From NCBI GenBank assembly GCA_016647705.1, contig CM028333.1, forward strand, positions 10,180,616 to 10,244,615: a DNA stretch of 64,000 nt. Reading direction: 5' to 3'. A program made the translations under genes and the position numbers. The notes beneath the pieces were generated by a model that worked only from the letters and a program-made list of their open reading frames with translations, was not told the origin of the DNA and searched no databases. Numbering within the stretch: position 1 is the first letter of the stretch; each line of letters starts with the position of its first letter. This document shows positions 1 through 64,000 of the stretch, in pieces. Source of the DNA: Eucommia ulmoides. Its lineage: Eukaryota > Streptophyta > Magnoliopsida > Garryales > Eucommiaceae.

Positions 1-413
1 TAGCAAAAATATCCTAAAAATATCTTAAATCTGTGCAGAGGTGACCGCCACGACGGTGAGTATGTTGATTTGATAATTGCCGAAGCAGTAGAGGAGGCGG
101 TGGATTCAGGGACTATCTGCAGTTTCACCGTCGCGACGGTAAGTTTACAGCAATTTAAGCCCTTATCTGCATAATCACTGCCTCGGCGGTGGTCTGGACG
201 CCAAGGCGGTTGGCTGCCTTTTAGAATATTGCCCTCGTGCTTGTTTTTCCACCGTTCTTGGTCTGATTTGGTCGTTTATGAACATTTTTCATCCCGTTTC
301 ACCCCACACACCTAATTCATAACAAAAAGAGAATAAACATATTCAAACATAAAACAAATACTCGAAAACTAACAAGTTCGATTTAGAAATATATAAGTAA
401 TTTACACCTATCA
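1..413 (-). mobile_element. LTR fragment of the non-autonomous Tat/Athila-like family (5' part, reversed)
   Basis: Read on the minus strand this segment begins TGATAGGTGTAAA at 413, the same LTR start as at 13291 and 21543. It continues through the same order of landmarks: an AT-rich stretch, a segment resembling the ACCGTTCTT-bearing block, and a run of GC-rich palindromes (CCGTCGCGACGG, CCGCCACGACGG, GGCGGTGGTCTGGACGCC). It ends at the window edge in the TATTTTTAGGATATTTTT block that lies just before the TATA box in the other copies. The palindrome spellings differ from the copies near 18 and 22 kb, so this is an older or separate subfamily member. The rest lies outside the window. Confidence 0.75.
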
Positions 414-1728
414 GTCCTACTTGGGAATGACCCTACAAAGTGACTCGAGTGGCGAGGTTGGGCACCTATGAGCTAGAGACCAAGGACGGAACACTACTTA
501 AATAGCCATGGAATACAAAGCACTTGAAGCCTTATTTTTGTAGAGAATGAAGGAAAAAGCTGTAAAAAATTTTATTTTCATATTCAAGTGTAACGTATTT
601 TTCGATCAATGGAGAACACCAAGGGCACGACGTTGATCGGGTTCGAGGGCCTGCAGTAGGCATTGACCACCTTAATAGCCGACAACTAGTTAGGCAAAAA
701 AAAAACAAAAAAAAACAAGAGGTAGTAGAGATCCTATATGGACATAATTTGAGAAAGCTTGAAAGGGCTCAAAAATGGACCTGACTACAGAAAACCCATT
801 AATGACCGGCCACTAGGGATGCCAATTTTTTTATTTTGGTTCGGTTTCATATAAAACCAAAACAAATTTTGTTAGATATATACCAAACTACAACCACAAC
901 CGTCATTGTTTTTTAAATTGTTTTGAAATCCAACTATTTAAATTTATACAAAATCGAAATCAAAACCACAAAATCATTTAAGATTTTTCAATTTTCTAAA
1001 AAGCCACAACCAAAACCAAAATCACGAAACTGTGGATCATTATTTTATATATATATATATATAAAAAACATAACTAAAATATAAAATATAAATTCTAAAA
1101 AAAGAAACTAACCACAAAATTATTAATTATTACAATAAACATTTTTAACCATATGGGATTAAACTGTAAATATATAGAAAAGTGAGAGTATGTAAATATA
1201 TAAACTGCAACCAAACCATTTAGTCAGTTTCAAACCGAACCATTAGATTCGGTTTCTCCTGGTACCCGTTAGTTCCTTTTTTTTTTTTTTTTTTTTTTGC
1301 CATCCCTAACAGCCACCGGGGTTCGACCTAGTCGCATGCTCCTATAGACCGTGAGGAAAGGGAACCTTGCAAAACTCCTTGCCTTAACTCACAACCCGAT
1401 CACATCTTCGCCAACTCGGGTCATGGATTGGGGGTAGGAGGGCTATGGGCCTAGGAGCACGCCTAAACATTACTGAAACATGTAAATGTTTAGCAAAAAT
1501 ACTTTCCTTGAAAAAAATACTTTTCTTAAAAAAATCCTATTTTGTTCATGACTTTACTAATAGATTCTTTAAATGTAATTATGATCTTGCAGTTCAATTC
1601 CTGTTAAACCAACGGTTAAACTATTGAACCTTAATCTCACTATTTCTTCAATTTGATGAATGATCAAGATTTTAAAACATTTTTGAAATATGGAGAAAAA
1701 AATTAAAGGATTGTGATTCTAAGAATTA
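414..1728 (+). pseudogene. 3' fragment of a second Tat-lineage Ty3/gypsy copy (integrase C-terminus and downstream spacer)
   Basis: Positions about 468-545 translate to the closing residues of a Ty3/gypsy integrase, with an LETKDG..L..PWNTKHLKPY pattern typical of the pol C-terminus, including one in-frame stop. The same pattern (LETEEG...PWNTFHIKHY) ends integrase of the main element at about 9010-9080. The following spacer is collinear with 9230-9640 of the main element (CACCAAGGGC-CGACRTTGAT, GGGTTCGACC, ATGGATTGGGGG blocks). It is interrupted by a MITE at 814-1308. The last few hundred bases (about 1450-1728) are AT-rich and show no coding signal. Confidence 0.7.
814..1308. mobile_element. 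hAT-type MITE with near-perfect target duplication
   Basis: The 495-bp segment starts TAGGGATGCCAA and ends TTGCCATCCCTA, a 12-bp terminal inverted repeat with one mismatch. The 8 bases before it (ccggccac, 806-813) match the 8 after it (acagccac, 1309-1316) at 6 positions, as expected for an aged hAT 8-bp target duplication. It has no coding capacity. A GGTTCGGTTT / AAACCGAACC pair forms subterminal inverted repeats. A TA target duplication (mariner-like) is an alternative reading, but the longer duplication favours hAT. Confidence 0.65.
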
Positions 1729-2526
1729 TGTTGGATGAGAGTATTTTCGGGCACCACTGAGTCAGCATCTGGGACCCAGCCACGTGTTCGTCCTCGTAGT
1801 GATATGGACACATTCTAGAATTCAAGCACCACTCTAGAAAATACGCTGACCACAACTCCTCCTTAGAATCTCATTTTTACCCAGGGCGGAGGAAGGGGCC
1901 CCGCACAGACGTGCCACCTTGAGCTCTGTGTCATGCCCCAGGCAGCCAGCTTTAGGGGCTCAACCATTCACCTCAATCGGCTCCTCATTCCAGCTCATTT
2001 ATCCTCCAAGACTCCACGGATCTCCACTCTCCTTCACCAGCTCAGTACCACAGGCTTGACAGAGGCTCGTGGGCTTGGCCAAATGGGCCCAAAAATACAA
2101 GCCCAACAGTTGTCTCCTAAACGCCCCAGATTATGGGCTAAACACAGGATTTCGATTAATTAACCATGTTTAGGACCAACTAATCATCTCCAACACCTAT
2201 ATATACCCGAGGCTATGCAAGCCCGAGGTACGCTTTATTACGCGCATGCATTGAGTTCACTCGCTTACTTAACGCTTTCTTATAACTTTTTTCTTTGAGT
2301 TCTTATTTTTGCATTGGAGGGGCTTCACGGGGATAAATCTCGATCTAAGCCTTATATAGGTACACTACCTGAGGATCAGGACTCTGGACACAGTAAATTA
2401 GTCCTCCCAGGACCCAATACAACTCACCTGAAGAATTTTCAATCACCGACTCTACCTCAGTAAGAGGACCCATCGGTCATTCGACTGGACCATACTCGAG
2501 GTGTGTACCATTTTTATACACCAACA
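1729..2526 (+). repeat. 5' LTR of the Tat element
   Basis: The 798-bp LTR opens TGTTGG and closes CCAACA, a perfect 6-bp inverted terminal match. From TTTTCGGGCACCACT (about 1744) onward it is collinear with the split 3' LTR (13202-13290 and 23271-23933). The first 15 bases are not matched in the 3' copy, so the exact left edge rests on the TGTTGG/CCAACA pairing alone. The sequence after 2526 is the primer-binding region, which fixes the right edge. Confidence 0.8.
2198..2207 (+). promoter_or_regulatory. TATA box of the Tat LTR promoter
   Basis: CTATATATAC sits about 320 bases before the LTR end. The matching position in the 3' LTR (about 23635-23645) also reads TTATATATAT. This fits the U3/R boundary of a plant LTR promoter. 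Confidence 0.55.
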
Positions 2527-2527
2527 G

Positions 2528-2546
2528 TTTTGCGCCGTCTATGAGA
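2528..2546 (+). other. Primer-binding region of the Tat element
   Basis: Directly after the LTR, TTTTGCGCCGTCTATGAGAA closely resembles the TTGGCGCCGTCTGTGGGAA string that follows 5' LTRs in many plant Tat elements. I did not assign the primer tRNA. Confidence 0.6.
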
Positions 2547-4073
2547 ACCGTACGAGAAGCCTTCCCTTGATCATTGCTCTCTGCTCAGCTAAGCTCGAAT
2601 GATCGTAAGGTTTAGTTAGGCAGGCTGACCTAGTATAGAAGAAAGAGAAAACATGTCAAGAACTCCAAGGGCCTACCTCCCAACTCCCACCAACGAGGAT
2701 AACCGCCCTCCAAAACTAGGAAGGATCGTCCACTCTACCACCTGGGGTTGCGGGACAGATCTCGTGAGCTATAGAGACATATTAGGTTGATCTCCTTGAA
2801 CGCCAAATGAGTGGGTTCAAGTCGTGTGTTCAACTCCTCCTCGCGCACTTGCTGCTACCTCATTTTCAAGGGGGATTAGTTCTCTAGACCGTTGCACTCG
2901 AGGAGCCACCTCAAGATCGTGATGCTCTCATGAGCACTTCAAATGGGCATGTGCCTGGGGGGCCGCTCTCTGTCTTGCAACCCTGAGCTTGTGGAATAGG
3001 AGAGGGCCCCCCGGTAATACCAAGATCTCCACTTCTTCCACTGCATGAATTTGTGCCAAGCGACCTGTCAGTGTCCCCTAATGGTCGAGCTCTTCATCAT
3101 CCAGCTAGGTCCAATCATATAGGTCGACGTGAGCATAAAGTTGGTTCCTACTTACCTTCCTCCTATTACATTACGGCCCGAGCTGCAGGCAATCATGTAC
3201 GGTGGGAGCCCTTAGCAGGGGAGGTTGTGGAGTATCGCCTGGATAACATGAAAGCCCATCTCCAAGAGGTTCAAGGAGGTCGAGTAGAACTGGGTATTAT
3301 TGTCGAGGTAAGGTCTCATTTTGTGTAGGAAGTTCTAGAAGTAGTACCAAGGCACTTCACTTACCCCCAGATGAATCTGTATGATGGCACATCAGAACTC
3401 GTTAATCACCTGTCTATGTTCAAGTCTCATATGAACATACAAGTGGCCTTTGTAGCTCTACGGTGCAGATCTTTTCCCATCACCCTCATAGGTGCAGCGA
3501 GGTCCTGGTTTTAAGGTCTGAGGCCAATAATTATCTCCACCTTCAGGGAGCTCAAACATTTGTTCTTGGATCATTTCAGATGCTCCCGGCGAAGGCCAAA
3601 AACTTTGGCTCATATACTCACTCTTTGGTAAGAGCCCTCTGAATCTTTGGGAGACTATGTTGAGTGCTTCAACCAAAAAACAAATGTGTGCGATGACCTC
3701 CCTGAGAGTGTAGCACTGAATGCTTTTGTCAATGGGCTCTGGCATCAGAGGTTTTCTTACGACCTCTACTCCAACCCTACTCCCACTCTTGATCAAGCTT
3801 TGGACCGTAGGGCTAGATTCCATAGTGCTGACCTCCGTTCTATGACCAAGAGAGAGAGAGGAAATGAGTAAACAAGATGAGGAAACCAATGAATAAAGGT
3901 TCAAATCAAACCCAAGGCTCAAGAAGATTACAGGCACAAGGGAGATTAGGACCCCTGCTTGGGGAGAGGAGACCACTTCCTCCCCCAGGGTGTCTCCAGC
4001 AAGGGTTCACCCCAGTCACAGCCTCAATGGCCACTATCTTCATGGAGAATTCAAGGCATGACTTCTTTCCTCC

Positions 4074-4150
4074 TCCACTATTAGTAGCTAAAATGATTTC
4101 TTTCACTTCTGAATCCCAAATAATTCTATTAGGGGTACAAAGATTTAAGA
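4074..4150 (-). pseudogene. atpE: Plastid atpE (ATP synthase CF1 epsilon subunit) N-terminal fragment
   Basis: Minus-strand translation gives LNLC followed by [21 protein letters not shown], matching roughly residues 3-27 of plastid ATP synthase epsilon apart from a two-residue gap after LNLC. It stops abruptly at the gag junction, so the rest of the roughly 133-residue protein is missing. This is a dead fragment transferred from the plastid. Confidence 0.8.
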
Positions 4151-4179
4151 AATTGTTGGAGTTATCATTTCTATCTAGT

Positions 4180-4287
4180 ACCACTCCTTTGATGGGCGTC
4201 ACTATGGCTCTATTTGCGATATTTCTAGCTATTATTTTGGAGATTTATAATTCCTCTATTTTATTGGATGAAATTTCAATGAATTAG
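4180..4287 (+). pseudogene. psbH: Plastid psbH (photosystem II 10-kDa phosphoprotein) C-terminal fragment
   Basis: The plus strand reads [32 protein letters not shown] then TAG, the single membrane span and C-terminus of PsbH (about 35 of 73 residues). The N-terminal half, with the phosphorylated threonine region, is absent. The sequence after the stop to about 4420 looks like the plastid spacer following psbH, but I could not confirm this by eye. It abuts the atpE piece, which is not its neighbour in plastomes. Confidence 0.85.
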
Positions 4288-4746
4288 ATCTATAAGAACC
4301 ACAAAGTCCTAGCTTCCACAGCTAGTTAACCAAAATGAGGATCCCAAATTGAATCCACTTCATTTGTCAACTTTATGTGATTTAATCTTTCTCTTACACA
4401 TGAGTTGTATTACAAGGTAGCAAACCCATGAATCCATTTTTTGTGATTTCGTGGTTAGTCTATAATATATTTAAAGTAAAAAACTTATATATAACCCGTC
4501 ATAAAAAAAAAAAAAAAAAAGAGTCTTTTTTGGAAATGCTCCGGAAGAATGGAAAAGGTCCCTCGAGTATGCTATTATTATATAAATTCGAATCGGAACA
4601 CGATTCTCATAGATGTTGAATCCACTTTGATTCTTTCTTTTTCCTCCCTTAATTGGATTTCATTTGAAAAGGGAAAAAAGAGAAAAGGGGGGAGAGGTAT
4701 TAGTCACAGATATTTGATTGTATTTCTAATTTTCTTCATTCCTATG

Positions 4747-4887
4747 TCAATAACTAGAATTAAAAAAGGGGAATGTCAACGCATCAGGGAAAAATCGATT
4801 AATCTCTATCAATAGACCTACTAAAGACCCGAACCATAGCATACTTAGTACCGGTGCCGCAGATAGATATGTTTTTAAATCTCGCAT
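4747..4887 (-). CDS. psaJ: Plastid-derived psaJ (photosystem I subunit IX) copy, reading frame uninterrupted
   Basis: The frame from ATG at 4887 encodes 46 residues starting MRDLKTYLS and containing [20 protein letters not shown], the conserved membrane span and tail of PsaJ (normally 42-44 residues). A few residues differ from the usual plastid protein (for example S-A-A-P and S-M-L-W), and the C-terminus ends FPFFNSSY. In the plastid this subunit binds chlorophyll at the photosystem I reaction centre. Here it lacks a plastid promoter context and a transit peptide, so it is almost surely not functional although intact. The AT-rich sequence downstream (about 4530-4746) is probably the psaJ-rpl33 spacer. 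Confidence 0.85.
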
Positions 4888-5159
4888 AGAGAGGAAAGCC
4901 GACCGGAAGGGCAATGACCAAGTACTATGCATTCTACTGGGAACGGTGGCACTCCACTGAAGATTGCTTCCAACTTTAGCAAGAAATCGAAGTTCTCGTC
5001 CAAAGATGATATATTGGGAATTACGTCCAGAGAGAGAATCAAGAGCGCCCTACCAAGGAAGAACTGTCGATAGAGCCTCAGGCCTAAAGAAGACAAGGAA
5101 ATCGCCCCTGTCCATAACCCTCGAGGGTAGAGGATGGAGACGATAAAAAACGTATGGAT

Positions 5160-5650
5160 GGTGAGATCAACGTCATTCATGGTGGACTTGACTTCGGAGG
5201 TGAAACATCATCTTCTAGAAAGAGGCATAAGCGAAGGGCCAAACGAAAAGCGGACGAGGATATATATGAAGTAAAACACGATTGATGCTACCTTATACAA
5301 TATTATCTCATTCAGCGAGGTCATCCTCCAGAGAGCACATATGCCCTATGAATATGACCTTGTCATCACTACTCTGGTCAATCATTTCAAGATGGAGCGC
5401 GTCTTGGTCGATGAAGAGAGTTCAGCTGACAACATCTTCAAATGGGCCTTCGACAAACTAGGGACAAAGGCTGGCGCTCTGCAACCCACTAAGTCCCCCA
5501 TGGTTGGTTTTGGGGAGGAGGTAATCAACTTCATCAGATGGGTCTCTTTGCCTGTCATGAATGGGAAAAGTCCAAGGTCCGTGACGGTATGAGCCAAGTT
5601 TTTAATTATGAACAGACCGTCGCCCTATAACGCTATCATGGGGAGATCGA
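5160..5650 (+). pseudogene. Aspartic protease region of the Tat element
   Basis: The segment opens with INVIHGG, the usual lead-in to the plant gypsy protease, and has VLVDEESSADN at about 5400-5433, where an active enzyme has D-x-G-S-S. The glycine is replaced, so the catalytic loop is damaged. A stop at about 5283 and frame changes break the region. The protease would have cut the Gag-Pol polyprotein. Confidence 0.65.
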
Positions 5651-6054
5651 CCATCTCAATATTAAAGGTTGTTTACTCTCTATACCATCAAATCATGAAA
5701 TTATTTACCAATCCAGGGATCGAAGAGGTCCGAGGTAACCAGGAGGCGTCGCGTGCTTGTGCCCAGAGGGTATTGGAACAAACGAAATAAAAACCAGTGG
5801 CAAGGCTCGGGCCCCAAAGGTCTGAGCTAGAAACTCCTAAGCACTTGGCCCTAGATGTTGAAGAAGTCCTGGTACCGATTAATGACCCTAGGGATAAAGA
5901 GCCAGGCCCCCACTTGCATGAAAATTTGGTTGAAGTTTTGATTCACCGAACTCTTGAAGGAAGAACTGTCAGAATAGGAGCCAAGCTTACCCCCAGAACA
6001 ATGGGCTGAGCTTATAAAGCTACTACAAAATAACGTTGATGTATTCACTTGGTC

Positions 6055-6960
6055 TCATGATGAGCTCTCGGGAATCGATCTAAAAGTGGCCATACATAGG
6101 CTCCACACAGATCCACACCATGCTCTAGTCAGGAAAAAAATGAGGAAGTTCCACCCTGAACGCAAGAAAATCATCAAGGAAAAGATACAGAAATTGATCA
6201 ATTTTGGCATTGTGGAAGAGGTGACGCTTCCAGAATGGTTGTCCAATGTTGTGCTAGCCCCTAATGTCGGAGGCAAGTGGGGACTCTGCGTTGACTTTAA
6301 GGACCTCAACAAGGCTTGCCCTAAATACTTCTTTTATCTGCCAAGGATTGATTTACTTATTGATGCCACGGTAGGTCACGAGTTTCTTAGCTTTTTGGAT
6401 ACTTATGCCGGCTACAACTAGATCCCCCTATTCTCTCTGATAAGGGCAAGACATCTTTCGTCATGGACAGAAGAACATATTGCTACAAGATTATGCCCTT
6501 CAGCCTATACAACGCTGGAGCCACCTACTAGAGGCTAGTTAACAAAAACTTCAAAGAGGAGATCAGTAAAACCATGAATATTTACATTGACGATATGCTA
6601 GTGAAGATATTGTGAGCTCCCGATCACCTAGCACACCTCCATAAATGTTTTAACATGCTGAGAACCTATCGGATGAAGTTCAACCCCACCAAGTGCATCT
6701 TCGGTGTCTTTGTTGGGAAGTTCCCTGGTTATATGGTCTCTCAGTGTAGAATTAATGCCAACCCTAAGCAAATCACCGCTATACTCGACATGTCCTCACC
6801 CATCTCAAAGAAAGAAATTCAAATAATGACCGACAGGCTTGCAGCCCTGAACCGGTTCATCTCAAAGTCTTTAGAGTGGTGTTTACCCTTTTTCAAGGTA
6901 CTTTATGGGAACAAAGACTGCACCTAGATAAGTGAGTTTGAAGCTACATTTTGTTATCTG
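6055..6960 (+). pseudogene. Reverse transcriptase domain of the Tat element
   Basis: Translation shows the expected order: KMRKFHPER...I..KI.KLI..GIVEEV, then W.SNVVLA.....KW..CVDFKDLNKACPK, LPRID.L.D and FL.FLDTYAGYN, followed after frame breaks by the catalytic YIDDM box at 6583-6597. It ends with the NPTKC.FGV..GKF.GYMVS region (6670-6740). Stops at about 6421 and 6613 and at least two frameshifts inactivate it. The intact domain copies element RNA into cDNA. Confidence 0.85.
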
Positions 6961-6984
6961 AAGCATTATCTCTCTTCACCTCCT

Positions 6985-7250
6985 CTGCTCAACACTCCCA
7001 AGAGGGGAAAAGTTGTTCTTATATATTTTTGCTTCCTCAACCGCGGTGAGCACAACCCTGGTGAGGGGGGAAAATGGTGTTCAGAACCCAGTGTATTACT
7101 CTAGTAGGGTCCTCCGGGATACAGAGACTAGATACTTAAAATTTGAAAAGTTGGCCTATGCCTTACTGATCATCTCCAAAAAACTTCAACAATATTTCTA
7201 GGCACACACCATTATGGTTCTGATTAACCAACCCCTGTAGCAGATCTTGC
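6985..7250 (+). pseudogene. First RNase H domain of the Tat element (Ty3-type)
   Basis: The segment reads L.LYIFASSTAVS..LVRGENGVQNPVYYSSRVL, then ETRY...EKLAYALL, the standard gypsy RNase H that follows reverse transcriptase. The first catalytic aspartate position is not intact and a stop interrupts the end. It would have removed RNA from the RNA:cDNA hybrid. Confidence 0.75.
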
Positions 7251-7454
7251 ACTATCATAATGTCTCAAGAAGGCTGATGAAGTACAACTTTGAGCTGGGA
7301 CAGTTCCATATGGAATATTGATCGAGAACGACAATCAAAGGCCAAGTCTTTGCCGATTTTATCGCAGAACTCACATTTCGGGAAGAGCAGGAACCAGTAG
7401 TAAATCCCCAAAGACCTCCATCCCCAAGAGACCCGGGGACCTCCTCTAACCCAT

Positions 7455-7860
7455 CCAACCTCGGCCAGACAGCATGGCAACTCTACACAGATCGATCGTC
7501 CAATATGAGCGGTTGATGGGCGGGTATGATTCTGGTAGCCCATGATAAAAAAATTGTTGAATATGCTCTCTAAATCGGATTCAGGGATACGAACAATAAA
7601 GCTGAGTACGAAGTCTTGTTCGTTGGTCTTCGCTTGGCAAGAGAATTCAATGTGCAAGCACTTATAGGCTTTTGTGACTCGCAACTCGAGGTCAACCAGA
7701 TGAACAACGAATACATAGCAAAGGATCCAAATATGTCAGCATACTTGGAGAGGGTTAGAGCACTTATGACAAATTTTGAAAAAATCCAAGTGTCTCAAAT
7801 CTCCCGGGAAGAGAACAGGCACGCTGACGCCCTGGTAAATCTCACATCGACGGTAGAGTG
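7455..7860 (+). pseudogene. Second, archaeal-type RNase H domain (Tat hallmark)
   Basis: After a TAWQLYTDRSS start, the segment continues with NNKAEYE.L..GLRLAREF, CDSQL.VNQ, YLERVRAL...F and SREENRHADALV.L. These are the D, E, D and HADAL landmarks of the plant/archaeal RNase H fold. Among plant gypsy elements a second RNase H of this type is diagnostic of the Tat lineage. One in-frame stop lies near 7516 and one near 7571; otherwise the domain is well preserved. Confidence 0.8.
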
Positions 7861-8099
7861 GACTCTGAAGAGAAGCATCCATGTGGAGTACCTTAACACT
7901 CCAAGAATTATGGCCTCGAATCCAGTGGCTACCATCTCTGAACTCACTGATCAGCCAACTTGGATAGACATAATCAAGTAGTACTTGGAGCGGAATACCT
8001 TCTTAGGGGATCGAACAGAGGCCAAGAGGAAATGTTACTAGGAAGCACGATTCACTCTCATTGATGGAGTTCTAGACCAGAGGTCATTCTCAAGCCCTT

Positions 8100-9082
8100 A
8101 TTCCAGGTGTCTCCATCTAGAAGAAGCCAAATATGTCTTGAGCGAGACTCACGAAGAGTTGTGCAGCAACCACTTGGGGGGCAAGTCTCTCACCGAAAAT
8201 CTAATTTTCCAAGGATATTTCTAACCAAAAATGCATGAGGATTCCATGGAATTTATCAAAAAATGTGATAAATGTTGGAGATTTTCCCCGCACCCCCACG
8301 GTTTTCTAACTGTGCTGGTCCCAATGACTAGTTTGTGGCCCTTTGCCTAGTGGGGCATTGACCTACTCGGACCCTTCCCCCAGGAGACTCGGTAGAGGAA
8401 GTTCTTAGTCGTCACCATTGACTATTTTACAAAGTAGGTCGAGGTTGAGCGTCTTATCCGAATCATGAAGAAAAAAATCTTTGAGTTTGCATGGAAGAAT
8501 ATTGTGTGCCGTTTTGGGGTCCCAAGAGAAATTGTGTCTGACATTGGCACCCAGTTCAACAACTCCCTCTTCATTACCTTCTATGCAGAACTATGGATCA
8601 AGACGAACTTCGCCTCCTCCGCCCACCCTCAATCAATTGTCAGGTGGAAGTTACAAACAGAACCATCTTGCACGGGTTGAAAATAAGACTTGACAAGTCG
8701 AAAAGATGGTGGATAGAAGATGTCTACTTTGTCCTTTAGGCATACCACACCACTCTAAGAACTCCTATCAAAGAAATAGCTTTTGTGATGGTCTTCGGCT
8801 ACGAGGCCGTCATCCCTGTAAAAATAAGCATACAGAATCTTAGAATTTTGCCGAAGCCTTTGATCAAGTCAGGAATAATGTGGCATTGTCGATGAACCTT
8901 GACCTATTTGAAGAATGAATGGAACAAGCCCAGGTTCATCAAGGTGCCAGAAAGCTAGGCCCTACCTGGGAAGGGTTGTATAGAGTTACCGGGATCACGT
9001 GTCCAAGAACCTATGATCTTGAAACGGAGGAAGGTGTGCCACTTAGGTACCCATGGAATACTTTCCATATAAAGCACTAACA
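8100..9082 (+). pseudogene. Integrase domain of the Tat element
   Basis: The zinc-binding motif is visible as H-x-ELC.NH plus KKCDKCW (8148-8280). The catalytic core follows with WGIDLLGPF (first Asp, about 8351) and VPREIVSDIGTQF (second Asp, about 8520-8550). The third acidic residue region (HPQS... then VTNR in another frame) is split by a frameshift near 8640. The C-terminus ends LETEEGVPLRYPWNTF..KHY at about 9010-9080. Several stops are present. An active enzyme would insert the cDNA into the host genome. Confidence 0.8.
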
Positions 9083-10017
9083 TTCAGGGGATATTCTCCA
9101 TAATGGCATCCTAACATTCAGGGTCGTGGATTAATCTCCAAAAATGGCCTCCCGACACTCAGCGTTGCGGAGAACTATCCAGAAGCCTCATCTTAGTGCT
9201 CAGCGTCAAGGGTGACAACCAGACCCTTTCCGAAGGTCAATAGTTCATACCGGGGGGGAAAGACAAAGGTCATCCACCAAGGGCGCGACATTGATTGGGA
9301 CTGAGGACCCATAGTTAAGTACCTCTCCCCACTAGTCAACAATAAGTCTGACATTCTAAAGGGGACGATGCTTCTATATAGACTAAATTGAGATAACCTA
9401 AAAAGGTTCATAAATGAACCCGACTAGGGAAAACTCACCAATTATTGGTTACGGGGGACCAACCACCACGTTGAATCCCTATGGACCGAAAAGATCAGGC
9501 GTCTTGAGAAACCCTCCTCCTAAATCCATGACACGATTTCCTTATAATCAACTCATGTCCTGGACTTGGGAGGGGGGGGGGGGGGGAGGGGAGGGAGGGC
9601 TCGTGGTCCATGACCCTTGGAGAAAATGAGAAGTTTTTGTAAACTTTTCAAAATTTTACAACTCTAAAAATAATGCCGAACAGAAAATGACTTGGCAAAA
9701 ACATTAAGAAGAAGGACAGTCTTACCAAAATACACAAAATAATTTACATTCAAATGTTTAGAAGATGTACAAGAAGGGGTCATCAGCCCATTATAAAAAT
9801 AAAAATGGCTCGTCTACCCAGTACAAGCCGATAAAAAGAATAAGTAAAAAAGTCTACAAAATCAAGTGTTGGGGAAGCGACGACCTTGTGATTAGTCTTC
9901 CCCGCCCTCAAAATGAGGGGAGTCCGGGAGGGGATAAAAAATGCCGAGTTCGCCTTCTTTAAGGGCCCCCTCGTTAAATCTATCCCTTTCAGCTTTTCCT
10001 GCCCAGTGCCTTCGCGC
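9083..10017 (+). other. Tat post-integrase spacer
   Basis: This is non-coding sequence downstream of integrase. It contains a three-fold imperfect CAT-CCTAACATTCAGGG / CCCGACACTCAGCG motif at 9088-9210 and a G-homopolymer tract near 9572. It is collinear with 590-1450 of the second copy. I see no gene in it. Confidence 0.6.
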
Positions 10018-12328
10018 TAGGCATCGTCCTCCGGCTCTAAGAACTCCATCTCCACATGGACAAGAGAGAAGTTAGGATACAAGTGGTGGATGGAATTCTT
10101 TGTGGCTTTATTCCCAGTTTCCAAGAAGTCTTTATCCATCTTCTCCCGAAGCTCCTAATGTCCAAGACTCTCCTTCTATTGTACCACTACCTCTGATATA
10201 CCATTCTCCCTGACCCGGGCAACAGTGGCCTAAGACTTCTGCTCCTGGTCTTTCGCGCATTGCTTATAGGAGGCTAACTCGACCTCAAGCTTTTAAATAT
10301 GTAACTTGAGATTTTGTCAATCAGCTTGGAGTTCGAGATTCTCTGTCCAAAGAGTGGACAGATCGGCGTAGAGTCTGGCCTCTACCTTGTCACTCTTCTT
10401 GAGGGAGGCTTGATAGGAGTCCAGCTCGGTAAGGAGTCCGCCCTCAGAAAAGATCTGGTCTGCCAGCCAGTGATATTGAAAGACAACCTATCAAGATAAA
10501 TAAGTTAGGTAGATAAGAACAGGTTCGAGAAACTCAAAAGGGTTTGCAAATAATCTAAGTATTGAGAAAGAGTAAAGTACTTACCCCTATTAGGTTTATG
10601 TAGACATCCCCAGCAAGCCGCTCAAGGCTGGTGCCTATAATATTTTTTATGTCAACTGGAGGGGTCACCCAACCCAGGAACCCCGGTGCTAGCACTGGGT
10701 TGTCCAGTAGGCGAGTGTTGATCTCCACCTCAGTATTTCTGACTCCAAAGTAATTAGGATAAGGATCTAGAGAATAGGAGCAGCTAGTGTTGGATTAGAA
10801 GGACATTTTCTCTTTTATTTGCCTTACTTAGTTAGTCTCCGGTAAGGCGCTTGCCCTTCTCCTGCGGAGTCACCCTGGTATCCGGCCCCTGTGCGCTGGG
10901 ACCAAACTCTCTAGTCTTCGCCTTAGTGAGTCGAAGGCTGGGAAGGTGGTGCACCCCCTAAGAAATTTATCCCAGTTTAATAGTGGAGCTCTCCGTGGCC
11001 CCAACCTTTCTCAACAAAGCAACATTGTCCATTCTTTTCAAGAAATCACGACTCAGAATATCGAACATTAGACATAAAAAATGAATGATCAGAAAAAATT
11101 CTTACTATTCTCAGGCCTCGATAGAAGCTCAACAAGGGCCAGAGATGAGTCTCGGTAGAAGTGAATGTCGATAGAATGGAGCTCAGCAACTCGTTTACGT
11201 AGTTGAGGGGTGTCCTCAAGTTCCTCTCTCTCATCACAGTGATTTCAGGATACAGCTCATATGCCTTGTGCAACTTTTTACCCGGTTTCTTACTCTTTGT
11301 AAAAACGAGGCAGGAACCTAATAAGTGAAAAGTGTATGGAGTACCGTTCTCTCAATTACCCCCAAAATTTCCTTTCCAATTTGTCCCCAGTGTCACTGAA
11401 TGGGATTCGAGTAATCTTCTTCATTAGGGCCGAACTTTCTGTCGTGACCACCAAGGTAAAAATACCTCGATTTCCACTTTGGCACGCAGGCATCTATGTT
11501 AGTTAGAAATATTGACCTAGAGGACACGTAGCACCACTCGGAACCTGACGGCAGAGACTTGGTAGAGAAAAGAGCAAGAAAACGTTCTAGGCTCGGCTCA
11601 ATCTCTTCCGCCTTGAAAATAATGTAAGTTGCTATCACTATTTTCATACTGCCCAAAGCCAGCTGTGATGGACACAAACCAAGCTCTTTGTAGACCGTTC
11701 AGACCAAAGGGTGAATGGTAAAGAAAAGTTTGGTAACCAGCTAGTGGAAAAACACCATAATGATGCCCAGGGGTGGCTGGTATGTCCTTTGGTCAGCATA
11801 AGGGATCCTCGTCTTAACGGAACCCGGGAAAGTAAATAGACTACAAGCTTTCACCAAATCCTTCTTGGTTACATTAGACAAAAGATCCCTAAGAAGACTT
11901 CATACGGGAACAACAGAGTGTAGAATCTCTGGTCCAGGACCACAGATGGGCCACGACACCAGGAGAATCGCCCGGAAGAACACCATATCTGTTACGCGAT
12001 CCTCCTCATCTGGAATAGCCACGAAGATGAGCTCCCACGAGGAACCTTCTCTCCCATCCATGCCAGGGTAACCGACCATGGATACCAAGTCGGCCAAGAA
12101 GGGTCTTCTCTTGGGCGAGGGTGTTCGAACTGTCAGATAAGAAGAAGGCAAGCTCAAAGCTCCCGTGCACCATTCGGTATCCCCGGGAGTATGAGAGTCT
12201 CGCTCCGACGCACTAAAGCCTGAGTTGCTCCCTGAGTCGTTCCCAGAAGAAAAAGAATATTCGGAACTAGAAATGCAAGAAAATATTTCGAAATAAAAGA
12301 AAGAGTATCGTGCAAAGAAATTTCTCAA
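10018..12328 (-). pseudogene. Antisense ORF of the Tat element (putative gypsy-type transposon domain), broken
   Basis: The minus strand carries a long gene remnant opposite to gag-pol. It begins MRNFFARYSFF with a serine/acidic-rich stretch (12328-11900). It continues with a conserved middle that reads CPSQLALGSM, IEPSLERFLALFSTKS, WCYVSSRS and KWKSRYFYLGG (11677-11393), the pattern catalogued in plants as a putative gypsy-type transposon protein. It closes with YPNFSLVHVEMEFLEPEDDA and a stop at about 10018. At least three frame breaks are present. Tat elements such as Grande carry an antisense ORF in this place; its function is unknown. The region between about 10040 and 10500 has a helical, charged character consistent with coiled coil. 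Confidence 0.7.
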
Positions 12329-12376
12329 AGAGAATGTCCAGATAAGTTGAATGAGTTTGAATAAATTTATCTCTCT

Positions 12377-12385
12377 CTATTTATA
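12377..12385 (-). promoter_or_regulatory. TATA box for the antisense ORF
   Basis: On the minus strand TATAAATAG, preceded by TTCT and followed by AGAGAGA, lies about 50 bases upstream of the antisense ATG at 12328. This is a textbook plant TATA spacing for a short 5' leader. It implies the antisense gene had its own promoter within the element's 3' spacer. Confidence 0.6.
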
Positions 12386-12799
12386 AGAAAACAAGCCCCT
12401 GGATTGACAAGTATGTCCATAGGCGCGCTGAGCGCGTATGTGCACCACCTAGGTACGCTGAGTGCGCATGCGGGCTATCTAGGAACGTATGGTGTGCCAG
12501 TTAACCCCTTTGGGGGCCAACAATCACACTTGCCCCAAAGGGGGGCCTGCAGGCGCTGGCCCAAGGGTTAGGAACAGGGCTAGCCCCAACCGGGACAACG
12601 CATCTGGCCTGGCGTTGAGTGGTTCGCCCTCTAACCATCCAGTAGGGTTGTCGGGTGCCTTTATAATATGGGCCTGACTTGACCCCTTGTGTGCTCGTCT
12701 CGCGCTCCCCTCCGAGACGTGACTTTATTTTTTCTACGGTGAAAATCAATCCACACTAAGGGTTGCCCACGATAAACGGGTGTCACCCTAAAAATCGAT

Positions 12800-13130
12800 G
12801 AAATTCAAGGTCACCATGCCGTGCTACCTGACCCTGGACCCTAGCCATATGGGAACTTATTTCAAATTAGCTCCTAAAAAAAAAAAATCAACCGTAGGAA
12901 AAGTGCCACCCAAAAAATTGAAAAAATTTGAGGCCGCCCTACCGTGCTACTTTACCATGGACCTTGTCCATATGGGAGTCTATTTAAAATTAGCTCCTAA
13001 AAAAAAGTTAACTGTTGAAAAAGTGTCACCCAAAAAATTGAAGAAATTTGGGGTTGCCCTTGGCTGTATTGGAGCCTATTTCAAATTAGCTCCTCAGAGA
13101 AAGCTAACTCTTGGAAAAATGTGGACCATA
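12800..13130 (+). repeat. Three-copy tandem repeat in the Tat 3' region
   Basis: The block TTYAAATTAGCTCCT is followed by an A- or purine-rich run, then AACTSTTGGAAAAAGTG-CACCCAAAAAATTGAA. It recurs with starts at about 12861, 12984 and 13080 (spacings 123 and 96 bp). Between the units sits CCRTGCTACYTBACC-TGGACC--GYCATATGGGA. Short tandem arrays close to the 3' LTR are common in Tat elements. Confidence 0.75.
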
Positions 13131-13186
13131 AGTGTTTCTCGTGCTGCGAGGTCTCTAGGACGCTCGTTCTAGCCGAAAATTGATAT

Positions 13187-13290
13187 CCCTGACCGTCTCT
13201 CTTTTCGGGCACCACTAAGTCAGCATTTGGGACCCAACCACGTGTCTGTCCTCGTAGTGACATGGACGCACTTCGGAATCTGAGCGCGAC
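13187..13290 (+). repeat. 3' LTR of the Tat element, first part
   Basis: From TTTTCGGGCACCACTAAG at 13202 this matches 1744-1830 of the 5' LTR, including GGGACCCA-CCACGTG and TCCTCGTAGTGA. The left edge is uncertain by about 15 bases. It breaks off at 13290 where the inserted LTR element begins; the last 5 bases (gcgac) are the target duplication. Confidence 0.75.
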
Positions 13291-13357
13291 TGATAGGTGT
13301 GATCCACCTACATATTTTCAAACCGAATTAAGTTGGTTTTCGAGCATTTATATAGTA

Positions 13358-13403
13358 CTACCGTATAACCCGTGCTTGAAGGCACGGGTTGTGAAACAAC
13401 AAA

Positions 13404-13489
<86 letters not shown>

Positions 13490-16400
13490 ATTTTGTCATA
13501 ATTTTCTTTATATATACAATATTTTGTACCTATTTTATTTAACATTAATAATGACTAACAATTAAATATCAATAATAACTAACAATCGAGATTAAAATTT
13601 GTACCGATTAAAATAAGAGACATAGAAAAAGTAATTCGCAAGTAAGAAATAAATTATATTCTAAATTATATGAGAAAATAAGTATCATTTCACTCATATT
13701 ACCTATTCCTAATATTTATATTGAAATCACACACAGAGAGAGAGAGAGAGAGAGCGAGACGACTAAAAGAAATAATAATCAATTAAAACCTCTGTTTATA
13801 CCATAATCATTACAACTCAAACAACAATAACTACAATTGAAACTAAACAAAATCTACAAAGAAAAGAAAACTAATAATCAACTAAACTTCATAAAACATA
13901 TGCATTACAAATAAAACAGAATACCAATTTCCCCTTGATACTAAATAAAATTTATAGAGAGAGATTTTCAAAAACTATTGATCAAGAACTTTTAATACCA
14001 AACATTACAAATTGAATACAATGTCAAGCGTAAGATTATTACTTGTTGAAAGTAAACAAAAGCTATAGGGAGACTTTAAAAAACTATTGATCAAAAAAAT
14101 CTCATTTAATATCATAAGCATCACAAATCAAACACTATTTTAAATTGAACAAATTATGAAATACAACAAAATCACTATGAACCATAAAATGAAATTAAAA
14201 TCTTGTATCATACAGTAAGATGCTCAATACAAATTTAAATACAAAAAATTGAGATAATCATATTGTACTTTCAAATAAACACTAATTTCTAATGACTTAT
14301 CCACAATCCAAGCCAAGACATAATGATATAAAATAAATTCAATATAAACACATTAACACCTTTTGCTTCTTAATTGTCCAACTTTTGATGGTAAAATTTA
14401 TTACATCAAGAAAACAATATCATCCTTAAACTCAATGTTCCATGTTAAGCACCGATTGTCACTGTTGCACATGTGGAAGAACCAAAACTTTTTAACTGAC
14501 TATAATCATAGCTGATGAGGCAAATTTCAAGCACATAATGTTAAATGTGCACAACAACCTAATTAATGGCTGATATGAAATTATTCGTTTGAAAAAAAAC
14601 TCTAGCATAAACTTTCAAATAAATCAATCACATTGAAACATTACTTCAAGAAACATTAGCACAAATTTTTGGCTTAATAGACACGATTAACGTGTGGTTG
14701 TGAAATCTTGATACAAACAAACCTAGTCATAATGGCCAAGGTAATGTAATAACACTCGAATCATGTATGAGAAATACAATGAAAAAAAAAATAGAAGGCT
14801 ACCACCCATAATGTTTATATCAATTTACAGACGCCATCAAAATTTTATATATCGGTTGGTGCTAAATAAATATTACCAAAATTACAAACTAATCAATTCA
14901 CAATTACGCACCAGAAATTCTGTGGGTTAAGTCAAGCAGTTGAATTCCTCAACATAAGCTAGCGAAAGTTCGTCATCACTTGTTGGTCTCATGTCTGTAC
15001 AGACCTGAACCAATTTAATATGCATAATTTAATAGAACAATTATGAAACAGATAGAAATATTTCCCTAATACCCCAACCTGTAGCACCTATCATCATATT
15101 TCTTAGAATTGTATTTTACACCAAGAAACTTGGAACATAAACAAAAATATAGAAACAAAGATAAATGTTTTTGTTTCATTCTATGCTTTTCTAGAAACAG
15201 AACATAAATATATTTTTTTGCACCACATTCTTGTTTATGTTCCAAATTATTTAGGAATATTAGAAAATGACTACTACCTAAAAGAATTGTAAACAGTGAC
15301 CATTATACAATTATCTATAATGGTCACTAAATGGTCATTGTCTACTGTAAGTGGTCAAACTAAAATTAACAGAAATAGGAAAACTAATCCTTTTTTTTTT
15401 TCCCTGCAATTTTGTTCTAGAAAAAACCAAAAAAGGGGGAAAAATATTGAAACAATCATACGGTGCCTTAACAACAAATTAACACCAAATTCCACATTAG
15501 ATCCAATGAAAGCTTCAACAAAAAAAAAAAATCAAAATCAACCATTTCTTGACCAGTGTGTTCGGCGATAGAAGCGCCGATGGCGTGGAAAGAAAGAGGG
15601 AGGGAGGAAAAGAAAAGAACTACACAGATCTGACTTGAGGAATCAATTAGAAGTAATCGGATCTCCAGCAACATGGATGCATACCATCATTTTCCGAAAT
15701 AAGCGATTGAAGAAGGAGAAGGCGTCATCGCAAGAGACGGAGTACCGTCGGCATGTTTGTTCCCACATTTTAACATCCAAAACATAATACTGAGCTTGTA
15801 CCTGTACATAGCCAGTATCAAAAGTCTGTTTGTTCCCATATTTCTGCAAAATCCATCACAAATTCACAATACTCTTACCAACAAAACTTATAGCAAAGTG
15901 TTTCGATTTAAATATAAAATGGTAAAAAATAATTATCCTATTAAAGATCTAATTTTTAGCTTAGTAATATTACTAACTGAAATCATTTAGGAATGATTGT
16001 AAAATATACTAAGATTTGTTTAAGAATGTTTCCAAATCTAGATTTTTGAATAATTAATTGTTAAAAAAATTTAGAATGATGCTACTGCTAAAAAAGTGAA
16101 ATGATTTTGTAGCTAAAAAACCCATATGAAAAAAACAACTAAAGTATCATATCTCGCACCTGATCAGGAAGTAAACTGTGAAGGGAGCTCCCAATCTCAA
16201 TTCAAAATCTTCCAATCTCGATGGCTGCAGAGTAGTAAAATTAGAGACAAAATTGACATTAAACCATAGATTCATAGATGAGGATTCAAAGAAATGAATG
16301 CTAATAAAAAGTGGAGAACATACAAAAAAAAAAAAAAAAAAAGACAAAATAATTAACAGAATAAAGAAAGAATAGAAAAAATATTAAAAAATACCAAATA

Positions 16401-17693
16401 ATCAAAATTGAATCTTAAACATATAAGTTCTTTTGGTAGGCAAATAATAAACAATAAACTCAAAATTAACTTCACTTTCTAATACGACTGTGCAAATGAA
16501 TGATAAATACATGAGTTTAAAAAAAAGGATCATATCACATAATGAGTAACATTGTGAATAGATCTTACTTCATCTCAAGAACATCAAGCCAACTTCATCT
16601 CCATACCTGGATCTATGGAAAATAAAAAGAAAAAATCAAATTTAGTGGATAAATTTCGCAAAAAATTGAATGAAATCAGAAACTAAAAAGGCAAGTCAGA
16701 TTCAACCAAGTTGGTGGAAAATAAATTAGCAAAAATAAACCGCAATTCATAGATCAAAACATAAATTGGTTATCTGATTTTCATATTGTAGAATTATTCC
16801 CGTTAAAAATCAAAACCCTAAATCAGATAGGTAAGAGCGAGAGAGATGAGAGTACCTGTGATTAGGGATGAATATAGAAACGAAGCTTTGCGTCGCTGAG
16901 AAGCTTGAGATAGAGAATTTTTAATGGACAAAGGAATAAAATCAAAACAAATATGAGAAAATTAAGGGATGACAGAAAAGATGGTAGGTAATGGTGCGTG
17001 CGTGAGAGGAAGAAAGTGCATACCTGAGCGATGATGTCCGGTGATGGAACAGTGATGACAGCTATGGCCGTGCGTGGCAATGCCCGGCGATGGAGCAGCT
17101 AAGACGTTCATGGTGGTGGGTGGCGATGCGCGGCGATGGAGCAGCGATGGTGGTGGTTTCGTAGATCTAGGAAATCAATTTTAGATTTAGCCAAAATAAA
17201 CACAAAGAAGACGGCTGTCGGTGGCAGATCAAAGCAAAAATAAACACAGAGAGGGTGATGAAAAAGAGAGAGAGGTCGATTGGTCATAAATCGGACCAAA
17301 GAAAACCCAAATCTAGCCAAATTGGACTTTGATCTGGCCAAATCTGGACACTTGAAGTCAGGAGATGGCATCTCTAGAGTGGTTGAGACCGATGATGGTA
17401 GAGACGATAGTTCTGCGATGGGTCGACGCCAGGCAGCAAAAGAGACGACAAATGGGCAAGCAGGCAGCTATGGCGATGGATGGTGCCGTGGATGAATAAA
17501 TCTGCAAAAGAGGGATGAGAGAGATGTACCTGCACTACAGCGAGAACGACGATGATGGATAGACTCGTGATGACATGTAAGGGTGGACGACAATGGATTG
17601 GGTGGAGTGAGAGCGACGGAGACGGCGATGGCGGTGGCGGTGGCGATGGCCATGGTGGCGGTTGGCCGATTTCAGTGGCGACGTCGGAGGTGG

Positions 17694-17733
<40 letters not shown>

Positions 17734-17898
17734 GAGGGTTGGGGAAGAGAGTAAGCATGAGAGTAAGAGACTACGGCTCCAAGCCCTAAAAACTATATGT
17801 TGTATAATATAAAAGTAATCCAACGGCTAGAAATATCTTTTATGTTTGTCTCTTGATTCGACGATTCTCTTTATAAGTGAACTGATTTATTATATAAA
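13358..17898 (-). mobile_element. Non-autonomous Helitron, copy 1
   Basis: The exact borders come from comparing the split LTR with the intact LTR: insertion between A and T, as Helitrons require, with no target duplication. On the minus strand it starts TTTATATAATAAATCAG (17898) and ends with the hairpin ACCCGTGC-CTTCAA-GCACGGGT followed by TATACGGTAG (13358). Copy 2 at 27041-30790 shares both ends and most of the interior, for example the blocks near 14460-14560 and 15290-15370. No Rep/helicase ORF is present. The interior includes a (TA)n array (about 13410-13489), (AG)n tracts and GC-rich trinucleotide-like repeats (about 17580-17700). No captured gene could be recognised. Confidence 0.88.
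13364..13392 (-). other. Helitron copy 1 3'-terminal hairpin
   Basis: AACCCGTGC TTGAAG GCACGGGTT forms a 9-bp stem a few bases inside the Helitron end, the position of the rolling-circle termination hairpin in this transposon class. Confidence 0.8.
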
Positions 17899-18370
17899 TT
17901 TTATTATGTTTTAATTAGTTTTCATACTTTTTGTATAAATCAGATGTGTAGGGTAAAAAGATAGAAAACTGGAACGAAAACGATGAGATTGAACCAAAAG
18001 TGATCGAAGAACGGTGGAAAAACAAGCTCGGAGGCAAAATTGTGAAACAAGTCCACCGCCGCGGCGTCCAGACCACCGCCGCGGCGGTGAAGTTATTGAG
18101 AAAAGAACAAGTGTTACTGATGGACCATTGCCTAGGCAGAGAAATCCAACGCCTAGGCAGAAATCCAGCAGAGGAAATAAAAATAGGCTACTGACAGCCC
18201 ACCGCCTAGGCAGAAATTCAGCAGATTGTTCTTCCTAAGCCACCACTGTTTTTATCACCGCGGCGGTTACAAACCGACCTACCTTCGCCTAGGCGGAGGA
18301 TCCCTTCGCCTAGGCAAAGACCCTCTGCATAACCTAGATATTTTTAGGATATTTTTTGAGATATTTTGTT

Positions 18371-18378
18371 TATAAATA
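18371..18378 (+). promoter_or_regulatory. TATA box of the non-autonomous LTR
   Basis: TATAAATA, followed by CTATCCCCTCTCCC, is conserved in both LTRs (second copy at about 22109-22117). It probably marks the U3/R boundary. Confidence 0.6.
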
Positions 18379-19547
18379 CTATCCCCTCTCCCTTCCTTGT
18401 GAACCCCTCCCCCCCCCCCCCCCAAGCCATTTGGGCACCTTATGCCATATTTAGGCTAGGATTTAGGAGTTTTAGAGGTGAAGCTCACATCCTGAAGTGG
18501 AGAAGACGGCGAATCGATCGTTGAGCATTTTTAGTGGTTTATCTTCGGACGAGGTTAAGTTCTTCTGTTGTTTTTCCTTATTTCTTTATCTTAGGATTAT
18601 GAGAGAATGCTTATATTGTTATTTCATTGTAAATGCGTCTAAGACCATAGCTAAACATGGATTGTAGTAGGGATTAACACTATATTTATAAATACGTTGT
18701 TTGGATGATTTCGGTGTTTCGTTTGTGATTGTTCTTCGTAGTTTGATTGTATTTATCGTATTGTTTGTTTATCATGCTTAGTTAGATAAATGGATAATAC
18801 GGGGTTTTGACAACCCCCGGATTCGGATTTGGGTAAACAAACGCCACGATTCTATAACCTGGTCGAGGTTTGAATCGTGGACAATCGATGACATTGGGGC
18901 AAGACTAACACGACCTAGGGACGTTAAGAAGTTGAGGGGGACTTCTTCGTTGACTCGAAGTCACGTTATATCCCTCGTCTTACACTCGGGAGAGGTGGCG
19001 AAGGAGTTTTAGAATGGAGATTGTCGATAGGGTAAAGACAACGCACAATCCAATGACCCGGTCTGGAGTTGGATTGTGTGCAATCAATGACGCTGGGCGA
19101 GACTCACGTGACCTAGAATTGTTAAGACATTGAGGGGGACTTCTTCGTTGACTCGAAGTCATGTATTCTCCCGTCTTACACTCAGGAGAGGTGGCGGTAG
19201 AGTTTACTTACCGAGGTTGTCAAATGGGTCGAACACTGTAAACGTGAGTAAATTGACATCGAACACGTATTTGTAAGCATATTAATCCCTAAGCAATTCT
19301 TTACCCTAAAACATATTATCATATTAGTGTAGTTAATTTAGGTTATATTAGTATTAGTTTAATTAATTAAATACATTTATTTTTTGCCTAGATAAAGTTG
19401 GGTCACGACATATGCGGTATTCGATAGTAACGACACCAATCCCTGTGGATACGATAACTCGATCTTAACGATCACACTATACTAAAACTTAGACCTCGTA
19501 TACTTGCGAGTGTAAGTAGCGGCATATTTCACGTCTTACCAAGTTTT

Positions 19548-19566
19548 TGGTGCCGTTGCCGGAGAT
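19548..19566 (+). other. Primer-binding site, tRNA-Asp type
   Basis: TGGTGCCGTTGCCGGAGAT begins 7 bases after the LTR. It matches 17 of 19 bases of the sequence complementary to the 3' end of plant tRNA-Asp(GTC), the primer commonly used by Athila/Tat elements. Confidence 0.75.
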
Positions 19567-21524
19567 TGGTTTGATGTTATTGCCGGAGAAATGCGGTAAT
19601 GGATGGAGACTTAAGTTTTAGATAGGAGAAGCAAGTGTATCGTATTTTTGTCGAGGATTGGCAAAGTTGTTATTATTGATATTGTGTGTAAATGACTTAA
19701 TTTTACTTTAGGCATTTCTTTTATATATAATTTTTGTTTGTAGTTTTGTTTTTGTTTTTGTTTCTTATGCAGGGTACTTGGCGATATTAGATTGACGGGT
19801 ATTGATGCATCCCATTCGACGGGATTCCAATCCGTTTTATGTTGCTTGGCCAAGCACATAAGCCGGTGAGGCATTTCGTTGAAGATTGAGCCATTCAAAG
19901 CAAAATCTCACCAATCTTGAGGACGTTTTGAAAATTTCAGGTCGAGGACATTAAACCACACGCTTCTTGGGAGGCAACCCAAGGTCAAATAAGTTAAATC
20001 TGTTACATCCGACTTGAATCGGAGGTGAGATCCTCTCGCCTCCCAAGTAAGTGTTCTAAACACCCTTCGTCAGCATACTTTAATTTTATATGTTGAGAAT
20101 GATGATTGGGATCGCTGAGAACACTATCCGTTTTAAGTTCGGAAGTGATGTGTAGTATTTAGTATTTTTAGTTTATGTGTTATCGGTTTCTCGTATTGCA
20201 TGTGTGTTTAGGTTAGAATGTGTTTATATTTTTGTTGTTGTTGTATGTTGAGTTTTGCGTTCATCTGGGCCATTACCAGATGATGATAATTACCCTTGGT
20301 TGTTTTCGAAGTCAAGGGTAATACCTATGCATGTGTGATTCTGTGTGCTTGACTATGCTTTTTAGTAAAAATTATTGTAGATCCTAATTTGCACGGGTAC
20401 ATAGACTCAATGTATAGTTATTCAATTGATTTGAGAACGATTATCGATTAGCCAAATTAATGACATATTAAGGATTCTATAACTTGATTGAGCGGAAGCT
20501 TGAGGCGAAATCCTAGGCGAGGTAGTTCAGGAGACGTGATTTAGGCATTCGTTTTATCGCTTGAGCCTTTTTAAGCCTACCTTGTAATATGTTTATCCCT
20601 CGTTACCCTGTCGAATCCTAAATGAAAATTCAATTGAGAACACATAAACTAATACCATGGCCAGTTAACCTTTTTCCAAACCTAAATCACTAAATTTAAG
20701 AGCACATTTGAGTTAATCAAGCTAGCAATTATAAATACTACTTGATGTGAGCGGTTGGATTTAGGGCGAACTTCTAATTGGTTCGGTATTTGAGTACTCA
20801 CTTGTCATTTTTCATTTGTATTTCACACACCTCTTCAATTGTAACAATCAAATAAGTTTGGGGGTGTATTCATTGAAAAGAAAAAAAAAATAAAAAAAAA
20901 ATCAAATGTATATACGGTTTTTATTTCCATTTCTTTTGACAAGTGAGTACTATGGTCTTAAATGCATGTTCGAGATTGTTTCCAATCTAAGTATGGGGGT
21001 TCGAGAGTAAATGTGCCAAACGTTGAACCTTGGGTAACGTTATGTTAACAACGTTAACCCATTTTCTATTCCAAATTACCCTTGGCCAAATATTCCATAA
21101 CCGAACCAAGTCCTTCTGATCTTTTTGAACTCCCAAGTCTATATTAGTGGAGAGTAGACCCCAATCAGGCATATGGAAATCCTAGTACTTCATGGTCTAA
21201 GTCATGAATTTCGTTGGGGGATAATCCAATCCTATAGTTACATTATTGAGTCACGCACTAACACGCATACATGATCTAGAATAGCGTTCACCATTATTGT
21301 ATGTTAAAATTCTAGAACCACATGATGTGTTTTACCGCTTGAACTCGATATAACTGGCAGTTATTGAGGGACAAAAATAAATAGGCCATTAGAAGAAGTA
21401 AAAACTCGCATGTTGTTATATTTAGATTGTTTTTAGGACGTTTGTTATTTAATTCATTTAGTTGTATTTTTCATTTTCGTGTGTGTGTTTGACTCGAGGT
21501 GTTTGACTCGAGGATTAGCCAAAT
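19567..21524 (+). other. Non-coding internal region of the non-autonomous LTR element
   Basis: No gag or pol similarity is visible in any frame. One landmark is CTTCTTGGGAGGCAACCCAAGG at about 19963-19984, a hairpin-forming string also common near the 3' end of Athila/Tat internal regions. The rest is AT-rich with short poly-A runs (about 20880-20900). Confidence 0.65.
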
Positions 21525-21542
21525 TCCAAGTTTGGGGTTATT
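21525..21542 (+). other. Polypurine tract before the 3' LTR
   Basis: AAGTTTGGGGTTATT directly precedes the LTR start TGATAGG at 21543. The AGTTTGGGG string is the usual plus-strand priming tract in Athila/Tat relatives. Confidence 0.55.
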
Positions 21543-23265
21543 TGATAGGTATGATTCACCTACGTATTTCCAAACCGAATTAAGTTAGCTTTCTAGCGTT
21601 TATATAGTATTTTATTATGTTTTAATTTGTTTTCATACTTTTTGTATAAATCAGGTGTGGGGGGCAAAAAGATAGGAAATTGGAGTGAAAATGACGAGAT
21701 CGAACCAAAAGCAATCGAAGAACGGTAGAAAAACAAGTTCGGAGGCAAAATTGTGAAACAAGCCCACCGCCGTGGCGTCCAGACCACCGCCGCAGCGGTG
21801 AAGTTGCTGAGAAAAGAAAAAGTGTTACTGATGGACCACCGCCTAGGCGGAGAAGACCACCGCCTAGGCGAAAATCCAACAGAGCCACCGTCTAGGCGGA
21901 AATCCAGCAGAGGAAACAAAAATAGGCTACTTACAACCCACCACCTAGGCGGAGAATTCCTCTGCCTAGGCAAAAATTCAGCATATTGTTCTTCCTAAGC
22001 CATCTCTGTCTTCATCGCCACGGTGGTCACAAACCGACCTATCTCCGCCTAGGCGGAGATCTTCTGCACAGCCTAGATATTTTTAGGATATTTTTTGAGA
22101 TATTTTGTTTATAAATACCATCCCCTCTCCCCTCCTTATGAACCCCCCGTCCATTTGGGCACCTTAGGCCATATTTAGGCTAGGGTTTAGGAGTTTTAGA
22201 GGTGGAGCTTACATCCCGAAGTGGAGAAGACGACGAATCGATCGTTGAGCGTTTTTAGTGGTTTATCTTCAGACGAGGCTAAGTTCTTCGGTTCTTTTTC
22301 CTTATTTCTTTATCTTAGGATCATATGAACATGTTTAGCTTGTTATTTCATTGTAAATGCGGCTAAGGCCATAGCTAAACATGAATTGTAGTAGGGATTA
22401 ACACTATATTTATAAATACGTTGTTTGGATGATTTCGATGTTTCGTATGTGATTGTTCTTTGTAGTTTGATTGTATTTATCGTATTATTTGTTTATCATG
22501 CTTAGTTAGATAAATGGAGAATACGGGGGTTTGACAACCCCCAGATTCGGATTTAGGTAAACAAACGCCACGATTCTATAACCTGATCGAGGTTTGAATC
22601 GTGGACAATCGATGACGTTGGGGCAAGATTCACGCGACCTAGGGTCGTTAAAACGTTAAGAGGGACTTCTTCGTTGACTCGAAGTCGCGTTATATCTCTC
22701 GTCTTACACTCGGGGGAGGTGGCGAAGGAGTTTTAGAACGGAGATTGTCAATAGAGTAAATACAACGCATAATCCAATGACCCAGTCGGGAGTTGGATTG
22801 AGTGCAATCAATGACGTTGGGCGAGACTCACATAACCTAGGGTTGTTAAGACGTTGATGGGGACTTCTTCGTTGACTCGAAGTCATGTATTCCCCCGTCT
22901 TACACTCAGGAGAGGTGGCGGTGGAGTTTACGTACCGAGGTTGTCAAATAGGTCGAACATTGTAAATATAAGTAAATTGAGATCGAATACGTATTTGTAA
23001 ACACGTTAATCCCTAGACAATTCTTTACTGTAAAACATATTAGCATATTAGTGTATTTAATTTAGGTTATATTAGTATTAGTTTAATTAATTAAATACAT
23101 TTGTTTTTCGCCTAGATAAAGTTAGGTCACGACAAACGCGGTATTCGATAGTAATGACATCAATCCCTATAAATACGATAACCTGATCTTAACGATCACA
23201 CTATACTAGAACTTAAACTTCGTATACTTGCGAGTGTAAGTAGCGGCGTATTTCACGTCCTACCA
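21543..23265 (+). repeat. 3' LTR of the non-autonomous element
   Basis: This intact 1723-bp LTR runs from TGATAGG to CCTACCA. It shows the uninterrupted sequence of the Helitron target (TATAGTA-TTTTATTATG). It also contains the CCGCCTAGGCGG palindromes (about 21830-22060), the TATA box and the internal 198-bp duplication. Confidence 0.85.
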
Positions 23266-23270
23266 GTGAC

Positions 23271-23933
23271 GTTGGAACATACGCCAACCACGACTTCTCT
23301 CTGGAATCTCATTTGCACCAAAGGCAGAGTAAGGTACCCCGTAAGGACGTGTCACCCTAAGCTCTGCGTCGTGCCTCAGGCGATCAGTTTCAGGGGCTAA
23401 GCCATTCACCTCGACCGACTCCTAATTCCAGCTCGTTTCTCCTCTAGGACTCTATGGATCTCTACTCTTCTCCACCATCTCACCACCACAGGCCTGACAG
23501 AGGCCCGCGGGCTTCGCCAAATAGACCCAGAAGCCCAAGCCTAACAGTTATCTCCAAAACGCTTTGCATTATCAACTAAACACAGGGTTTTGACTAATTA
23601 ACCATGTTTAGATCCTACTAATCATCTCCAACACTTATATATATCAGGGGCTATAGAAGCTTGATGTACACTTTATTACGCGCATGCATTGAGTTCACTT
23701 GCTTATTTAACAAATTCCTATACCTTTTTCTCTCTGAGTTTTTATTCTCACACCGGAGGGACTTCTGGGACAAATCTCGGTCTGAGCCTTCTGCAGGAAC
23801 ACTCCATAAGGAGCAGGACTCTAAACACAACATATCAGTTTTTCTAGGACCCAGTATAGCTCACTTAAAGAATTTTCAACCGCCGACTTCACCTTAGTAA
23901 GAAGACTTACCTGTTATCTGATTGCACCATACT
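23271..23933 (+). repeat. 3' LTR of the Tat element, second part, end truncated
   Basis: Collinear with about 1846-2492 of the 5' LTR (CGCCAACCACGACT, CTCTGCGTCGTGCC, CCATTCACCTCGACC, TTATTACGCGCATGCATTGAGTTCACT). Similarity stops at CCATACT (23933), so the last 33 or so bases of the LTR are missing. Confidence 0.8.
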
Positions 23934-24192
23934 ACAATGTTATAGCCCAGAATTATGTTATAGCGCCAATTGAAGATCAAATAGATTATAGCTGAATATT
24001 AATCTCCTTCTCTCTCTCAATAATGTATAATGTTCAGTTATGATGAAGTCCAAAATAAAAAAAATAAAAATTAAACACTTTCTTCTGGCAAATAAAGTGA
24101 TAAACGAGAAAATTCACATCAAATTTTATTTCTTTTGGAAATTAAAAAATGATTAAAAGAAAAATAGATCTTCCATTAAAAAAAAAAAAAAA
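23934..24192. other. AT-rich spacer downstream of the host gene
   Basis: Contains CTCTCTCTCT and A-rich runs only. It includes the 3' flank of the minus-strand gene that ends at 24193; no clear element border is seen. Confidence 0.4.
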
Positions 24193-25278
24193 TCAGTCTG
24201 TTTTCTTGTTCATATTCCGTACAAGCTGGCCCATCTGGAATCTCCAAAAGAGAAAATAGGCCAATCCCAACCCAATCAGAATAAACACCCAAACAGCCTC
24301 GTCCTCATTCTCATCCTTTGACCTCACCTCCACTATGCTGAACTCCTCTCTATTCGCCTTTCCCATTATACCCTCGTTCACATGCCCATATAACACATAT
24401 GCCCTCCCTTTCTCTCCCATTGCCACTGACGTCGCAAACCTCTCCGCGTCGAGGGCAGTTTCGTCAAAAACCGCGCCCCTACTCCAGCTGTCGTCACTCT
24501 TGATAAAATACGCCTTGTGCTGAGAAACCACCACCAGAACGCCGTCACCTCGGATTGCCATTCCGTCGGCCGCCGTTAGTTTCTTGTTCAACATTACGGT
24601 TCTCGCCGTTCCATCGTCGACGTTGACTTTGTAGAGTTTGCCCGTATTTGATTGGACAACCAGCAGGTAGTCTTTTGAGTTGTATACGACGCCGTTTAGG
24701 CCGCAGGCGGGGACATCGAGGTCCACCGGATGGGACGTGAAGATCGGAGATTTGGAGAAAATCGAGGATTCGCCGTCGATGGTTACCTTCCAGATGAAGT
24801 TTCCGCCGGAGTTGGTGACGTATGCGTTCCCTTTGTAATCTACGGTGACGTCGTTGGCGATAGATCCGGTGGCGGAGTTGTCGACGAGGGGGGCGAGGAA
24901 GAGTCGGGAGCGGGGACGGGAGAGGAGGTCGTAGGAGGCGAGGAAATTGGTGAAGTTTTGCGGGTGATGGACGACGGCTAGGAGGCGATTTGTGTAGCGG
25001 TCGACGTAGACGCCGATGATGGCAATATTTGAAGGGAGGGAGGGGTCGTGAACGAGGGTTTCGGCGACGCCGGCGTCGGAAACGGATACGAGGGTTCGGT
25101 CTCTGAGAGATCCGACTATGAAGTGCTGGTCTAAGGGATCCCAAGTGAGGGATTCAGGGTAGAGATTCGGCCACCGGAAGTTGATGACGTGGGGAATACC
25201 AGCGACGGTCGGGTGGCCGAAAACGATGAAGACGGCGGCAATCAGTATGGTTAGGGTTCGTTTAGAATTGAGCGACAT
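24193..25278 (-). CDS. NHL/SMP-30-like beta-propeller protein with signal peptide and C-terminal membrane anchor
   Basis: This single uninterrupted exon encodes 361 residues from the ATG at 25278. An in-frame ATG 30 codons upstream is possible, but the 25278 start puts a classic signal peptide (about residues 1-27, hydrophobic TILIAAVFIVFG) at the N-terminus. The mature part begins IPHVINFRWPNLYPESL.WDP..QHFIVGSLR and has repeated propeller-blade motifs (VDYKGNAYVTNSGGNFIWKV, CGLNGVVY...LLVVQSNTGKLYKV, LTAADGMAIR.DGVLVVVS). Near the C-terminus VWVFILIGLGLAYFLFWRF (about residues 330-347) is a membrane span, followed by a short basic tail. It strongly resembles the Arabidopsis NHL-domain protein family of At2g01410 type, whose function is unknown. 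Substrate and catalytic role cannot be inferred. It is flanked by transposons on both sides. Confidence 0.92.
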   Translation of the reverse strand: MSLNSKRTLTILIAAVFIVFGHPTVAGIPHVINFRWPNLYPESLTWDPLDQHFIVGSLRDRTLVSVSDAGVAETLVHDPSLPSNIAIIGVYVDRYTNRLLAVVHHPQNFTNFLASYDLLSRPRSRLFLAPLVDNSATGSIANDVTVDYKGNAYVTNSGGNFIWKVTIDGESSIFSKSPIFTSHPVDLDVPACGLNGVVYNSKDYLLVVQSNTGKLYKVNVDDGTARTVMLNKKLTAADGMAIRGDGVLVVVSQHKAYFIKSDDSWSRGAVFDETALDAERFATSVAMGEKGRAYVLYGHVNEGIMGKANREEFSIVEVRSKDENEDEAVWVFILIGLGLAYFLFWRFQMGQLVRNMNKKTD

Positions 25279-27040
25279 GGTTAATTTATGGATGAAGAAG
25301 CAGTTTACATAGATCAATTTAATGAATGCGTTTCTTCTTCGCAAAGTCTGTTTTATTTTGTTTGTCAAAGTATCTTATCCCACAAGAAAAGGTAGTCTGA
25401 TGACGTTGTATTCCAATTGGGCCAACTCCAATTGCTACTTGGGCCATGAAAAAGGATCTGTTAATTTTCTAAATTAAAGTCAAAATCCCAAATATTTTAG
25501 AAAAAAAATACCGGGAGGACTCAAAAATACCATTAAATTACCAATTAAACCTACTAATTAGATAATAAATCAAGAAATCCCAAGTTACAAATTACTTGCA
25601 CAGCGTAATCCCAAAATTCTGATCCATACACTTTTCATTGACAGATTTGCCCTTACATTATATGCGACAATAAAATTTCTTTAATAAATATTGAGAGTTT
25701 CCATATTCAATAAAATTATTTTATTAAAATGAAAATAACAATTATTGCACACATTTTTTTTACAATCTAATTATATATTCATATTCGTCTAAACAAGATC
25801 TTCAAAATGATATCTAATTTATTATTTTTTTTCATTAGTTTCAGTTTTCACATTCATATTAGATGTAACATGATATTTACAGAATTTTTAATTTCTACGA
25901 ATTATAAGATGTTACATGTAACATTTACATGAAATATGATTCAATACAGGCAATGTTACATTCTACAAGTAAAGAATAAGGGGGTATTATCAGATGCGAT
26001 GTGAACATTATAGTGTCATTTCGGCTGGATTAGATGTCACATTAAATATGCAAATATAAATAAAATATACAGTAATTTGACGTAACATTGATGTTACATG
26101 AATATTAAATATAACATGGTGTAGTTACTAACCTTTTAATTTTGATTTTAGTTTTATTTTGTTTAATGTTACATGTAACATAGTGTGGTTACCAACCTTT
26201 TTTAGGGGGTTGATGTTGGGTTGGTTTTAATGTTACATGTAACATTAATGATACGAAATTCATCGTAATCTTTTTTGAATATTAAATATAATATGATGCA
26301 GTTACTAACCTTTTGATTTTGGTTTTGACTTGGTTACATGGTGTAATTACCAACTTTTTTGGAGGGGTTTGATATTGAGTTGGTTTTAATGTTACATGTA
26401 ACATTAATGATGTGAGATTCATTGTAATCTTTTTTGAATGTTACATGTAATATTCGTGTACATTATGTTAAAATGTCCAATGTGATTAACATCTCATTTG
26501 AAAGAGAATAAAACGAACATATTTGTTTTGCAATTTTTTTTTCTTCAAATGGGAATCTGAGAAAAAAATGAAGCAAACTGTGCACATGGATATTGATATT
26601 GTTTACCAAATTTAGCTCCGCAATATAAAGAGTCTACACTGCCGCATATAGTGCAAGGGGTATTTCTGTCACAAAAATTGTAAAAGGACTGCTGGGTGCA
26701 CGAAAATATTAGTGGGTTTATTTGGTAGTTTCGGTTGCAATATAGGACCGCTTGGTCAACGCCCCAATATTTTACAACACTAACTTCATTTACATTTTCT
26801 ATTAAAGGTATGTTTGGTTGAAAAAAAAAAAAAGAGAGAAAGAGAATAATATTTTTATATAGGGTGTTTCTGTGACAAGTCTCTTATTTTACCCTTAATT
26901 TTTAAAATATTTAATACACAATTGCAACTTGTGTTTTAGTCTCTGCATTAAAAAAAAAACAAAAGTACATTGTTATATGTATCTAACTTTTGTGTTAAAT
27001 ATTTGTTAGAAATAACAATATTAAACAAGTATATGTAATA
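25279..27040. other. AT-rich spacer with ATGTTACATGTAACAT palindrome repeats
   Basis: No gene is seen. Between about 25900 and 26480 the palindrome AATGTTACATGTAACATT recurs, full or in part, with a block of about 160 bp repeated twice (about 26197-26357 and 26358-26460). That block includes GTTACTAACCTTTTGATTTTGGTTTT and GGTTTTAATGTTACATGTAACATTAATGAT. This looks like a local tandem expansion or an old MITE-like element. Confidence 0.5.
25415..25447 (-). promoter_or_regulatory. GGCCCA-type promoter motifs upstream of the host gene
   Basis: Two TTGGGCC-containing sites (about 25417-25423 and 25439-25445) lie 140-170 bases upstream of the ATG. On the gene strand they read GGCCCAATT and GGCCCAAGT, the site II / UP1-like boxes common in plant housekeeping promoters. 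An ACGT-core site (ACAACGTCATC) lies at about 25400-25410. No clear TATA box was found. Confidence 0.45.
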
Positions 27041-30000
27041 TCTATATAATAAATCAGCTCATTTATATTGGTAGTCGTTAGATGTCTCTTGATATCTCAT
27101 ATCCAAGGGCCAAGATCAAATATTGGTAAGAGACATTTGTAGCCTTAGGATCAATCATCATCCAACAGTTGCGATTACATCTTCCCACTATCCCTAATCA
27201 TTTTCAAACCCATTTCAAATTTCAAACCCGTCTCTCTCTCTCTCCTCTCCCCATTCTCTCACGACCTCCAAACCTATCTCCCTCTCAGCGATCTCCCTAA
27301 ATTTATGGCAATCGTCGTCGTTGTCGTCGCCATCTCCATCGCCACCGACATATCCTCTATCGCCAGCCTTCGTCTCCATTTCGCTCGCCATCGACAACCG
27401 CTACCACAATCACAGTAGTCGTTGCCGTCGATTTGGTCAGATGTAAGTTTGGATTGGCCAAATCTTAGTTTGATTTGGCCATATCTGAGGTCAACTTGGC
27501 TGGATCATGATGGCGATGGCCGGCGGTGGTGGGATCTGGATGGAAATGGCCAGCGCCGGTCGGATCTGGATGGTGTTGGTAGGAACTGGATGGTGTGTGG
27601 CTGGATCTGGATGGCGTACAGCGGTGGTCGGATCTGGACGATCTCGATTTCTCACCTCCACTACCTCGGTTTCTACTTCACCAACAATCGACCTCTGCTT
27701 ATTGCCGGACCTACTGATATACAGGTACTCACTTTATCTCCATCGTCACAGCTTCGATTTTGGCTTCCATTTCGGCGACGCGTTGAGTTAGCCTTCGAGC
27801 CGTTGTCCTGAACCGGTTTAGGCAAAACCCTCTTATTGTTTCTAACCCTAGCTATGGTTTCTTCGTTTGAATCTTCGGTCCCGTGAGCCAAAGTTGTTTT
27901 TAGAAAAATAATTAAAGGAATGAGGTTTTGATATTGATGCCTTTATATTTGGTGCTGCAACTTTAATTAAAGGAATCAGCAGAAGGGATATGCGGACTTG
28001 CAAGAGTCGGCTTGGGAAAAGAACATTTCATGCTACTATGGAGTGACTCTTCCAAAAGACATGGGTAGTTCATTGGCTTGCAGTTGGGCCGAAGTTGATC
28101 CCTCCACATTTCTAATCCGTAGAATATAAGAAGGTTCGGAAATTGAATCTACAGAACTTAAGGCTCCGTTTGTTTCAAAAGCAAAAAAAATAAAAAAAAT
28201 AATCTGTTTTTATTCTGTTCCAATATTTTGTTTCAAAAGCAAAAAAAAATAAAAATAATTTGTTTTTATTCTGTTCCAATATTTTTAGAACAAGTTTCTG
28301 CCCAGATCTTTGTTTTTTGTTTTGGGTTTTTTGGAACAGAAACACTAAACAAAGAGCACTTTAAATTCAAAATCATTTCTTTGAATCCTGACACTTTTTT
28401 TTTTCAACCTCAAAATCTGATAATTGTTTTTATTTTATTTTTTTATTTTTTCCTTTTGCCAGATCAAGGCAAAAAGCACTTTGATGCAAATGGTTGTTGC
28501 AGATTGGGTAAGATCAGACAACCGTGAAGATGATCTTGGTGCCTGTCCTGGAGGCATTGTCCATGTTTGAATATGGTCCACTCAGGTGGCATTTGCTTGG
28601 TGTTTCCTGTTTCTGTTCTAAAAAAAAAATTGAAACAAAAAATAAAAGATTTGGGAACAAAAAATTCTGATATGTTCCAAAAATATGGAACATAACTGGA
28701 ACATTTTTTTTTTCAGTTTGGTTTCTCAATTTTCTGAGAACTGAAACAGAAATGCTAAACAAACTTAACCTTTTCCTACTCTCTTAATTTCAAAATAATC
28801 TAACGACGAGTTGGGTTTATGCAGAAATATGCTGCAATAGGTGGTCCGGAATTCTTAAACAAATCTTAGTAGAGTTTGCAACCATTTTATGTTTAAATCA
28901 AAACACTTTGCTATAAGTTTTGTTGGTAAGAGTATTGTGATGAATTTTGTTGAAATAAGAGAACGATTTGGTGTTAATTTGCTGTTAAGGCACCATTTGA
29001 TTGTTTCAATGTTTTTTTTTTTTTTTTTTTTGCCTTTTCTAAGTTTTTCTATAACGAAATTGCGGGGAATAAAATGGGTTAGTTCCCCGATTTTTGTTCT
29101 GGGAACAGAAATAGGTTTTAGTTTGATCACTTACAGTGAACAATGACTATTTACAGTGACCATTATAGATAATTGTATCATGGTTATTGTTTACAATTCT
29201 TTTAGGTAGCAATTGTTTTCTAATGTTCCTAGAAAAGCAGAGAATAAAACAAAAACATTTTATCTTTGTTTTTGTATTTTTGTTTATGTTCTAAATTGCT
29301 TGGTGTAAAGTACAATTCTAAATAAATATGATGATAGGTGCTACAGGTTGGGATATTGGGAAAATAATTATATTTGTTTCGTAATTGTTCTATTAAATTA
29401 TGCATATTGAATTGGTTCGGGTTTGTATAGATGTGAGATTGGCAAGTGATGACGAACTTCCATTAACTTACATCACCTTGGCCATTAAGGACTAGGTTTG
29501 TTTACATCACCTTGGCCACTAATCATGTCTATTAAGCCATAATTTTTTGTGTTAATGTTTCTTGAAGTAACGTTTCAATGTGATTGATTTACTTGAAAGT
29601 TTATTTTAGAGTTTTTTTCAAACAATTTTTTCACATCAACCATTAATTAGGCTGTTGTACACATTTAGCTTTATGCGCTTGAATTCTGGCTCATCAGTTA
29701 TGATTATAGTCAGTTACAAAATTTTGTTATTCCACATGTTCAACAATGGCTGTTGGTGCTCAACATGGAACATTGAGTTTGAGGATGAAGTTTTTTCCTT
29801 GATGTAAGAATTTTTGCCACCAAAAGTTGGGCAATTAAGAAGGAAAATGTGTTAATGTGTTTGTATTGAATTTATTTTATATCATTATTTCTTGGGTTGG
29901 ATTGTGGGTAAGTTATATTACAAATTAGTGTTTATTTGAACAAATGTGATTATCTCAGTTTTTTTTCTTATTATATTTGTATTGAACATTTTATTGTATG

Positions 30001-30790
30001 ATAAAAGATTTTTACTTCATTTTTTGGTTCATGGCAATTTTGTATTTTATAATTTGTTCAATTTAAAATTGTGCTTTATTTGTGATGCTTATACTATTAA
30101 ATGAGGTTTAGTTGATCAATATTTTTTTAAATATCTCTATAAATTTTGTTTACTTTCAATAAGTAATAGTTTTATGTTTGACATTGTGCTCGATTTGTAA
30201 TGTTAGGTATTAGAAGAAGTTCATGATCAATATTTTTTGAAATTCTCTCTCTATAAATTTTATTTAGTTTCTAGAGGAAATTTATATTTTGTTAGATTTA
30301 TAATGTTTATGTTTTATGAAGTTCAGTTGATTATTAGTTTTTGAAATTCTTTATTTTCTTTGCATATTTTATTTACTTTTAATTATAGTTATTATTGCTT
30401 GAGTTGTAATGATTATGGTACGAGTAAAGGTTTAATTGATTAAGTTTTTTTAGTTGTCTCTCTCTCTCTCTCTCTGTGTGTGTGTCTCTCTAGTTTCAAT
30501 ATAATTATTGGGAATAGGCAATGTGGGTGAAATGATACCTATTTTCTCATATAATTTACAATATAATTTATTTATTATTTGCATATAACCCATGCTATCT
30601 CTTATTTTATATCGGTATAAGTTTTAGTCTCGATTTTTAATTATTATTAATGTTCAATTATTAGTCATTATTGATATTCAAATGAAATAGGTGCAAAATA
30701 TTATATATCAAAGAAAATTATGGTAAAAAAATATATTATTTTTTTTTCGTTGTTTCACACCCGTGCCTTCAGGTACGGGTTATACGTTAG
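27041..30790 (+). mobile_element. Non-autonomous Helitron, copy 2
   Basis: Starts with a canonical TC (TCTATATAATAAATCAGCTC) after an A at 27040. It ends with the hairpin ACCCGTGCCTTCAGGTACGGGT then TATACGTTAG, followed by T at 30791. The 3750-bp copy is collinear with the reverse of copy 1: TTTGGCCAAATC-like blocks near the 5' end, GATCACTTACAGTGA...CATTATAGATAATTGTAT near 29130, and TTAATTAGGCTGTTGTACACATT near 29650. It encodes no Rep/helicase and no recognisable captured gene. A tandem pair of ATAAAAATAATYTGTTTTTATTCTGTTCCAATATT lies at about 28190-28290. Confidence 0.85.
30756..30782 (+). other. Helitron copy 2 3'-terminal hairpin
   Basis: ACCCGTGCC TTCA GGTACGGGT gives a stem with one mismatch, positioned like that of copy 1, just before TATACGTTAG-T. 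Confidence 0.75.
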
Positions 30791-31586
30791 TAATTATATG
30801 TAATTTGTAACATTAACTAATATTACACAAGTACAAATAACTAAAATTACATAAGCGTAAGTGCATGCGAGATTAATACACAAGCAAAAATCAAATTAAA
30901 CAACTAAATCAAAACTTAAGTTTTAAAAGGGACTAATAACATATTACACATTCTATTTGGGACAAATCATCAATTATCCCTTTTATTTATTGTAGAAAGA
31001 AAATTATTTTTATTAGTGAAAAAATTAAAAGAAAGAAAATAATTCACTTTAATATAATTTATAATTTTATCCTCATATGTCAAGAGTATAATTGTAATTT
31101 CACTATATTTATAATTGTAATTTTCCTATTTTCTTGAAAAGCTTTCTCATTTCCTTTCATTTTTCTTCCAAGTTGGTGTCTAAAAACAATTGCTCACAAA
31201 ATTGTACATTTTCTTTCCTATTCTTTTGTTCTTTTCATTTTTCCTCCATTACCAATTTTTTTTTTTTTTTTTTTTTTTTCACTTTCCATCCCATTTCCTT
31301 TTTCATTTTTTTATCCATCCCTTTTTCGACCCAAACAAATGTACCCTATGAAAAAAAAATATCAATCAAGTAATTGGAAGAAAATCACCTAAGAATAGTA
31401 TATGTGTCCGAATGTGTCGTGTTTTCCTAAAGAAACTAAAAAAAAAATAAAAAAATTGTGTTAATTTTATGGGTTTTTTTTTTATTGTTCAAAACTTATT
31501 TAAGAGTTACTGTAGAAAAAAAAAAAAAAAAAAAAAAAACCCAATTAAACATTCTAGTTGTTAATTAGACCTTTTATACGAAGCTC
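30791..31586. other. AT-rich spacer
   Basis: Contains homopolymer tracts (T-runs near 31258-31279, A-runs near 31440 and 31517-31539) and no coding signal. Confidence 0.4.
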
Positions 31587-31701
31587 TTATGGCTCGTTTG
31601 GTGAGATGAAATGAAATTAAAGTGAAATCAAATTAGAGAAGGAATGAAATAGTGAAACATAACAAAATTTTCATAATGCCCCTTTTAAATATTAATTTTG
31701 A

Positions 31702-31770
<69 letters not shown>

Positions 31771-32239
31771 GATTATTCAAAAAAAAAAAAATGACTACAA
31801 ATTAAATATTAGTAATATCCCATATGAAAAATATTCAAAATCTACTACTTTTTAACATATTACTACTTTTTAAAAGAAAAATTATCGAAAGATGTTTTTT
31901 CAACTAGAAAATATCATTCAAGCTATATTTATCATACAATATTTACATATGAAAATAATAAAACAACACTAAATGTCAATTTTTCAATAACCAAATATTA
32001 AACTTATACAAAAACTTATAAAATAAATAAAAGAGGAACAACCAAAAGCTAAGAAAAAATAAACTATTTTAAGTTCAAATATTAAACAAATCTATTCAGT
32101 TGTAACAATTGAACAAGTCAATCACCATGTTATCTCCAAAATATTTCAACCATAGAAAAGCATTTACTTAACTAAACAATCTACCAAGAACAACATATCA
32201 TAATTGTCGATTTAGAAGTGACCTTACCTATTCTTCATT

Positions 32240-33190
32240 TTCAATTTCAAGAATGGAGAAGAAAAGATTGGTCTTGAAAAACACTAACACCTAATATATA
32301 ACTGGCTTCGTGCCTATCATGAGATGTGAGCCCAACAAGCTTCTGTAGTTCCCCATTAATCTTTATTTGCTTCCCAGTCAAATCTAGTCCCATAGCTTGG
32401 TTCAAGAAATGTGTAGCCTCTTTCATTTATGTAGCAACAACTTGGGATGCCATTTTTATCCCCTCTCGCAATGCATCATCAAAAATTCCAATATTTCTCT
32501 TCTTCAATTTAGAAGTGCCCTCAGTTGAACCTTTGTTGAAAGAGAAAGATGTTGAACCTTTGAAATTACCAAACTCATGAGGTCCATCTATTTCAAGCTC
32601 CTTCACCATATCTGTCGGAGCCTAAACATGTCTCCCAGTACCTCTATCTTTTCGAAAGTCATTGCATAAATCTTCATATAATGAAAATGTCACATCCCTA
32701 ACCATTTTAGCATCTTTGTGAACCTACAATATATAAATTCTTATAATTCATTCACACAATTCTATGATAAATTTACAACATAATAGGCATCATACGTTTT
32801 AAATAAAATAAGAAATGTGACATTAGAATTAGTTTACCGCACAATAGGTATCCCAAACTACTTTTTCTGTCATGACACACTTTTTAATAGGGCTTTAGCC
32901 GAAACCACTTGTATTTTGCTTAGACAACAAATCTTATACTGCAACAAACTTGGATTTCAATGTCTTTATTCTTGATTCAATATGTGGCCTTGCCTTTAGG
33001 CCACATCCAAGCAACATAGACCGAAGTTTTACTTCTATCTCAGTGAATGCACCAGATTTGAAACCATTATCTTCTTGAAAAGATCCACTATTATACAACT
33101 CAAGTAAGCAATCAACAAGTTTGCCATCATCTTTATGATTCTAATTCTCTTATTTCTACTAAGACATCGGGCTTGTGGCAAAGACGCCAT
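32240..33190 (-). pseudogene. PIF/Harbinger Myb/SANT-like accessory protein remnant
   Basis: Downstream of the transposase on the same strand, fragments read KDAKMVRDVTFSLYEDLCNDFRKDRGTG, then a serine/lysine-rich stretch (32609-32427, open), then FLNQAMGLDL and KINGELQKLVGLTS. This matches the C-terminal half of the plant Myb/SANT-like (L10-interacting type) proteins, where the H...R...LYE.L..IF..DRATG block precedes a linker. The N-terminal DNA-binding part (about 33190-32900) is badly broken. In PIF/Harbinger elements this protein binds DNA and helps import the transposase. Confidence 0.65.
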
Positions 33191-33399
33191 CCTAATATAT
33201 ATTAAAAAGTTAAAGCAAAATGGAAATGTTTAATATTTAAAATATGAACCACAACAAGAATGCAATACCCAACATTTTTAGATCAAAGACAAAATGAAAA
33301 TATTTGATATTTAAAATATGAGCCACAACAATTGCAATATCCAACATTTTTAGATCTAAGACAAAATGAAAATGTTTAATATTTATAATCTAGAGCTAC

Positions 33400-34671
33400 A
33401 ACCTCAAAAACTTGAAAACAATTCTTAAACATCCCATATACTTTCTCTTCACTCATTATACATTTGATTAGCAAGGTTTATTTGCCAAGTAGTCCATTCA
33501 TTAGAAGTCTCGATGACATGAGTTGTTTCATCTTCTGTATGTCCTTGCCTTTGTGCTTATGACTGATTTATTAAATATTCAACTGTATTTACTATCATGA
33601 CTTGTCTAATAAAATTGTGGAGCAAACAACATACTATAATTATTCGATTTTGGGTCTTGATTGAATAAAAAGGACTTCTAAGAATTCCCCATTGCATTTT
33701 GAGAAAGCCAAAACATCACTCAATAACATTCCTAGCCCTTGCATGTTTCATGTTAAAAAACTCTTCTAGGGTGCGTGGTTGGTGTCCTTCCTTCCACTCA
33801 TTAAGATGACAATGTTGGCCACGATATGGGGCAAGAAACCCTTTGCAATTTGTGTACTCAGCATCAATAATATAATAGTAGCTTATACAGTATAAACTAA
33901 AAATATTAAGCTAAACTTAATAAGTTATATCAAATTAGTTTGTATACATATTGTTTATTAGCCTCACTTACCATTTGGGACTCTCAAACAATTCTTTCTA
34001 CTTAAGGCATCTCTAAGAACTCTACCATCAGTAGATCCTTCCCATCCCAATAGAACATATATAAATTGCTCATCTTGAGCACGTACAACCAATACATTTG
34101 TGGAATTTTATCCCTTTCGATTGCGGTATCTAGGTTAATATACTAAAGGTGCTCTCAACCTGCTGTATGTCCCATCTAAAATACCGACACAATCCTATAG
34201 ACAAGTAAAGTGAATTTCAATAAATACTATATTTTAAAAAAAGATAAATTATTTTAGCTACATTTATATAAAATATTATACCTTGAACAACTTCCATATC
34301 CAATACATAGACTATTGAGGTACAAGCTCAGCCGTTTTCAAAAATATTTTTTGTAATCGTATTACTGCATATAGCACATCATGAAAATGCCTATTTATTG
34401 TCCTAGCATACCATTTAAATTCCCTTTGTATGACTCTATTCTTTATGTAATGAGTTACAAATTTTAGAAACATTGCTACTTGTTCATCCACTAATAAATA
34501 TTTACTCGATCTTAAACCTACTTCCACTAGTCTACTATATAAAATGGTAAAAGCATGTAGGTCTATTCTAAATAAATGCATACAATTAGCATCACTTTCA
34601 TAGACACGTTCCATCAAATTCTTTCTATTATTACGGAAATTATGAACATATTTTTGTCTTGATAAAGTCAT
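33400..34671 (-). pseudogene. PIF/Harbinger transposase (HARBI1-like nuclease) remnant
   Basis: The first 119 codons (34671-34312) are open and show the family N-terminal domain: RIDLHAF..L, DEQVAMFL.FV.H..KNR.IQREF and I.RHF..VL.A. Downstream, in shifting frames, come C.G.LDGT (first catalytic Asp; about 34180-34200), PRYRNRKG, STNVLVV...FIYVL.GWEGS..GRVLRDAL (second Asp region; about 34000-34130), then LNEW and the ARNVIEC.FG.LK..W.IL closing region (about 33690-33760). Stops and frameshifts make it inactive. The intact protein cuts and pastes the element, working with the Myb-like partner. Confidence 0.8.
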
Positions 34672-35619
34672 ATGTTGTTGTCGTATTTACATGACATTAA
34701 TCATCAAAATTTATAGAAATCAATGAACAAGATGCATTGTGTATAACCAATGCATGTATATAGTTATCAAATTTCTGTTGACCATTATTGTATATCAAAA
34801 TTAACAAAACAAATAAAACAGGGGCATCAACTTTATATTCAAAAGTTGATATAAATCAGGACATATTTTCTATTTTACATATCTTTTACCGTTAGATAAA
34901 TTTTGATCCAACGATTTAGATTAATATATTGCAATAGCCAACAATCCGATGACCTAATGAATTAATTTAAGAGTAAATTGAAGGATTGTAATGATGAGAA
35001 TCCCCTTATCATGAGCCTAATGAATCAAACGCCCTTATTTTTTAACTCCATCAATAAATATGCATATAATGAGATATTCATTGCTTAGAAAACAAAACAA
35101 AAAGTTAAAAATTGAGGGAATGTTCCAAAACCAAATGACATAACTTCCCAACTACATAAAGATGAGAACGTGAAAACAGATATGTAAACAGAAGTTCAAA
35201 GTTTTGGATATAAAGCTAAAAAAAAAAAAAAAACTCCATGAATAAATATGTATATGACAGAAATTCATATGTAATTTATAAGCAAAAATGTCAAGCAAAA
35301 ATATCTCGCATTGCATTATGCAAGTTCTATTGTGTTCTGTAAGATTGACTATCATGTCTTTTTTTATGTATTCAAATCTAAATTATAACAATAATTTAGA
35401 TCTCTTGTAATAGGTGTTTAAATAAATGATATGTTTCTCCATGATTTTCAATCATTTGTGTATATTTCCTTTTGCTTGTTTTTTTTTTTTTTTTTTGGAG
35501 TATTTTCTTCAGAAAACTATGAACTTAGGGGAGGTATTCGTTTTCCAACGGCAATCTACACAAATAGAATGAGAGAATGAAGTTACTTATCGATGAATCA
35601 CAAACAAACTCATAATCAA

Positions 35620-36060
35620 CTAAGGCAGCGATGGCTTAGAAACGAAGGTCACGTGGTGACGACTGAGAACGAGCGATGATGGCTGAGAAATGAGCGACGA
35701 TGGCTGCTAACCAAGCAATGATAGCTTAGAAATGAAGAAACAAAGTGCTAATGGATGAGAACGAGCAGCAATGGCTGAGAAACGAGTGGTAATGGTTAGA
35801 GATTTGAGAAACGAAACAGCTAGGGCTAAGATCTGAGAAACAAAGTAGCTAAGACAAAGAGATGAGAAATGAAGTAATGGATTGGTTATGGCTGAGATCT
35901 GATAAATGAATGGGCTAATTGGGATGACTGAGAAACGAAGCAACAAAGCAACGATAGATGAGAAACGAGCAGCGATGGCCAATAAACGAGCAGAGATGGA
36001 TAGAGATCTAACAAACAACATGGCTAGGGCTGTGATCTGAGAAAAGAAGTGATGGATTGG
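35620..36060. repeat. Degenerate tandem repeat near the Harbinger right end
   Basis: About a dozen variants of GAGAAACGAGC-RCGATGGCT, each 20-45 bases long, fill this stretch. They lie inside the element between the transposase start and the right inverted repeat. Confidence 0.6.
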
Positions 36061-36344
36061 CTATGGCTAAGATTAGAGAAATGAATTGACTACTCATTGG
36101 GTTGATTGGGATATCGGGATTTGGCTGATTATAATGGTCTAAATAGATTTTGTGGAAATTATTTATTAATTCCATTGGGCAGGCCTAATTCTAACCCATC
36201 AACTATATAATTGGATTCCATTGATTTTTATTCCAATAGAATCAAATTATTTATTCCATTGGACAACCAAATAAGGGAATCAAAATCGATGGTGGAATGA
36301 CAATTCCATTTCATCCCCATTTTGTTCAACCAAACGAGCTGTTA

Positions 36345-36488
36345 GCAAATGATCCTTGATGGTTACACAAATGAATAGAATGAACAATAATACCTCTACA
36401 TGATTTACGGATACCCTTGGGACACCTCTTTCTCTCTCTTTTTCTTTCACCCGCGTAGGGTTTCATCAAAATAGAACTACCATATCTT

Positions 36489-36522
<34 letters not shown>

Positions 36523-38040
36523 TTAAATGCCTCACAACTATTGGTCTACAACTTTGAAGATTAGGCCACCATGGCCTCTCGAACACCATTGATGCAAAAA
36601 AAATAAAAATGCAAGTTCTGGTGGAGCATGCAATGAAGAACGATAACAATGAGAAGATTTTGAGCAAATCAAATCAAAATTTTCTCTCTATTTTGACGAT
36701 TTCGACAATGACAACGACAAGAACAACAACGATTTTTTCGATAACAATGACTAAAACAACAACTTTTCGACAATAAGAAATGTGACGATTTTTGCATTAA
36801 CAACGATTTTTCTGTTCGGTTTCGCGGTGACCGGGACGCATTCGACTGATTTCTTATGCTATGCCGTTCTTATCCTTTGTATTTTCTATTCTTCACCTAT
36901 TTTATTCGACGGAGTTTAGAGAAATCACACAATCGCTGGATCTCAAACAACGAAGACGATAAGTGATGGATCTTGAACGAATCCATTCAGGATCTCGATA
37001 GCGAAGATAACCTTTCTCTTAGTTTCCATCTTTGACGGAGGTTAGATAAAACCTTTCCTTTCTTCCCTTCGTCTTCGAATTCTTCTTGAGTAGTTAGATT
37101 TACTTTTTCACTCAAAATTCATCCTATGTTTTGTTGCCTAGTCATTTTGACATTATTAATGGTTTTTCTTTTTTAATTAAAAATCTCTTTTAAATTTCAC
37201 GTTTTCCTCTTGAACATTCACAACTGTACAGTAGTAGTGTGAATGTACATGCTGGTAATCCCTATTAAATTTGGCATGTGTAATTGTTCAAAATAATGTG
37301 AATATTCACAACATTATACAAACATGTAATATTTGTATGTTTGAATGTAAAATTATTCAAACATTCATGATTATCATGTACATACCCAATGACATTATTG
37401 TAAATATTGTTTGAGTGTAAATATTATTAATATTAACATTCAATATAATGTTTTGTACTAGTGTGAGTGTTTACACAACCTTGAAACAACAACTCTTAAA
37501 GCATCAAATTTAATAAATATTTATCACCATGGACATTCACAATACTATTGGACTAGTGTAAATGTTCACATTACTTTGAAAATAATAACCTATACAATAG
37601 TCTATGTAAACATTGACACTATTGTTGCTCATACGTGAACATTTACGCTGCTGTGATTTGAACATTAAGAACTTCTTGGTTTAAAAAAATATACAATATG
37701 TATATCAAAATGAAGAGTGTGAGTTCTACATTAAAATGATATTTTTTTTAGCTTTTTTTTACATTGGAAATGTTCATATTTTTTTATTTATGTAGACATG
37801 TTTTTCTTCCATGATAAATGAACTTTCTATTTTCATTTATACGGTTTTAGATTTCGTAAAATGGTATATGTCACAGGGTCAAATTTTTACAACAAAAATT
37901 ACAACCGTGTGATGGCCTAGTTGTACTGACAATTAGTAGCATCGTAAATGTTCAGCCACAACGGAAATACATTGACTGTCTATAAACACACACACATTCC
38001 TACAATTTAATACAACAAGAATGTACCGAAACAGTACAAG
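36345..38040. other. AT-rich spacer with GTGAATGTTCAC-like motifs
   Basis: No gene is seen. An (AT)n tract lies at about 36490-36521. Between about 37210 and 37660 many variants of the palindrome GTGAATGTTCACA appear, resembling the repeats at 45.7-46.5 kb. Confidence 0.45.
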
Positions 38041-38850
38041 AAATGCACTCACGCAATGACACACTAACATTTACGGGAAAAACCCAACCTTGTATTGATT
38101 AAATCGGGTTACAAGGAACCAGTTTACATCAATGGTTTGTAAATCCGCTACTGTACATTCACTTTTTCAAAAATAGACTCAAACATGCATATTTATAGGA
38201 GAAAATGATAGTTGACAGCTCCAACTGCATAAGCAAGTGACTGATATCTGTCCCTACACATGTCAAGCCCACAAGAGTTGGTTTTTCTATCTGAAAACCA
38301 ACCAAAACCGCCCAGAAACTGATTGGAATTGTTTGGTAACCACCCGTCCATCAACTCACCACAAGCTCAGCTTTCCTCCAGCGTTTTTGCACCGTCCCAA
38401 CGTCCTGCCTCGTTGCCATCTCATCTCATAGTCATGTCGATGTTCTGCAATGTCTTGCCATGCTGCCTGCATAGCCAGATTGTGTCATTGTGCCCACTTT
38501 CTGTCTCGTTGCGTCGTTACGCCCAATAACGTCCCAACGCTGTTTGCATTTTTTGCACCAAAATACAATGTCGTTCCCAACAGTTCGTCATGTGCCGCAC
38601 ATGACTCTGCCCACAACGTAGCGTTGCGCCTACGTTGTGCCGCATTGCCTCAATACCGCACCGAGGTCTTCCTCACTGCCCAACACCCGCCGATGTTGTG
38701 CCATAATGCCTCAGCCCACTAACGTGCACCAAGTTGATGCCGTCTTTGCCAACAACTCCGTCCGTGCCACATGCACCGTGTCTAGTAGGAAAGTGCACCA
38801 AGTCGGTGTTGTTTGGCCATCCAACATTGTTAGGGGCCAACAGTATATTA
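38041..38850. other. GC-richer repeat-like block, not identified
   Basis: This block differs in composition from its AT-rich surroundings. ORFs in it overlap in all frames without consistent coding character. The start (ACGGGAAAAACCCAACCTTGTATTGATT..ATCGGGTTACAAGG) resembles sequence found beside plant copia LTRs, and the right end reads GGGGCCAACA. I could not find a matching left terminus, so an LTR fragment is only a guess. Confidence 0.3.
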
Positions 38851-38872
38851 TGTAAATTAAGGGAAATCATTC

Positions 38873-38905
<33 letters not shown>

Positions 38906-39731
38906 GTAATTAGTTGAAAGTAGGACATTTTTCAAAAATCCATAATTAAAAAAAAAAAAAAAGTTTTAAAATTAAAAAATTTATAAGTGTGTTTTTATTA
39001 TATAGTTCTCAAACGTAGTAGAAACTAAAAAAAAAACCTTCAGTTACATCAATTAACTTTTCTATCTTAAAAATAGTTTATCAAAAGTCCTCCATTAACC
39101 TCGTACGAATAACCATGAATGTCTCCAAATTTATTACATCATGTCACTATGTCATCCAGTAGTCGTCACACATCATTAACATACGTCAGTCATTTTAGAA
39201 AATAGTCAATATGTAGGCAAGCCATTTTTGTGAAAGTTTTTGTTGTCGGAAAAAATTGAAAAATTGCCATCTTACTCTTCATTTCAAGATCTTCAATTTG
39301 ATATCAATGTCAACTATTTTAGGAAAAAAAATTATATTTGAACGTTCATAATAAAGAGATTTTTGGCGATTTTTGAGCGTCTAATATTTTTCAAAATTAT
39401 AATCGTTCCTCTTCTCCATTCTATCTTATTGTCGATTGCTTTCGATATACGCTTTTAGTTGTCTTTCTCATGTACTCTGAGGTTGGAACTGTAACCCTCA
39501 CACGCCAAACCAAACACAGAGCTCTAATTATACCACAAATCAACAATGGCGAAAACGAAAGATGTTCATGGATCAACTTCAATCAAATGAACAATAAATA
39601 GTCCACAAGGTGAAATAATCCACTATTCCAATGTTTGTTCTAATATAATCCTTGTCAATCTAATTCAAAATTTTCTCTTGTTCTTTCAATCCTAAACATC
39701 GCACTCTTTGCTTTGACTATGATCGATGTTA

Positions 39732-40386
39732 TAGTTTCTCGTGTTTTTAATGAAATCATGTTTTGACGTTGAAAATTTTGATTTAATCTTGAAACAATTG
39801 TTTGATACATTGAAAACTCTAGGGTTCCCATTCAAAAACCTTCCATTTTATTTTTTGACAAACACATAACAATTATTTGTGGACATTCACAATTGACGTT
39901 TCCCATTATGAAAAACATTCTAAATTGTGTGCATGTCAAACCTTTGCTAGTTCGATTGTGACTGTTGACAATATGTGTTCTACAGATTATGTTTCAAAAT
40001 GTAATATAACATATACACTTAAGTACTAATAACCTATTTGGTTCAAACTAAATAGGTTATTAGTACTAGTTTCTCGTGTTTTTAATGAAATCATGTTTTG
40101 ACGTTGAAAATTTTGATTTAATCTTGAAACAATTGTTTGATACATTGAAAACTCTAGGGTTCCCATTCAAAAACCTTCCATTTTGTTTTTTGACAAACAC
40201 ATAACAATTATTTGTGGACATTCACAATTGACGTTTCCCATTATGAAAAACATTCTAAATTGTGTGCATGTCAAACCTTTGCTAGTTCGATTGTGACTGT
40301 TGACAATATGTGTTCTACAGATTATGTTTCAAAATATAATATAACATATACACTTAAGTACTAATAACCTATTTGGTTCAAACTAA
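39732..40386 (+). repeat. Recent 335-bp tandem duplication
   Basis: Copy 1 (39732-40066) and copy 2 (40067-40386) differ by only a few bases (for example TTTTATTTTTTG versus TTTTGTTTTTTG, and TGTAATATAAC versus TATAATATAAC). At the junction an 18-bp inverted repeat (AGTACTAATAACCTATTT, 40022-40039 and 40050-40067) with a 10-base spacer forms a foldback. The content is AT-rich with no ORF. Confidence 0.85.
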
Positions 40387-40438
40387 GAGTCTATTTGGTT
40401 CAAAATCAAATGTACGTTCGATTTCTATTTACCTTATA

Positions 40439-41769
<1,331 letters not shown>

Positions 41770-42419
41770 ATCTATCCCTCTTAAATAAATTTCATTCCCA
41801 AAATTTCATTCAAAACAGTAATAATTCTAAATCGCACGATCCTATTAGTTACACTCGATTCTAAGACAATCGTTCTCGCTGTAAGGTCCAATAATTGAAA
41901 GTCACCTAGAATTTACAACCGATAAAATTCATTCCACACATCACCACATCCGCATTTGCGGTGGCCACATTATATCCAACATGGTGCACTTTGGTCGGTA
42001 AGCCCTAATATAGATAATCGTCAAAGAATCGTATGTTTCTAAACACTTTCGCTACACCACTCTGATAAAAATAGAATTAAATATATATGCACAACAAATA
42101 TATTTTAAAATATTATGGCAGTCTCACTTGGATTAGATTTATCTCAATTCCAATAAGTCCATGACCTCAATAATTTTTTCACATGGCATGACTTTTCAAG
42201 TCCACTACCATATCCTATAACCAACATTGATCAATTCCATCCAACATTCAACCCAACATGTTCGCAACCAACATCATAATTAATAGATAACCCAATTCCT
42301 TGTGGACTGTTCCATGAGATTAAAAACAATTGTCTCCAATATGCACATTAAAATTCCAATAATCTTCTCGTAAACTTTTCTATAAATATCAACACAATCC
42401 AAACCTCGAATAATGGATT

Positions 42420-42580
42420 TTCTGAAATACATCTGAAACCACATAAATACCTCTCAATCACATAAATACGTCTCAAAAATACCCAAATACGTCTCAAATA
42501 TATAAATGCGTCCTAATCACATAATTATGTCTCAAACATAGAAATGCGTTTCATACACATAAAGAATATTTCGTCTCAAA
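42420..42580 (+). repeat. Short tandem array of ACATAAATACGTCTCAA units
   Basis: About eight units of 16-20 bases with the consensus CACATAAATRCGTCTCAAA. They lie between the two inverted LTRs of the composite. Confidence 0.7.
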
Positions 42581-42879
42581 AGTTTAATACTTACGTAATA
42601 TGACAAGTTCAATACTCAAGCAAAACATATATATAAAAATACTACATAAAGTCCGCCAAAAGTCTCAACAGTTTCCCCACACTCCGAGTCTACCTATTCC
42701 TAGTAGTGGACCAATATCTATCTGAATATTTTATCGATGTATTGTCTTCATACTATAATAACAATTTTTATGGATCAAGTATTTTTATTTTTATTTTTAT
42801 CAAAACTCATTTTCAACAAATATTACTACACTAGAAAATATCAAAATCTCATAAATATCATAGAACAACCAAACTTAAA

Positions 42880-43411
42880 TCAACGGATCAACTCACTTTT
42901 ATATAATTTTACTTTAAAAATTTTAGGGGTTATTGTAGTATTTAAAAATTTGATTTTAAAAATTTTAGGGACTAATATGTTAATTTAATTTTGACTTTTA
43001 AAAGCTTAGGGATTATTAAGTTATTTGAAATATAATTTTAATAGTTTTGAGATATAATTAATATTTACTTTATTTCACTAGGGATAATTAGTATAAATAA
43101 ATGTGTGGTGAATTTGTTTCCTTCTCAAGGAAGGAAACAAATTATCACCACTTGTCTTTCATAATATATATATATATAATAAAAAATTAAGAAAAAGGCG
43201 GTTGAGGCGGTGGATGTCTTCTTTTTTTTTTTTTTTTTTTTTTCCATATGTACAGATATACGAAGAAAAAAAAATGTCTACTCTCATTAGTTTTCTCACT
43301 CATTACTCTCTCTCTCTCTCTCTACACTTTTATTTTCAACACATGTGGGTATCAAAGTCTAGGTAATACTCTTTGTTTTCTTTCTTATTTTATATTTACT
43401 CTCTCTGTGTA

Positions 43412-43451
<40 letters not shown>

Positions 43452-45432
43452 GGGTATATGTTATGGACATCCTCTGTTATTTTGTAAATACTAAAGACCT
43501 CTTTTATTTTTTTACTCAAACACCACTTATCTCCCTTTTTGATTAAAAAATAATAATTTTTTTATTATAATACCAATTTTATCTTTCACTATTTAAAAAA
43601 TAATTAAATAATAAAAAATAAAATACATAAATAACCCTTTAATTTATATATATTCATCGTCATCTCCTACCACTGCACTCACCGCCGCCGTCACCACCTC
43701 CTAACGTCGCCACAACCCACCACCACCCACCCAATGGGTGGCGGTGGGAGGTGGTGTTGGGTGGCGGCAGTGGGAGGTGGTGTTGGGTAGCAGCAGTGGG
43801 ATGTGGTGGAGGGTGGTGGGTGGTGGTAGCGGAAGGAGATGGCGGTGGGTAGTGGGAGTTGGGCGATGGCGGTGGGAGTTGGGTGGTAGTGAGAGGTAAA
43901 TATAATTATTTAAAAAGATAAGGGTAAAAAATATAATTTAAAAATATAAGGGTGCTAATGAATTTTTAAAAAAAAAAATAACATAAGGGCAATTTTGTTC
44001 AAAGGGAGATAAGTAGTATTTGAGCAAAAAAACAGGAGATAAATTTGGTATAGATATCGAATTTATATGTGAATTGTAAAGATTTTAAATCTAAAGAAAA
44101 AGAAATTTCTTATTATATATTGTAGTTAAATTAATTGATAAATTTTATAAACATAATTGTAATATTTTAGTTGTAAAATTAATATTGGATTAAGAAAATA
44201 AAATGTTTAATCTTAATAAATTTCATATAATCAATGGGACTAGGAAAAATTGCAATTTAGTATCACGCATTGCATATTAGAGTTATTTAGTTAAAATCTT
44301 AGTTTAGGCCATGTCGTTGTTAGATTCACAGGCGACGCTGATTACGTCGGTATTCGGCGATAGCAAAATAGCAGTACAAATATTAAGGTGAGATTATTAT
44401 CTTCTATGTAAATTGTCAAATTATATTTTCATACTAAATCGTGAAAAAATAAAAGATTTATTAAAACAGACGATTTTATAACTTTATATTGATCAAGTAA
44501 AAAGTTGATTATAAAAAAGTGATTTTTATTATTATCCTACTATGTCATAGTGTGATCCTGATAGGAGGGCATGTCCTGCGGGATGTTGTTGGTCCTAATA
44601 GGAGGGTATGTCCTATAAAGCGTTATATTGCGACCTAATAGGAGGACAAGTCCTGCAAGTGGTTCATATATGTTATTGTTGTCGTTGTCATTGTTGTTGT
44701 TGACGATTATGATTATCATCACGATATGGAGGTTTATACAACGTGTTGGCTCCTACTATTGGAGATATTAAATGATCCTAATACTAATAGCAACCTTAGA
44801 TTGTATAGTTGTATAGGTTATGAAACCGTTATAACTCCCGATCGTGAGATGAAATGATCTTATGGTTAGTAGGGAAGTATGTGTGCGGTATTTTATTATA
44901 TATCAAATTAATTTGATTAGTTAATTTAAATGCATTTGTTTTATTGTGATGACAGTTGTGAAATTTTATTTTGACTCAGTGTGCGGTTATATTTACATTA
45001 TGCTTTGAGAAGTGGCGTTTGATAATTATTTTTTATCCATAAATTATTTTTATATTATGAAGACAGTTCACCAATAAAATATTTTGTCTTAGGTACTCCA
45101 AGTAGAGATGGGTTCACTGCTGACGTTCGATAGGATCAAATGCTGGTGCTACGTTTGAGGTAGTTGGGGTAGTTTTTGGTAATCAGGGGTTCAAACTTTT
45201 GTAGTGGCAGTTACTTTTTAAATTAGTAAATATTGGTATTTGTGTCAGTTTACAGTTAGTTTATAATTATTATTGCTTAGGTAATTGTAAGTTGATGTCA
45301 CGTTTATTATTTTATTTATCAGAGTAGCGTAGCGAAACGTGGCCGTGGAGTGATTCGTGTTTTTTCAATATTTCTCCCTAAAAATAAAAAGAGAGAAATC
45401 GATTGGTGGCCTTGGGAAATCGGGTTGTTACA
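42880..45432 (+). repeat. Plus-strand diverged LTR copy within the composite
   Basis: AAAATTTTAGGGA...GTTATTTGAAATATAATT...GAGATATAATTAATATTTA and the GTTTCCTTCTCAAGGAAGGAAAC hairpin match the reverse of 41500-41740. The end GGCCTTGGGAAATCGGGTTGTTACA matches the reversed left end. It is longer than the minus copy because it contains an inserted MITE (about 43451-44065) and extra repeats, including three CCTRATAGGAGGRYATGTCCT units at about 44556-44660. The TGTAATACCC start itself is not found. Confidence 0.5.
43451..44065. mobile_element. Probable MITE inside the plus-strand LTR
   Basis: Long imperfect inverted repeats bracket this block. On the left CCTCTGTTATTTTG..., then ACTCAAACACCACTTATCTCCCTTT; on the right, reversed, CTCCTGTTTTTTT, then GCTCAAATACTACTTATCTCCCTTT. 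The centre holds a GC-rich GGTGGTGGGTGGTGG / CCACCACCCACC pair. Exact ends and target duplication could not be fixed. Confidence 0.5.
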
Positions 45433-46612
45433 CTATATGTGCACATACGTGCTAACATGTGTGTATATTCATTTGTATAAAACATGTATTTTATTATATA
45501 TCCCACTTTTTATGTGAACATACACGACATCGTTTTAGTCGGGTTAATGTACATCCATGCAATTATTTTTTCGTTGCCTGTGCATCTTGGACTATATACA
45601 TCATGCATCTTCGTATACATCTTGGATTACTCATCAAATTTGCACATTATAACCTAACAAGCAACTGTTTTCGACCTATCTAATATGAAAACATCAAATG
45701 TGAATGTTCACATTCTTATGTTCAAATAATTATACACACTGACGTTGACAAATTTACCACGATCCATCTTTGATGCTATATGTGTATAAATGTTTAAACT
45801 ATTAACACGTTTTTATTGTTCAACTAAACAGTTAAATGTGTAATGTTCATTATTGCTATGTTAAAAATCCCTTTAGTTTGAAACTCAACCTACATTTTAA
45901 TGTGAACGTTCACTGTGTTTCATGTTATCATATACATCCACATACAAGTTCCCAACACCCAAAATATTTCGATATTGACTTACTAATAAAAAATCACATT
46001 TAATAAAAAATAATAGTATGAGACAAAATATTTAATACAAACTTTCCTACCATTAGTTTGTATTCGTTTAGATTCTATTTGATTTTAGGGAAACATTTAA
46101 ACTAGGATTGAACATCACTCATAAGAAACAAATTGACATTCAATTTGTTGTTGGACACTAGCGCAACAGTAGAAACACATTGTCCAAAATCATTAATTTG
46201 ACTAGTATTTTAACAAATAATTATATGAATATTTGCAAAACATTTACGGTCACCAGTATTATATTGAATATAAACGTTCATATTATTTCGACAAGATTAA
46301 ACATAACTTATAAGAAACAATATGAATGTTAACATTCAATGTGTTGTTTGCAACTAACAAAATAGTAGCAACACACTGTCCAATATCATTAAACTGACTA
46401 ACATTTCAAAAAATAAGATGTGAATGTTTACAAAATATTTACGACCACTATTATTATATTAAATATGAACGTTCAAATTATTTCAAAATGTCTTAGTCAA
46501 CATTAGTCACTGAGGGAGTAAATGTTCGCTATGAAAAAATATCAAATTATCCAAACAAAACAGTAAACATTTTGTTGTTGCTCGTCGTTGTTACTATAGT
46601 TAAACAAACAAG
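45433..46612. repeat. AT-rich tract with GTGAATGTTCA motifs and a diverged ~190-bp tandem duplication
   Basis: Two units, about 46085-46275 and 46276-46465, share GATTRAACAT-ACT-ATAAGAAACAA, CATTCAATKTGTTGTT, GTAGMAACACAYTGTCCAA and TTTACGRYCACYA. Surrounding sequence has the same GTGAATGTTCACA theme as 37.2-37.7 kb. No ORF is seen. Confidence 0.55.
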
Positions 46613-47569
46613 TGTTAGAATTTTTAGTTACTTTAATTGATTAATTAAAGTGAGACATATTAATTAAATTAATTGGGTTAGTATTATGTTGTGTTCATCG
46701 TTGTTTGAGGATCAACTTAGTATATTTATATGCCAAAAATGATTAAATTTTGAATGAAATTTTAATTCTCAAAGGAAACCACTTAAGATTGGTTGAAGAC
46801 TATAGAATGAGCTATCCCACATTGCTTGGGAAATGAGAACTTGAGCACCTTATCAAGATATAAGTTAAGTTGTAAGTTGTAAATTATCCCACATTGGTTG
46901 TGGAGGAAAAACTGAAGCTTATATCAACTTATAAGTTGGTAATAATGGCAAGCCATTAGCCAACAAACATTTAAACTCGAATCAGGCCGGGTTAGAGTTT
47001 GGGTAAGATTTGGGTCAGGTCAATCCTATCCATATTTGGATCGAGTTTGGGCCAGCTCCAGGTCGGATTTGGGTTGGATCCAATTCAGGTTAGATTTTGA
47101 TTCACCAAAACAGTTTAACATTCACGCGAACAAAGGCCTTCCAAAGTCACATTCATTCAATGATGTCTTTTGGTCTTCTATAAATATGAGACTTCACATT
47201 CATTTCAATTAATTTAATTCATAATATTATCACTTCATATTACAACCAAAGCACAAAATATATTAGAATTTTGTGAGAGTTTAAGCACAAGTTTAGTTCG
47301 CCGAAATTTTTGGTTTTAAGGGCTTGTACCAGAAATTTGAAGATCATTGTACTTTAGGAAACAAACGTCCATTCAACCATTAGCAATAGTGTGGGAACAA
47401 GAATCTTCTTTAAGGGCATAGAGTCAAATTCTAGCCTTTATCTACTTCAACTTTATTTATTGTTTAAATATCTGAGTAAGTCTTTATTTAAAGTTTAATA
47501 TATTGTTTTCATTACGTAAACGTTCATGTCTCATTTCTACTTTGTCATATGTTTATGTTACGTAAACAT
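46613..47569 (+). repeat. Possible solo copia-type LTR
   Basis: TGTTAGAATTT at 46613 is followed by TTAATTGATTAATTAAAG, two TATCCCACATTG-TTG..GAA strings, and a 3' part (AAGAATCTTCTTTAAGGGCATAGAGTC...TTTATTGTTTAAATATCTGAGTAAG) resembling plant copia LTRs. No matching terminal CA or target duplication was found, so the call is tentative. Confidence 0.35.
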
Positions 47570-47572
47570 TTA

Positions 47573-48609
47573 GGTGGCGTTTGGTTAGTGTTCCCACTTT
47601 TCTCATCCTACTTGAGATGAGATGAAATGAGTTGAGTTGAGAATTCTGTTTCTTAACAGGAATATAATCACGTTTGGTAACGATAATTGTTTTTCTTCGT
47701 TCTGGGAATAGAATCGCGTTTGGTAACGATATTATCTTGGAATTGTTTCTTCATACTTATTGTTTTTCTTTTTTTTTTTTAAACTTACATTGAAAAACAA
47801 GAACACTAATTCTAAAAAATCATTAAGAAATCATCGAGAAATCAAGAACAAACCCTAAACCTAAATCAAGAAATCAGCAAGAAACTGAACCACAATTAAA
47901 ATTGAAGTCGAAATCGAATCGAAATAAAAAATCCCAATGAAATCAAAATTTAAATCGAAAATCGAAATCAATTTCGTATCGATTTCAGTAACAAATCAAA
48001 ATCTTAAACCCTAATCAAAATCAAAACCCTAATCAAAATCGTTGTTGCCTATCGACAAAATATCCCACCTTCTGTTCAAATTCTTGATCAATTTAAGTAA
48101 CAAAATGGAAGTCGAAACCCTAAACCGTAATCTAAATCGTTGTTACTCATCGACGATATCTTCTACATTTTGTTCGATTATAGCCTCGATGGCGAGACGA
48201 CGACGGCTAAACAACGAGAAGATGATTACACATAGGATGATTGTAGAGGCAAAAGATCTTTGACAACGATGGTTGCGAAGAAGACGAAAGACGAGGGCTG
48301 CAAAGAACAAATAGCTGGGCTTTAGAGGAAAAAGAAAAAAAAAATATGTGATTAAGCTTGACGAAAGTTGAAGAGCAATTCATAAAATTCCAAGCGTATC
48401 ATTTTTAGGGATGGGAATGAATGGACACAAAAAAAAAATATTAAAATTTTTTGTTTCTCATTTCTTTAGGATTTGAAGAATCAATTATATCATTTTGGGT
48501 TGAGTTAGAAACAGAATTGAGTTTACCAAACGCATTCCCAAACATCAATTTAAAATTTTTTGGGATGGGTTAGGTTGAGTTGGGTTGGAAACACTTACCA
48601 AACGGGCCC
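47573..48609. mobile_element. Tourist-like (Harbinger-derived) non-autonomous element 1
   Basis: TTA flanks both sides (47570-47572, 48610-48612). The left end GGTGGCGTTTGGTTAGTGTTCC pairs with the reversed right end GGGCCCGTTTGGTAAGTGTTTCC. Inside are GATGAGATGAAATGAG and CGCGTTTGGTAACGAT blocks. A 48042-48263 ORF is an A-rich by-product, not a gene. Confidence 0.75.
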
Positions 48610-48703
48610 TTACTTTCCTTCTCTGTTGTTGTCTTTGTTTTTGTTACGTAAATATTCACGTCATGTTTCTAGTTAACCTCTAATTTTTATGCCAAATTGT
48701 TTA

Positions 48704-49258
48704 GGGCCCGTTTGGTAATCATTTCTGTTCTCATCCTATGCAGTAGGATGGGAATGAGATGGGATGAGATAAGAATTTTGTTTCTTTCTTGAGAGTAGAA
48801 TCGCGTTTGGTAACGATAATTTTTGTTTTTTTTTGTTTTGGGAACAGAATCGCGTTTGGTAACGATTTTATCCTAAAATCAAATTTTTTTTGTTTTGTTT
48901 TGGGAACATATTTTTTTTTGTTTTGGCCGGTAGGCGGCTGATGATGGTTGGCAGCAGATGATGGGCAGTTGGTTGTGGGCGGCCGACGATGCCGGAGGTG
49001 ACCGGCGACGGTTGCCGGAGATGGCGGCCGGCGGCGACCCTCTTTAACTTTTAGGAATGAGATGAAAATTTTTAGAAACAATTTTTATTTTTTTTGTTTC
49101 TCAAATCTTAAGAAAAAATTGACACAATTCCCATTTTAGAATGAGATGAGAATGGAAAAAAAAATAAAAAATGGGAGTAGTTACCAAACGTTATGCCTAA
49201 TAAAAATCTAGGAATGAGATGAGAATTTTTGGGATGAGAGTGGTTACCAAATAGGGGC
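48704..49258. mobile_element. Tourist-like non-autonomous element 2
   Basis: TTA flanks both sides (48701-48703, 49259-49261). The left end GGGCCCGTTTGGTAATCA pairs with the reversed right end GCCCCTATTTGGTAACCA. It shares the AATCGCGTTTGGTAACGAT and ATGAGATG-GATGAGA blocks with element 1, only about 90 bases away. A second copy of its terminal motif (GGGAGTAGTTACCAAACG, about 49170) lies inside the right end. Confidence 0.75.
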
Positions 49259-49261
49259 TTA

Positions 49262-49625
49262 ATGTCCATGCTGTCTTGATATCCAAAAATTTAAAAATGG
49301 GAGGGGAAACTTGAAAATTCAAAATTTGCATTCACAAAATGAAAAGTATACAAATTAACTGAAATATAAGTTATCTTAACCAACATTTTAATTGTTAACT
49401 TCCACAATTTCTACGGGGAATTACTATCCGATCCATGCACATACTAGAAAGTTGAGGAGTAAATTGAACACTATTTTATGAAGTGTTATTTTATTTTTTT
49501 TAAATAAAAACTATTAATATGGTTAATTTTGTATAGTAACTCTTATTATAGGGTAAAATAAATAAAATCTCTTTATAATTTTAAAAATTAAAATTAATTT
49601 TGATATTACGCTTCACAAAACATAA
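49262..49625. other. AT-rich spacer
   Basis: No gene or element border recognised. Confidence 0.35.
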
Positions 49626-49974
49626 TTGTTCGGTGATTGCATGTGCAAGCCATCGTCAGCATTGTACGTCGGCGTGGGTCGTCGGTCGGTCAGCCTTGTT
49701 TGTAGGAGTGGTTGCTTGTGTGAGCGTGGATGTGTGGGTGTGAGGTCGCCGACAGTCGGCGACATTAAGAAAAGAGAGGGAGGGCCGATTGGAATTCAAA
49801 CGGAGCAGAGAATAGGAAACAAAATGGAAAAAGGAAAAGAAAGAAGAAGGTGAAAAAGAAGAAAAAAAAAGAAGAAACTACACAAATAACCCCCACCAAA
49901 TTCAAAATCAGTCTCACGACCCGTGAACGATTCGGAATGGGTAACGTTTTTCGTTAAGTTTATTTTAGTTTTGT
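49626..49974 (-). repeat. Inverted tail of the TGTCACGACCCG repeat family (left arm)
   Basis: Positions 49872-49971 are the reverse complement of about 52741-52833 (AACTTAACGAAAAACGTTACCC-TTCCGAATCGTTCA). Similarity continues outward through purine-rich AAGAAGAAG and a GC-rich GTCGCCGAC block. It abuts repeat copy 1 directly, so tail and head face each other. Confidence 0.65.
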
Positions 49975-51215
49975 TGTCATGACCCGTCCCGAAATCCCGA
50001 CATCCCGGGCTGGCATGACGACATCATGACATCACTGAAAACAACCAACCAACCATCTATTACACGACAATATGCATATATATAAATAAACCATCATCTA
50101 TATGAAGTTATACATATTTCTGTTATGGGAACACACCCATTTCCCAAATATACTAACAACAAAATATAATACCATGAACCCGTCACAGGTTCGCCTTTGA
50201 AAGCTCATCTCAACCCTCCACAAGACTCCATCGTAGAACTCTACCTAGCGCCAGTAGGGGACCGACTTCTAGCTGCTTCATCTGCGAGTGTACTACTTTC
50301 TTAGTAAAAATATTTTATAATAATAAATCACTCATTTTACAACATCTAAATGGATCAAGAGTAAGTTTATAAATATCACATAACTCATAAAATCCCCAGT
50401 ATAAAAGCAGGAAAAATAAAGTGACATAATTAAGTTCCATTCAAATCCAACTAATATAAAAATCATATTAATCACTATGATAATAAATATCAAATCAGCC
50501 AATATATGTAAAACACTACATCTCAAGCACACATCTCAAACACACTTTTTAAGCACACAAATCAAACACACACTGGCCAGTCCTAGTTATCTTTTTAACC
50601 TCACGATCGGGAGTTGCAACGGTACCGTACCACCTGTAGGATTTGCCTTCCTAACGGACACCCATCACTCTGCCGAAGCGGATAATCACTGTGCAGTATA
50701 AACGTCTAACATCACTCTGTCGAAGCAGATAAACATCACTCCGCCGAAACGGATAATATCACTCCACCGAAGCGGATAAATACTATGGCATCGTCAAATC
50801 AATAACGTCATCATCAAATCACAAATCAATAATATCGTGTAATCAACATCATCAAATCTCAAATATCACCCTCTATTTGCAAAACCGATTTTTAATCCAA
50901 AATCATATTTTTCACTTTCTTTAAAAAAAATGTCTGATTTCACAAAAACAATTTTCCACTCTTTATATTTAGAAAACCAGATATTTTTCCATTCTCTTTT
51001 AAAACCACCAAATCCAACCAAAATCATTCTCAACTTTCTTTCGAAAACTATCGTAATTTCATGAAAATCCATTTTTACTCACTCACCCCAAAACCTGTTT
51101 GATCCATATCATCTATAAAATTATCTAGTCTCAGTAAGGCCATTTTATACGCATATATATATATATATATATATGAAAATAATTTAGCAAGAAGACAATA
51201 CACTCACAGGTACAG
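49975..51215 (+). repeat. TGTCACGACCCG repeat, direct copy 1 (LTR-like)
   Basis: Begins TGTCATGACCCGTCCCGA and is collinear with copy 2 through ACCAACCAACCATCTATTA, the AGTAGGGGACCGACT block, CCTCACGATCGGGAGTT and GCCGAAGCGGATAA, to AGAAGACAATACACTCAC. It breaks off where copy 2 starts. TGTCACGACCC starts are typical of plant chromovirus LTRs, but no internal genes are present. (AT)n lies at about 51154-51174. Confidence 0.7.
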
Positions 51216-52833
51216 TGTCACGACCCGTCCCGATATCCCGGGCTGGTGTGACGATATCATGACATCACCGAAAATGACCAACCAACCATCTATTATACGA
51301 CAATATGCAAATATATAAATAAACCATCATCTATATGAAATTATACATATTTTTGTTATGGGAACACACCCGTTCTCCAAATATACTAACAACAAAATAT
51401 AATACCATAAACATCTCACAGGTTCACCTCAGAAAGCTCATTTCAACCCTCCACACAACTCCAACGTAGGACTCTTCCTAGTGCCAGTAGGGGACCGACT
51501 CCTAACTGCTTCACCTACGAGTGTACTGTCTTCTTAGTAAAAATATCTTTAATAATAAAAACTCATTCTACAATATCTAAATAGATCAAGCATAAGTTTA
51601 TAAATACCACATAGCTCGTAAAATCTCCAGTATAAAAGCAGGAAAAATAAAGCGACATAATTAAGTTTCATTCAAATCCAACTAATATAAAAAAAATATT
51701 AATCACCATGATAATAAATATTAAATCAGCCAATATACGTAAAATATCACATTTCAAGCACACAACTCAAACACACACTGGCCAGCCCTAGTGATTGTTT
51801 TAACCTCACGATCGGGAGTTTGCAACGGTACTGTACCATCCGTAGGATATGCCTTCCTACGAACACCCATCACTCCGCCGAAGCGGATAAATACTATGGT
51901 ATCGTCAAATCAATAACATCATCAAATCAATACCATCACTCTACAAAAGTAGATAAATACTATAACATCGTCAAATCAATGACATTGTCAAATTACGGGT
52001 CAATAGCATCGTCTAATCAACAACATCGTCAAATTAATAACATCAGCATCAAATCACAACGTAATGATATCGTCTAATCAACATCGTCAGATCACAAATC
52101 CATCTCTCTTTTCCAAAATCGACTTTGTATCCGGAAATCATATTTCTCACTTTCTTTTAAAAGGAAACGTCTGATTTTACCAAAACCACTTTTTTCACTA
52201 TTTATTTTTAGAAAACCAGACATGTTTAGAAAAACAGATATTTTCCACTCTCTTTTAAAACCACCAAATCCAACGAAAAACTATTTTCACCTTTCTTTCG
52301 AAAACCATCGTAATCTCACGAAAATGCATTTTACCAACTCACCCAAAACTTGCTTGATCCACAAAATTTTAAAAGCATCTAATGTAAATACAACCATTTT
52401 TTTTTTTTATCATATATAGATATAAAAATAGTTTGGCAAGAAGACAATACACTCACCTGGTTAACAGGTCCGCAAAACTTTCACCGACTACTCCATACCG
52501 AGACTCCGATGCCTGCAAACCTAATAGTGACATGGCCTAAATTAATATTTTATGTAAAAATAACCTAATCATGTAATGCAGGCCCTAGTTCCGTAATTTC
52601 CCATTCTCCACATTTTATTTATAACAATTATTATTCGGTAAATTTCATTCCGTTAATTACTGCATAAAATTTAATAATACGACAGTCCCAAATTTATTAT
52701 TTCGGGTACAAAATTTTGATGCTAGAATTTGATTTAATAAACTAAAATAAACTTAACGAAAAACGTTACCCGTTCCGAATCGTTCATGGGCCGCGAGATG
52801 GATTTTTAGTTTTTATCAGGGTTGTTTGTGAAA
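51216..52833 (+). repeat. TGTCACGACCCG repeat, direct copy 2, with tail
   Basis: Spaced 1241 bp from copy 1. It continues past ACACTCACCTGG into an AT-rich 3' part and the TTAACGAAAAACGTTACCC tail. The GCCGAAGCGGATAA satellite-like units are fewer than in copy 1. No ORF of note. Confidence 0.7.
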
Positions 52834-53480
52834 TTTTTCTTTTTCTTCATTTTTCATTTTCTTCTTCTTCTTCTTTCTTTTTCTGGTTCTGTTTGGTTTC
52901 AGCTGCCGGTCACCGACGACATACACTCGTCGCCGATCAACACACACACACACTATCGGTTCTGCTTCAGTTGGTCCCCTCACCGTTTCCCGCCAACCGT
53001 CAGCGCCCTCACATCTACACACACCAGCGCACAAACGCACATACTCAGACGAACACGCACTCACTGCCCTCTGTCTCTCTAACTTTTCGGCGACTACCAC
53101 ACACCACCATGCACACTGATTACACACATACACACCCAAAACACATAAACCCACACGTTTTGATCAAACTCACACACATACACGCTGTTGGCAAAAACAG
53201 AGCACCCACACACACTGTAAAACCCACCTTCTCTCTCTCTAATTTTTTAGCCAACTCCGGTGACCACCATACACACACAACATGCACACACACTGCAGGG
53301 ACAACACATACACAAAGATTAGACTGAAGAACAACCACACACTCACGCATCCGAACCACTGCAACCCATGAAATCGACCACGTCCACCGGCCGACGACAC
53401 ACTCTCTCTCTCTAAAATTTGACGAAGACACCCTCCCGAAGAACACAAACACATACCCATGCTAAGTTTCTATTTTCTTC
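52834..53480. repeat. CA-rich block flanking the repeat cluster (right arm continuation)
   Basis: Pyrimidine-rich TTCTTCTTC, then a GC- and CA-rich tract with many CACACA and CTCTCTCTCTAA-TTT motifs (about 53080, 53235, 53400). Overlapping ORFs on both strands reflect the absence of stops in CA/GT-rich DNA, not coding. It partly mirrors 49626-49870. Confidence 0.45.
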
Positions 53481-53684
53481 TTTGAATTTTTGCCACCGGC
53501 AAACCACCTCCTCTCTTTCTCTTCTCTAAATTTTTCTGAGTTTTTTTTTTCTCGATTTTTCTCTTGCCATTCATGATCACTACTACATGGATGCATTTAT
53601 ATGCATGATTTGAGTGGTAAGAGATGATCTTAGCTTGCCACGTTGCCCACGTCCGATCTCCCTGCTCTGGTTGAATGCTCGGCA

Positions 53685-53685
<1 letters not shown>

Positions 53686-53762
<77 letters not shown>
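53686..53762. repeat. (AT)n-(GT)n microsatellite
   Basis: About 8 AT units followed by about 30 GT units. The two long ORFs crossing it are repeat artefacts. Confidence 0.9.
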
Positions 53763-53769
<7 letters not shown>

Positions 53770-54019
53770 CTTTTAATAAATTGTTCTTTTCTCCCCTAAC
53801 TTTCTTAAAGTTTTCTTTTGAGTTCCATTTATCAATTATAAGTTTCTTAAATTTCGATTTGATCCCTGACAGTTAAATTTTTATAAATTGAATGACAATT
53901 TGGATCCTAAGTTTAGAATAATATTTTTAAATTTGCAATTTGACCTCTAATTTTTTATTTTATTTTTAAATTTGAATTTTTAATTAACACTATTTTACCC
54001 CATATTTTTCCGAATGCTC

Positions 54020-54440
54020 TAAAATGCAACTATTAATAATGTACGTGCTACGATTGAGGTCTTACATACAGCAGCTAGGAGTCGGTCCCTTACTGGCACT
54101 AGGTAGAGTCCGGCAATGGTGTAGTATGGCAGTATTTTGGGAGGAGCTGTGTGAGGTGAACCTGTGAGAACTTCATTGTTGTTATACTTTTGTTGTTATT
54201 ACAATTCAGGGACGGGTGTATCCCCAGTTAGAAAGGATGTATATGGTGACAATTTGTGGTTCTATATTATTGTATGCACTTTGTCATTTGTTACTTGGTT
54301 TAACGTTCAGATAATGTCATGTCAACGTCATGCCGGCCTCAGGGTGATGGGTGTCCGGCCCCAGGGTGATAGGTGTCAACGAAACTCCATATTTCGTGCA
54401 AAAAAAATTAACAATTATGTTTTTGTTTAATAAGCTTAGG
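54020..54440 (-). repeat. Diverged inverted copy of the TGTCACGACCCG repeat head
   Basis: Reversed, it shows AGTAAGGGACCGACTCCTAGCTGC, AGGTTCACCTCACAC, CCGTCCC and GGCATGACGTTGACATGACATTA in the same order as copies 1 and 2, but with many changes. Its GCCGAAGC-type units are replaced by CACCCTGGGGCC / CACCCTGAGGCC. Confidence 0.55.
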
Positions 54441-54497
54441 GCCGTGGAATTAGTTTTAATTAAAAAAAAAAATTGAAAGGTTGAAGTCAACTGTGAA

Positions 54498-55449
54498 CAA
54501 TGTTTTTAAATCCGGACTGGACATCGAACTAAAAAAGTCGTCACCAGTTCATCCAATAGGTGAATTATTGTTGAATTGTGACATCATAATTACGTTATTA
54601 AAAAAAATATATATTATTTTTAAAAAAAAAAGTAAAAATATTAAAAAACACGAGAAAAGGGAAAAATTTATACATTTAAAAAAACAATAATAAACATAAG
54701 CAAAAATTATACAATTTCAATGAATAGGTTATGAAACCAATTATATCAAAAAAATTAAATCAATAACAAGAAACAATAATTAAACACACACACACACACA
54801 CATATAAACAAAAATCAAACTGAAATTAAAAAGTAAAACAAAATAAAAAATATAAACAAAAAATTAAAATCATGATTCGTGCTAGAAATCACGATTCATA
54901 CTAGAGGAGGGGAGAGAAGCGTAGTACTGAGTTGGGAACTGGGAACAACAATGGTTAGGCTACGAACTAAAATGCATGCTCTGTAAAACGGAGAACAAAC
55001 AAACAAGTGAGTGAAAGAAAACAACTGATGGCTTTGGTTTACAGTTTTGGTCAAAAGTCTGGATCGACTAAGAACGAAGAAGTTTTCTTTGTGCTACTTG
55101 GCTGAATGGCATGAGGAAGAAGACTGGTGTAAGGAGGGGACTGGAAGGTAAAAGATGGCCAAACATTTTTTTGAGATTGAGAATGAATCGTAGAATGGGG
55201 CATAAATTAGGGTTGGAACATGTAGGGGTTTCTTTGGGGGTTTTATATACTCAAAGATGAGAAAGGAAAAAATCAGCCGGTTTGAAGCCAACCACTCCAG
55301 GTAATCGGTTTTACAGTTGAATTGGATGGTTTAGGCATTTTTGGCAGTTTTCGACCCAAAACGTGTTTTACTAGTCGATAAGTCTGAAAAGACCGGTTGA
55401 CAATTCAACTGGTAGAATCGTCTGGTCCAGTCCGATTTTCAAAACATTG
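54498..55449. mobile_element. hAT-type non-autonomous element
   Basis: The left end CAATGTTTTTAAATCCGGACTGGAC pairs with the reversed right end CAATGTTTTGAAAATCGGACTGGAC. The 8 bases outside (actgtgaa, 54490-54497; gctacgaa, 55450-55457) match at 5 positions, compatible with an old 8-bp hAT duplication. No transposase remnant is seen in the 952 bp. A (CA)n tract lies at about 54785-54803. Confidence 0.65.
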
Positions 55450-55779
55450 GCTACGAAGCCATCCATAATTTTTAATCTACTGAATATTTTCTGATGGAAA
55501 TAACGTGAATTTTGTTTATTTATTATTAGTTTTTGGTACATCATATAGAAATGAAACTACGAACATATATCAAAGGCTTCCGAATTCATTTCCGCAAATA
55601 AAATGTTCATTATGTTTTCAGGGTGATTAAACAAAAAAGTAAACTCTTCCTTCATCTCCAGATGGTTTGCACATTTGTTATTTTCTCTTTGGGACAGTTG
55701 GATGATGTAATTGTTTACTCTCATTACCTCTTGCAATCATTAATTGAAAATTTGAATTGATGGAAGACTAGCATTCTTT

Positions 55780-56570
55780 CGTGATTAACTTGATCACTTA
55801 TGTTGCATCTGTTTCGACAGTCACCTGGGTACAGCCGTCATTAGTTGGCATTGTAGTTCCTTTATGGATTACTTTAATCTCTACTTCCAAGCTATTGCAA
55901 TTGGGAAGGTAACCGCAAAACTCGAATTGCCAAATGCCAAGATGGTGCCTAAGTAGTATTCTGAAGCCTCCCGAACCCGAATTTCCTTTAGCACACCTAT
56001 TTATATTGAGCTTACAAAATTTGCATCAGGGGTAACCCAGTTAGAAATCATAATTCCTCTTAATCTTTGGGAGTTGTTGGTAGGACAGAAGACTTCCTGA
56101 AGATCCTTATGAAAACAAGATATTCTGCAAGTCACTAAGTTTGGATCTTGGACAACTCCTCCAATTACCTCGTTATTTTTGTCCTTTCAAATTTCCCAAA
56201 GAATAGCGATATAAAGATTAATAAAAAAAAAGTAGGGTAATTCCCTTTTAGATGATCTATGATCCAGTTTAATATATCTATATTCATGGACTGGAAACTT
56301 TCTTACATGTCCTCAGAATATGATTTTTGGTTTTTCTGGATTCCTTGCACTTTTGTCATAAAGTCGATACATCATTCGACCATCGATTTCAAAGTTCATT
56401 AGTCATAATCCTCCCCTGGAACATTACACAAAGAAAAAAATTGATATTTTGCAAGATTTTCAATTTCCATATTTACTTTCATTTATTGGAGTTGTCCAGT
56501 CCATTATCCTCTCTAGCAGCATCATAAGCGGACTTTAGGGAAAACATTCCCAATGATTCTGGGCTCCAGG
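55780..56570 (-). pseudogene. LINE (plant L1-type) 3' remnant: zinc-finger and RNase H region
   Basis: On the minus strand CKESRKTKNHILRTCKKV (about 56350-56300) fits the zinc-binding finger after plant LINE reverse transcriptase (C-x2-C...H...C). It is followed by WEIWK..NNEVI (about 56210) and then the RNase H-like start NWVTPDANFVKLNI......GNSGSGGFRILL (about 56040-55960), with a late VETDAT (about 55810). The catalytic Asp after KLN is replaced and several frames are used, so it is dead. It could also be a processed copy of a related RNase H-domain gene. Confidence 0.6.
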
Positions 56571-56739
56571 TGGCTACATCCTCTTGGAAGAACAACAGGG
56601 AGTTTGTTTGGAGAATCACATGTTTCTGGACATCCAAAATAATATGAAGGATGGGGAGTAGGAACGAGTTGTTTACGAAATAATTATATTTTTAAAACTT
56701 TGTTTTTCTAACAAATGAGGTTTCTCATCTTATTTACAC

Positions 56740-57060
56740 AATACAGACAACTTGGGGTTGGCAACATCAAGTATTTATACCTGAGGTTACAAATCCTGGG
56801 TATTAAAGAACCAAAGTTCCATATAACCGGGTTTTACAACCCTAGGTATGCAGTCAATTTTTTTATTTTTTATTTTTAATTATACCTGTGGTTGTGAACC
56901 CCGAGTACAAATTCGGATTAAAAAAAATAAAATTCATCTCTGCAAACAGATCTCAGTCTGAGATCTGTTTGCAGAGTGGTTTTGAACCCAGGGTTGTGAA
57001 CCCCGGGTGCAAAACATGTGTTTAAGCATAACCCTAGGTTCACAACCTCGGGTACTGTTC
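56740..57060. repeat. GTTGTGAACCCCGGGT-type repeats around a 39-bp palindrome
   Basis: At least six variants of ACCC(C/T)GGGTTGTGAACC in both orientations surround the perfect hairpin CTCTGCAAACAGATCTCAG-T-CTGAGATCTGTTTGCAGAG (56938-56976). No ORF. Confidence 0.7.
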
Positions 57061-57099
57061 TATTAAAAAAAATAGTGAAGACTTGGTTTGTTTGTTTTT

Positions 57100-57980
57100 T
57101 TTTTTTTTCCATGTGTGTTGATGGAAAAATGAAACATACTTTTTATACCTTTTCCTCATTTTAGTTTTTTACATCCAAATATAATTTAAACCAAATTTAC
57201 TTTACACTCAATTTATATTTTTACACTGAATTTACTCTTTAAGATTATATAGTCAATTCTAGGAGTCCTAAGACGTTGTAAATGAGAAAGTAAACAAATA
57301 GTGAAATTTTTGTATAAGAAAAAATAAAAAATATAAATGCAAAAAATTTAAATCAACTAACAAAAATTAAAAATCAATGAACTAACAAAAATTAAAAATC
57401 AAATCGACTAACAAAAATTAATTTTAAATAAGTTCTCATATTTTATAAATTGCATAATTTTTTTATGAATAGATTTATATTTTTCTCCATTGATCTATGA
57501 TTTAATCAAAATTATTTTTTTTGGAAAAAAACAAAAAAAAAGTTAAGGTGTTTTTTTGTAAATTAACTTTTTTTGAAAATTATTTGTGTGCCTTATAATT
57601 ATTTTTTTAACATGTAATGGATGTGTCGTATTTTTTCTTTTTGTAATTCATACATATATATTTTGTGTGTATTATAATTTTCGATTTTATTTTTTATGTG
57701 TCTTATATTATATTTTATAATTTATATGTTATATTTGGTGGGAACTTTTAACCATGAATTTAATTTACCTATTTTTTTAATTTTTTTTTATAAATATCAA
57801 TATCTAAAAATATTAATTAAATTGTATTTCAGAGATTATATGGAAGAGTATAATCTTAAAGGTGAAACCACTTAAAATAATCATAAATATCAGACAAAAA
57901 TTAAATGCTTTAACAAGTACAACTAATCATAAAAAAAATAAAAAAAAAATAAAAAACATTAGATAAATTAGAAAATAGTA
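57100..57980. other. Very AT-rich spacer
   Basis: Three AACTAACAAAAATTAAAAATCAA units at about 57355-57425; otherwise nothing recognisable. Confidence 0.4.
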
Positions 57981-57989
57981 CTCATAGTT

Positions 57990-58792
57990 GAACTTTTCTA
58001 GCATCGGTAACTACTTAGTTTTATCAAACCATTCGTAGTGGAGCTCTCCATCTCTGTATGTGGACAGTTCTGCGTCATCCATGTATTTGGGATCGGTAAA
58101 TTACTTTAACGACTACTCGTTTGCATTTGGTGCATTGGTCTTTCGAATCTGGTGAAGTCTCTATTTAACATGAATTCATTCCTCTATTTGTTTTATTTCT
58201 CATTTCAATGCTTGGCAAATTTTGGCGATAATGTCCAGTTCGTTTTTCAATATTTCGAAAGACCATAATTTCGAAATCTTGAGGTAGTACATATAACATC
58301 TTGCCTCATAAAGGTTCCTTTTTGCTATTCGCATTGGTCATTGTAATTCTTTGTCTCTCTACTATCCTTGTCTCATTCGGTATAGTTGTAACTCTCATGG
58401 TAACGACGATTGACCCATCAAACAGTTTATCTGAAAGGATCACCGTGTACTAAGAAAAATTATTTCCTTGTGATGTGATTCATCCATGCGCCAGAGAGAT
58501 CTAGTTGTCGTTAAACACCAGTTCAATCTGTAATAACATCCCACGGATCGCACACATCCTATGGGTAACACAACCTCTCTCGGGCATCATGCCATAGTAG
58601 TGGGCGTCGCAATTCGCTCCAATGTATGACCTTTAACCAGCACATCTGAATTCTATACCATATACTTGTCTCATCTTAGTACTTAGCATGATCCCTTGTC
58701 CCTAAACCCCCACCAATGCAATTGATCTTCATTTTTTTTTCTTACCTTTGCTCTTACCCTTATCGTTTCCTAACCCACTTGCCATTTGAACT
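57990..58792 (-). pseudogene. Broken gene of unknown function with intact-looking 5' end
   Basis: The ATG at 58792 starts MASGLGNDKGKSKGKKKK, then the frame is lost at a nine-A run (58732-58740). Beyond it, open stretches in other frames read YIGANCDAHYYGMMPERGC and later RIAKRNLYEARCYMYYLKISK and DPKYMDDAELSTYRDGE, ending near 58010. A TATA box (CTATATATAAATC, minus, 58862-58874) lies about 75 bases upstream of the ATG with a plausible leader. I do not recognise the family. Several in-frame stops argue for a decayed gene, possibly transposon-borne. Confidence 0.35.
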
Positions 58793-58861
58793 GATTTTCT
58801 GAGTAATGAAAATGCAAAAGAGAAAGAAATGTGGTGTGAATGATAATTCTGAAAGTATAGA

Positions 58862-58874
58862 TTTATATATAGGC
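58862..58874 (-). promoter_or_regulatory. TATA box upstream of the MASG... ORF
   Basis: CTATATATAAATC on the minus strand, about 70-80 bases before the ATG at 58792, is a strong plant TATA match with suitable spacing. Confidence 0.45.
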
Positions 58875-59183
58875 AATTTTTGGTGCCTTCCTCATTTCCC
58901 GCCACCCACTTTCTTGCCACCATAATTCCTTCCCAAAACATTTCCCTCATTTTTTTCCTTTTTTTTTCTTGCCAAAGTCTTTCCCACCATTTTGTTCCCC
59001 ATTTCCCACCAATTTGTGGCTGATTCCTACCTTAGTTTTTTCTATAGATAGGAACAACCTCAGTTCTCATAATTAGCAACGTGTATTGTTGAAATAAATC
59101 TTTATTTAGTAGTATCCACCTTGTTTTGTTTTGTTCCCAAAAACATTGAATAAAATTTACGAAGAAGATTATGGTAAATATTT

Positions 59184-59243
<60 letters not shown>

Positions 59244-59288
59244 CTTTTTTATTTTCATCCTTTCTTTTTGGCAATTGTTTTTTTTGCA

Positions 59289-59711
59289 GGCAAGTACTTG
59301 GTGAATGTTAGTAGCCACATAACTGGTCAGCATGTCGTCGCATTAAGGGGGCTAATTAGAACTAGAAGAGACAACTAGTATAGTGGTTTTGCAGAGATAG
59401 AGTTGGTATGCGGCGACACTTTACTGGAGTGTCAAACAAGTGTTGGCATACAAAGTATTTGCCAAGGCCTTTTTATGTTGCAGGAAACAATGTTCACAAA
59501 TTATGTAATTTATTGTGACTATAAGGCTTCTATTGAGAATGTGATAAACACTTGTACATTTGCAAAAATCCTAAACGAGATAGGCAACACGGTGAAGTAC
59601 TTACCGAAATTGATGAACAACTTGGCAGTTAGGATGGCTTCAAAGGGTTGGGATTATTTATTTGAATTTAATGAGTTTGAAGAATTTCCTGATGGTATAT
59701 TCACGGAATAA
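59289..59711 (+). pseudogene. Exon-like open region of unknown function
   Basis: After a pyrimidine tract and TTTTTTTTGCAG (a good splice acceptor at 59278-59289), one frame stays open for about 140 codons except for a single TAG at 59376. It includes GQHVVALRGLIRTRRDN, FAEIELVCGDTLLECQ, YVIYCDYKASIENVINTC, LNEIGNTVKYLPKLMNNL and GWDYLFEFNEFEEFP, ending at TAA (59709-59711). The amino-acid composition is protein-like. I do not recognise the domain. An (AT)n array (59186-59240) lies just upstream, in the would-be intron. Confidence 0.4.
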
Positions 59712-60021
59712 CTAACTGCCCTTGAAGATATTCGAACACGAAGGTTTGTTGATCCATCTGTATAACAAACTTTATTTCAAACTCGTACTTTCTAGTAGCT
59801 GTGTTTGTAATGGACTATGTGTTTTTTTCTATGTATTGTCCTAGTATTTTAAACATTTATTATCGTATGTTTGTTTTTCAAATTTAAATAAAGACAAGAA
59901 GTATGTTGTTTGGTAGAAGTACCGTTATGATAATTTACTGTAGAAACAATAGATTAGATTTAAAAAGAAATACATGATTAAACTGTAATTTACTAATGCC
60001 AAAACATTATACATTACTCTC

Positions 60022-60404
60022 ATCATTAGATATTTCAATATCTAATTGATATTCAGGTTCCCTTGAGAATCTCATGTAAGTATACGCTTCGCCTACCAAA
60101 CCTTCTTTGAGATGCTCACATGCAGTCATTTGAAGCTCGTGTTGATGAATTCGAATTAGCATTCAGTTATTTTCTTCGTGGTAGATATGCAACGCCATCT
60201 GAATATCTTGTGGCATGTCTATTGGCATTGTTCGAGCCAATTGACGTACTATTAGAATATTATGTTACCGGTATCTGTCCACCATTACCCGTGTTTGGTT
60301 CACGCAATAAGTGTATACTTCCTGCATTCTTGCTACTCACTGTGAAGAGCAACGAACTCTTGGATCTAAAGAGTATGAGAATTCATCTTCCAAAAAGCCA
60401 GTAA
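60022..60404 (-). pseudogene. Possible minus-strand gene remnant of unknown function
   Basis: Read on the minus strand, a mostly open frame gives QEVYTYCVNQTRVMVDRYR, LARTMPIDMPQDIQMALHIY, HEENN and LVGEAYTYMRFSREPEYQLD..ISNDESNV before a stop at about 60022, with three internal stops. The plus strand also has a 94-codon ORF (60120-60404). The minus frame looks more protein-like and extends further, but this is a judgement. No family recognised. Confidence 0.3.
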
Positions 60405-60699
60405 CATCTCATTAAACAATACAAATCTCCTACCTTGTACATTTTTTATTTGTTGGAAACAATATATGAAAATTTTGAACTTTGATTTAAGGTGTGTTTT
60501 AAGTGATTACAATTGATATAAAGTCTCATGTATATATACACACATATGTGGATATAAATAATGAACTGAATGCTCCAATCAATCACAGTAAAGTTGTTTT
60601 CTCAATCCCCACTAATACCACTATAAAAGTTGAACTGATTTGTCAAATCAGTTATGATAATGGTTGTACCGATGACAAGGCTGAAAAAGACTAAGAAAG

Positions 60700-61520
60700 C
60701 CTGATAAAGGATAGAAAAGGTTGACAAGTGCTAACAAAGCTTGAAAAAAGATGAACACTGCTGACAAATGATGAAGAAGGCTGAATAACCATGCCCTAAG
60801 ATGTCAATCAACAGTTAGAAAAAGATTATAAAGGCATCTCTAAAAAAGTTGTTCAAAGGCTGAATAAGCATACCCTGAAACGTGAATCAACAGTGAAAAA
60901 ACATGTAATTTAAATACATAATTATAACCATTATAAATATATATTAATAATAAATTTATTAAATAAAATAATATAATTTATATATAATAAAACATTTAAT
61001 TTTAAATTATTTTATTGAAATAGGTATAGGCATAGACATAGGTAAGATTTAAATGCATTATAAAATAATTTAAAATTAAATTATTTTATAATGCATTTAA
61101 ATCTTACCTATGCCTATGTCTTTACCTATACCTATACCTATACCTTGTTTATATCATGTCTGCATTGGGAAAAGAATCTTTCAAATTGATAGGTCAGATT
61201 ACTTTCCACTTCAACTCTGAAAACGTTGTTCAAAACATTGCTGACAAAGGCTGAAGAAACATGCCCCGAAACGTCAATCAACAATGCAAAAAGACTGTAA
61301 AGGGATCTCTAAAAAAGTTGTTCAAAACTCTGTTGACAAAGACTGAAGAAGTATGACCCGAAACGTCAATCAACAGTGAAAAAAGGTTGTAAAAGTATCT
61401 CTTAAAAAATTAATCAAAGCAATGTTGTCCACACTGAAAAAGTTTACCACGAAATGTCAATCACCATTGTAAAAGATTGCTTTGAAATGTCAATCAACCA
61501 TCACAAAATCTTGAGACCTC
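60700..61520 (+). repeat. Diverged tandem repeats of about 95 bp with an embedded palindrome
   Basis: Units share GCTGAAKAA-CATRCCC-GAAACGTCAATCAACAGT-AAAAA, GGTTGTAAAGGYATCTCTAAAAAAGTTGTTCAAA and GCTGACAAAGRCTGA. Clear units start at about 60780, 60860, 61230, 61320 and 61410. The array is broken at 60905-61190 by an AT-rich segment containing a long palindrome. Confidence 0.65.
61037..61112. repeat. Perfect inverted repeat, 36-bp arms
   Basis: The left arm CATAGGTAAGATTTAAATGC... (61037-61072) and its exact reverse complement (61077-61112) are separated by AAAT. Imperfect pairing continues outward through TAGGTATAGGCATAG and CTATGCC..TACCTATACCTA to about 61016 and 61140. It could form a long RNA hairpin if transcribed. 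Confidence 0.9.
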
Positions 61521-61592
61521 TCAATCATCCCTTACACATGCTATTATAAAAACTAAGTTTTGACAAAAACTCTTCATCCTATAATTTTCGTG

Positions 61593-62067
61593 ATGTCTTC
61601 AAATATTAATTTAAGTGAGTAAAGCTCATATGGTATTTCAAGTGAGGAAAACTCATATGGAGTTTGGGGTCGACCTAGACCTTGGGATCACTATAGATGT
61701 TGGGTTCTACAACCTTATTATGATGACTACTTGCGTCGGTCTACACCAAGAATAGAAATACGGGACAAAAAAGTTTAACAACCTTGTATCTTGTTTGAGA
61801 GCTCTTAATGCACCAATTTCACATCGTCGAAGTCTTCAGATGCCCCGACAATGTCAAATTGATGACACAACCGAGATAAAAAATGCTATTATACGAATTC
61901 GCTTGGAGAATAATCGAATGTTATTGCGAAGAAAGTGATATTATCTACTCCAACTAGCCAATGAAATGATTGCCACAAGTAACAGAGTACTCTCTCTAAA
62001 TGAATACCATAACGTGGTAACTAACAAGGATTATTTGTCTGAGAGATACATGTCCAATGAAGAATAA
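61593..62067 (+). pseudogene. Broken short gene of unknown function
   Basis: The ATG at 61593 starts MSSNINLSE, then a stop, then SYGISSEENSYGVWGRPRPWDHY..WVLQPYYDDYLRRSTPRIEIRD. A frameshift at an A-run (about 61768) follows, then FNNLVSCLRALNAPI, MPRQCQIDDTTEIKNAII, RLENNRMLLRRK, a stop, and YYLLQLANEMIATSNRVLSLN to TAA at 62065. About 157 codons in all. A TATAAAAA string lies about 45 bases upstream. No family recognised; the last third looks helical. Confidence 0.4.
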
Positions 62068-62446
62068 ATTTTTTTGGCTAGTTGTATTGTCTTTTTAAGT
62101 GTTTTCTTGTGACTATTTTCCTGATGTTATGTATTGTATTTCTTATGTATTGTCTTTGTTATGTGTTTTGTAATTTTCATCCTTTAACATGTTTGTTATG
62201 TATTGTCTTTATTATGAGTTTTTCAGTGATTATGTACTCTCTTAATACATATCTAAGGGATACATGTTTAATGATAAATAAATATGTATATACACGTATC
62301 GAATTTGGAGTTGAAAATACAACAAACATGTACAATAATGTACAAAGAAATGTATTTACTTATATTTCAGTTCAGTTCGGCCAAAAACTCAAGAAAAAAA
62401 AAACGTATTTACATTCCTATAATTAAACTATCAACTATATAACTAA

Positions 62447-64000
62447 CTATATACCGCAACTCTTACGTCGAACATTCTTCCGCCCTCGGCATTGAGCAAT
62501 AAGAGGTTGCTCAACCTTTTCATGAACCTGTGTAACCTATCCGAAATCCATAAACGACTGTTGCATTACCCCTAGGGTGGCATCCACGTCGTTCTCGAAC
62601 CACGACACTAGTGACACTTGTCTTTCCATCGCCGGAGTGACGAATAATTATGAGGGTCATGTACCTATCTCCAATGCATAATCTGAATACGAGTCATGCA
62701 TCTGGTACACGATAGACAACCTAACATCAGTACCCATGCCGTACATACTAGATGGCTCGACATCAGCACCCATGTCGTACGCTGTAGATGGTCCGGCATC
62801 ACCCACACTACCTAAACGGTAGGTGTCACAAGTTCATGGCTGAGGAACAGGCTGAGGAGAAGGCAAAGGAGATAGAGGAATGTCAGCTGGCACTTGGCAC
62901 GGTACCCGACGATACACTGCCACTGAACATATGTCGCGGACCACATGATAACTCTCGCGGTATGACTCAAGAGTTTCTGTCCATAGAGAAAGCTCACTCA
63001 AGCGCATCAGCTGCGATACATCCAGATCCTATGAACACATATGATCATTAAGTTAATACATGAATAATAACAAGATAATTAAACTTATATGAGTAAATAT
63101 ATGGTATACTCAATGTGATCATACATCTAAACGCGATCGTCCTCCTGTTGCCAGATAACCGAACTTAGGTCGATACCCCAGGTTGACCAAGAACCTTCGT
63201 GTGATATTCCAATGTCAACCCCTATCACTGCCTTGAATTCGCTCAAATCTGGTTCTTGATGTCTATTCTACGCAACTATATGTTGCTGGTGCTTCACAAT
63301 CCAGTCCATACCGTAGTTTCCTCACCAACTAGTATTGTGCAACTTCCTATCCATAATACACCGCTGAGGAATCTGTTGCCGATAACCAAACTGTTATAGC
63401 ACGAGCAGAGGATACATGTACTCAACGATTTCGTAACAGATGAGGGGCAGCATTGTCATCCATATATCTTCTCCCCATCTCTAGTATATGGAGGCAAAAT
63501 CGATATGAGATAGGGAATCCAAACGACCTGTCCAAAAAATATACAAATAAATAAATGAAAATTTCAATGTAAATAAATAACTGATCTTGTCATTCTGCAA
63601 CCGATTTAACTGATCATAATAGACCAGCAAAACATACATTGGCATATTTTCCAAATTAAATTCAAGGGTCTACCTGTACACCAAAAAAATAAGTCATAAG
63701 TTTGACTAAATATTAATAAATATTCATTACATGAGGATGAAATAAAAAAAATACTAATTACTTACCAGCAATCCCTAGGAGAGGCTAGGAACCAAAAGTC
63801 CTCAATCTCTAGTAGCCTGAATGATTCATTATAATCGGGGAGAGGGACAAGGGTCAGTCAAAGCCCAATACTCTAACAAAAATAGGCAGCCAGCTATGTT
63901 CTTCATTGTGCCCTTCAACGCCTTGCATAACTTGTGGTAAAGGACCGCTAGTGTCGCATTACCCCAACTATATTTGATAGGAGGTGTCAAGTCGCGGAGC
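62447..64000 (-). pseudogene. Plant mobile domain (PMD) gene remnant, 5' part outside the window
   Basis: From the right edge the minus strand shows YSWGNATLAVLYHKLCKALKG and IAGCLFLLEYWAL, the highly conserved PMD core (W..A.LA.LYR.LC...I.G...LL..W). It is followed by a 5' splice site GCTG|GTAAGT at about 63764. Later exons carry LVYYDQLNRLQNDK, WIPYLISILPPYTRDGE, IWMTMLPLICYEIVEYMYP and QFGYRQQIP, matching the region after the core. The tail ends GRKNVRRKSCGI and TAG (62447-62449). Several stops and a frameshift make it a pseudogene. PMD proteins occur both as host genes (MAIL1/MAIN type) and within transposons; this one lies in transposon-rich DNA and is probably of the latter kind. Confidence 0.75.

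Follow-up and report, generated by a model that had tools for sequence, protein, structure and literature searches.

Seven short plastid pieces within the gag region of a decayed Ty3/gypsy element: very probably a complex NUPT joined at a break in an existing retrotransposon

The gag region of a decayed Ty3/gypsy element harbors a plastid mosaic of about 0.8 kb, located at positions 4075-4888 of the window, i.e. of the whole stretch of 64,000 nucleotides that was analysed. Seven plastid pieces are recognisable in this insert, each of them short (about 37-330 nt). Since more than one plastid segment is thus found at a single nuclear site, the insert is very probably a complex NUPT. Judged against sibling gag copies, its borders are at about 4078 and 4889, a few bases away from those drawn in the first-pass annotation (4074 and 4887). 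This annotation had placed plastid genes here, and psaJ, psbH and atpE are indeed each matched at protein level, with E-values that chance does not yield. However, it had described a mosaic of these three genes, which identifies them correctly but undercounts the pieces. Among the origins that it had proposed, the one in which an existing element breaks and plastid fragments are end-joined there is supported by our data: empty sites in sibling copies, short loss of target sequence, overlaps at junctions and an insert younger than its host.

For three of the pieces, the window's own sequence gives a protein match; psaB is identified through a longer relative and the others by their context. The four pieces added to the original three were found by searching the assembly (946.7 Mb, 391 contigs; from its content, probably a plant nuclear genome) with the insert and then by reading and scoring the neighbours of the matching loci. 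Copy counts from this search are lower bounds since 40 of 297 candidates were scored; two further genome searches yielded 17 and 12 candidates, every one of which was scored. In these genome-wide searches, most other nuclear plastid fragments align with a single block of the insert and end near the same points. The parent sequences of the pieces were deduced from such nuclear fragments rather than from a plastome, and no plastome contig was recognised among the loci seen. Contig C291 was considered as a plastome contig and rejected because 8.5 kb of it align with a stretch of chromosome C9 at 99.8% identity. This 20.7-kb contig (L016) and its C9 counterpart (L017) are maybe an uncollapsed haplotype. 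Scanning the window for Rfam families and tRNAs gave no match, nor did a search of a plasmid collection. The remainder of the window showed no plastid match to parts of L009, L010, L012 and L013, this search covering those plastid regions.

The first piece (4075-4149, minus strand) is the 5' part of atpE with a 6-nt deletion, as indicated by a protein match and nuclear relatives. Without two codons, 4077-4148 on this strand aligns with chloroplast epsilon over residues 3-28 (E 1.5e-6), nothing else being matched at E up to 1; the Pfam score of the piece (16.7) is under the family cut-off of 27. The second piece (4147-4183, plus strand) is a 37-nt stretch that elsewhere lies near domain V of a plastid ndhA/ndhB-type group II intron. 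It is 97% identical in L070-L072, and its context includes Rfam RF04357 in L071, L044 and L043, with none listed for L072. These 37 nt would be part of an intron of this type. The third piece (4180-4315, plus strand), recognised by a protein match and the genome search, comprises codons 39-73 of psbH and the 3' spacer, the C-terminus at 4180-4284 matching PsbH with an E-value of 2.6e-14. The fourth piece (4311-4354, minus strand) is a psaB fragment with 90-91% identity to L065 and L066, and the longer stretch of L066 matches residues 80-106 of PsaB (best E 1e-11). A TAA is common to these three nuclear psaB fragments, at a position occupied by glutamine in solved PsaB chains; either the fragments share an ancestor or the TAA is a variant of the plastome itself.

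The fifth piece (4347-4461, minus strand) corresponds to the ycf4-cemA spacer, in an arrangement that would put cemA on the minus strand. It is recognised by the context of L023, in which the start codon of cemA adjoins, by eye, the equivalent of the piece and a nearby stretch matches Pfam CemA (E 6.4e-11); the other side is presumably that of ycf4, according to the plastome gene order that we assume. The sixth piece (4462-4561, plus strand) derives from the trnP-psaJ spacer and is inverted relative to the seventh one. It shares 75% identity with L009 5062-5154, which has psaJ on one side and two tRNA genes on the other, and 80-91% with L067-L069, whereas 11 nt (4462-4472) and a few nucleotides at its 3' end have no explanation. 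The seventh piece (4562-4888, minus strand), supported by a protein match and the genome search, contains the whole psaJ gene and its 3' spacer, with a 13-nt deletion by comparison with L009 and L010. Its start ranges from 4562 (by eye) to 4575-4578 (BLAST). The psaJ gene itself (4762-4887, 42 residues) matches solved PsaJ chains with an E-value of 6.8e-22.

Contiguity of these segments in a plastome would have undermined the first-pass reading. L009 carries psaJ, 3' signals of rps12 and rps18 and two tRNA genes that ARAGORN reports as Gln(ttg) and Trp, the former being, from its position, probably a mutated trnP. Around psbH, L012 carries the petD intron, a further group II intron and signals of psbN and psbT. 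This gene content places psaJ and psbH each in an ordinary neighbourhood, separate from that of the other, and therefore gives no support to contiguity; this mapping covers psbH and psaJ, and plastome gene order and spacing are in part our assumption. The source regions of the pieces are, we assume, widely spaced in the plastome.

Several features of the host, read from its sequence, suggest a dead and decayed Tat-like element. In its pol region (6962-8677, plus strand), RT_RNaseH (6962-7198) and RVT_3 (7574-7978) are both over cut-off, RVT_3 being a candidate aRNH downstream of the original RNase H. A weak integrase core (rve, 8438-8677; E 0.0069, under the curated cut-off) is located downstream of RT/RNase H. 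Dual RNase H is known from Tat elements according to excerpts of PMC5348765, and the order found here fits this group. The gag sequence located 5' of the insert (3329-4078, plus strand) has frames broken by stops and shows a weak Retrotrans_gag match in 3632-3868 (E 0.061, under cut-off). On the 3' side (4889-5060, plus strand), sibling alignment identifies gag sequence with a decayed zinc-knuckle-like stretch, recognised by eye in the frame from 4881. Of the gag and pol stretches compared with Pfam in two sets, three of four and five of ten matched no family at E up to 0.1.

The 5' LTR (1744-2525, plus strand; homologous parts measured at 1744-1812 and 1837-2496) matches 13202-13270 with 90% identity and 23275-23933 with 78% identity. 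As read from the sequence, it would end near 2525, the outer ends not being fixed. The 3' LTR is on the plus strand and begins at 13202-13270, with ungapped similarity up to 13291 at 82%. Its remainder, similar to the 5' LTR, is at 23275-23933, and it was apparently split afterwards by an insertion of some 10 kb (approximately 13271-23274). LTR-like direct repeats with 86% identity (17890-19541 and 21600-23265) are found in this 10-kb stretch. The window also contains two inverted repeats, each some 1.3 kb long and 83% identical to the other (13483-14749 and 29468-30736), and a near-tandem 320-bp duplication with 99.4% identity (39732-40051 and 40067-40386).

At least 39 other copies of the gag flank at 3800-4078 were detected with 80-86% identity (40 of 729 candidates scored), and the best 20 of these 39 non-self copies were examined over about 0.5 kb each. 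All of them except one show an empty site with flanks 7-15 nt apart; in the remaining one (L053), the downstream flank has no match. The gag-like sequence that the first-pass annotation had noticed on both sides is thus confirmed, 19 of the 20 siblings aligning with each side. In L054 and L055, whose flank aligns up to 4078, the two flanks are separated by 7 nt. Furthermore, the genome search (40 of 297 candidates scored) revealed at least 13 loci in which 1-13 nt separate the two flanks, including three of the 20 siblings. The spacing in the siblings indicates that the insert replaces roughly 7-15 nt of gag. The insert has no real match in the 20 sibling stretches (best E 0.30).

Both outer junctions occur once in the whole assembly, at this locus (31-base patterns, up to 3 mismatches), and control patterns gave 0 matches. 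Such patterns would miss copies diverged by more than about 10%, but the insertion itself is about 3% diverged, so that any amplification afterwards should have left copies closer than this limit. For all eight junctions, the 24-mers that span them, searched with up to 4 mismatches, found no match in 75 other fetched loci, the genome-wide coverage being partial for internal junctions. Matches in L076 and L024 extend 8-15 nt past a junction, and from the alignments these extensions look like chance. The first-pass annotation had proposed to look for the same gag/plastid junctions in other copies, which might have revealed a retrotransposon that amplifies plastid DNA; none was found at up to 3 mismatches in 31. 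With unique outer junctions and 20 sibling stretches devoid of any insert match, this view is rejected, and the spread of plastid DNA by the element is not supported. A joint reading, in which plastid-carrying copies of the family exist but are too diverged or unassembled and in which gag-internal patches mark recurrent break sites in dead Tat elements, deserves very little credence.

Divergence also bears on the order of events. The K2P distance of the LTR pair is 0.267 over 658 sites, i.e. about 0.13 per lineage, and 0.113 over the first 69 sites, i.e. about 0.057 per lineage. Where three or more nuclear plastid fragments define a majority (the NUPT majority), the insert departs from it in 2.8% of the columns (17 of 597), including a few at uncertain junction positions. 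When thin columns are kept, many of which consist of one decayed relative, 35 of 785 columns differ (4.5%). Its divergence is therefore 3-5 times below that of one LTR lineage on the long LTR part and only 1-2 times below on the 69-site part alone. Hence, the bulk of the data indicates that the plastid fragments entered an element that was already old. This argument uses the ratio of divergences and leaves absolute ages out. Independently of divergence, the empty siblings and the unique junctions point to the same order.

The junctions give indications on how the insert was formed. In order, overlaps at the eight junctions are of 2-4 (depending on the sibling), 3, 4, 5, 2, 0, 0 and 0 nt. Five junctions thus have an overlap of 2-5 nt, and the last three have no exact overlap, with 11, 5 and 1 nt that have no explanation. 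When joints were simulated by breaking plastid-derived sequence at random, 7% of them had overlaps of at least 3 nt, versus three or four of the eight junctions here. These junctions display the signature of end joining, i.e. microhomology of 1-7 nt or blunt joints. In excerpts of PMC6215612, junctions of complex NUPTs are described with microhomology of 1-7 bp or blunt ends. Likewise, passages of PMC7037861 and PMC3989485 report mixed chloroplast segments joined through microhomology, and the same joining mechanisms are named in part of PMC6698032. We propose that the Tat-like element would have inserted and started to decay before plastid DNA arrived. A double-strand break may then have opened in its gag region, and microhomology-mediated or non-homologous end joining would probably have linked free plastid fragments with one another and with the two ends of the break. 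The repair would have cost roughly 7-15 nt of gag, and all pieces probably entered in one event.

Other explanations were weighed against this scenario. A retrotransposon-linked spread of NUPTs has been proposed for papaya (excerpts of PMC7037861 and PMC6698032), which makes it conceivable that plastid DNA was captured before transposition and that insert-bearing copies were then amplified, as the first-pass annotation had also envisaged. However, such copies should be visible, whereas the siblings are empty, the 20 stretches have no insert match and neither outer junction recurs when up to 3 mismatches in 31 are allowed. Moreover, divergence is much lower in the insert than between the two LTRs, and capture thus appears highly improbable. 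The view that a larger plastid insertion came first and was later trimmed and shuffled within the nucleus is the least improbable of the alternatives but still unlikely. Although fragmentation and reshuffling after insertion are described for rice NUPTs in part of PMC7037861, the gap between adjacent pieces is here 0-11 nt, most of the joints have overlaps, and none contains a recognisable nuclear spacer. In addition, they come from plastome regions that we take to be widely spaced.

Plastid DNA is common in plant mitochondria, and the mosaic could have been pre-formed in a mitochondrial genome, or in a rearranged plastome, and transferred as a single contiguous piece. Nevertheless, no mitochondrial sequence was recognised on reading the pieces, psaJ in L009 and psbH in L012 keep ordinary plastome neighbourhoods and the junction 24-mers are unmatched at up to 4 mismatches in the other fetched loci. 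This origin is therefore quite improbable. Finally, an assembly artefact, in which plastid reads would be misjoined into a nuclear contig, is hardly credible: the insert has its own changes (17 of 597 columns) and small deletions, it sits in gag with a short loss only, and five of eight junctions show overlaps. Misjoining would also not be expected to produce seven tiny pieces. Our preferred explanation remains the joining of plastid fragments where an existing element had broken.

This locus is a worked example in which repeat siblings give the empty site, the LTRs and the insert give two clocks, and the junctions give the repair. It leaves the knowledge of NUPTs unchanged, and the answer to whether a retrotransposon drives plastid amplification at this locus is no, within the limits of the search. 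Like the complex NUPTs described in excerpts of Portugez et al. 2018 (PMC6215612), the insert combines multiple fragments from varied places and in varied orientations, whose joints are blunt or share a few bases of microhomology; by comparison with those excerpts, its pieces are short (about 37-330 nt) and its target is a retrotransposon gag. The joint insertion of several disjunct chloroplast fragments through end joining is also reported for de novo NUPTs of tobacco (Lloyd and Timmis, as cited in parts of PMC7037861 and PMC3989485), but these are experimental whereas the present locus is old and natural. In papaya, the proliferation of an rps15 NUPT, as presented in part of PMC7037861, likewise associates plastid DNA with a Ty3/gypsy element; by contrast, a single copy was detected here, within the element, with no sign of proliferation. 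Hence, this type of event is ordinary for plant genomes, and the insert is a further instance of the complex NUPTs already published.
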